Assembly (NCBI GenBank): GCA_014695175.1
Contig: JACJNV010000158.1
Span: 1 to 41,382, forward strand
Length of the DNA: 41,382 nucleotides
Direction of reading: 5' to 3'
From: Microcoleus sp. FACHB-DQ6
GTDB lineage: Bacteria > Cyanobacteriota > Cyanobacteriia > Cyanobacteriales > Microcoleaceae
Shown here: one piece after another, positions 1 through 41,382 of the stretch
Numbering within the stretch: the stretch's first letter is position 1
How the letters are laid out: each line of letters starts with the position of its first letter
The notes under the pieces: generated by a model
What the model saw: the letters and a program-made list of their open reading frames with translations, nothing else
What the model was told of the DNA's origin: nothing
Databases searched by the model: none
Position numbers and translations under genes: made by a program

Positions 1-2
1 TG

Positions 3-935
3 AAAAGAAGCAATGAGGCGATCGCCAAACTATTCAAAAGCAGCGGACTCGGTGGGGAAAACCTCAAAGACGCTCAACCTCAACCCTTGGCCTCTGGGAA
101 CAACTGGAACGTTGCTCTTGTTTTCGATACCAAAGGAGGCGAACTCTTTGCCCAACTTACTAAAAATTTAGCAGGCACCGGGCGCAGTATCGGTATTTTC
201 CTAGACGAAACAATGATCAGTTCTCCAGTTGTCGGCGTTGAATTTGCCCAAACAGGAATTACTGGTGGGAGTGCCGTAATTCAAGGCAACTTTACAACGC
301 AAGAAGCCAACGATTTGGCAGTGCAATTGCGCGGTGGTGCTTTGCCGGTGCCGGTCGAAATTGTCGAAAACCGTACTGTCGGCGCTAGCTTGGGTAAAGA
401 CAGCATTCAAAGCAGTATTAACGCAGGTATAGGCGGCCTAGTTTTAGTCTTGATTTTCATGGTGGCCTACTATCGACTCCCCGGCGTAATTGCCAATATT
501 GCGCTGTTAATTTATGCTCTGTTAACTTGGGCAGCTTTCGTACTTTTGGGAGTGACATTAACGCTGCCGGGAATTGCTGGTTTTGTGCTCAGCATCGGGA
601 TGGCAGTGGATGCTAACGTGCTGATTTTTGAGCGCACGCGGGAAGAGTTGCGGGCGGGGAAATCGCTTTATCGATCGGTCGAATCGGGTTTTTACCGCGC
701 TTTTTCCAGCATTTTAGACGGTAACGTCACAACAGTTATTGCTTGTGCTGCTTTGTTCTGGTTGGGTGCTGGTTTAGTTAAAGGGTTTGCTGTAACTCTG
801 GGATTGGGCGTAGTAGTGAGTATGTTTTCTGCTATTACTTGCAGCCGCACTCTACTTTTGGTAGTGTTGGGCTTTCCGGCGCTGCGAAAACCTCAGTGGT
901 TCTGCCCCGATTTGTCTAAAACTGCTAATAGTTAA
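3..935 (+). CDS. secD: SecD, C-terminal part (5' end outside window)
   Basis: Protein-export membrane protein SecD, a partner of SecF that uses the proton-motive force to help SecYEG/SecA complete translocation across the plasma or thylakoid membrane. The frame is open from base 3, so the gene begins upstream of the window. The part present holds the end of the periplasmic domain (GIFLDE, then [11 protein letters not shown]) and the conserved motif GASLGKDSI, which leads into the transmembrane bundle. The RND-type signature [19 protein letters not shown] follows, then the last membrane helices. It lies 150 bp before secF in the same orientation, the usual secD-secF operon order. The stop codon abuts TTATTAG heptamer repeats. 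Family assignment is firm. Confidence 0.96.
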
Positions 936-1080
936 CAGTTGTTATTAGTTATTAGTTATTAGTTATGTGTTAGTTAGCTGATACTAATAACCAATAACCA
1001 ATAACGACTGGCTTCTTCTTTCTTCCATCCATCCATCACATCCCGTATATTGCTCGTTGCCGAACTTCCCTCTTCCTTCA
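936..1080. repeat. Heptamer tracts and a diverged copy of the 9-bp-unit element between secD and secF
   Basis: The secD-secF spacer is almost entirely repeat. TTATTAG-type heptamers occupy about 942-967 and CAATAAC heptamers about 982-1003. A pyrimidine-rich TTCTTCC tract with CATC units follows and ends in GTTGCCGAACTTCC at about 1057-1071. That last motif is the conserved tail of the element also seen at 2679, 12090, 14284 and inside lnt. Confidence 0.75.
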
Positions 1081-1084
1081 AATT

Positions 1085-2053
1085 ATGAAATTCAGTATTA
1101 TCAAACAGCGATCGCTCTGGTGGAGTATTTCCGCCGCTATAATCCTCGCAGGTATAGTGTCGATGGCGATTTCTTGGACTCGTCCCGACATCCGCGCACC
1201 GCTGCGCCCCAGTTTGGACTTTATCGGCGGCACTCGGCTGCAATTTGAACTCGACTGCACGAAACCGGAAAATTGTAAACCCATCGATATTGCTGCTGTC
1301 CGCGAAGTCCTGGACGCCCAAGGTTTAGGTGGCAGCAGCATTCAAGTTATCGGTCAAGAACAGCGAGGTTTGTCGCTGCGAACGAAAACTTTGGATGTCG
1401 AACAGCGGACTAATTTGCAAACAGCTTTGAGCGAAAAGATAGGCGCTTTTTCTCCTCAATCTACTCAAATTGATACGGTTGGGCCTACCCTCGGTAAACA
1501 ATTATTTAGTTCGGGATTGTTGGCTTTATTCCTTTCCTTTGCCGCAATTACGGTTTATCTAACTTTCCGGTTTCAGTTGGATTATGCCTTTTTTGCTTTC
1601 GTTGCTCTCTTCCACGACGTGTTGGTGACTCTTGGTGTTTTCTCGTTTTTGGGTTTAGTTCAAGGAGTAGAAGTTGACAGTTTATTTGTGGTGGCGCTCT
1701 TGACAATTATCGGTTTTTCTGTTAACGATACAGTGGTAATTTACGATCGCGTGCGAGAAATAATCAAGCTAAATCCGGGACAGTCGATCGATCAAATTGT
1801 CGATGATGCTGTTACGCAGACCATGGGAAGGTCAATTAACACGACTTTTGCTACTCTCCTGACACTGTTTTCCATCTTTTTGTTTGGCGGCGAAACCCTC
1901 AAATACTTTGCTTTAGCATTGATTGTCGGCTTTATTGCGGGTGCGTATTCGAGTATTTTCATTGCGAGTACCCTGCTAGCTTGGTGGCGCACTCGCACGG
2001 CCCACTCTATCCCTGTCCCCGCAGAAGGAATCAACCAGTCAGAGGAAGTTTAA
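1085..2053 (+). CDS. secF: SecF, protein-export membrane protein
   Basis: SecF subunit of the SecDF complex that assists Sec-dependent translocation. The 322-aa protein is of normal family length. It starts with an ATG, has a membrane helix near residues 13-30, and the SecF/SecD signature [14 protein letters not shown] around residues 43-56. A periplasmic segment follows, then five predicted membrane helices with the conserved motif [14 protein letters not shown]. It sits downstream of secD on the same strand and probably shares its transcript despite the 150-bp repeat-filled gap. The N-terminus overlaps nothing, and no clear Shine-Dalgarno sequence is visible because the repeat tail runs up to the start codon. 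Confidence 0.97.
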
Positions 2054-2181
2054 TTGTCATGGCTCATCAGTCATTAGTTATTAAGCTGCTGATTGCTGTT
2101 AACGGTTAACTCAGGACTAAGGCAAAAAAATGGTTTGACGCGCCACTGATAGCGGTAAGCTGCGCGCTGGGTACCCTAAAT

Positions 2182-2216
2182 ACTAATGACTAATAACTAA
2201 TGACTAATGACTAATG
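2182..2216 (+). repeat. ACTAATG heptamer array (5 units) that contains a start codon
   Basis: Five 7-bp units read ACTAATG, ACTAATA, ACTAATG, ACTAATG, ACTAATG. Each complete unit contains an ATG, so ATGs occur at 2186, 2200, 2207 and 2214. Consecutive ones lie in different frames. Only the one at 2207 opens the downstream gene. Confidence 0.9.
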
Positions 2217-2593
2217 AAAGCGACGCAAATTTTCAAATTGAAGTCCAAAGGCTTCACAAACTAACAGTTTATGGCCGCTGGTTAACTGTGATATTACTGT
2301 GGATTAGCGTCGGTTCTTTGAGCATTTGGAGTTTGCGCCGCGAAATCGCTTTGTGGTTAGAACACTTCACTTGGGCGGCGGTGCGCTACGGTTTATTTTT
2401 TAATCGCTGGCCAACTCTCGGTTTGGGTTTGTGCTTGGGAATGACTTTAGGAGTGCTAACTTGGCAAAGTCGCAATATGGTGCGAGGATTGCCCCATCGG
2501 GAAAAACAGGGTTTGGAACAGCAAGTGCGCCGCATTCGCCAGCGGGGGCCGAGTCATCCTTTGTGGAAGTGGGTTTGCAAAGGTTCGCGGTAG
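2207..2593 (+). CDS. Small conserved-type membrane protein, function unknown
   Basis: A 128-aa protein I do not recognise by name. It has a soluble N-terminal stretch of about 25 residues and two hydrophobic segments, at about residues 26-44 (GRWLTVILLWISVGSLSIW) and 68-86 (WPTLGLGLCLGMTLGVL). A basic C-terminus follows, rich in Arg/Lys/Gln and ending WKWVCKGSR. Topology is probably two membrane spans with both ends on the same side. The start used here is the ATG inside the ACTAATG heptamer array; no Shine-Dalgarno sequence precedes it, so a later start is possible. It follows secDF on the same strand about 150 bp downstream, but nothing in the sequence links it to export. Confidence 0.7.
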   Translation: MTNESDANFQIEVQRLHKLTVYGRWLTVILLWISVGSLSIWSLRREIALWLEHFTWAAVRYGLFFNRWPTLGLGLCLGMTLGVLTWQSRNMVRGLPHREKQGLEQQVRRIRQRGPSHPLWKWVCKGSR

Positions 2594-2678
2594 CCGACGG
2601 GCTTTATTCTTTAGTCTCAACCCAGAGGAACGAAAGTTTGACTCTTAAGCGGTTTCAACGGCCGAGTCCCTAACTTTT

Positions 2679-2836
2679 ATTGCTTCTTCCTTCTTCCTTC
2701 TTGCTTCTTCCTTCTATCCTTTACATCCGTTACATCCGCCCTTGCGAATCCGTTGCCGAACTTCCTTCTTCCTTATTCCTTCTATCCGTTACATCCGTTA
2801 CATCCGCCCTTGCGAATCCGTTGCCGAACTTCCTTC
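2679..2836. repeat. Two tandem copies of the CATCCGTTA-unit element
   Basis: Each copy has a TTCTTCC-rich lead, one or two CATCCGTTA-type units, CATCCGCCCTTGCGAATCC, and the tail GTTGCCGAACTTCCTTCT. The second copy ends 8 bp before the stop codon of the convergent histidine kinase. All three plus-strand frames stay open across much of this block, the property that would allow such an element to sit in coding sequence. Confidence 0.85.
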
Positions 2837-2843
2837 TGTTGTA

Positions 2844-4328
2844 TCACGCAAAGCGAGGCAAAATATGTGCTACCGAAGACTGTTGAAGCGGAATTTCGAT
2901 CGCAAATTCTGCTCCTTTTCCCGGTTCCGAAAAGCACTTCAATGCGCCGCCGTGTTGGTTGACAACAATTTCATAGCTAATCGACAGTCCCAAACCCGTT
3001 CCTTGGCCGACCGGCTTAGTAGTAAAGAAAGGGTCAAACAACCGCTTCCGAACCTCTTCTGTCATCCCCGGGCCGTTGTCAGAAATTTTAATTATTACTT
3101 TTTTTTTCTCAATTAACTCGGTGCGAATCCGAATCGTAGGAACCAGGCGAGCAGAGTTAGAAAGTGATGATTGAGTCGTTGTACAAGACTGCTTTTGGTT
3201 GCCTAAGTGCGACTTTTTAGAGGTTTTTTGATCGACATTTTCGTATTTATTAGACTCAACCAGAGCGTAAATTGCATTAAGTAAAATATTCATAAATACC
3301 TGATTGAGCTGTCCGGGATAGCACTGCACCAGCGGCAAGTCGCTGTATTCTTTGTGAATTTCTATCGCCTCCTGCCCCGGTTTCCCTTTAAGCTGGCTTT
3401 GCAAAAGCATAATCGTGCTGTTGATACCTTCGTGAATGTTGACCTGCTTCATTTGAGCTTCGTCTAACCTGCAAAAATTCCGCAGCGACAAAACGATATC
3501 GCGCACTCTTTCTGCACCTTGCTGCATAGAATTTAAGACTTTCGGCAAGTCTTCTAGCAAATAATCGAGTTCGATTTTTTCTGCTTCCGCTTCAATTGCT
3601 GCGATGGGTTCGGGACAGTGCTGTCGGTAGATGTCGAGCATCCGCATTAAACCTTGCGTGTACTCTTTAGCGTGGTGCAAATTGCTATAAATAAAGCCGA
3701 TCGGATTGTTAATTTCGTGAGCAACTCCGGCTACCAACTGCCCCAAAGAAGACATTTTTTCTGTTTGAATTAGTTGAGTTTGAGTGCGCTGAAGTTCCAG
3801 CAAGGCAAGTTCGAGCTGTTGGGCTTGATGTCTCAATTGCGCTTGCGATTCTCGCATCGCCACGGTTGATAACTCGTGAATTTGCAACTGAGAAAGCAGC
3901 AGTTGGTGTACGTCTAAAAGTTTGTAAGTATCCGGTTCTACTTGTACTACAATTGGTTCGTGGATGAGTTCTGGCGAGCGCTCCAAAGACTGCCGCACTG
4001 CCGTCATAATTGAGGTTTCGCGATCGAGAACCAACATATCAGTTTGAGTAAAGCGGTAGAGTATAAACAAAGGCTGTTGAGAAAATAACTCCAAACTGTA
4101 GGGGCGGCTCATGTGTTCAAAATAACGCCGCCGCGAAATCATCCCTATAAACTTTCCTTGCTGAGTGATGATGATGCCGGGAACTAAAGGGTTTGCTTGA
4201 AAAATTTTAGCAACTTCGTTCCCCGGACACTCAGATTCTAGGAGAAAGTCGTACAGGGTTAATTCCTGTAGAGTCGATCGCAAACCAAGCGGCGATTTTA
4301 GGGGACTCAACCCGTCAGTTTCATACAC
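2844..4328 (-). CDS. Sensor histidine kinase with N-terminal CBS-like region
   Basis: A 494-aa two-component sensor kinase without membrane segments, so probably cytosolic. Residues about 25-150 look like a CBS/receiver-type input domain (IIITQQGKFIGMISRRRYFE). A coiled coil at about 158-192 leads to the dimerisation/phospho-acceptor helix, where His204 lies in GVAHEINNP. The ATPase domain shows the N box (NQVFMNILLNAIYAL), the G1 box (DNGPGM) and the G2 region (FFTTKPVGQGTGLGLSI). A Ser/Lys/Gln-rich insertion of about 40 residues separates N and G1 boxes. AAAGGAGG precedes the ATG at suitable spacing. No response regulator is adjacent, so this is an orphan kinase in the window. Signal and partner are unknown. 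Confidence 0.93.
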   Translation of the reverse strand: MYETDGLSPLKSPLGLRSTLQELTLYDFLLESECPGNEVAKIFQANPLVPGIIITQQGKFIGMISRRRYFEHMSRPYSLELFSQQPLFILYRFTQTDMLVLDRETSIMTAVRQSLERSPELIHEPIVVQVEPDTYKLLDVHQLLLSQLQIHELSTVAMRESQAQLRHQAQQLELALLELQRTQTQLIQTEKMSSLGQLVAGVAHEINNPIGFIYSNLHHAKEYTQGLMRMLDIYRQHCPEPIAAIEAEAEKIELDYLLEDLPKVLNSMQQGAERVRDIVLSLRNFCRLDEAQMKQVNIHEGINSTIMLLQSQLKGKPGQEAIEIHKEYSDLPLVQCYPGQLNQVFMNILLNAIYALVESNKYENVDQKTSKKSHLGNQKQSCTTTQSSLSNSARLVPTIRIRTELIEKKKVIIKISDNGPGMTEEVRKRLFDPFFTTKPVGQGTGLGLSISYEIVVNQHGGALKCFSEPGKGAEFAIEIPLQQSSVAHILPRFA

Positions 4329-5324
4329 TGCTCCCTCCTTTGGTAATTGGCAGTTGCGGTTGGCTGCTGGAGTCTTGCCTACTATTTAGACGGCGTTTTT
4401 AACTCTTTTTATAGCTTAGTTATCACCTTCCCTCTGCTCCCAGGAATCCAGTTAATTCAGCAGGATTTTTTTTTCCTGAAATCATGCTGGTGTCCCCCGA
4501 AACGAGATTGCAGGTTAGATTGATTTAACAGCAAATACCACTTTGAAACCTGACTATGTATTGAATTTTATATATCCAAGATTTTACTAATCCGAATATA
4601 ACAGTCATAACTATTTTTAATGTTTGATGACATTAATTTGGTTCAGATGGATAGACATCTGCGACCTGTGGCAGTACATTTCGTATTACCCCTTGCGTAA
4701 AATTATATTACAATAAGACAACAATAGCGACAAATCGGCAGCCGATCGCCCGATTTTAAAATTCAGGCAAAACAGGTTTCTGGAAATTGCCAATGAATCT
4801 CAATTGTCAGTTTTTTTGCACAAATGCCGATCGCACTCAACCCGAGGATTGTCATGTAGGTAGTCTTCCAGCCAGGGACAGCCGATAGCGAGCAATTTGT
4901 CAAGTTCGGCAGCTTATACTTTAGCCGCATCGACACTCCAAAGCTTCACCGACGAAATTTTTCCCGGCAGATGCTAAAGTTGTGCGATCGCAACTAAAAC
5001 TCACATTCCACACATCCGCTTAATGTGCCTTAAAAGTTTCCACAAAAGTACGGTCGGGCCACGAACTTGAGATTCAAACTCTGTCGCTGGCAACTCCGAC
5101 ACGGAGAATCAAGAGGAAGCAGAAAGAAATAATTCTATTTTACCCGACTTTTCCCCAACTTCAACTTCAATTTGAGGAAGTTGGTTTGGTTACGATAATA
5201 TTTGGATCATTATTATTTCTCCTCCCCCTTGATTTTAGGCAATTCTCATTAGAAACTCTAAGATGTTGATTTGAGGAACCTCGGGGGGTGGGGTTTGGTT
5301 GGGCGATCGCACTGGGCTAAATTG
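4329..5324. other. Long non-coding stretch, nothing recognised
   Basis: About 1 kb between the kinase start and the possible structured RNA. It is AT-rich near 4560-4720, with scattered HIP1-like GATCGC sites. No convincing open frame, tRNA or repeat array was found. The first 100 bases must hold the kinase promoter, but no clear -10/-35 pair could be assigned. Confidence 0.5.
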
Positions 5325-5660
5325 AAATGACATATGAGGAAAGTAAACGACGGTTTCCATGTGCGGTTTCCCGAACTAGAGGTGGTAATTGTATACACGG
5401 CGGGACGATCGTACTTTCAGTACAATGTCAGTATTTCAACCTGTACACCTGTTGAGTCTGAGTCTGTGAGAGTGTGAAAGTCCCTTTAATCCTTGCGCTG
5501 TCTGGATCGGAGGTTTTTGAAGAGTGGGGCGGTGCGAGGCCCAGAAGCAGACTGTTAACCAAGCGGCACTAGGGAAGCCGGCAGCTAGGGCCTACCGAGG
5601 AAAGATTTTAGGCGATCGCCGTTAAAGATCGAGAGAAAAAAGCACAATAGCACCAACAGC
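5325..5660 (+). ncRNA. Possible group II intron-like or other structured RNA remnant
   Basis: Two blocks look like pieces of a group II intron without a reverse transcriptase. At 5330-5371, CATATGAGGAAAG pairs with TTTCCATGTG and is followed by GCGGTTT, which resembles a domain V hairpin. At 5460-5612 the sequence has GTGAAAGTCCC, ACTGTTAACCAAGCGGCAC, AGGGAAGCCGG and AGGGCCTACCGAGG, reminiscent of domain I segments. The 3'-like block lies upstream of the 5'-like block, so this would be fragments or neighbouring truncated copies, not an intact intron. Identification is by resemblance only; another structured RNA is possible. Confidence 0.35.
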
Positions 5661-5758
5661 AATATCACCCAAAAGAATGATTGATCGACAAAAAGTTGCG
5701 TGTTATATTTCTAAATAATTCTATACAAAAATACTTTTACCTAAAAGGAGAACAAAAA

Positions 5759-6157
5759 ATGGACACCCCTACAGAGCGCCTACAAGAACCGGTCGGCACA
5801 AGAGAACTCGAATCAATACCTGTATCTGACAAAGTTTCTTCCCAAAAAGTTAGTGAGGTTAATTTTGAAACGACTCCTTTAGAAACCCCAGCTTATACTC
5901 AGCAAAAAGTTAGCGTCGAGGAGGTGAAAATTAACGGCGACGATTTGGTTGCTAAAGTTAAAGAACTGATTCACGAAGGAAATATCCGCCGCATCATTAT
6001 CAAAAATGAAGAGGGACGGATTTTGGTAGAAGTTCCTCTGACGGTCGGAGTAGTCGGTGGAGTCATCGGTGCGGCCTTGTTTCCAGTCATTGCAGCAGTA
6101 GGAGCGATAGGTGCATTAGTCGCTCACATGACTATCATCATTGAAAGAACCGAGTAA
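5759..6157 (+). CDS. DUF4342 family protein
   Basis: A 132-aa protein whose C-terminal 85 residues match DUF4342 as I know the family: VEEVKINGDDLVAKVKELI, then NIRRIIIKNEEGRILVEVPL, then a glycine-rich hydrophobic segment (VGVVGGVIGAALFPVIAAVGAIGALVA). The N-terminal 45 residues are acidic, Thr/Glu/Pro-rich and probably disordered. The start at 5759 is preferred over one 78 bases upstream, because AAAGGAG sits 8 bases ahead of this ATG and the family's N-terminus does not need the longer form. The hydrophobic segment suggests membrane association. Function is unknown. It stands alone between the RNA-like region and an IS remnant. Confidence 0.85.
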   Translation: MDTPTERLQEPVGTRELESIPVSDKVSSQKVSEVNFETTPLETPAYTQQKVSVEEVKINGDDLVAKVKELIHEGNIRRIIIKNEEGRILVEVPLTVGVVGGVIGAALFPVIAAVGAIGALVAHMTIIIERTE

Positions 6158-6293
6158 AAAAACTCAGTTGTTAGTAATAGCTGATGTCCGGTTAATTTCG
6201 CGCAATCAACCTTGTTGGTAGTAAGTAAGACCCTCCTCTCTTTATCGATGAGAAAAAAATGACCTTTATTACTACTAAATTAATTGTGGTTAT

Positions 6294-6842
6294 CTAACCG
6301 GACTTAAACAAACTTCAAGCACAAACTGGCTTGATAAATAGATGGCTAGTAACTGTTACTACTCCCTTCTCTTTTTTCGCGATTTCTAGGCTCTATTGCC
6401 CTCCCACTCTGGCAGTAAAGTTGCCACTTGTAACGGTGCAATGAATCATCTAAGATGAGGTAAAATCCCTGGCTGAGCGTGGTTTGATGACACTGGTTCA
6501 TTACCTTCAAGTGACGTTGATTCATTTCACTGAATGACCAAGGCGCTGCGCTTAAAAAATGGTGTAATTTGTGGTAAGTTACTCGCACGGCATGTGCCAC
6601 CATCGGCGAGAGGTGGTTTGGCTTACTTTCTCCCAATAATTCGCCTAAATAGTTCCTAAACTCCCGTTTTTGGGCTTGATGACGAAAGATCTCGTCAAAT
6701 CTTGGACACCCTTTATAAAAGAAAAGCAGGGGGGCATTGCGGCGGGGGTTGTCTCCTTCATTGCTCATCTTTTAAGTTTATATGCTTGCTCTGCAAGGAT
6801 ATAAACTCATCTAGCCTGTATTTTTTGTTTAAGTCCGGCTAA
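6294..6842. mobile_element. Decayed IS701-type insertion element with terminal inverted repeats
   Basis: The ends at about 6295-6312 (TAACCGGACTTAAACAAA) and 6825-6841 (TTGTTTAAGTCCGGCTA) are inverted repeats of about 17 bp with one mismatch. They enclose the remains of one transposase gene. The 549-bp length is far below a complete IS701-type element, so an internal deletion has occurred. A further GTCCGGTTA at 6186-6194 is inverted relative to the left end and may belong to a second, older copy. Confidence 0.6.
6315..6768 (-). pseudogene. IS701-family DDE transposase, frameshifted and internally deleted
   Basis: The first 115 or so codons give a recognisable transposase N-terminus: FRNYLGELLGE, then LHHFLSAAPWS, then LILDDSLHR, which carries the first catalytic Asp region. 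Right after this, at about 6425-6435, the match moves to another frame reading SGNFTARVGGQ, a stop, then SLEIAKKEKGVVTVTSHL. This corresponds to the expected SG-F-A-VG-QY-G-I-K-D-GIV-VT-H run of the family. The central and C-terminal catalytic parts are missing. The gene is therefore inactive and can only move if a full-length relative acts in trans. Confidence 0.7.
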
Positions 6843-6962
6843 TCCTATTCCCTTGGAGGACTCAGACAATCACTCGGAGGGTAGAGCCTGCTTAATGCGT
6901 TGGCTAGTTAGATTTGATACAGATTAAGGAAAAGCCAAAAGTTCTCTAAACTTCCTAAGCAT

Positions 6963-7076
6963 TAAGCTGTTAAGCATTTAAACAGGGTATGACTAAAACC
7001 CCCAAGGTTTACACATGAATCTTGACTGAATCTTGACAGTGAATCGAAGTAAGTGATTTAAATGCTGAACAGCTTA
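6963..7076. repeat. 114-bp inverted-repeat unit (20-bp arms)
   Basis: TAAGCTGTTAAGCATTTAAA at 6963-6982 is the reverse complement of 7057-7076 apart from one mismatch. The arms enclose about 74 bp without coding potential. The unit lies between the IS remnant and the start of the next gene, and could be a MITE-like insertion or a regulatory stem. The rest of 6843-7145 shows nothing else. Confidence 0.6.
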
Positions 7077-7145
7077 GCTCAAGTTTTCAAACCAGAGCAT
7101 CTCCTACAGACAAATATTTTTTGAATAGTTGTGGCGAAGATAATT

Positions 7146-7988
7146 ATGAAACCTAACGAAGAAAATAGCTCTAGCCGTGAAATTCATCAAGAAGTTCACA
7201 CAGATGCAACTAACGGTCACGTCAGTACAACCCGAACTACTACAAGTGTTCCGAGTACAACGGGGAAGGCTTCTAAAGAAGCAGCTCATCACCAAGGTTA
7301 TGTACAGGGTCAAATGGCTGAAAACCACCGCCAACTTGGAGTCCAAGAAGTCCGCGATAATGAGAATGCCGGCCGCGGGTTACTGTTAGGGATTCTTCTT
7401 GCTTCTTTGGCAGGCTTAGTTCTGGGCAGTGTATATTACTTCAATCGGGGTGAGGAGGCTCCTACTCCTACTGCTGCTCCTGTGATTGTTGTACCGAAAG
7501 CGAATCAACCTTCAGCAACACCTTCTCCGACTCGGACTGTAGAGAGAGAAAAAACGATAATTCAAAAGATTGTTCCGGTTCCGGTTCAACCATCTCCAGT
7601 TCAAAAGGCTACGCCTGCTCCTCAACCAAGTCCAGCTCAAAACGCAACTCCGGCTCCTCAAGCAAGTCCGGCTCCCAATATCAATATTACAATTCCAAAT
7701 TCACAGCAGCAAGATGCACCTGCTCAGCAAGCAGCACCGTCTCCATCTTCGCCGTCAAATAATACCAATACTACGGTTCCGACTCCGCAGGATGAGCCAG
7801 CTTCCACTGCGCCAACTCCAGCACCTGAGAGTTCAGCTACTCCATCTCCCACTCAAGATGAGGGCGCTCCTGGAGCAGGTACCAGCGGCGAAACTAATAC
7901 CGAAAGCCAGAGCGATTCTAATCCTACGGGTACGGCTGTACCTGAGAGCAACTCCGGCGCAGAGGGCGCGACTGGTTCACCGCAATAG
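7146..7988 (+). CDS. Single-span membrane protein with long Pro/Ala/Ser/Thr-rich tail
   Basis: A 280-aa protein not assignable to a named family. Residues 1-85 are hydrophilic and carry TTRTTTSVPSTT and QGYVQGQMAENHRQL. One membrane helix follows at about 88-108 (GLLLGILLASLAGLVLGSVYYF). The remaining 170 residues are low-complexity Pro, Ala, Thr, Ser and Gln with repeated ATPAPQPSPAQ-like units, ending in Gly/Ser/Glu-rich sequence. This suggests a cytosolic N-terminus and a disordered extracytoplasmic or lumenal tail spanning the envelope. ATG 7146 is preferred to an in-frame GTG 15 bases upstream; neither has a clear Shine-Dalgarno sequence. The repetitive codons make this region prone to length variation. 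Confidence 0.75.
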   Translation: MKPNEENSSSREIHQEVHTDATNGHVSTTRTTTSVPSTTGKASKEAAHHQGYVQGQMAENHRQLGVQEVRDNENAGRGLLLGILLASLAGLVLGSVYYFNRGEEAPTPTAAPVIVVPKANQPSATPSPTRTVEREKTIIQKIVPVPVQPSPVQKATPAPQPSPAQNATPAPQASPAPNINITIPNSQQQDAPAQQAAPSPSSPSNNTNTTVPTPQDEPASTAPTPAPESSATPSPTQDEGAPGAGTSGETNTESQSDSNPTGTAVPESNSGAEGATGSPQ

Positions 7989-8078
7989 AAGTTGGATGTC
8001 GAATTAGCCCGCCTGGGGTTCAAACCCCAGACTCATAGCTAAAGTCCTTTAAAGCTCACCTCTTGCACCATTGTCAGC

Positions 8079-8143
8079 AACAGGCTGTCCGGCCTGTTCC
8101 ACAAAAGATAAATTTTCTTGTGGAACAGGCCGGACAGCCTGTT
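8079..8143. repeat. Perfect 26-bp palindrome (AACAGGC / GCCTGTT family)
   Basis: Arms 8079-8104 and 8118-8143 are exact reverse complements around a 13-base loop. The arm begins AACAGGCTGTCCGGCCTGTT and ends CCACAA. Related pieces occur at about 21252-21266 and 33773-33845, so this is a dispersed REP-like family. It also lies downstream of the membrane-protein gene, where the stem could end transcripts. No T-run follows. Confidence 0.85.
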
Positions 8144-8257
8144 CATAAAAGGCTAATTGAGAATGATGCAACATCTCAGACTAACCGGACATTGTGGCTC
8201 AACTCAAGAAACCTGGTTTCTGCAATGGAAAACGTTTTAAGATTTTGCCAACCTATC

Positions 8258-9643
8258 CTAAGAAACAGTTTGGTGAACTAATTTAACTTTCCCTAAAGCC
8301 GTCTTCCTGCTGTCAAAGAGTTTCATCACGCCGGAGGAGATGGTCTCGATGACATCGGGAGCGCAGTAAGAGAGAAACTCTTCCGAGGAAGTAGGATCTG
8401 CAAAAAACTCTTGAGCTTTCTTCAACAAGTTTTCAGTTTCAGCAAAGCCGATAGATTTGATAATAAACGTAGAAACCGGGGAGTTTTTAATATCATAGCG
8501 CGATTCTTGATTGCGTCCTATTTCTAGCAAATCTAACACTTCTCTTTGCAACTGACTGTCTAAGGGGTAGGCGATCTGTTTGTTGGGCAAGTAATCCTCC
8601 AACACCGAGGTTGTAAATCCTGATGTCCGCAATTCTCCCATCATAGTTGAAAGCGGAATCTCGCGGCCCATACGGTAGGAAAGAGCTTCTAAAATGGCGA
8701 TAGTAATTAACTTGACCCCCAGATAAAGTTTAGCAACTTCGATATTTTTGCGAGTTCTGGCAATCAGGTTAGCGTAGGTTTCATCGTCCGGCTCTTGCAT
8801 AAACTGCTGGAAAACCAGTTCGGGTTTGAGGAAGTTCAAAAATCCTTCCATTTTTTGCAGAGACTTGCGATATCCGGCAACAGTATAGGAATTAACATGG
8901 ATCAATTCGTGGTTGGTTTCTGGCATCAAATTCCAGGTATTGTCTAAGAAATTAGAGGAATTTCGAGAGGCAAAATTCTCGACATCTCTATTTGCTAACC
9001 TGACAGCACGCTTGACAATTTCTACAATTTCTGAATGCCTCCATCCCAAGTTAAAATCGCGATTTATACTTACCAAACGCTGGTGCAAAAGTTCGATCGC
9101 GCTTAAACCGCTGGGCGACACGGGACGAAAAGGGATAGTAGCTTCGATGCAAGCTGTTATCTCAGCGATCGTACTAGCTGGCAAAAAAGGCTCCAAACAT
9201 TTGGCAGCAATAACGGCACTCAAAAATTCGTTTTGGCCGGCAAACGGAGAGAGAGTCTTGCCGGGAATAAACCCAAATACTGAGGCCACTAGGTGATACA
9301 TGGCATCGTCGGGCAGTTCGGTTTCATCTCTAATAACTAACTGCGATCGCACCTCTTTGACAAAAGGACAAAGGGCGCTGCTAATATTGAAACTAACCCC
9401 CTGATCGACTTGCACGTACACGAGGTCGTGAAACAGCGCAGCCAGCACCTCGATCGGATCGACTGACCCCCCGACCTCAAAAATGTGTTCCGACGTGTGA
9501 AAGTAGCGCCAAGGCCCTCTCATCGTTTGAATGATTAGCTCAGCTATCTGCTCCAGCTTTGGAATGTCTACTCGACCTCCCAATTGCTCGATCGAGCTTA
9601 CCAAGCAATCCAAGCACCGTTTTTGTTCTGCTAAAAGCTCCAT
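8258..9643 (-). CDS. HD-domain-like protein, cyanobacterial, function unknown
   Basis: A 461-aa soluble protein. The N-terminal third carries an HD-superfamily pattern: WRYFHTSEHIFEV, with His49 and His53, then ALFHDLVY, with the His72-Asp73 pair. This is the metal-binding arrangement seen in predicted metal-dependent phosphohydrolases of the COG4339 type. The remaining 300 residues are largely helical and not recognised. The substrate cannot be named. ATG 9643 is followed by a plausible helical start (MELLAEQKRCLDCL). It is a single-gene unit in a repeat-flanked region. If the second half of the HD motif is degenerate, the protein may have kept the fold without catalysis. Confidence 0.65.
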   Translation of the reverse strand: MELLAEQKRCLDCLVSSIEQLGGRVDIPKLEQIAELIIQTMRGPWRYFHTSEHIFEVGGSVDPIEVLAALFHDLVYVQVDQGVSFNISSALCPFVKEVRSQLVIRDETELPDDAMYHLVASVFGFIPGKTLSPFAGQNEFLSAVIAAKCLEPFLPASTIAEITACIEATIPFRPVSPSGLSAIELLHQRLVSINRDFNLGWRHSEIVEIVKRAVRLANRDVENFASRNSSNFLDNTWNLMPETNHELIHVNSYTVAGYRKSLQKMEGFLNFLKPELVFQQFMQEPDDETYANLIARTRKNIEVAKLYLGVKLITIAILEALSYRMGREIPLSTMMGELRTSGFTTSVLEDYLPNKQIAYPLDSQLQREVLDLLEIGRNQESRYDIKNSPVSTFIIKSIGFAETENLLKKAQEFFADPTSSEEFLSYCAPDVIETISSGVMKLFDSRKTALGKVKLVHQTVS

Positions 9644-9781
9644 TTACACACCTCCAGTGCATTCCCTGATTGTCTTCCGCTTGATTGCATGGTATCAAAA
9701 CGCGCTGCGATCGTGCCATGATTCGTCACTCAAAAATTTCAAATTTTAGGGTGAAACAGGGAGAGGGGGCGAGGGAAAGAG

Positions 9782-9830
9782 GAATAGCGAGCAATAGCGA
9801 GCAATAGCGAGCAATAGCGAGCAATAGCGA
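9782..9830. repeat. 10-bp tandem repeat GCAATAGCGA (about 5 units)
   Basis: Nearly five head-to-tail units of a 10-bp sequence lie in the 373-bp gap between the HD-like gene and the hsdR remnant. They are flanked by purine-rich GAGGGAGAGGGGGA tracts. The rest of the gap (9644-10016) shows no gene. Confidence 0.9.
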
Positions 9831-10016
9831 GGGAGAGGGGGAGGGGGAACTTAAATATTAAAAATTCTGCCGTTGTGGAGATTAGGGCAACTTGGGCGAT
9901 CGGTATCATAAATTACAGTAAAAATGACAAAAAGTGGGTAACAACTTGATAAATTTTTGATTAAATTATGAGGGGTTTTTGACAAAAGCTGTGGGTGGGT
10001 GGCATTGACACCAGCT

Positions 10017-10202
10017 TCAACCTGCGGTGGTATAAATACAGCGTCCAGCCTCAGAATAAGATTCGTAGACCGGCTGATAAACCTCTTGACATTTGGGCTG
10101 ATACAATTCTGTTGAGTAGCTTTCGGGAAATCGATCTAAAGCTTCCTCGATCGCCACTTTAACTGCTGCCTTGGTTTGCTGTCGCCTCCCCCAATCTAAC
10201 AC
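10017..10202 (-). pseudogene. C-terminal remnant of a type I restriction HsdR subunit
   Basis: Sixty-one codons with no gene-like extension on either side. KAAVKVAIEEALDRFPESY followed by ELYQPKCQEVYQPVYESY resembles the extreme C-terminus of type I restriction R subunits (COG0610 type), which have an IEE-LD-LP--Y---LY--KC--VY-HVY-SY pattern. The motor and nuclease domains are absent, as are hsdM and hsdS. I read this as the last piece of a deleted restriction locus. Recognition is from family memory and is moderate only. Confidence 0.5.
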
Positions 10203-10473
10203 TAACAGAACTTACGCAACTGCCACAACTGCTCCTGGCACCATGCAGCACAAAATCAGACAATAAACATGGGAATATGGGGGCTTTTCACTGGCTCAAT
10301 CAAATAATTGGACAACATCAATCGAGCTTAAATACCTCCTTAATCCCTTAGTCCGCCTCTGCAGGGAATTCGTATGTTTAGAAGCGATTTAAATCGCCGA
10401 ATCAACTGTTATATTCCCAACTTCTTTAAGAAGTCGGGGATCGGGGGATTGTGTCTTTTGAGCCGTTGCTGAC

Positions 10474-12003
10474 TTACTGCATCCGATCGATCGTCCGATA
10501 CTGCACCGCCTCCCCCACATGATTCGTTTTCAAGCTTTCATCCCCCGACAAATCAGCAATAGTTCTAGCAACCTTCAAAATGCGATCGCTCGCCCTCGCC
10601 GAAAGCCCCAATTTCCGAATCGCCATCTCCAATAAATTCCGAGAAGCATCATCCAACTGACACCATCTGTTAATGTGACTGCTTTGCATTTCCGCATTAC
10701 AGCGCAAACTAGATTCCGACTGAAAACGGCGAGTTGCGAGCTCTCGCGCCCGCTGCACCCTCAACCGCACCGGTTCCGACTCCTCCCCCGTCGGCTGTTG
10801 CGTAATTTCCTCGGGTTTCAAACGATTAACCGCCACTTGCAAATCAATCCGATCCATCAAAGGCCCCGACAGTTTAGCCCAATATTGCTCCCTCTTTTGC
10901 GGCGAACAAGTACACTGTTGAATCGAATCGCCGTAATAACCGCAAGCGCAAGGATTCGTACTCGCAACTAAAGTGAATTGAGCCGGAAACATCACCGATT
11001 GTCTAGTGCGAGAAATCGTCACATAACCATCTTCCAGCGGTTGTCGCAAAAACTCCAAAACATCTCTTTTAAACTCAGTTAATTCATCGAGAAAAAGGAT
11101 GCCGCGATGTGCTAAAGAAATTTCCCCCGGACGCGGAAAACTGCCGCCACCTACCAAAGAAGGGCCCGATGCCGAATGGTGAGGACTGCGAAAAGGCCGA
11201 TCGCCCACCAAGCTTCCCTTATCCTTCAATAACCCGGCCACCGAATGAATTTGAGTTACATCCAAAGCTTCCTCAAAAGTCAGCGGCGGCAAAATACCCG
11301 GCAAACGCCTCGCCAACATCGTCTTACCGCTCCCTGGCGGCCCCACAAAAATTAAATTGTGTCCCCCCGCCGCCGCAATTTCCAAAGCCCGCCGCGCGTG
11401 AATTTGCCCCTTTACATCCTTTAAATCTAAACCCGGAAACCGCGTTTTTGCTAACTCTTCTCGACCGTTTACTTCTACAGGCGAATAAACTTCAGGATTG
11501 TTTAAAAAATCAGTAACAGCAAAAATATTCTCAAAACCATAAACAGATATTCCGTGCACCAAAGCCGCTTCCTGCGCGTTACCAGCCGGTACCACCAACC
11601 CCGAAATACCCATTTTTTGAGCAGCCGCGGCGATCGGCAAAACCCCAGCCACAGGCCGCAAACTCCCATCTAAAGAAAGTTCCCCTAAAAACAAATAATC
11701 TCCCAAAAGTTGACCGCTGACTTGTTCCGATGCTGCTAAAATGCCAATGGCGATCGGCAAATCAAAACTCGGCCCCTCCTTTCGCAAATCCGCCGGAGTC
11801 AAATTAATCACAATACTCCGCATCGGAAAAGCATATCCCGAATTTTTCAGCGTAGCCCTAACCCTTTCCTTCGCTTCTTGCACCGCAGAATCCGGCAACC
11901 CCACAACCACAATTTTCGGTAGCCCGCCCGACACATCAGCCTCAACACCCACCTTTACCGCGTCAATTCCAACTATCGATGCACTCCAAACCCTAGCAAG
12001 CAT
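10474..12003 (-). CDS. comM: ComM/YifB-family AAA ATPase (Mg-chelatase-like)
   Basis: A 509-aa member of the ComM/YifB family, hexameric helicases that promote branch migration during natural transformation in competent bacteria. The N-terminal S5-like domain (residues 1-165, with GLPDSAVQEAKERVRA and LTPADLRKEG) precedes the AAA module. That module has Walker A GPPGSGKT at 221-228 and Walker B ILFLDE at 302-307. A Cys cluster CACGYYGDSIQQCTC follows, then arginine-finger-type sequence LMDRIDLQV, and a C-terminal helical domain. Length is normal. The gene stands alone. The role in DNA uptake is known for homologues and is inferred here. Confidence 0.93.
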   Translation of the reverse strand: MLARVWSASIVGIDAVKVGVEADVSGGLPKIVVVGLPDSAVQEAKERVRATLKNSGYAFPMRSIVINLTPADLRKEGPSFDLPIAIGILAASEQVSGQLLGDYLFLGELSLDGSLRPVAGVLPIAAAAQKMGISGLVVPAGNAQEAALVHGISVYGFENIFAVTDFLNNPEVYSPVEVNGREELAKTRFPGLDLKDVKGQIHARRALEIAAAGGHNLIFVGPPGSGKTMLARRLPGILPPLTFEEALDVTQIHSVAGLLKDKGSLVGDRPFRSPHHSASGPSLVGGGSFPRPGEISLAHRGILFLDELTEFKRDVLEFLRQPLEDGYVTISRTRQSVMFPAQFTLVASTNPCACGYYGDSIQQCTCSPQKREQYWAKLSGPLMDRIDLQVAVNRLKPEEITQQPTGEESEPVRLRVQRARELATRRFQSESSLRCNAEMQSSHINRWCQLDDASRNLLEMAIRKLGLSARASDRILKVARTIADLSGDESLKTNHVGEAVQYRTIDRMQ

Positions 12004-12089
12004 TTTTCTTAATCCTTAATTTGCCTGTCCTTGATTCATCATCTATTATGATTAACAATGACTAATGAATATCGGGAGAGGCAAGAAAA

Positions 12090-12224
12090 ACTTTTCCTTG
12101 CCTCTTCTTTTTCTCCTCTTCCCTCTCTCCTGCTGGGTCTTCCCTCTTCCCTCTTCCCGACATCCGTTACATCCGTTACATCCGTTACATCCGTTACAAA
12201 ATCCGTTGCCGAACTTCGTTAACA
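12090..12224. repeat. CATCCGTTA-unit element upstream of the HIT gene
   Basis: A TTCCTCTTTTTCTCC-like pyrimidine tract is followed by four exact CATCCGTTA units (about 12161-12196), then CAAAATCCGTTGCCGAACTTC. The block ends about 10 bp before the HIT gene start. It is open on the plus strand, encoding (His-Pro-Leu)n Gln-Asn-Pro-Leu-Pro-Asn-Phe, and also on the minus strand, encoding (Asn-Gly-Cys)n. Confidence 0.9.
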
Positions 12225-12227
12225 CCC

Positions 12228-12575
12228 ATGACAACTCAAGAAACGCTTTTCAGCAAAATCATCCGCAAAGAGATTCCGGCAGACATCGTTTATGAAGACG
12301 ACTTGGCCCTCGCGTTCAGAGATATCCATCCGCAAGCGCCCGCCCACATCCTCGTCATTCCCAAACAGCCTATTGCCAAATTAGCCGATGCCGAGTCGGA
12401 AGATCATGCTCTCATGGGACACCTGCTGCTGACTGTCAAGCGCGTAGCAGAACAACTCGGACTTAGCAACGGCTATCGCGTCGTCATTAATAGCGGCAGC
12501 GACGGCGGCCAAACTGTAGACCACCTGCACCTTCACATTCTCGGCGGACGGCAGATGAAGTGGCCCCCAGGCTAA
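12228..12575 (+). CDS. HIT-family nucleotide hydrolase/transferase (HinT-like)
   Basis: A 115-aa histidine-triad protein of the HinT branch, which hydrolyses adenosine phosphoramidates and related nucleotide conjugates. The active-site motif H-x-H-x-H is present as His99, His101 and His103 in [11 protein letters not shown]. The upstream core [14 protein letters not shown] and the SDGGQTV loop are typical. It is soluble and of normal length. The start is the ATG after the repeat tail, and no strong Shine-Dalgarno sequence is visible because the repeat element runs to within about ten bases. The gene is monocistronic, with psbA following after 550 bp. Confidence 0.93.
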
Positions 12576-12610
12576 AGGCTAATTTTTACCCAGAACTTGC
12601 GGACTCATCC

Positions 12611-12733
12611 TCAGAAACCCGGTTGATTTCTATTGCCAAGCGCCTCAGAAACCGGGTTTCTTTTTTCGTCAATAAACCGGGTTGATTGGAGATTATTGAG
12701 AATGCAGCCCGATCGCACTAGAAACCAGGTTTT
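12611..12733. repeat. Dispersed AGAAACC-GGGTTTCT palindromes in the HIT-psbA gap
   Basis: Three or four variants of a short palindrome lie here: CAGAAACCCGGTTGATTTC at about 12615, CAGAAACCGGGTTTCTTTT at about 12647, AATAAACCGGGTTGATT at about 12670 and TAGAAACCAGGTTTTC at about 12719. Related copies occur at 8209 and 25546. The remainder of 12576-13032 is AT-rich and carries no gene. Confidence 0.75.
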
Positions 12734-13032
12734 CACTATGCTCCCGATAAAATTTCCCCTCGCAGAAGCCACCAGTTATATGTTAATAAATATTAAAAAT
12801 TATATCTTCAAGACTTAATTAACAGATATTTAGATATAGAGAGAATCGACCTGAACAAAAATAATTAGCTCGAAGTGCTGGATTAAGCTACAGATAATAA
12901 ATTCAGTTCTTCAGGTCGCTATATTTAACGTGTTAGGTGGGTAATATTACTTTGTAAAAAACTATAAATATTTATCAAGAATCCAATTTTTGTAAATGTT
13001 TGTAAAATCTTTAAATTGTCAGCAGTAATCCC

Positions 13033-13084
13033 TTGGCAAACTTTAGTGAATGGTGTTACTAATATAAGCGTGGGGCATCCCCAC
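13033..13084 (+). promoter_or_regulatory. Candidate psbA promoter and 5'-UTR hairpin
   Basis: TTGGCA at 13033-13038 and TACTAA at 13057-13062 with an 18-base gap make a plausible -35/-10 pair. A perfect 6-bp hairpin with a CAT loop, GTGGGG/CCCCAC, lies at 13070-13084 in what would be the leader, about 40 bases before the start codon. Promoter placement is inference; the hairpin is seen directly. Confidence 0.45.
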
Positions 13085-13123
13085 AACGAACCTTGAAAAT
13101 TCAATTAAGCCATCATAAACCAA

Positions 13124-14206
13124 ATGACAACAACCGTACAGCGTCGCGAAAGCGGCAACGTTTGGGAACGGTTCTGCGAGTGGGTAACTAGCACTGACAA
13201 CCGCATTTATGTGGGTTGGTTCGGCGTCTTGATGATTCCCACCTTGCTGAGTGCCACCATCTGCTACATCATCGCCTTCATCGCTGCTCCTCCTGTGGAC
13301 ATCGACGGCATCCGCGAACCAGTTGCAGGTTCCTTGATGTACGGTAACAACATCATCACAGGTGCTGTTGTTCCTTCTTCAAACGCAATTGGTCTTCACT
13401 TCTATCCCATCTGGGAAGCAGCTTCCCTCGATGAATGGTTGTACAACGGCGGCCCCTACCAATTGGTAGTTTTTCACTTCCTCATTGGCGTTTTCTGCTA
13501 CATGGGTCGTGAATGGGAATTGTCCTACCGTTTAGGTATGCGTCCTTGGATCTGCGTCGCTTACTCTGCACCAGTTGCAGCAGCCACCGCAGTATTCTTG
13601 ATTTACCCGATCGGACAAGGCAGCTTTTCTGACGGTATGCCCTTGGGTATCAGCGGCACATTCAACTTCATGATCGTGTTCCAAGCAGAACACAACATCC
13701 TGATGCACCCCTTCCATATGTTGGGAGTTGCTGGTGTCTTCGGCGGTGCTCTGTTCTCCGCCATGCACGGTTCTCTCGTTACCTCTAGCTTGGTTCGCGA
13801 AACAACCGAAACTGAATCTTTGAACTACGGTTACAAATTCGGTCAAGAAGAAGAAACCTACAACATCGTTGCAGCCCACGGCTACTTCGGTCGGTTAATC
13901 TTCCAATACGCGAGCTTTAACAACAGCCGTTCTTTGCACTTCTTGTTAGGTGCATGGCCAGTTGTCGGTATCTGGTTTACCGCTTTGGGTATTTCCACGA
14001 TGGCGTTTAACTTAAACGGTTTCAACTTCAACCAATCGATTATCGACTCGCAAGGTCGCGTGATCAACACTTGGGCTGATGTCATCAACCGCGCTAACTT
14101 GGGTATGGAAGTAATGCACGAGCGCAACGCTCACAACTTCCCCCTCGACTTGGCCGCCGGTGAAGTCACCCCAGTAGCAATGGTTGCTCCTTCCATCAAC
14201 GGCTAA
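13124..14206 (+). CDS. psbA: Photosystem II reaction-centre protein D1, high-light (E130) type
   Basis: A 360-aa D1 protein, the PSII core subunit binding P680, pheophytin, QB and the Mn4CaO5 cluster in the thylakoid membrane. All key residues are in place: Tyr161 (YZ), Asp170, His190, His198, His215, His252, Ser264 (QB site), His272, His332, Glu333, His337, Asp342 and Ala344. A 16-residue C-terminal extension ([16 protein letters not shown]) is removed by CtpA. Residue 130 is Glu (GREWELS), the D1:2 form linked to high-light copies in cyanobacteria with several psbA genes; Gln130 marks D1:1. A strong terminator follows. The coding sequence uses cleaner, highly expressed-type codons than its neighbours. 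Confidence 0.99.
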
Positions 14207-14225
14207 ATTTAGCTTGTGATTTAAC

Positions 14226-14262
14226 AAAAAGCGCTCCTAGAAATAGGGGCGCTTTTTGTTTT
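14226..14262 (+). terminator. Rho-independent terminator of psbA
   Basis: AAAAAGCGCTCCT and AGGGGCGCTTTTT form a 13-bp stem with one G-T wobble and an AGAAAT loop. A run of T follows. It starts 20 bases after the psbA stop codon. Confidence 0.93.
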
Positions 14263-14283
14263 GGCAAGTAGAATTTGATAGAT

Positions 14284-14342
14284 TTCCTTCTGTTAAATCC
14301 GTTAAATCCCATACACTGCGCGTTGCCGAGCTTCCTTCTTCC
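14284..14342. repeat. Diverged CATCCGTTA-type element between psbA and lnt
   Basis: TTCCTTCTGTTAAATCCGTTAAATCCC is followed by GCGTTGCCGAGCTTCCTTCTTCC. This is the same lead, repeat-unit and tail order as the other copies, with unit drift to TTAAATCCG. Confidence 0.75.
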
Positions 14343-14378
14343 GGATTAATCTGATATATTAATTAAGAATTATTATTT

Positions 14379-16178
14379 TTGGCAATCATCAAAGTGGCGA
14401 TATTTAACAGGCCAAAATTTGAAAAACTCGCGGTTCATAAATCAAAAACATTAGCCTGGGCGATCGCATTTTTGAGCGGCATTTTGATGGCATTGACAAC
14501 CGCACCAGTAAATGCTTGGCTATTGGCTTGGGTAGCATTAGCTCCCCTGTGGGTTTTGGTTGTCAGTTATCAAAAGCCAAAAATAGAAGAACAAAAACAA
14601 AAATTTCTCTTTCTTCCTTCTTTCCTCAACATCCATCCGTTACATCCGTTACAGAATCCGTTGCCTAACTTCCTTCTTCCTTCACTCTGGGGAATTGGCT
14701 ATCACGGATTAGCTTTATCTTGGATTATGGGAATTCACCCGATGACTTGGTTGGGAGTTCCTTGGTGGCCGAGTTTGGCGATCGCACTTTTTTGCTGGGC
14801 CTTCATCACCCTGTGGGGAGCCGCCTTAGTTGCCGTTTGGGCGTGGTTATTTGTAATTCTCAACTCCCTAACTTTACCCGGCAAAAATCCTATTCTTATT
14901 CTTAACTCCCCCCCTTTACAAGGGGGGGCTGGGGGGGGTAGCTCTCATCTTAACTCCCCCCCTTTACAAGGGGTGGCTGGCGGGAGTAGCTCTAAATTTT
15001 CAGCATTAACTCGCGTTTTAATTGGCACAGCTTTGTGGTGTGCCTTAGAAAGTATTTGGAGTACAGGTTCGCTGTGGTGGACATCCCTATCATATACGCA
15101 AAGCCCGCACAATTTAGCCATATTGCACCTCGGTCAACTCTCCGGGCCCAGCGCAGTAACAGCCGCTCTTGTAGCAGTAAATGGCTTAATCGCCGAAGCT
15201 TTTATTGAAGGAAGAAGGAAGAAGGAAGAAGGAAGAAGGAAGAATTGGGTTGCTTATATTTTGCCTGCGAGTTTGTGTTTAGTTTTGCATATTGTAGGAT
15301 GGAGCTTATACAACCGCCCTTTGAATCAAGAAGCTGCAACTGCTTTAAAAATTGGCATTATTCAAGGCAACATTCCTAACGAGATTAAGTTTGATTCAGG
15401 GGGTTGGGGGCGCGCTTTGGAAGGTTACACCACTGGATACAAACAGTTAGCAGACAGAAAAGTCGATGCTGTGTTAATTCCAGAGACGGCTTTGCCTTTT
15501 ATCTGGACAAACGAGTATCAACGTTCTACTCTTTCCTTTTATCAAGCTATTCTCGAACGCGGCGTTGTGGCTTGGGTTGGAGGATTTGGACAGCAAGAGA
15601 ATAGTATCACTAACAGCTTATTGGCGATCGATCGCACTGGAGAAATTCTCGGCCGCTACGATAAACTAAAGCTAGTGCCTTTAGGCGAATATATCCCTTT
15701 TTACGAAATCTTAGGCGGGATTATTAATCGGCTTTCTCCCTTAGATGCTCATTTAGTAGCCGGCAATTCTAAACAATTGTTTGATACGCCGTTTGGCCGC
15801 GCCATTGTAGGAATTTGTTACGATTCGGCGTTTGCTGAAATTTTCCGAGATCAGGCGGCGAAGGGAGGCGAATTTATGCTCACAGCTTCCAACAATGCCC
15901 ATTACAAACCGCCAATGTTGGATCAACATCACGCTTTAGATGTGATGCGGGCAATTGAGACGGATAGATGGGCAGTTATCGCAACTAATACGGGTTACTC
16001 TGCTTTTGTAAATCCTCGCGGCGAGACGGTTTGGAAGTCTGGAATTAATACCTATGAAGTCCGAGATGCTACTATTTATCGGCGCCAAACTCGGACTTTG
16101 TACGTGCGCTGGGGAGATTGGCTGACGCCTTTATTGTTAGTATTGGCTGGGTTAATGCGGTTTATTGTTAAAAATTAA
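14379..16178 (+). CDS. lnt: Apolipoprotein N-acyltransferase with three repeat-derived inserts
   Basis: Lnt adds the third acyl chain to the N-terminal Cys of lipoproteins at the outer face of the plasma membrane. The C-terminal nitrilase domain has the catalytic triad: Glu369 (LIPETALPF), Lys429 (YDKLKLVPLGEYIPF) and Cys480 (VGICYDSAF). The N-terminal half is a membrane bundle. At 599 aa it is about 80 residues longer than usual, and the excess sits in three blocks that match dispersed repeats. These are about residues 68-104 ([13 protein letters not shown]), 171-205 (two LNSPPLQG units) and 276-289 (EGRRKKEEGRRK). The frame is unbroken and the triad intact, so the gene looks functional. The start is TTG 14379, with GTG 14394 as an alternative. 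Confidence 0.95.
   Translation: MAIIKVAIFNRPKFEKLAVHKSKTLAWAIAFLSGILMALTTAPVNAWLLAWVALAPLWVLVVSYQKPKIEEQKQKFLFLPSFLNIHPLHPLQNPLPNFLLPSLWGIGYHGLALSWIMGIHPMTWLGVPWWPSLAIALFCWAFITLWGAALVAVWAWLFVILNSLTLPGKNPILILNSPPLQGGAGGGSSHLNSPPLQGVAGGSSSKFSALTRVLIGTALWCALESIWSTGSLWWTSLSYTQSPHNLAILHLGQLSGPSAVTAALVAVNGLIAEAFIEGRRKKEEGRRKNWVAYILPASLCLVLHIVGWSLYNRPLNQEAATALKIGIIQGNIPNEIKFDSGGWGRALEGYTTGYKQLADRKVDAVLIPETALPFIWTNEYQRSTLSFYQAILERGVVAWVGGFGQQENSITNSLLAIDRTGEILGRYDKLKLVPLGEYIPFYEILGGIINRLSPLDAHLVAGNSKQLFDTPFGRAIVGICYDSAFAEIFRDQAAKGGEFMLTASNNAHYKPPMLDQHHALDVMRAIETDRWAVIATNTGYSAFVNPRGETVWKSGINTYEVRDATIYRRQTRTLYVRWGDWLTPLLLVLAGLMRFIVKN
14600..14692 (+). repeat. CATCCGTTA-unit element inside lnt
   Basis: A TTTCTCTTTCTTCCTTC-type lead, the units CATCCGTTA CATCCGTTA, and the tail CAGAATCCGTTGCC-AACTTCC-TTCTTCC sit in frame within lnt. 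They encode LFLPSF, then [17 protein letters not shown]. The intergenic copy at 12090-12224 encodes the same peptide in its open frame. Confidence 0.92.
14896..14992 (+). repeat. Two tandem G-run palindrome units inside lnt
   Basis: Two copies of about 50 bp, each AACTCCCCCCCTTTACAAGG followed by a G-rich run and AGTAGCTCT or GGTAGCTCT, lie head to tail. They encode LNSPPLQGGAGGGSSH and LNSPPLQGVAGGSSS. The CCCCCTTTACAAGGGGG core is the palindrome also found in aroE and in the split PIN gene. Confidence 0.9.
15208..15243 (+). repeat. GAAGGAAGAAG tract inside lnt
   Basis: A purine tract of GAAGAAGGAAGAAG-type units, the complement of the TTCTTCC leads seen beside the other elements, encodes EGRRKKEEGRRK. 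It lies in a cytosolic or lumenal loop before a membrane helix. Confidence 0.8.
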
Positions 16179-16252
16179 CCAGTAGGTTATACCATTTTAG
16201 ATTTTCGATACCAATCTAAAATCTAAAATCGAAAATCGAAAATGGAAGGAGT

Positions 16253-17158
16253 CTACTTATCTTTCACCTGTTCGTGAACGCTAGGAGATAAAGAAATTAA
16301 ATCGTCGATATTGCGCTGCATGGCAGCACAAATATTGTCCAAAGGCAAATCATTGGCATCGTGCCCGAAGGGATTTTCTATTTCAATGCCGATTTCTTCG
16401 ATGCCGAACAAAGTAAAACTAATTAAAGCCACAACAGGGCCGGTTCCCCAACCCAAATCCTTCACCATTTGAAAGGGCAGTGCCAAACAGTAAAGTAACA
16501 ATAGCTGTTTGAGGTGAATCGCGTAAGCCAAAGGGATAGGCGTCTTCAAAATCCGCTCGCAGCCCCCTAATGCCTCCATCATAGAGTTGAGCAACTGATT
16601 CATACCAGTTAACTGATAGACATCCAGGCAATTGCGCTCGTACTGCTCGTGCATATAATCCTCAATCCAAAAGGCAATTTCTAGGGGCGGATTGTTCATT
16701 GATTTGAGCTTTTGGTACTGCGCTGGGGACATTAACGGCTCCAACTCTGGATTTACGGATTGTTGGCGCAAGTGCAGTTTCATCGCCACTGCAAATGCAG
16801 GTAACAGGCGCAGGGCTGACTTTTTGAGTTCGATATCCTGCGGGTCTTTTTCCTCAATTGCTACCCATATTTGGCGCGCCAAATTGCGGACGTTGTTGAC
16901 TAAACTTCCCCAAGCTTTTCGACCTTCCCAAAATCTTTCGTAGGCTGTATTTGTCCGAAAAACTAACAGTAAACCCAAGACAATACTCGGTACAATACTC
17001 GACAAAATTGGCATGGAAACGGGCAAGTTAAAAAAGTGCAGCAGGGAAATAAAAACTCCAAAGCCGCCGCACAGCAAAACGCGGGGCAAAATTGAGGGAA
17101 TGACAGACCCCCGAACCTGTAATGCAATTTTAAACCACGACGGTCGATCGCCACTCAT
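16253..17158 (-). CDS. Bestrophin-like (UPF0187) anion channel
   Basis: A 301-aa membrane protein of the bestrophin family. Prokaryotic and thylakoid members form pentameric anion channels; plant thylakoid homologues tune the proton-motive force. Visible features are the N-terminal helices (VIPSILPRVLLCGGFGVFISLLHFF), the conserved FRTNTAYERFWEGRKAWG segment near residues 66-85, a helical cytosolic part, and the acidic C-terminal signature IEIENPFGHDANDLPLD. Length is normal. Lnt lies convergent on the other side. A link to light acclimation is inference from homologues. Immediately downstream are AATCTAAA heptamers rather than a clear terminator. Confidence 0.92.
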   Translation of the reverse strand: MSGDRPSWFKIALQVRGSVIPSILPRVLLCGGFGVFISLLHFFNLPVSMPILSSIVPSIVLGLLLVFRTNTAYERFWEGRKAWGSLVNNVRNLARQIWVAIEEKDPQDIELKKSALRLLPAFAVAMKLHLRQQSVNPELEPLMSPAQYQKLKSMNNPPLEIAFWIEDYMHEQYERNCLDVYQLTGMNQLLNSMMEALGGCERILKTPIPLAYAIHLKQLLLLYCLALPFQMVKDLGWGTGPVVALISFTLFGIEEIGIEIENPFGHDANDLPLDNICAAMQRNIDDLISLSPSVHEQVKDK

Positions 17159-17569
17159 GCAAGTCTCCTCATTAAATTAAATTAGCACTCTGCGCCCCAA
17201 GTCGATTTTAGATTTTAGATTTTAGATTGACTCCACAGATACAGCAGATTGCAGGTCGCGAGAGGGCGGTTTCTCTAGACACCGCGCCTACCAAAACAGC
17301 TTTTTTGTACTTCACTTACCAGCTAAAGTGCTATAAATCTGGGGTTTGAACTTTCGTCTAATTTTTTGGCTCTCCACGACTCCTCTCGGGGATTGGTATC
17401 CGTATTGGGGTACGGTGAGCTCTTCGGAAAAAAGCTTTCCTACAAACAACCTTTGGATTTTACCAAAAAACTCATCTTTAGGAGCAATCTCAAATCTCAA
17501 ATCTCACATTGATTGACTGAGGCACTTAATTAGGTAAGATTAATCATGTATCTTTAAACCTCCGCTTCC
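17159..17569. other. Divergent intergenic region with ATTTTAG heptamers
   Basis: The region between the divergent bestrophin and recJ genes must contain both promoters. GATTTTAGATTTTAGATTTTAG occupies about 17203-17228, another array of the AATCTAAA heptamer. A 62-codon minus-strand frame lies within it (about 17312-17500) but has no family resemblance and no ribosome site, so it was not called. Confidence 0.6.
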
Positions 17570-19663
17570 GTGCAAGAGCTACCGACATCTGTGCCCCCGC
17601 ACTTTCACCGATTGCCAAACCAACGGTGGCAAATTTATTCGCCTCAAACACAGCAAGCCGAACAGTTTGCCGCAGAAATCGGTTTGTCGCCCTTGCTGGC
17701 ACAGGTACTGATTAACCGGGGCATCGATTCGGTTAAAGAAGTGCAAGGGTTTATCGAACCGGAATCTCTGGTTTTGCCCGCGCCAAAGGATGAGTTTCCC
17801 GATTTGGCTGCGAGTGTCAAACTGTTGCGGGAGGCGATTTGTGGAGGGCAAAAAATTGCGATATGTGGCGACTACGATGCTGACGGGATGACGAGCACGG
17901 CTTTGTTGCTACGCGCTCTGAGGACTCTGGGGGCGAATGTGGATTATGCTATTCCCAGCCGGATGCGAGAAGGTTATGGGATTAACGATCGCATTGTAGA
18001 AGAATTTCACTCCGAAGGTGTCGCTCTCATTCTCACGGTTGACAACGGAATTGCAGCCTACGGCCCGGTTGCTAGAGCGCGAGAACTAGGTGTCAAAGTT
18101 ATTATTACAGACCACCACGATTTGCCGCCAAAACTGCCGCCTGCTGATGCTATTCTCAACCCGAAATTAATTGCGGAATCTTCGCCTTATCGCGGTTTGG
18201 CTGGCGTAGGCGTTGCTTATGTTTTGGCTATTACTTTGGCTCAGGATATGCAAAAAGTTGGCGGGTTGGTGAATCCGCTGCTGGAGTTATTTACGTTGGG
18301 AACTATTGCCGATTTAGCGCCTTTGACTGGAGTGAATCGGCGCTGGGTGAAGCGGGGTTTGCGGCTGTTGCCTCACTCGCAATTGGCGGGTATTCAGGCT
18401 TTGATTCAGGTGGCTGGAGTGCAGGCGGGAAGTACGGAAAGTTTACCTCTTCTGAATTCAAAAAGCCAAGCTAGCAATACGTTAAAGCCTGAAGATATTG
18501 GTTTTAGGCTTGGCCCCCGGATTAATGCTGTGGGGCGGCTGGCTGACCCTCAAATTGTGATAGAGTTGCTGACCACGGACGATCGCGAATTGGCTCTGAA
18601 AAACGCGATGCAGTGCGAACAAATCAATCAGCGCAGGCAGGAGTTGTGCCAGGAAATTGAGCAGGAAGCCATCGCTTGGTGCGAGAAAAGCGATCTCGAT
18701 TTGCAGCAAGAACGAGTTTTAGTTGTCGTGCAGCCCGGTTGGCACCACGGGGTGATCGGGATTGTAGCTTCTCGGTTAGTGGAACGCTACGGCGTACCTG
18801 TGTTTATTGGTACTTTTGAGGATGAGGCTGTAGGGGCGGTGCCCCCGTGCCCGCCCGCTAAAATTGTCCGGGGTTCGGCGAGGGGAATTCCTGAGTTTAA
18901 TGTATTTGACGGGCTGAATTTTTGCGCGGATTTATTAACTAAATTTGGCGGACACAAAGCGGCTGGCGGTTTTTCTATGCCGACCCAGAATCTCGAACAA
19001 TTCCGCAATCAACTGTCAATTTTTGCCAATCAATGCTTGCAGCCGGAACACCTAAAACCGCTGGTTTCAGTTGACGTGCGAGCAGATTTGGCTGAGATTA
19101 ATCTTGACCTTTACCGACAAATTGATGCTCTGGAACCTTGCGGGATTGAAAATAAGGCTCCTGTATTTTGGACGCCTAATGTTTGCATAACTGAACAGAA
19201 AATTGTTGGTAAAGGAGGTCACGTTAAACTAACTGCAACTCAAGATGGAAATGTATCGGCTAGTGTGAAGGCGATTGCTTGGCGTTGGGGAGAATATTTT
19301 CCTTTGCCTCGGCGAGTTGATATTGCTTACCGATTGCGGGAAAATAGTTTTAATGGCAAGACATCGGTTGAGTTAGAATTGTTGGGTGTCCGGCTGCCTG
19401 CCGATGCTGCTAGTTCGAGACCGCCGAGGTTCGGAAAAGTGGAGTTTGATTACTGCGATCGCACTTATTCTTGCAGTCTGTCTCCTGCAGGCTCGATCGA
19501 GGAATTGAGAATTCGCAACTCTCAAGGTCAAGTTCTGGCTGTTGCACCCGGACAAAACATCGGTTTGTTAGGTAACTCCCGCAAAGATGCTAGAGAAGTC
19601 GATGTATCTCTACCTTTTTTTGAGAATTTGATTCAAACTGCTAAACACGCCCTGGGTATTTGA
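17570..19663 (+). CDS. recJ: Single-stranded-DNA-specific exonuclease RecJ, with short repeat insert
   Basis: RecJ degrades single-stranded DNA 5' to 3' in recombination and mismatch repair. The 697-aa protein has DHH-family motifs DYDADG (101-106), DNG (158-160) and DHH (181-183), the DHHA1 motif GWHHGVIGIVASRL, and GGHKAAGGFS. It carries a C-terminal OB-like domain. Near residues 418-429, between FIGTFEDE and KIVRGSARG, lies AVGAVPPCPPA, encoded by a GGGGCGGTGCCCCC repeat; relatives should lack it. The start is GTG 17570, which gives a normal N-terminus (MQELPTSVPPHFHR). The frame is intact and the gene looks functional. It is monocistronic, with psb30 convergent downstream. Confidence 0.96.
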   Translation: MQELPTSVPPHFHRLPNQRWQIYSPQTQQAEQFAAEIGLSPLLAQVLINRGIDSVKEVQGFIEPESLVLPAPKDEFPDLAASVKLLREAICGGQKIAICGDYDADGMTSTALLLRALRTLGANVDYAIPSRMREGYGINDRIVEEFHSEGVALILTVDNGIAAYGPVARARELGVKVIITDHHDLPPKLPPADAILNPKLIAESSPYRGLAGVGVAYVLAITLAQDMQKVGGLVNPLLELFTLGTIADLAPLTGVNRRWVKRGLRLLPHSQLAGIQALIQVAGVQAGSTESLPLLNSKSQASNTLKPEDIGFRLGPRINAVGRLADPQIVIELLTTDDRELALKNAMQCEQINQRRQELCQEIEQEAIAWCEKSDLDLQQERVLVVVQPGWHHGVIGIVASRLVERYGVPVFIGTFEDEAVGAVPPCPPAKIVRGSARGIPEFNVFDGLNFCADLLTKFGGHKAAGGFSMPTQNLEQFRNQLSIFANQCLQPEHLKPLVSVDVRADLAEINLDLYRQIDALEPCGIENKAPVFWTPNVCITEQKIVGKGGHVKLTATQDGNVSASVKAIAWRWGEYFPLPRRVDIAYRLRENSFNGKTSVELELLGVRLPADAASSRPPRFGKVEFDYCDRTYSCSLSPAGSIEELRIRNSQGQVLAVAPGQNIGLLGNSRKDAREVDVSLPFFENLIQTAKHALGI
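18824..18858 (+). repeat. GGGGCGGTGCCCCCGTGCCC element inside recJ
   Basis: GTAGGGGCGGTGCCCCC followed by GTGCCCGCCC sits in frame inside recJ. The reverse complement of the same sequence sits inside the methyltransferase gene at 33614-33663. Confidence 0.85.
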
Positions 19664-19784
19664 TAACTCGGTATTTGATAACAAAGCTCGTGCAGCATGA
19701 AAAATTGGCGATCGAGCGTTGTGAATTTTGAATAATTTAAAACTCAAAACTCCCAACTCTCGATCGCCCCGGAGCGTGCTATAA

Positions 19785-19925
19785 TTACAGGTCGCCGCCT
19801 CTAGCTGCCAACAGAAAAATCACGATCGGGCCCGAAAGCACGACGGCTGCGACTAAAGCTACCTGAACAATGAGTTGGTAGTCTACACCTGCCATGCCAC
19901 TGAAAAGATCGGTTATAAAGTCCAT
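19785..19925 (-). CDS. psb30: Photosystem II protein Psb30 (Ycf12)
   Basis: A 46-aa single-span protein: MDFITDLFSGMAGVDYQLIV, then a hydrophobic helix, ending GPIVIFLLAARGGDL. The ending GP-VIFLLA-RGG is characteristic of Psb30/Ycf12, a small subunit at the periphery of the PSII core near cytochrome b559 that stabilises the complex under strong light. GGAGG lies five bases before the ATG. It is monocistronic and convergent with recJ. The start at 19925 is supported by the ribosome site, though homologues can be shorter; an internal Met (residue 11) would give a 36-residue form, nearer the usual length. Confidence 0.88.
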   Translation of the reverse strand: MDFITDLFSGMAGVDYQLIVQVALVAAVVLSGPIVIFLLAARGGDL

Positions 19926-20231
19926 GTGTCCTCCTGACTGTAGTGATTAAGTCTAGATTGTTGAATTAGAAAATCCGCTTCTGATTTTACCGGGCGATCG
20001 ACCATATTTTTTAAGGAACTTTACAAAATTCAACAAAATGTAAACTAGGATCGACCTCTCAGTGACAGCAAACCGAGGACTTGAGGCCCCTTCCCCGAAA
20101 GTGAACGGAATCTAAAACCTCAAATCTAAAATCGAAAGCCCCTGGAGGAGATCCGCCTCGGGCGCTGGCAATTGATATACTTGAAGAGCCCCAATCTCCT
20201 AAAGTTTGGCATTTTCCCGATTATGCTCCGA
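19926..20231. other. psb30/ykgJ divergent spacer
   Basis: About 300 bp with the psb30 promoter side and scattered AATCTAAA units (about 20110-20130). No gene is seen. GGAGGAG at about 20145 belongs to a CCCCTGGAGGAGATCC motif of unknown role. Confidence 0.5.
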
Positions 20232-20269
20232 ATCTAAAATCTAAAATCTAAAATCTAAAATCTAAAATC
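20232..20269 (+). repeat. ATCTAAA heptamer array just before a start codon
   Basis: Five exact 7-bp units plus a partial one end five bases before the ATG at 20275, so the gene has no Shine-Dalgarno sequence. Other arrays of the same heptamer lie at about 16195-16245, 17203-17228, 21181-21195, 21780-21795 and 25424-25475. Confidence 0.92.
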
Positions 20270-20274
20270 AAACT

Positions 20275-20649
20275 ATGGCTACTTGGCGTTGCGTAAAGCA
20301 GTGCGGTGCTTGTTGTTACCTCGACCCAACAGAGCGCCCCGACTTAGACGAGTATTTATCTGAAGACGAATTATCGCTCTATTTGAGCTTAGTCGGAGAT
20401 GACGGTTGGTGTATCAATTTTGACAAAGCGACCCGAGAATGCGGAATTTACGCCGATCGACCGCGCTTTTGTCGGGTAGACTCAGAGGTGTTTGAGGAGA
20501 TGTACGGCGTTGAGCCGGCCCAATTAAACGATTTCGCGATCGAGTGCTGCTTGGAACACATTGAAGATCTTTATGGCGATCGATCTTTGGAAATGATCCG
20601 CTTTAACTCTGAAGTCGGAATTCTCGCCTTACCTGACGGTGTTGCATAA
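20275..20649 (+). CDS. YkgJ-family cysteine-cluster protein
   Basis: A 124-aa soluble protein with the YkgJ (CxxxCGxCC) pattern: Cys6, Cys10, Cys13 and Cys14, then Cys46 in DGWCINFD, Cys56 in ECGIYADRP and Cys66 in RFCRVD. Family members bind zinc or an iron-sulphur cluster; in most cases no reaction is established. Length is normal. The upstream region is a heptamer repeat without a ribosome site, so translation may begin on a leaderless or weakly recognised mRNA. The gene appears monocistronic. Confidence 0.9.
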   Translation: MATWRCVKQCGACCYLDPTERPDLDEYLSEDELSLYLSLVGDDGWCINFDKATRECGIYADRPRFCRVDSEVFEEMYGVEPAQLNDFAIECCLEHIEDLYGDRSLEMIRFNSEVGILALPDGVA

Positions 20650-20776
20650 TTGCGGGATGATTTTGATTGTTTTGTGGGATGGGCTCATGAACCCGAAGGC
20701 GTGTATTTTCACAGCAGCCGGCACACCCCACAAGCATCCTCCTCAAATTGTGCAACGCCTACCTGACAACTAACAA

Positions 20777-20799
20777 TCTCCCGGTTTCTCACCGGGAGA
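20777..20799. other. 9-bp hairpin upstream of the 107-aa gene
   Basis: TCTCCCGGT and ACCGGGAGA form a perfect stem with a TTCTC loop. No T-run follows on either strand, so it is probably an mRNA stem or a REP element instead of a classical terminator. Confidence 0.55.
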
Positions 20800-20847
20800 G
20801 TGTCAAAATAAACAAATTAAGGAAATATCGCGCAGTTGAGTTGAGCT

Positions 20848-21171
20848 ATGAGTAATCGAGAGGGTTTTACAGGGGGATTTATTGCCGGAGCTGCCCTTGG
20901 CGGCTTGGTGGGTGCAGTTTTGGGCACAGTGCTGTCGCGGCGCGCTGCTGAAGCTTTGCTGAGTGAACCTTCAGACGCAAAAACCAGAAAAATCCGCCAG
21001 AGGAAAGCCAGCCAACTTGAAGCCGACGGGATGGAAGTAGCAAGGCTGAGTTTAGAAGATAAAATTGCCCAGCTAAATCAGGCAATAGATGACGTGCGGC
21101 TGCAACTCGGCGACGTAAACGGCAACGCGCCGGCGTCGGGCAACGAGGGATCGATCGCCCCAGACTCCTGA
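20848..21171 (+). CDS. Small membrane-anchored protein with glycine-rich helix and coiled coil
   Basis: A 107-aa protein. Residues 7-30 form a glycine/alanine-rich membrane helix (GFTGGFIAGAALGGLVGAVLG) like the glycine-zipper of YtxH-type proteins. Residues 33-60 are basic and residues 60-90 are a heptad-bearing amphipathic helix (LSLEDKIAQLNQAIDDVRLQL). The C-terminus is disordered. I cannot name the family. It lies 250 bp upstream of yggT on the same strand, and the pair may be a small membrane-protein unit. Confidence 0.75.
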   Translation: MSNREGFTGGFIAGAALGGLVGAVLGTVLSRRAAEALLSEPSDAKTRKIRQRKASQLEADGMEVARLSLEDKIAQLNQAIDDVRLQLGDVNGNAPASGNEGSIAPDS

Positions 21172-21425
21172 ATCCATTTAAAATTTTAGATTAGTCTGGC
21201 AGATCCCTGGGGACTACTAACATCTTGCGCCCTTCTTCAGAACTGGCTTTTGGGCCTGTTCCACAAAGAGTGAATTTTATTGTGGGGTGGGTATCATATC
21301 CTGCCCGCGCGTAAAAAGCCTGATGCTCCCCCTCTCCCCCCTCTCCCTCGTCTGTCACTCCCCCAGCTATGCTAAACTCACAGTTAAAGTGTCTGTAAAC
21401 TTTACTCAAACTACAAGCAAAATTT

Positions 21426-21713
21426 ATGAGTTCTTCCATAGGCCTTTTGGCAAACACGCTGTCCACATTTCTGCAAATCTATGTAGCCCTGATGATTATT
21501 AGGGTGCTGTTAAGCTGGTTCCCTAACATCAACTGGTACGACCCCCCGTTTTCAATCTTGAGTCAGTTAACAGACCCTTACCTCAATCTATTCCGATCGA
21601 TTATCCCCCCCTTAGGAGGGATTGACTTTTCGCCGCTGATTGCGTTTTTTGTACTTCAGTTCGGCTCGGAATTCTTGATCAATCTTTTGACCAGCTTGCA
21701 AACATCATTGTAG
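21426..21713 (+). CDS. YggT/YlmG-family membrane protein
   Basis: A 95-aa protein of the YggT (YlmG/CCB3) family with two membrane helices: FLQIYVALMIIRVLLSWFP near residues 14-32, and FSPLIAFFVLQFGSEFLINLL near 68-88. The conserved loop DPPFSILSQLTDPYLNLFRSIIPP lies between them. Homologues take part in thylakoid/nucleoid organisation and cytochrome b6 haem attachment in plastids, and in cell division neighbourhoods in bacteria. Which role applies here is unknown. The ATG is preceded by an AT-rich stretch without a strong ribosome site. Confidence 0.93.
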   Translation: MSSSIGLLANTLSTFLQIYVALMIIRVLLSWFPNINWYDPPFSILSQLTDPYLNLFRSIIPPLGGIDFSPLIAFFVLQFGSEFLINLLTSLQTSL

Positions 21714-21803
21714 ATGGAAAAGCTTAAGTTTTTAAGCATCTAGCCTAAATTGTTTGGCAGACATAGCTGTCGGCAACTAAATTTTAGATTTGAGATTTTG
21801 ACA

Positions 21804-21835
21804 TGAACTCCCCGGTTGAAAAGCTGGGGAGTTCA
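21804..21835. terminator. 10-bp hairpin downstream of yggT
   Basis: TGAACTCCCC and GGGGAGTTCA pair perfectly around a 12-base loop. It lies between the convergent yggT and secreted-protein genes and could terminate either transcript, though no T-run follows. Confidence 0.5.
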
Positions 21836-21973
21836 TCGTACATTAGAAATGAGAAATGGCCAGCCACTCAACAATCTCAAATCTAGAATCTACAATCGAG
21901 AACTGCAGATCGGTTTCACGGGCAGCCAACCCAAAATCTCTTTCTCAGCAATCTAAAATCTCAAAGAGTTTTG

Positions 21974-22405
21974 TTAGCGGCGAACCACGCCAGTAAAACC
22001 TGTAGCTTTAAATTGCTTGAGCTTCAAAGGTGTTCGTTGATTGGCGGCAACGGAAATTCTGAGCTGAAAATCGCTAACTCCGGGAGGAACTTCTTCTATA
22101 GAACCCAAGCGAGTGCGATTTTGCATCACCGGATTGTCGTCGGCATCATAAATGCGGCCGAAAATATCGGCATTGACAACTGGTTTGCCGGTGCTATTTT
22201 CAGCTTTCCCAGTAATCAAAAAGCAGGTAGCTTCCATAGAACTGCCGCTGGTGACTGTTCCTTCTCCCATTTCGGCAGGACATTCGCGATAAGAAAGGTC
22301 GGAAAGTTTAATCTGCGTCAAAGCCCAAGCAGGTGGAGTGAATACCAAACTAAAAATTCCGATTAGGCAAGTAGCAAAAAAAAGGCTGATAGCTCGAAAT
22401 TTCAT
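21974..22405 (-). CDS. Secreted small protein, cyanobacterial hypothetical
   Basis: A 143-aa protein with a clear signal peptide: MKFRAIS, hydrophobic core LFFATCLIGIFSLVF, and cleavage after PPAWA. The mature domain of about 115 residues has Cys at ECPAEMG and ATCFLITG, which could form a disulfide. Its beta-rich pattern (GRIYDADDNPVM, FQLRISVAA, LKLKQFKATGF) resembles an immunoglobulin-like extracytoplasmic fold. I do not know a named function. Neighbours (yggT on one side, aroE on the other) do not suggest one. The signal peptide makes a periplasmic or lumenal location likely. Confidence 0.78.
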   Translation of the reverse strand: MKFRAISLFFATCLIGIFSLVFTPPAWALTQIKLSDLSYRECPAEMGEGTVTSGSSMEATCFLITGKAENSTGKPVVNADIFGRIYDADDNPVMQNRTRLGSIEEVPPGVSDFQLRISVAANQRTPLKLKQFKATGFTGVVRR

Positions 22406-22512
22406 AAATTGCGGGGCAAGTATATTTTAATTCTCAGCTTAGCGCGAATTCAGCCTCTAATTCCTACTTCTAGGAATTCTGAAAACTACAGCTACTTTTT
22501 GAAGAAATGGCA

Positions 22513-23490
22513 TTAGTCTAGACCTAAATGCTGTCGCAAGGCTTGGCGCATCACATCGACTGGGACGGATTCTTTATCCAGCCAAATTTTTAAGGCGGCT
22601 GCTCCTTGTTGAACTAGCATTTCGAGTCCGTCAATAGCTCGCGCTCCCCGAAGCTGTGCATCTTTGAGAAACTGCGTAGGATTAGGGGTGTAAATTAAAT
22701 CATAGACGATCGCACCTGCTGAAATTCGATCGATCGCACCCTCGGCAACCGGCGACTTTTCCCCCTGCGGATACATCCCCACAGGCGTCGTGTTCACCAG
22801 CAAATCTGCCTGCGAGATTAACATTGACAAATTCTCCCAAGTATGCACCTGCAAATTCTGCACCGGCATCGGAGAATTGACCCAACTCTGCTGAAATTCC
22901 GCTAAATTTTGTTCGCTGCGGCCGACAACGTGAATCTCTGCACATCCCAATTGAGCGCATCCAGCCACAACAGCTCTCGCCGCCCCGCCATTCCCCAAAA
23001 TTACCGCTACTTTCTGACTCCAATCGGAACCCCCCCTAACCCCCCCTTGGTAAGGGGGGGGACAGGATTCGACAGCCGTATTGCCCCTTTCTAAGGGAGA
23101 AATTGAGTCTTTAGCCTCCCCTTGGTAAGGGGGGGTTGGGGGGGTTTGCAGCGGCGCGAGAAAGCCTTCAACGTCAGTATTTGTGCCGCACCAACCTTTG
23201 TCAGTCAGGTATACGGTATTGACTGCGCCGATCGCTCGGGCGATCGGGGAAACTTCCGACAACAGCGGTAGGATTGCTTGTTTGTGGGGAATCGTGATGC
23301 TAAATCCCCGAACTCCGATCGCCGCAAATCCTGCAAGAGCAGCTTTTAAATCCCCTGGTTTTACCGGAAACGGCAGGTAAACAAAATCGACTCCCAAGTG
23401 GGAAATAGCAGCATTGTGCATCGCCGGCGACAGGGAATGTTCGACGGGATGGCCAATTACTCCCAACAGTTTAGTAGTGCCTTTAATCAT
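22513..23490 (-). CDS. aroE: Shikimate dehydrogenase with 40-residue repeat-derived insert
   Basis: AroE reduces 3-dehydroshikimate to shikimate with NADPH in aromatic amino-acid synthesis. The substrate-binding start GVIGHPVEHSLSPAMHNAA, catalytic Lys70 (SITIPHK), Asp106 (GTNTDVEGF) and the NADP-binding loop GNGGAARA (167-174) are all present. At 325 aa it is about 40 residues longer than usual. The excess lies between FLAPLQ and WSQKVAVILGNGG (about residues 115-157) and reads as two PPYQG-type units, encoded by G-run palindromes. The insert falls between the catalytic and nucleotide-binding domains, where a loop can be tolerated. It lies downstream of a P-loop ATPase on the same strand. 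Confidence 0.96.
   Translation of the reverse strand: MIKGTTKLLGVIGHPVEHSLSPAMHNAAISHLGVDFVYLPFPVKPGDLKAALAGFAAIGVRGFSITIPHKQAILPLLSEVSPIARAIGAVNTVYLTDKGWCGTNTDVEGFLAPLQTPPTPPYQGEAKDSISPLERGNTAVESCPPPYQGGVRGGSDWSQKVAVILGNGGAARAVVAGCAQLGCAEIHVVGRSEQNLAEFQQSWVNSPMPVQNLQVHTWENLSMLISQADLLVNTTPVGMYPQGEKSPVAEGAIDRISAGAIVYDLIYTPNPTQFLKDAQLRGARAIDGLEMLVQQGAAALKIWLDKESVPVDVMRQALRQHLGLD
23023..23148 (-). repeat. Pair of G-run palindromes inside aroE
   Basis: Two CCCCCCTTGGTAAGGGGGG palindromes, at about 23044-23062 and 23118-23136, surround about 55 bp with a third, diverged unit (CCCCTTTCTAAGGGA). The whole block is in frame with aroE and encodes the Pro/Gly-rich insert. The same family occurs in lnt and the split PIN gene. 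Confidence 0.9.
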
Positions 23491-23499
23491 TTTTGTTAG

Positions 23500-23676
23500 T
23501 TGACTGTTGACTGTTGACGGTTGACTGTTAACGGTTGAGTTTTGTTAGTTTTCATACCAGATCCTGCTACAGTTGGGCCCTTATTCTTTAGTCGGCTAGG
23601 AGTGAATTTCGTTGGTTCAGAAGCGATTTTCCTCGCCGAGTGACCCTAAACTGTCAACTGTCAACTGTCAACTGTT
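23500..23676. repeat. Two TTGACTG/CAACTGT heptamer arrays flanking the ATPase-aroE spacer
   Basis: Five TTGACTG-like units at 23500-23534 end ten bases upstream of the aroE start. Four CAACTGT units at about 23649-23676 overlap the 3' end of the ATPase gene and supply its last codons (Thr-Val-Asp-Ser-stop). Nothing else is seen in the spacer. Confidence 0.85.
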
Positions 23677-25037
23677 TCCCGAAACTCTTTGGCGTCAGCC
23701 AAAATCGGATTGACATCAAACCAGTAATCCTCGCCGTAACGGTATTCAAACACCCAGAGACTACGCAGCAAGATTTGGTATTTAGTTTCGCCACTCACAG
23801 TTTTGGTAGCGGATACTTGGCGCAGCAATTTCCACTCATCCGGTTCGATCGCCAAAGTAAGCTGGTGGCGGCGCTGGACGATCACATTTTCCAAAGTTTC
23901 CCGCGACAGAGGAGGGTCTTGTTTCTGCAGACAGCTATACAGCAGTTGCAGCAAATTGCGGACATGACCGCCGCTGACTCGACACAGGCGATCGAGAGTT
24001 TCCGCAGAGTCGAAAACTTTGCCCACCAAAGCATAGCGCTGTGAAGGATGCACTGTGGGAAAAGCCCGCGCCAGAACCATCTGACGCAGCAATTCCAGAC
24101 CCTCAGAGCACTCAGAACCGTCGCTAAACTGCACCGGCACCATCGGCAAAACCTTCGGATCTACCCCAAATCGATTGGTCAACTGGCCCAAATCGTTAGA
24201 GAAAATCAGCACCAAAGGAATTGTATACACGACGTGACAATTTAGTCTTGCCAACTGTTCGCCGCGATCGACAAACAGGTATTCCGGCTGAAGCCGGCCC
24301 GTCGGTTTCGCGCACAGGTGTATGCGATCGAGATTGTCGATAATTACTACAAGTCCTTGTTTCCCTTGGCGTTTGAGTTCTTGATTAGCCGGCTCCAGCA
24401 ACTCCTTATTCAGTGCATCTAAAATTACGTTAGTTCGCGGCTCCAAATATTGCCTCAACTCCGATCGCAGATTCGGAGCATCTTTCGCTTTAGCAGTAAT
24501 TTTGCCAATTCCCAGCGCCAGAGAAAACTCTCCCTCCGTGCTAGCATTTATTTCCCCAAAACCGGGGACATTAGCTTCAGCCCTCAAGTCTATTTGAGTT
24601 TGAAAAACATCAGCAACCCCTTTGAGCAAAGCTTTAAAACCCGTCGGTTGCAGCTTGATTTTCATTTTCTCAATGCTTTCGCTCACCTGACGAGCAACGC
24701 TCAACAAAATATCAGTGATATCTACATCTGCCATGTCTAAGTCTTTACTCGACTCAAAGTAAACAACATGAAATCCTTGTTGCTGCAATTGAGCTTGCAG
24801 CCGCAGCAATTCAGTTGATTTACCAGAGCCAATGTGGCCGGTGAATAATTGACAGGTAGGTGCATCGGGGGACAGACGGCTGATGGTGCGCTCCAATTGT
24901 TCGACGATTGTTCCGCCCCGCACTGAAGAGAAATCGATATAGTATTGTCGGTCTTTTTGATTTGCTACTGCCAGGGTGTAGCTGGGATTGCAGGCGCTAT
25001 AAAATTTCTGTAAATTTAGTTCCATACCCTGTTCCAT
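23661..25037 (-). CDS. P-loop ATPase (AAA/ORC-like), function unknown
   Basis: A 458-aa soluble ATPase. Walker A GHIGSGKST lies at 67-75 and Walker B LVVIIDNLDRI near 220-230. A sensor-like segment VVYTIPLVLIFS follows, then a C-terminal helical region with SGGHVRNLLQLL, typical of the AAA+ lid of ORC/STAND-like ATPases. No membrane helix or effector domain is evident. Cyanobacteria often carry such proteins with unknown roles. The start could be Met1 or Met5 (MELNLQKFY). The stop codon lies within CAACTGT heptamers, so the last four residues are repeat-encoded. Confidence 0.8.
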   Translation of the reverse strand: MEQGMELNLQKFYSACNPSYTLAVANQKDRQYYIDFSSVRGGTIVEQLERTISRLSPDAPTCQLFTGHIGSGKSTELLRLQAQLQQQGFHVVYFESSKDLDMADVDITDILLSVARQVSESIEKMKIKLQPTGFKALLKGVADVFQTQIDLRAEANVPGFGEINASTEGEFSLALGIGKITAKAKDAPNLRSELRQYLEPRTNVILDALNKELLEPANQELKRQGKQGLVVIIDNLDRIHLCAKPTGRLQPEYLFVDRGEQLARLNCHVVYTIPLVLIFSNDLGQLTNRFGVDPKVLPMVPVQFSDGSECSEGLELLRQMVLARAFPTVHPSQRYALVGKVFDSAETLDRLCRVSGGHVRNLLQLLYSCLQKQDPPLSRETLENVIVQRRHQLTLAIEPDEWKLLRQVSATKTVSGETKYQILLRSLWVFEYRYGEDYWFDVNPILADAKEFRETVDS

Positions 25038-25580
25038 CTTTCACAACATTATGCCCTAATAGCTTATTCGTTTCGCTATCGTAATAATCAGCACAACTTC
25101 TCAGTTAATTTCGCTGTTTTACGGGGCAATCAATATCTTGATTCCTGCCTAAATCAGCACTCCAAAATTATACTTTTTTTTGGTGCTGGGAATAAATAAA
25201 ACTCACTAAAACCTCCCATAAGTCAGTAATGTATCCTCGTATAGCGAACGCGACTTCATTGATATCACAATGGACGAAAAAATGACAGTAATGTTCTCCT
25301 ATAAAGTGAGTATTGAAGTACGGTTAACCGAAGAAAAAACCGGTAGAAATTAGGTACCCATAAACCCGGTTTTTTTAATAATACCTTGTAGGTTGAACCC
25401 TAGTGGAGCGAAACCAACAAAAGATTTTAGATTGGCTATTTTAGATGGGAGCCAAAATGTAAAATCTAAAATTTTGGGTACGAGTGCCTCAACCCAACCT
25501 ACTTTCTTAGAGCATTTTGACTTAGGCGCGAAGGTGTTGTGTAAGAAACCGGGTTTCTCGGTGCGATATTTTTTTGGGAT
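25038..25580. other. Repeat-bearing non-coding region
   Basis: About 540 bp without a gene. It holds AAACCGG/CCGGTTT palindromes (about 25335-25375 and AGAAACCGGGTTTCTCGG at about 25546) and AATCTAAA-type heptamers (25424-25475). The phrase GTAGGTTG-AACC recurs at 25388 and, inverted as CAACCCAACCTAC, at 25491. Confidence 0.6.
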
Positions 25581-25967
25581 CTACTTATTTTTGCTCAATT
25601 CTACCATTTTGTGACCGACACCTGCTGCCGAAGCGGGATTTTGGCCTGTGACGAGCCTCTGGCTGGCCACAACGCCAACTTGAAAATTAAGATTAACTAA
25701 CGCCGCCAGCCCGTGACAGACAGCACCAACAATGCCACCTGCTTCATAAATAGCACCAATCCCAGCAAGTTCCTGGTTATCAGCAAAATCCCACATTGTA
25801 CCGTGTCCTCCAGCGTAGAAAATAGCGCCATGTTCTGCGGGGTCAATTTGTGCAGGATTGAGAATATGTTCCACTCGCGCCACCTGCCGCCCACCACTTT
25901 TGGCGAGTTGTATTTCGCAGAATAATTGACGTTCATCCAAAACTCCTTGTACCCAATTTAAGAGCAA
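25581..25967 (-). pseudogene. Degenerate DJ-1/PfpI (Hsp31-type) class I amidotransferase-like gene
   Basis: The middle is unmistakable: AIFYAGGHGTMWDFADN, then GAVCHGLAALVN with the nucleophilic Cys, then RLVTGQNPASA near the end. Intact Hsp31/DJ-1 relatives are about 220-230 aa. Here the 128-codon frame lacks the roughly 60 residues that normally separate the Cys motif from the TGQNPAS motif. Its first 40 residues match only loosely (AKSGGRQV where SPKGG-PLDP is expected). An internal deletion plus a decayed N-terminus makes activity unlikely. I read it as a pseudogene. Confidence 0.7.
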
Positions 25968-26370
25968 TTAGACAAGCCGTTGCATCGGGATTTGGCTTTA
26001 GGGTTCTTCCCGACTACTTGTGTGCAGTTTGGTTGGGTAAAAAAAAACAGAAAATAATAAGCTCCTCGTTTGGGCTGTAATTTATCCAATTGCAAACCGC
26101 TATTTCAATAAACCATTTTCATAGAAATACTTGAACTCAGCCCAGTTGTGTACAATTTGAAACCGATTTTATGGGTAAATTTTTACAAACAGAAGCTGTT
26201 CAAAACGATAGATAAGCTCAACCTAAAAAAAACTATGTTAACACAAACGGCATAAGTTTTAGCGATTTATCATAATTTCTAATAAATTAATACAGAGAAT
26301 TTTTTTTATAATAATCTCTAGAAGAAAGCCGATTAAGGTAATGTCCATCCTGCAAATTCCTACTGAATAA
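25968..26370. other. AT-rich non-coding region
   Basis: No gene is recognised here. It is AT-rich (about 26030-26330) with a run of A at about 26040. It separates two pieces of decayed coding sequence and lies upstream of the PhoX-family gene. Confidence 0.5.
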
Positions 26371-26451
26371 AAACGTCAACAGGCTGAAAATATAGAGCAG
26401 CGAACAGCCCGGTTAGCAGCGCAATTACGAGCCACTGGGATTGACATTTAA
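26371..26451 (+). pseudogene. C-terminal tail remnant of a Uma2-type or similar protein
   Basis: Twenty-six codons read KRQQAENIEQRTARLAAQLR and end ATGIDI before a stop. This is the coiled-coil tail with a closing LRALGID motif common at the end of cyanobacterial Uma2-family proteins. The catalytic domain is absent. Identification rests on that tail alone. Confidence 0.4.
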
Positions 26452-26545
26452 CAACTATGAAACAACCTTAATGAGAAGTTAAACCAACCTTATCTTAGCC
26501 TTGATGCAAGTTTAGTATGCTTTGTTTAATTCACCGGAAAAGCTG

Positions 26546-27880
26546 ATGCAACTATCACGACGAAAGTTTTTTACCTTGGCAGGAGCGAGTGCTGCTGGCA
26601 CTTTGATGATGTCTCCTCTAGAAGCGCTTTATGCCAGAAAGGCGAATGGTGAATCAGTATTTGGAGGAGGGTATGGGCCCCTCGTACCCGATCCGAATGG
26701 ATTGTTAGATTTACCCCGTGGGTTTCAGTATCGGGCTTTTTCACGAACCGGCGAAATGATGAGCGACGGTTCCCCTGTTCCCGGTGGTCACGATGGCATG
26801 GCGGCTTTCCCAGGTCCGCAAAACACGGTGATTCTGGTTCGCAATCACGAACTGAGTCCGAATTCTACAACACAAGTTGTGGGTCCCAATCCTTACGATC
26901 CTCTTTGCAAAGGGGGGACAACAACACTACAGGTTGGCCCCAATCGTCAGCTCCTCAACCACTACGCTTCGCTTAGCGGCACCTATCGAAATTGTGCGGG
27001 CGGCCCGACTCCCTGGGGTTCTTGGATTACTTGCGAGGAAAATGTCTCGACTCCGGCGACTAATAAACCGGGCAATGCGACAAATGTCTCGAAATCTCAC
27101 GGCTACAACTTTGAAGTTCCGGCTCTGGCAACGGTTCCTGTGAATCCCGTACCTTTAGTTGCGATGGGACGGTTTAACCATGAAGCGGTGGCGATCGACC
27201 CCAAAACCGGAATTGTCTACGAGACTGAAGACCGAGGAGATGGCCTTTTGTATCGCTTTATCCCATCTCAACGGAACAATTTAAGCGCAGGGGGCACTCT
27301 GCAAGCGCTGAAGATTAAGAATATGCCTCAGGCAAAGACTTTTGCCGGCTTTCCCAAGCGCCAACCGATGCCGGTGGAATGGGTGACAATTGACAATCCT
27401 GACCCTGCTACGGATACGGTACGGGTTGAAGGTTTCGGTAAAGGTGCTGCCCAGTTTACTCGTGGGGAAGGCATCTGGTACGGCAATCGTGAAGTTTACT
27501 TCTGTTGCTCGAACGGTGGCTCTGTTGACGCCAATGGCAGACCGAACGGATTTGGTCAGGTTTGGCGGTATCTTCCCGATCAAGATATGATCGAACTTTT
27601 TGTTGAGGCTAAATCGGCTGAGGAACTCGATGGTCCTGACAACATTGTTGTGGCACCTCATGGTGATCTGATCATTTGCGAAGATGGCAATGATGAGCAG
27701 TTCGTGGTGGGCGTAACTCCCAACGGGGAACTGTATCGTCTGGCAAAAAATGCTATCAACGATCGGGAGTTTGCGGGAGCCTGCTTCTCGCCGGATGGTC
27801 GAACTATGTTCGTTAATATCCAAACCCCAGGCATCACGTTTGCCATTTGGGGTCCTTGGAAGTCTCAACGAGGAGCATAA
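26546..27880 (+). CDS. PhoX-family (DUF839) Tat-exported phosphatase-like protein
   Basis: A 444-aa exported protein. The N-terminus MQLSRRKFFTLAGASAAG is a twin-arginine signal (SRRKFF), followed by a hydrophobic core. The mature part resembles the PhoX/DUF839 beta-propeller family: PRGFQYRAFSRTGEMM, PGGHDGMAAFPG, LVRNHELSP, TPWGSWITCEEN, MGRFNHEAVAIDP, YETEDRGDGLLYRF, and GPDNIVVAPHGDLIICEDG. PhoX enzymes are calcium/iron phosphomonoesterases; shorter relatives may act on other substrates. ATG 26546 is preferred to an in-frame TTG 24 bases upstream, since it puts the Arg pair at residues 5-6. No Pho box could be assigned. The gene is monocistronic. Confidence 0.88.
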   Translation: MQLSRRKFFTLAGASAAGTLMMSPLEALYARKANGESVFGGGYGPLVPDPNGLLDLPRGFQYRAFSRTGEMMSDGSPVPGGHDGMAAFPGPQNTVILVRNHELSPNSTTQVVGPNPYDPLCKGGTTTLQVGPNRQLLNHYASLSGTYRNCAGGPTPWGSWITCEENVSTPATNKPGNATNVSKSHGYNFEVPALATVPVNPVPLVAMGRFNHEAVAIDPKTGIVYETEDRGDGLLYRFIPSQRNNLSAGGTLQALKIKNMPQAKTFAGFPKRQPMPVEWVTIDNPDPATDTVRVEGFGKGAAQFTRGEGIWYGNREVYFCCSNGGSVDANGRPNGFGQVWRYLPDQDMIELFVEAKSAEELDGPDNIVVAPHGDLIICEDGNDEQFVVGVTPNGELYRLAKNAINDREFAGACFSPDGRTMFVNIQTPGITFAIWGPWKSQRGA

Positions 27881-27892
27881 CATTACTGCCTT

Positions 27893-27942
27893 ATAGTGCG
27901 AGCATTTTATTTGCCTTTAAAACGCTCTTATGTTCGCACTAT
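27893..27942 (+). terminator. Possible terminator hairpin after the PhoX-family gene
   Basis: ATAGTGCGA at 27893-27901 pairs with TCGCACTAT at 27934-27942. The intervening sequence includes TTTTAAA-type stretches. It starts 12 bases after the stop codon and lacks a distinct T-run, so the role is tentative. Confidence 0.4.
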
Positions 27943-28039
27943 GCAGAATATGGTGAATCACGCCGGATTGTGGCAACATCCGGTGTGGGTTCTCTATAAG
28001 CCTATGAAAGTTTAACGGTTTGTGGGAGTTTAAATAGTC

Positions 28040-28492
28040 GTGCAATACGTCCGCCAGTTGAAACGAGTGTTTTATTCTTTGGTAATGATGTCGATCGCCT
28101 TTGGCGTTGATTTATCTCAATCTAGGGATTCAGTCGCTCAAATACCCGTTGATTATGTTTGCTATATACAGAGGAGTGATGGTCGAACGATCGACTTAGG
28201 TAAGCTTTGTGGAAGTAGTGGCAGAGGCCGCCCGATCGCTTTAGAGCCCAATGACCAGGCCTTTCTTAATAGTTATCAACGATCGTTGAGCAAACGGCTC
28301 AATTCAGCCTCATCCGATGCCGTGTCTCGCGTTCAGCGAAATCCCCAAGCCGCTATCGAACGTGCGCGCGGGATATGTAATGCGCTCAGTGCGGGAATGT
28401 CGATCGACTTGCTGCAACCTCAAGGCAATGCTGAAGTTGATGCGCTTAACGCTCTGGCTCCTAAATATTACTGCTCTGAGTTTGACGACTGA
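28040..28492 (+). CDS. Small secreted protein, DUF732-like C-terminus
   Basis: A 150-aa protein with an N-terminal hydrophobic segment (LKRVFYSLVMMSIAFGVDLS) and likely cleavage near SVAQ. The mature chain has four Cys: YVCYIQRSDGR, LGKLCGSSG, GICNALSAG and YYCSEFDD. The last 50 residues (ARGICNALSAGMSIDLL, then LAPKYYC) resemble the small helical DUF732 type, in which two Cys join two helices. The start is GTG 28040. Function is unknown. It lies 160 bp after the PhoX-family gene on the same strand, but a hairpin separates them. Confidence 0.65.
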   Translation: MQYVRQLKRVFYSLVMMSIAFGVDLSQSRDSVAQIPVDYVCYIQRSDGRTIDLGKLCGSSGRGRPIALEPNDQAFLNSYQRSLSKRLNSASSDAVSRVQRNPQAAIERARGICNALSAGMSIDLLQPQGNAEVDALNALAPKYYCSEFDD

Positions 28493-28990
28493 GCAAGGAA
28501 GTAACTAGATTTTGAAGGGAAGAAAGGGTTGATTAACTGTAAGACTTTTTCTAACATTTGCTAACAATCACTTACATTTACAAGATGTCTTTATGCCATG
28601 TAGAATGAATTTAGTTAGCCGAGCCGATTAACGGTGAAAAACCTTCGTAGTAAGCAACCTCTATATAAATAAGTTGCCTCTACATTATCAAAGCAAATAA
28701 TCGAATTGGCTAAATGCGGTCACGTGAAAACCAAGCTGAACCCTCATAGTACAAGTGCTTCTATAGATTTCTAGGGGCTGCTGGTTGATACGCATTGGTT
28801 GAGTTCTCATCTCAACTTATAGCGGTTGGCAATTGGATGAAGTACACCCCAAACGAGGAACTTCTTCTTTTGGGCATTCTCAGCCTGTACCTCATCCTAA
28901 TGACAACTGGTATAATATCCTCTTCATCAGCATTCATCAGCGGTTAAAAATTCAAAATTCATCAAGACAGCGCAACTACAAACCTGTCAT
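28493..28990. other. Non-coding region downstream of apcE
   Basis: About 500 bp between two convergent transcripts. One 64-codon plus-strand frame (28833-29027) overlaps the apcE terminator and has no recognisable content, so it was not called. No tRNA was seen. Confidence 0.5.
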
Positions 28991-29020
28991 AAAAAAGGGC
29001 TGGCAATTACGCCAGCCCTT
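28991..29020 (-). terminator. Rho-independent terminator of apcE
   Basis: On the minus strand AAGGGCTGGC and GCCAGCCCTT form a perfect 10-bp stem with a six-base loop, followed by TTTTTT. It lies about 57 bases after the apcE stop codon. Confidence 0.93.
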
Positions 29021-29077
29021 CAACTAATTTGAGATGTTAAATTACTGCTAATTTAACATCTAAAACCTCAAATCAAT

Positions 29078-32535
<3,458 letters not shown>

Positions 32536-33768
32536 ATGGATACTACGCCTGATATCAGTGCTGCCGTGCGACGGCTTTACGATACTTTCCCTTTCCCGCC
32601 CGATCCTTTGTCAGATGAACCGCCCCCTGGGTACAACTGGCGCTGGAGTTGGCCTGATGCTTACAATTTTTGCACTGGCCAAAAGCCGCCAAAACTGGAT
32701 ATTCGGATTTTAGATGCTGGCTGCGGCACTGGTTCGAGCACCGATTATCTGATTCACCTCAATCCTGAAGCTTCGGTGACGGCGATCGACCTGAGTGAAG
32801 GTGCTTTGAAAGTAGCACAAGAACGGTGTAGGCGATCCGGAGCGCGCGAAGCTGATTTCCGCCACCTCAGCCTGTACGATGCCGCCGAGTTAGAGGGCGA
32901 GTTTGATTTGATCAACTGCGTGGGCGTGCTGCACCACTTACCCGATCCGATCCGGGGCATTCAAGCACTGGCGGCGAAGTTGGCGGAGGGCGGTTTGATG
33001 CACATTTTTGTGTATGCTGAGCTCGGACGCTGGGAAATTCAACTCATGCAAAGGGCGATCGGGCTTCTCCAAGGCCCGAAAAAAGGTGACTATCCCGATG
33101 GTGTGAAAGTCGGCCGTCAAATCTTTGCTTCTTTACCAGAAAACAACCGTCTTGTCAAGTACGAAAAGCAGCGGTGGGCAGCAGAAAATCAGCGGGACGA
33201 ATGTTTTGCTGATATGTACGTTCACCCGCAGGAAATTGACTACAATATCGAGACTTTGTTCGAGTTAATTGACGCTTCGGGATTGGAATTTATCGGTTTT
33301 TCAAATCCGGGATATTGGCAGTTAGAAAGACTTTTGGGGAAAGCGCCGGAATTGATAGAAAGAGCTCAGGGTTTGACGGAACGGGAGCTTTATCGATTAA
33401 TTGAATTGTTGGATACGGAAATCACTCATTACGAGTTTTTCTTGGGCAAAAAGCCTGTTAATAAAATTGATTGGTCGGACGATAAGACACTTTTGGCGGC
33501 AATTCCAGAGTTGAGTGGTTGTATGCACGGTTGGCCTAGTCAACAAGTGTTTGATTGCAACTACCAATTGGTCAATTTGTCAAGTGCTGAATTTGAGTTT
33601 TTACAAGGTTGTGTACCCCCCCCAGACAGGGCGGGCACGGGGGCACCGCCCCTACAAGGTGGTGGGAAGACTGTTGGGGAGATTTTAGGGAATGTGGAGA
33701 TGGGATTGGATGAAGTGCGATCGATCTTATCAAAACAGCTAATTTTGCTAACACCCGGTAAAATCTAA
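32536..33768 (+). CDS. Class I SAM-dependent methyltransferase with repeat-derived insert
   Basis: A 410-aa protein. Motif I LDAGCGTG lies at 59-66, motif II ASVTAIDLSEGALKVA follows, then DLINCVGVLHHLPDP as motif IV/post-motif. The C-terminal 200 residues are a family-specific helical extension with a winged-helix-like end (KTVGEILGNVEMGLDEVRSI). The substrate is unknown. Near residues 359-377, VPPPDRAGTGAPPLQGGG is encoded by a GGGGCGGTGCCCCC-type repeat. It sits where the final domain expects a short acidic link before KTVGEIL. The frame is intact. The ATG is preceded by CACCT with no clear ribosome site. The gene is divergent from apcE. Confidence 0.85.
   Translation: MDTTPDISAAVRRLYDTFPFPPDPLSDEPPPGYNWRWSWPDAYNFCTGQKPPKLDIRILDAGCGTGSSTDYLIHLNPEASVTAIDLSEGALKVAQERCRRSGAREADFRHLSLYDAAELEGEFDLINCVGVLHHLPDPIRGIQALAAKLAEGGLMHIFVYAELGRWEIQLMQRAIGLLQGPKKGDYPDGVKVGRQIFASLPENNRLVKYEKQRWAAENQRDECFADMYVHPQEIDYNIETLFELIDASGLEFIGFSNPGYWQLERLLGKAPELIERAQGLTERELYRLIELLDTEITHYEFFLGKKPVNKIDWSDDKTLLAAIPELSGCMHGWPSQQVFDCNYQLVNLSSAEFEFLQGCVPPPDRAGTGAPPLQGGGKTVGEILGNVEMGLDEVRSILSKQLILLTPGKI
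33614..33663 (-). repeat. GGGGCGGTGCCCCC element inside the methyltransferase gene
   Basis: CCCCCCCCAGACAGGGCGGG is followed by CACGGGGGCACCGCCCCTAC. The second part is the exact reverse complement of the recJ insert core at 18824-18858. Confidence 0.88.
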
Positions 33769-33772
33769 GGGC

Positions 33773-33845
33773 GGGCAAGATGCTTAACTCCTACTCCCCA
33801 CAATCAAATTAGCTTTTTGTGGAACAGGCATCTTGCCTGTTCTTT
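33773..33845. repeat. REP-like AACAGGCATCTTGCCTGTT unit after the methyltransferase
   Basis: GGCAAGATGC at about 33775 is inverted at 33829 as GCATCTTGCC, within AACAGGCATCTTGCCTGTT. Together with TTTTTGTGGAACAGGC it matches the palindrome family at 8079-8143. Confidence 0.8.
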
Positions 33846-33880
33846 GCTCGGAGTATAATTTCTGTTAAATTCCGAATTAA

Positions 33881-34461
33881 TCAAGGCTTTACAGTTGGAG
33901 GATTAACAGCCGTAATTTGTGAATAACGAGCGAAATCAGCAATGTTAAAAGTTAGGATATGGGTTAAACCATGAACTAACATAGCAGCAACTAGCCGCGC
34001 ATCATGAACGTTAACACTAATTTAATGTGAAGTTGCACATATCTCGATCCCCCTAAATCCCCCTTAATAAGGGGGACTTTGAGAAGAATCTTGTCCCCCC
34101 CTTATTAAGGGGGGTTAGGGGGGATCAGATTCTATGCAGCCTCATAAAAAATTGGTATAACCTTATACGTTATCACCAGTCGCTCCCATTCTTGATAAAT
34201 TGCTTCGGTATCCAACAACAGAGGAAAAAGCTGTTTTAAGCGATTAATTTCTGCCTCGGCTTCTATTGCAGTACGCCCTAATCCATTTCTCTGGATTGGG
34301 CGCGTGCAAACGTTCCAAAACTCGATCAAATTTTGGGGTACGATATAAAGTTGTTCCCCGCGATCGCGCAGAGTAATCACGGCATTGACAGCATCAGGAT
34401 TCATTGGGTGTGCTGTATCGATGCTACGCAGCAGTATGTTTGTATCTACGAGAAACGGCAT
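33881..34461 (-). pseudogene. PIN-domain toxin gene split by a repeat insertion
   Basis: The N-terminal piece (34461 downwards) reads MPFLVDTNILLRSID with the first acidic residue of the PIN nuclease site, then NLIEFWNVCTRP, then ERLVITYKV. The frame then meets repeat sequence and a stop. The missing C-terminus resumes about 145 bases on as VHDARLVAAMLVHGLTHILT, then DFARYSQITAVNPPTVKP and a stop. VHDARLVA and LTFN-ADF hold the other PIN acidic residues. PIN toxins are single-strand-specific ribonucleases. As split here, this one should be inactive. It overlaps the antitoxin gene upstream, the usual two-gene toxin-antitoxin order. Confidence 0.8.
34021..34165. repeat. G-run palindrome insertion that interrupts the PIN gene
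   Basis: About 145 bp with two palindromes, CCCCCTTAATAAGGGGG at about 34058-34074 and CCCCCCTTATTAAGGGGGG at about 34096-34114. The outer sequences GATCCCCCTAAATCCCCC and its reverse-complement-like GGGGTTAGGGGGGATC make an overall inverted structure. It has the same core as the aroE insert. Confidence 0.8.
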
Positions 34462-34743
34462 TTAACCTCTGTCTCCATAGATGCTCTCTCTGCTAATAGC
34501 TTCATCTGAAAGAGTGGGGAAATTTAGGGTACGATGACTGTCAACCCATTCTTGAAATGCTATTGACCATTCTGTTGGGGTAGCTGTTTCATAAAATGGA
34601 CGTTGTTGAGGTTCAATTAGCTGTTTGAGCATCGCATCTAGTAATGGTTTAATCTGATCCGCCGTGCGGTTGGTGATTTTTCCCAAAACTTGAGTAATCG
34701 TCTGTATCTCTTGTTCGTGAGATTGCTGAAGATTGTGCAGCAT
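34462..34743 (-). CDS. Probable antitoxin partner of the PIN gene
   Basis: A 93-residue protein beginning MLHNLQQSHEQEIQTITQVL. AAGGA lies six bases before this ATG, so it is preferred to an ATG 18 bases upstream. The chain is helical, with KITNRTADQIKPLLDAMLKQ in the middle, and ends EAISRESIYGDRG. Its stop codon touches the start codon of the PIN gene, an arrangement typical of antitoxin-toxin operons. I do not recognise the DNA-binding fold. With its toxin interrupted it may be a leftover, or may neutralise toxins elsewhere. Confidence 0.65.
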   Translation of the reverse strand: MLHNLQQSHEQEIQTITQVLGKITNRTADQIKPLLDAMLKQLIEPQQRPFYETATPTEWSIAFQEWVDSHRTLNFPTLSDEAISRESIYGDRG

Positions 34744-34761
34744 AATTATCCTTGAGTGCAA

Positions 34762-35171
34762 GTTTTTGGGCTGATGATAGCGGGGTCGATCGCACTTTTT
34801 AAATTGATTTTAATATTATAACTGTAGCGCAAAGCCTAGGAAGTAGGCGATTGCTCGTTCCCAGGCTCTAGCCTGGGAACCAGTTAATCCTGGATGCACG
34901 TACTAGGATTTTCTGTCATTGCGAACGTAGTGAAGCAATCTCAAAGCAGACGCACCTTTCCCAAATCCCAAATCCCAAATGGATTGACACAGGCCCCCGT
35001 CTGCGGCTACGCTTTGAAGTTAGAGGTTGCTTTGCTTGAAGAGGAAGTAGCCCGCGTCGCCCAAAAATCTAGTTGCACTGCCCAAAGCTGTTGCGAGCAG
35101 CAATGGACAGCATAACCGCCAAACTGGTATCAGCAGTCTGGAGGCTAACGGAGTATGATAACACTCTCTGT
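34762..35171. other. Non-coding stretch with two dispersed palindromes
   Basis: GTTCCCAGGC and GCCTGGGAAC (34857-34880) form a perfect 10-bp stem with a four-base loop. TCATTGCGAACGTAGTGAAG followed by CAATCTCA at about 34917-34944 matches the widespread ATTGCGA-GTAG-GAAGCAAT repeat. No gene was found. Confidence 0.65.
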
Positions 35172-35223
35172 AGCCGCCCTGCTATGTGTTGAAAAGCGGG
35201 GCGGCTGGGTTTTTGGGTTTTTC
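35172..35223 (+). terminator. Intrinsic terminator or attenuator ahead of the 81-aa gene
   Basis: AGCCGCCCTGCT and AGCGGGGCGGCT pair over 12 bp with one wobble around an 11-base loop, followed by a T-rich run. No gene lies immediately upstream on this strand. The hairpin therefore either ends a short non-coding RNA or attenuates the gene that starts 30 bases later. Confidence 0.6.
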
Positions 35224-35253
35224 TAGAAAACCCAAAACCAGGAGAACATAATT

Positions 35254-35499
35254 ATGTCACAGGAATTCTTGCCTGACGACAACAAATTTGCACGACCAAA
35301 TGACGACTCAGCAGCAGAATCGGAACAGGATGTGGTGTGTGTAACGGTGACAGGTTCGCCCAAGGGTGTCAGGGAAACCATACTCACCTTGTACCGCCTG
35401 GGATTTGCCCAAGTTGGCGATTGGAGTCCCGTACAACGTGCAGCTAATCCGAAGCAAGTGATGAGTGTGCTGATTCGCCGTCGGAAGCGCAAAGCGTAG
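35254..35499 (+). CDS. Small soluble protein of unknown function
   Basis: An 81-aa protein. The N-terminal 25 residues are acidic and disordered. The core VVCVTVTGSPKGVRETILTL, then YRLGFAQVGDWSPV, looks like a compact alpha/beta fold of a type seen in cyanobacterial small hypotheticals. The C-terminus is basic (LIRRRKRKA). CAGGAGAAC precedes the ATG. It lies between a T-rich hairpin and the CRISPR leader. No link to CRISPR function can be claimed. Confidence 0.75.
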   Translation: MSQEFLPDDNKFARPNDDSAAESEQDVVCVTVTGSPKGVRETILTLYRLGFAQVGDWSPVQRAANPKQVMSVLIRRRKRKA

Positions 35500-35536
35500 G
35501 TGTGACAAAAGCACCTGAGCCAGCGATTATTTAGCT

Positions 35537-35721
35537 GGTATTGCGAGGCTCGCGGTAAAATAGCTCAAAGGCAATTTTTGCGTTGCGAGCCTCGCAGCTT
35601 TACTGGGTAAGGGTTTCAGCTATTTTCCTGGACGAGTAGTGGTGCGATTTCTGAAAAAAATCCCTGAGCCTCGCAAATCGCCTCTGGACACTTTGCGCTG
35701 TATGGGATGTACAATGCAGGA
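35537..35721 (+). promoter_or_regulatory. CRISPR leader
   Basis: The 185 bp ahead of the first repeat hold TGCGAGGCTCGC at about 35541, its inverted copy GCGAGCCTCGCA at about 35584, and GAGCCTCGCAAATCGCCT at about 35664. AAGGGTTTCAGC and GACACTTTGCGCTGTATGG complete a pattern I know from cyanobacterial CRISPR leaders. It lies on the side expected if the repeat's GGAAAC end is 3', so spacers are acquired here. Confidence 0.7.
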
Positions 35722-37908
35722 GTCCCCACTCGCTGGGGAAACTAATTGAATGGAAACAACAGATGGCTAGAATCTTGTAATTGTCGCCATACTTGCGTCC
35801 CCACTCGCTGGGGAAACTAATTGAATGGAAACTTTTTAAGCTTTTGACAGGCGCGATTAATAGGTTCGTCCATATCGGTGCCAAGTCCCCACTCGCTGGG
35901 GAAACTAATTGAATGGAAACGAGCGAGTTATCAATGAGAAGCATTGCATAGTATTTGCGTCTCGTCCCCACTCGCTGGGGAAACTAATTGAATGGAAACG
36001 TGAAAGTTTCTTTTAAGATACCTTTAATGGTTTCGTCCCCACTCGCTGGGGAAACTAATTGAATGGAAACTGAAGATCGTGCTGTTGATCGTAACACCCA
36101 GCCATGTTGGTTCCGCAAGTCCCCACTCGCTGGGGAAACTAATTGAATGGAAACATTTTCCTCTGTAAGAAGCGCAACCAGTTTCGCTTGTCCCCACTCG
36201 CTGGGGAAACTAATTGAATGGAAACAGCACCATAGCTTCAGCTTCTTCTAGCTCATCTATTTCGGCAGTCCCCACTCGCTGGGGAAACTAATTGAATGGA
36301 AACGATGTGTTCTTCCATCCAGTCGCTCACCAGATTTCCTGTCCCCACTCGCTGGGGAAACTAATTGAATGGAAACGGAAAAACTATTGATTTTTTTTGA
36401 GAGACAAACGATGTCCCCACTCGCTGGGGAAACTAATTGAATGGAAACAATTCCGGTACGGCCATTTTATTGATTATCCCCGCATAATTCCGGTCCCCAC
36501 TCGCTGGGGAAACTAATTGAATGGAAACTTGAGAAGTAACTTTAGTTCGTAATCCTCAAAACTGAGTCCCCACTCGCTGGGGAAACTAATTGAATGGAAA
36601 CACCGTTGCACCTGTTTGGTTTGCTCCTTGAATAACGTCCCCACTCGCTGGGGAAACTAATTGAATGGAAACTCAATAATTTCGACTTTCGTCTTCGCGG
36701 ATAAATTGTGTCCCCACTCCCTGGGGAAACTAATTGACTGGAAACGATCAATCCGAAAATCAATATCTGAATCCTTAAGTTCCCACTCGCTGGGGAAACT
36801 AATTGAATGGAAACACATCTGACGGACTCGGAAACTTGGCAAGATATTTGTGAATAATCTCGTCCTGGTTCCCACTCGCTGGGGAAACTAATTGAATGGA
36901 AACACCATTTCAACTCTTTGTGTGCTGCATAATCAGATGCGTCCCCACTCGCTGGGGAAACTAATTGAATGGAAACGAGCCAAAATTAGCATCTTGAACC
37001 TCATAAATTCCATCTTCTGTCCCCACTCGCTGGGGAAACTAACTGAATGGAAACACCCAATTTAAGACAGATGGTAGATTATGACGGATGACGGATGTCC
37101 CCACTCGCTGGGGAAACTAATTGAATGGAAACCTAACCTTCTCTACTTCAGTGCTAGGATTCACCAACACTTTGTCCCCACTCGCTGGGGAAACTAATTG
37201 AATGGAAACACTTTTGCTAACTCATAGAAACCGTAGTATTGATCTCGTCCCCACTCGCTGGGGAAACTAATTGAATGGAAACTCGGAGATTAAACGCGCT
37301 CGATGGCGTTTAACTTGTCCCCACTCGCTGGGGAAACTAATTGAATGGAAACTTAAGCTGTTTTTGTCTCTCGAATAAGTTGATATCAAAAGCCGACAGT
37401 CCCCACTCACTGGGGAAACTGATTGAATGGAAACCAAATCAATCGCTTTTTTCCGTAACGGATCTTTTTTCCGGTCCCCACTCGTTGGGGAAACTAATTG
37501 AATGGAAACTCGATTGTCCGAGATACACATTATCAGAGTCAGTGAGCCCCCACTCGCTGGGGAAACTAATTGAATGGAAACATCCAAGTCAGGAACATCC
37601 CGAATAGTCTTTGCCCGACTCCTGAGTCGTCCCCAATCGCTGGGGAAACTAATTGAATGGAAACATTGTGGACAAAATGCGATCGTCAAAATTAGGCTAG
37701 CGCTAAGTCCCCACTCGCTGGGGAAACTAATTGAATGGAAACAAATCACTTCCCTTGATTGCGTTACCCTCATCGTTGAGAAAATTGAGTCCCCACTCGC
37801 TGGGGAAACTAATTGAATGGAAACTCTGCTAGTTTCTGCAATTGCCCGATCGAGAATTTCCCGGTAATTTTAGTCCCCACTCGCTGGGGAAACTAATTGA
37901 ATGGAAAC
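35722..37908 (+). CRISPR. CRISPR array, 29 repeats of 36 nt and 28 spacers, no cas genes in window
   Basis: The repeat begins GTCCCCACTCGCTGGGG and ends AAACTAATTGAATGGAAAC (36 nt). Repeats start at 35722, 35797, 35885, 35964, 36035, 36119, 36190, 36268, 36341, 36413, 36493, 36566, 36637, 36710, 36779, 36868, 36941, 37019, 37097, 37174, 37247, 37317, 37399, 37474, 37546, 37629, 37707, 37789 and 37873. Spacers run from 33 to 53 nt, a wide range like that of type III and I-D arrays. Repeats at 36710, 36779, 36868, 37019, 37399, 37474, 37546 and 37629 carry point changes; the others, including the last, match. The GAAAC end gives plus-strand transcription from the leader at lower coordinates. 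The short internal frames (for example FHSISFPSEWG) are repeat translation, not genes. Confidence 0.99.
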
Positions 37909-37910
37909 GC

Positions 37911-37950
37911 GAGCGGCCCTGGCTACTTTCAACGTCAGGGCTCTTTTTTT
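37911..37950 (+). terminator. Intrinsic terminator of the CRISPR transcript
   Basis: Two bases after the last repeat, GAG-CGG-CCCTG pairs with CAGGG-CTC, leaving CGG bulged, and seven T follow. It closes the array in the predicted direction of transcription. Confidence 0.75.
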
Positions 37951-38041
37951 CTCACTACTTGCTCAAACCTGAAATCCTGACCTAAACAAACCAGGAGTAT
38001 TTGCCGTTATAATTACGCTTATTAGTACAAAATATTGCTTT

Positions 38042-38266
38042 ATGGACTACCACGACATCATCACAATTGAACCGGGAAAACGCAGTGGCAAACCATGTAT
38101 TTGGGGAATGCGAATCACCGTCTACGACATCTTAAAATATCTCGCCGGTGGCATGACGGAAGCAGAAATTCTGGAAGATTTTTCCGAACTAACTTCGGCA
38201 GACATCAAAGCCTGCCTTGCTTTTGCCGCAGATCGTGAAAAAAAGTTATTTGTGGCATCCCTGTGA
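38042..38266 (+). CDS. DUF433-family (antitoxin-like) protein
   Basis: A 74-aa protein of the DUF433 family: ITIEPGKRSGKPCIWGMRIT, then VYDILKYLAGGMTEAEILEDF, then LTSADIKACLAFAADRE. These proteins have a helix-turn-helix-like fold and are commonly the first gene of a toxin-antitoxin pair with a PIN-like DUF5615 toxin. The stop codon overlaps a GTG that opens just such a partner, which breaks off after 14 codons. The ATG follows an AT-rich region with the CRISPR terminator 90 bp upstream. Confidence 0.9.
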   Translation: MDYHDIITIEPGKRSGKPCIWGMRITVYDILKYLAGGMTEAEILEDFSELTSADIKACLAFAADREKKLFVASL

Positions 38267-38307
38267 AACTTCTATTTGAAGAAAACCTCTCAGATGCAGC
38301 TTTATAA
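38263..38307 (+). pseudogene. Truncated DUF5615 PIN-like toxin (14 codons)
   Basis: GTG overlapping the DUF433 stop reads VKLLFEENLSDAAL and then a stop. KLLFDENLS is the hallmark N-terminus of DUF5615 PIN-like toxins, which run to about 110-120 aa. No continuation was found in the 110 bp before the Uma2 gene, so the rest of the gene has been lost. Confidence 0.75.
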
Positions 38308-38420
38308 TATAATTGAAACAGTGCTACCCAGCTTGTTAATTCAATGAAAATCACTGCGGCCGCCGCTTCCCTCGGATGTGTAAGTATTTTAATAACAATA
38401 GCAATCCTGGAAGGTAAAAG

Positions 38421-39014
38421 ATGACACAAGCCCACAAACAGAAACTTACCTTTGAAGAGTACCTCACCTATGAGGACGACACCGACAACCGCTACGAATT
38501 AATTGATGGAGAGTTAGTAACATTGCCACCAGAATCGGGCCCCAACAATTTCATTGCTAACTATCTACTATTCACTCTGGCTAGTAGCGGGTTCATCCCA
38601 CTGAGGCTGATCAGAACACATATGTGCGAAATCCAAGTTCCGATCCTGCGGGAGGGCGACGCAGCTAACCGCTACCCAGATTTGGTGGTTTTGCGCCCCG
38701 AACACATCTTGCTGACAGCAACCAGGCTAACCATCACCGAAACTATGCCACCTCCTCAGTTGGTTGTCGAGGTTGTTAGTCCAGGTAGAGTTGGGCGCGA
38801 TCGCGATTACATTAGTAAACGAGCTCAATATGCAGCGCGGGGTATCCCTGAATATTGGATTGTTGACCCTCAAGAGCAGATAGTAGCGGTACTACGACTA
38901 GAATCAGGTGAGTATGTCGAAGTTGGGGTTTTTCAAGGGGAACAAGCGCTGATATCGCCGACTTTTCCGCAGTTGAACTTGACGGCCCAACAAGTCCTGG
39001 AAGGAGAGTTTTAG
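38421..39014 (+). CDS. Uma2-family (DUF820) endonuclease-like protein
   Basis: A 197-aa protein of the Uma2 family, which has a PD-(D/E)xK nuclease fold and is highly expanded in cyanobacteria. The order is LTFEEYLTYE, RYELIDGELVTLPPES with the first acidic site, RYPDLVVLRPEH with the catalytic Asp, PPQLVVEVVSPGRVGRDRDY with the Glu, and the end GIPEYWIVDPQEQIVAVLRL. Substrates are unknown. AAGGTAAAAG precedes the ATG. It is followed 37 bp later by a HicB-type gene and may share its transcript. Confidence 0.93.
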   Translation: MTQAHKQKLTFEEYLTYEDDTDNRYELIDGELVTLPPESGPNNFIANYLLFTLASSGFIPLRLIRTHMCEIQVPILREGDAANRYPDLVVLRPEHILLTATRLTITETMPPPQLVVEVVSPGRVGRDRDYISKRAQYAARGIPEYWIVDPQEQIVAVLRLESGEYVEVGVFQGEQALISPTFPQLNLTAQQVLEGEF

Positions 39015-39050
39015 CCATTGATTTACAAGGAATTCACAAGGAGAAAATGT

Positions 39051-39224
39051 ATGAAAATTAGAGCAATTATTCATCCCGCAGAAGAAGGTGGCTATTGGGC
39101 TGAAGTACCTGCACTTCCTGGGTGCATTACCGAAGGAGATACTATGGAAGAAGTGATGGCTAATTTAAAAGATGCGATTGAAGGTTGGCTCGATGTTGCT
39201 AATAGTCATGAAGCAATCGCGTAG
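39051..39224 (+). CDS. HicB-family protein without an adjacent HicA
   Basis: A 57-aa HicB-like protein: MKIRAIIHPAEEGGYWAEVP, then ALPGCITEGDTMEEVMANLK, then AIEGWLDVAN. HicB is the antitoxin of HicA mRNA interferases. The start at 39051 is chosen because AAGGAG lies seven bases upstream; a TTG 33 bases earlier would add a non-conserved stretch. No HicA is present on either side. The 3' end overlaps, tail to tail, the last 19 bases of the antitoxin-like gene on the other strand. Solitary HicB genes are frequent in cyanobacteria. Confidence 0.88.
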   Translation: MKIRAIIHPAEEGGYWAEVPALPGCITEGDTMEEVMANLKDAIEGWLDVANSHEAIA

Positions 39225-39688
39225 CCGCGATCTTTACCCCACTCTATCCAAGCTGATGCCATCTGTTTTACCCTACCCCTTTGTTCCGGTTTAATGGGAT
39301 TTTCGCCCGTAATTTCATTCAATGCAGCTAACCAGTAAAGGGGATCTTTTTTCAGTTCCGATAGCAACAGCGGTACGACTTGAGAACCCATATTAATAAT
39401 TTCCTGATATGCAGGATGCTGAGACATTTGAGCTGTCGAAGACATTCCCCCAACTTCACTCTGCCATTCCGTAGCAAGAGTATAAAATTTGTCAATTACC
39501 TCGATCGCAATTTCAGCATTTTGATGGCAAATATCTCGATCGGTAATTGCTGCGGGATTTTCTCGTTGCGCGATCGAGCTTTCAATGTTCATCAAGACTA
39601 ATTCTTCGATGGATACATTCATCTCAGCAGCAACTTTTTGTAGCTTCAGCATCAGCAGGTCTGAAATGGCGATCGAGATGGTGTTCAT
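39206..39688 (-). CDS. Two-part antitoxin-like protein (N-terminal RHH-like segment)
   Basis: A 160-aa protein. Residues 1-36 (MNTISIAISDLLMLKLQKVA, then EMNVSIEELVLMNIES) look like a ribbon-helix-helix antitoxin start. Residues 65-158 form a compact domain common in cyanobacteria: EWQSEVGGMSSTAQM, HPAYQEIINMGSQVVPLLL, YWLAALNEITGENPI, MASAWIEWGKDRGY. That domain also occurs as a stand-alone gene beside PIN-like toxins, so an antitoxin role is plausible, but no toxin is adjacent here. The fusion of both parts is of note. The 3' end overlaps hicB by 19 bases. Confidence 0.7.
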   Translation of the reverse strand: MNTISIAISDLLMLKLQKVAAEMNVSIEELVLMNIESSIAQRENPAAITDRDICHQNAEIAIEVIDKFYTLATEWQSEVGGMSSTAQMSQHPAYQEIINMGSQVVPLLLSELKKDPLYWLAALNEITGENPIKPEQRGRVKQMASAWIEWGKDRGYAIAS

Positions 39689-39708
39689 CGTTAAATACCT
39701 GATTTATA

Positions 39709-39748
39709 ATTAACCACAGAGAACGCAGAGATTACAGAGAGGGGGAGA
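39709..39748. repeat. ACCACAGAG-CGCAGAG dispersed repeat, left of moaA
   Basis: AATTAACCACAGAGAACGCAGAGATTACAGAG precedes a G-run. An inverted relative lies on the other side of moaA at 40881-40916, so the two flank the gene. Confidence 0.75.
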
Positions 39749-39782
39749 GAATATCGAGGGAATACTAAAATCGGAATTGATA

Positions 39783-40772
39783 TCACCCGCCGATTTGAGA
39801 CATGGTGCGGCTGTAATTTCCTTGAGTAGTTCCCGAATCCCGCTGCTTGAAGTTAATCTCCGGTTTAATCTCCAATATCTGTTGCACTCGATCGCGCAAT
39901 TCGCTTGTAGGAGTCCCACCACGCAGAGCAGTTTTCAAGTCAATTTGACCCGTTTCGTTCAGCAGGCAAGGCCGCAGCCACCCGTCAGCAGACAAACGCA
40001 TCCGGTTGCAGCGATCGCAAAAACACTCGGACATTTGGCTGATAAATCCTAAAGTGCCCTTCGCCCCCGGAATTTGAAACACATCCGCCGGCCCATTTCC
40101 GCGCACTCCCGACTCGGCTAACCCGTATTTGTCGCTAATTTGTTGCCGCAATTCGGCTGATGCTACCCAACCTTTGTCGCCAAATAAATCCCCATTGCCG
40201 ATCGGCATAAACTCAATAAATCGAACGTGCCAATTCCGATTAATTGTTAACGCCGCTAAATCCAATATTTCGCTGTCATTCACACCGGGAATTACCACAA
40301 CATTCAGTTTCAGCGGGTCGAATCCTGCTTGATAAGCCGCTTGAATTCCCTCCCAAACCTGCGTCCACCGAGATCGTCCCCGACTACCAATTATCTTATC
40401 AAAAGTCTCCGGTTCCAAGGAATCCAAACTAATATTAATCCGGCGCAAACCCGCCTTGTAGAGATTTTCCGCCATTCCCGCCAGCAAAAAGCCATTAGTT
40501 GTCATTGACAAATCTCGCGTTTCCGGCATTGAGGCGATCGACCTCACCAATTCCACCACCCCAGGCCGCAGCAGCGGTTCCCCACCCGTCAACCGAAACT
40601 TAGTAAATCCCACGGGTATAAAAACTTCCCGCAGCAGAGTTAGCAATTCCGAGTGAGTTAACAACTGCTGTTGCAATACATAGTCCAACTCGCTACCTTC
40701 CGGCATACAGTAGAGACAGCGGAAGTTGCAGCGGTCTATCAAGCTAATCCGAAGGTAGTCTACGGTATCCAT
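39783..40772 (-). CDS. moaA: GTP 3',8-cyclase MoaA
   Basis: MoaA, with MoaC, converts GTP to cyclic pyranopterin monophosphate, the first step of molybdenum-cofactor synthesis. It is a radical-SAM enzyme: Cys15, Cys19 and Cys22 (CNFRCLYC) bind the first 4Fe-4S cluster. The C-terminal Cys of [19 protein letters not shown] bind the second, and GGEPLLRP binds SAM. The C-terminal Gly-Gly (SQIGG) needed for activity is present. The 329-aa length is normal. narM is divergent from it across a 186-bp spacer; nitrate reductase needs this cofactor. Start ATG 40772. Confidence 0.97.
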
Positions 40773-40880
40773 GTCAATAGTTTGTAATATTATTTAATTA
40801 TAAATGCTGACTCGATTTTCTGCAATTATTGATAGAGAGCAATAAACCTGCATCAATTTCTTTTCACCTTCCCCCTCCTC

Positions 40881-40916
40881 TCTTACTCTGCGCCCTCTGC
40901 GCCCTCTGCGGTTAAT
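40881..40916. repeat. CTCTGCGCCCTCTGCGCC repeat, right of moaA
   Basis: TCTTACTCTGCGCCCTCTGCG then CCCTCTGCGGTTAAT is inverted relative to the copy at 39709-39748. It lies within the moaA-narM spacer, which otherwise shows no clear NtcA site of the GTA-N8-TAC type. Confidence 0.75.
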
Positions 40917-40958
40917 AAAAAAAATATCATTCACAACTCAAATAAACTTGCTAAATAT

Positions 40959-41382
40959 ATGTTTTTTGAATTTGAAGCTGATTTTGTGGAAGCTCTGCGC
41001 TGCATTCCGATGCAGGTACGTCTCAAATTAGATACTTGCGGCATTAAATTGAAGTTGCAGGATTGGAATCATTTCAACCAAGCAGAACGGCAAAGTCTTG
41101 TAGAGTTACCTTGCTTGACAGAAGCAGAAATTATTGATTACCGAGAAAAGCTAAATCAAATATTAATTCAACAGACAGGCAAACCGGGAACTGATTTGGC
41201 GGTTGATGAAAATCCCCCGTGGATGGATGCTGCAACTGTACCGGAGTCGGTTTCGGCAAAAGCGCAAGAGCTCGGCGTGACAATTTCTTTGGCACAGTGG
41301 GCGAGTTTGCAGTCTCTACAGCGATTTGCTTTGATTAAGCTTAGTCGATCGAGCCACGAGAATAAAAACTTTCTCCCGGCGG
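40959..41382 (+). CDS. narM: Nitrate-reductase-associated protein NarM (3' end outside window)
   Basis: The N-terminal 141 residues of a protein matching the Nitr_red_assoc family: MFFEFEADFVEALRCIPMQV, then LDTCGIKLKLQDWNHF, then QSLVELPCLTEAEIIDYREKL, then LGVTISLAQWASLQSLQRFALIKLSR. In cyanobacteria NarM is required for active assimilatory nitrate reductase NarB, probably as a maturation or cofactor-insertion factor. The family is about 150-160 aa, so only the last part is missing. Divergence from moaA ties it to the molybdenum-cofactor supply. The start ATG follows AATAAACTTGCTAAATAT, with no strong ribosome site. Confidence 0.85.
   Translation, partial: MFFEFEADFVEALRCIPMQVRLKLDTCGIKLKLQDWNHFNQAERQSLVELPCLTEAEIIDYREKLNQILIQQTGKPGTDLAVDENPPWMDAATVPESVSAKAQELGVTISLAQWASLQSLQRFALIKLSRSSHENKNFLPA

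Follow-up and report, generated by a model that had tools for sequence, protein, structure and literature searches.

The apolipoprotein N-acyltransferase gene (lnt) of Microcoleus sp. FACHB-DQ6 carries short genomic repeats in frame at three places in its coding sequence, and its relatives swap these repeats for others within the same three loops of the enzyme. The feature is real and unusual, and purifying selection on a steady supply of repeats is a better reading of it than guided insertion. The pattern is probably best explained by a repeat supply that is filtered by purifying selection at three tolerant Lnt loops. Reuse of the same three loops of one enzyme across filamentous cyanobacteria looks new; our literature searches, which covered open-licence papers, recognised no paper on repeats in Lnt. 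The window, by which we mean the whole stretch of DNA that was analyzed, is contig JACJNV010000158.1 (41,382 nt) and belongs to the Microcoleus group. The features of its lnt are as follows.

14379 to 16178, forward strand: lnt, apolipoprotein N-acyltransferase, an intact ORF of 599 aa with a TTG start as called
14460 to 14467, forward strand: site 0 (aa ~28-30), an empty HIP1 octamer, GCGATCGC
14610 to 14683, forward strand: block A in loop TM2-3 (aa 78-102), TTCTTCC-type heptamers with a nonamer element nested inside
14630 to 14673, forward strand: the nonamer element within block A, (CATCCGTTA)n then AATCCGTTGCCTAACTTCC (TRF 14634-14653)
14900 to 14995, forward strand: block B in loop TM4-5 (aa 174-206), a G-run palindrome in two 48-bp tandem copies, peptide LNSPPLQGGAGGGSSH
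15207 to 15244, forward strand: block C in loop TM6-7 (aa 277-289), 5.4 perfect GAAGGAA heptamers, peptide EGRRKKEEGRRKN

The identity of this ORF as lnt, which had been assigned without database searches, was borne out. It matches TIGR00546 (3.2e-74; 250.5 bits against a cut-off of 132.9) and the CN_hydrolase and LNT_N domains. A Foldseek search with the Lnt model returned Lnt in all of the top 24 matches, the best being E. coli Lnt, and the model compares with E. coli Lnt 5n6l_A at a TM-score of 0.83 by target length. E369, K429 and C480, which we take to be the catalytic triad (Glu, Lys, Cys), are invariant in both a 24-row and an 85-row Lnt alignment, so the initial annotation was right to call the triad intact.

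That annotation described the insertions as three independent repeat families. All three blocks are present and in frame, but the lnt of the window holds two repeat systems, not three, since blocks A (TTCTTCC in the sense direction) and C (GAAGGAA) draw on a single heptamer family whose members are complementary, lying on opposite strands, and the nonamer is nested within the heptamer tract. The nonamer and the heptamer usually go together, given that a TTCTTCC-type unit lies close by in 15 of 17 distinct nonamer contexts, drawn from 30 of the 70 genome matches to the nonamer 18-mer plus the window; the tail AATC(C/T)GTTGC is found in all 17. Elsewhere in the window, positions 2693-2837 hold about two tandem copies of a 68-bp unit composed of heptamer and nonamer, which resembles the element nested in block A. 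The repeats are indeed dispersed, as had been claimed: a backwards control of the nonamer 18-mer gave 0 matches against the 70, and G-run palindromes and heptamers recur at other places in the window. The array at 15207-15244 belongs among the heptameric tandem repeats. Its 21-mer has 178 genome matches and the backwards control 174, counted with overlaps, a control that is uninformative because the motif reads nearly alike backwards. Copy 1 of block B is built C7-TTTACAA-G7-CT-G8; its exact palindrome core has only 2 genome copies, and the family is recognizable only when the spacers are allowed to vary. Among other repeats, the window contains a CRISPR array at 35722-37908, whose 36-bp repeat (GTCCCCACTCGCTGGGGAAACTAATTGAATGGAAAC) occurs 29 times with mutations in a few copies, and, at 8079-8143, a perfect inverted repeat of 26 bp around a spacer of 13 bp, to which stretches near 21240-21287 and 33796-33829 are related.

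The proposal that the blocks add about 80 residues, equal to the excess length of the protein, did not hold. Together they total 208 nt, or ~69 residues, and, measured against the shortest length that each segment has in 22 genus and near rows (aligned Lnts), the window Lnt has 16 extra residues in loop A, 38 in loop B and 0 in loop C. Block C therefore replaces sequence rather than adding to it.

An AlphaFold model built from the 85-row alignment (mean pLDDT 84.3, pTM 0.87) replaced a 24-row model of pLDDT 50.9. It places block A between helices 55-62 and 96-118, with its last residues entering the latter, and block B between helices 129-163 and 209-227. Values of pLDDT below 50 were obtained at 75-82, 84-86 and 88-93 in the region of block A and at 169-178, 181-183 and 185-205 in that of block B, low confidence of the kind seen in disordered stretches. 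Block C coincides partly with the final part of helix 257-284 and with the turn leading into helix 290-311, and is modelled confidently as a structured, helical extension. The confident structure predicted for block C counts against the explanation that we prefer. The nitrilase domain of Lnt, which comes after the next helix, is periplasmic; together with the alternation of the helices, this places blocks A, B and C in what are probably three cytoplasmic loops.

Among 29 same-genus genomes, the lnt ORF is intact in 19, out of frame in three, cut in three and fragmented in one, while three are without a match. The cut genes end at contig ends (G027, G004 and G021), and the repeats may make lnt difficult to assemble. 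One genome (G002, 74% complete) has lnt in fragments plus a second copy at 61%, and in three genomes of 90-96% completeness (G013, G023 and G024) no match to the C-terminal part of lnt was found, which reflects either loss or an assembly gap. Alignment of close relatives, the check proposed for the insertions, supported them: protein ends aside, every length difference among the 19 intact Lnts falls at aa ~29 or within loop A, B or C. Turnover was observed, in that relatives swap repeats within the same loops. Peptide motifs assigned a loop-B state to 23 of 25 rows, with the G-palindrome in 15, a GTGILPV element in six, neither in two and both in none (0/23). A looser DNA scan that reached upstream of lnt also found the G-palindrome in G005 and G006 and missed it in G003 and G008. 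Of 25 rows, 10 have the nonamer element in loop C, where its orientation is reversed, and 4 of 22 have it in loop A. The fewest repeat-state changes on the lnt tree are 3 for loop A, 5 for B and 6 for C, on a tree that was built from lnt itself and has firm support on only 5 of its 23 inner branches. At site 0, G007 carries a 21-bp dispersed element inside the HIP1 octamer, in frame, that can be placed after HIP1 nucleotide 5 or 6 (equal to 3 or 2 on the other strand); a 20-mer of this element has 7 to 25 copies per genome in six genomes. At the same site, G003 carries ~24 bp of different sequence.

The reading frame is conserved throughout this turnover. Loop lengths are multiples of 3 in 62 of 65 instances and for 34 of 37 distinct lengths (p 1.4e-13 vs 1/3), and lnt is out of frame within a loop in three genomes (G018, G005 and G026). 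These counts support the earlier suggestion of selection for frame-compatible content. By inspection, loop-C lengths of the heptamer type without other elements are 84, 126, 147 and 168, with differences that are multiples of 21, the length of three heptamers. Loop A of G005 is one heptamer (7 bp) longer than that of its neighbor G025 (76 vs 69). Together these form the pattern that slippage plus purifying selection would leave. The tandem units of loop B measure 48, 39, 36 and 30 bp, likewise by inspection.

It is conceivable that lnt is a contingency locus, in which slippage of heptamers and G/C runs toggles the frame and thereby switches lipoprotein N-acylation on or off in part of the population. 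Heptamers and G7/G8 runs do lie within the ORF, the three out-of-frame genes are broken inside repeats, and the steps of 21 among loop-C lengths would fit such slippage. However, the proportion of in-frame loops is higher than free switching would leave, and assembly error may underlie the frame differences between strains, which concern 3 of 22 evaluable genus genomes. The change in G018 consists of shorter C and G runs, homopolymers in which a sequencing error is plausible, and G026, which differs in loop B, matches the metagenome bin L165. G018 and G020 are one-contig genomes, and since the breaks in lnt of the former and in the aroE-like gene of the latter (see below) both sit in G/C runs, sequencing error is possible for each. 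We consider a contingency locus unlikely. A slow contingency gene, in which a one- or two-unit change breaks the frame and filaments mix cells with and without N-acylated lipoproteins, is quite unlikely.

Beyond the genus, we compared 93 cyanobacterial Lnts, comprising the 22 genus and near rows and 71 others. In all 93, the segment TM3-4 is 60 aa long and the segment TM5-6 is 66 aa long, and the loops range from 9 to 55 (A), 6 to 82 (B) and 11 to 91 aa (C). A heptamer array was defined as a run of at least 10 at lag 7, that is, at least 17 bp. Dropped from the array counts were 24 loci judged duplicate, broken or cut (one, L157, was restored), six loci without an ORF by motif, rows shorter than 495 aa, and six genus rows in which the gene is broken or cut. 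Loops make up 17% of bases in the genus and near rows and 12% in the 71 others, and they contain 25 of 25 and 20 of 20 arrays, respectively; these 45 of 45 arrays are not independent, as they come from 27 Lnts (16 of the 22 and 11 of the 71) and broken tracts were counted more than once. The remaining 60 of the 71 lack arrays, which counts against the explanation that we prefer. With a looser cut (run of at least 8), 4 of 58 arrays lie outside loops. Codon shuffles within loops lead one to expect 0.08 heptamer arrays in the genus and near rows, against 23 seen, and 0.07 lag-7 arrays in the 71 rows, for which whole-gene shuffles gave 0.16. When lags of 4 to 15 were scanned (run of at least 11), lag 7 yielded 22 arrays in the genus and near rows and 18 in the others, lags 4-6, 8-13 and 15 yielded 0-5, and lag 14 echoed the lag-7 signal.

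The repeats themselves are lineage-specific. Two Symploca Lnts have CAATTCC heptamers in loops A and C, and CAATTCC x3 has 4097 and 799 overlapping matches in two Symploca genomes and 0 in two Oscillatoria genomes. Two Oscillatoria Lnts have GGATTTT heptamers in loop B, and GGATTTT x3 has 147 and 65 matches in the Oscillatoria genomes and 4 and 0 in Symploca, where the backwards control matched 31 times in one of the genomes. Both units are thus abundant in the genomes whose Lnts carry them and scarce or missing in those of the other genus. One further Lnt (L177) has several heptamer units, and loop C of two others (L201 and L205) holds an inverted repeat of which one arm has 10 and 5 copies in their genomes. 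Lnt loops thus gather repeats of their own lineage. We therefore reject the possibility, raised at the outset as the one that would undo the insertion reading, that the repeats are conserved parts of Lnt: in other genera these peptides are mostly missing, and some Lnts there have different repeats in the same loops. The exceptions are kin repeats, for example in L180, whose loop C shows the heptamer type of the window, and in L029 and L175, with G-run peptides in their loop A.

Within the samples taken, lnt is an outlier in repeat load. Outside the genus, it holds 21 arrays in 77.7 kb, compared with 1 in 108.3 kb of flanking coding DNA and 43 in 60.6 kb of intergenic DNA (27, 0.9 and 71 per 100 kb), or ~30 times the flanking coding density; the 1.4 kb just upstream of lnt starts (4 arrays) was excluded from both classes because the lnt start codon is unsure, and genes were called by a home-made finder that was trained on Microcoleus stretches and applied to other genera too. 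This density and a sample of the G020 genome (1.04 Mb, 724 called genes) led us to reject the view of lnt as an ordinary gene in this respect. In the G020 sample, one of four kinds of repeat is present in 18 genes and two kinds in 0, and repeats were found in 0 of 33 genes with at least six hydrophobic segments. G-palindromes lie in called genes in 8 of 18 cases, the highest share of six families, with some of these calls low-scoring; the corresponding figures are 4/23 for TTCTTCC heptamers, 1/7 for nonamers and 3/25 for GTGILPV, and, for the stop-containing heptamers, 1/57 for AATCTAA arrays and 1/3 for TTAGTTA. The contrast between G-palindromes and AATCTAA arrays favors the explanation that we prefer, and the TTAGTTA figure and the low-scoring calls weigh against it. 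Still, lnt is not the sole gene holding several repeats, as a 928-aa protein of G020 (L107, 4687-7470), presumably TPR-like, has three different heptamer units in frame. Two further genes of the window carry repeats.

22513 to 23490, reverse strand: aroE-like gene with two in-frame G-run palindromes
32536 to 33768, forward strand: methyltransferase-like gene with a repeat block that varies among 5 genomes

Both names are presumptive, assigned from the sequence. Repeat copy number and frame of the aroE-like gene vary among five genomes: in G012 one palindrome copy is present and the gene is 75 bp shorter and in frame, and in G020 a single missing G leaves it out of frame. In this the gene resembles lnt. 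The methyltransferase-like gene of G011 also carries the 21-bp element found at site 0.

The high repeat load could mean that the insert peptides are functional, with the loops needing disordered or charged cytoplasmic extensions for which repeats are a handy source. In favor of this, heptamer arrays are present in 16 of the 22 genus and near rows, and the array density of lnt far exceeds that of other coding DNA. The peptides are, however, chemically unlike one another (EGRRKKEE, NSPPLQGGAGG, SGTGILPVI, SSATDCVTDVTD and NSQFPIPN), and loops as short as 9, 6 and 11 aa exist, so that we find a functional role doubtful. A site-directed, frame-favoring insertion mechanism acting on lnt, offered in the initial annotation beside selection, might account for the repeated use of the same loops and for the site-0 element within the HIP1 octamer, but we reject it as very improbable, given that three same-genus lnt genes and the aroE-like gene of G020 are out of frame, that 7 bp, the length of the main unit, is not divisible by 3, that intact genes read the G-palindrome in different frames (NSPPLQGG in G000, TPPLYKGG in G022) and that the repeats change from genus to genus.

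Under the reading that we prefer, a repeat supply filtered by purifying selection, filamentous cyanobacteria would keep producing short repeats, including heptamer arrays, nonamer and palindromic elements, and small HIP1-embedded elements, and these would appear in Lnt loops just as in intergenic DNA. Added or changed peptide in the three cytoplasmic loops would do little harm, since catalysis takes place in the membrane and periplasmic parts. Once in the loops, repeats would expand or contract through slippage and through exchange between copies; outcomes that are free of stops and preserve the frame would survive, and others would be removed or seen as broken genes. Translation of the loop peptides, their near neutrality and the route by which the elements get in are all inferred here. 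Tolerance alone may fail to explain why lnt stands out: tolerant loops must exist in other membrane proteins too, and none of the 33 sampled genes with at least six hydrophobic segments has a repeat. As one enzyme with lineage-specific repeats in the same three loops, Lnt offers a natural experiment in how genomic repeats become protein. It allows loop tolerance and repeat turnover in coding DNA to be measured, and allows testing whether in-frame repeat insertion needs a special mechanism.

Heptameric tandem repeats of cyanobacteria go by the name STRR. According to PMC4692102, heptamers are over-represented in intergenic regions of Nostoc and a G-rich heptamer is under-represented in coding regions. 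The lnt arrays share the 7-bp units and the many copies of such repeats; what sets them apart is their place within a conserved gene, where their density comes closer to that of intergenic DNA. Elhai et al. 2008 reportedly described small dispersed repeats (SDR) of ~20-25 bp in Nostoc, some within heptamer arrays. One of these, SDR5, sits between nucleotides 3 and 4 of HIP1, according to PMC4390886; of the two equal placements of the 21-bp insert at site 0 of G007, one agrees with that position on one strand. The G-palindromes and nonamer arrays of the window are of a build other than that of the SDR.

The initial annotation likened the insertions to Rickettsia palindromic elements, which the review PMC10969869 gives as ~150 bp. 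The likeness extends to behavior, as repeat peptides are fused in frame into unrelated housekeeping genes in Rickettsia and in-frame repeats occur here in lnt, the aroE-like gene and other called genes. It does not extend to element type: the units here are 7-48 bp, and unrelated kinds occur in one gene. Intrastrand triplex motifs reach high numbers in some cyanobacteria and are linked to instability in PMC4666352. Block B, a C-run, a G-run and a second G-run, resembles them by sequence; its in-frame use as coding DNA is a side that the passages of PMC4666352 on such motifs do not treat. The amino-acid tandem repeats of Borgs are similar in being DNA repeats in ORFs, often giving rise to disordered regions and sometimes several per ORF; their units within ORFs are all divisible by three (PMC9879509). 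The main unit in loops A and C, at 7 bp, departs from this rule, whereas the loop-B units given above fit it, by inspection.
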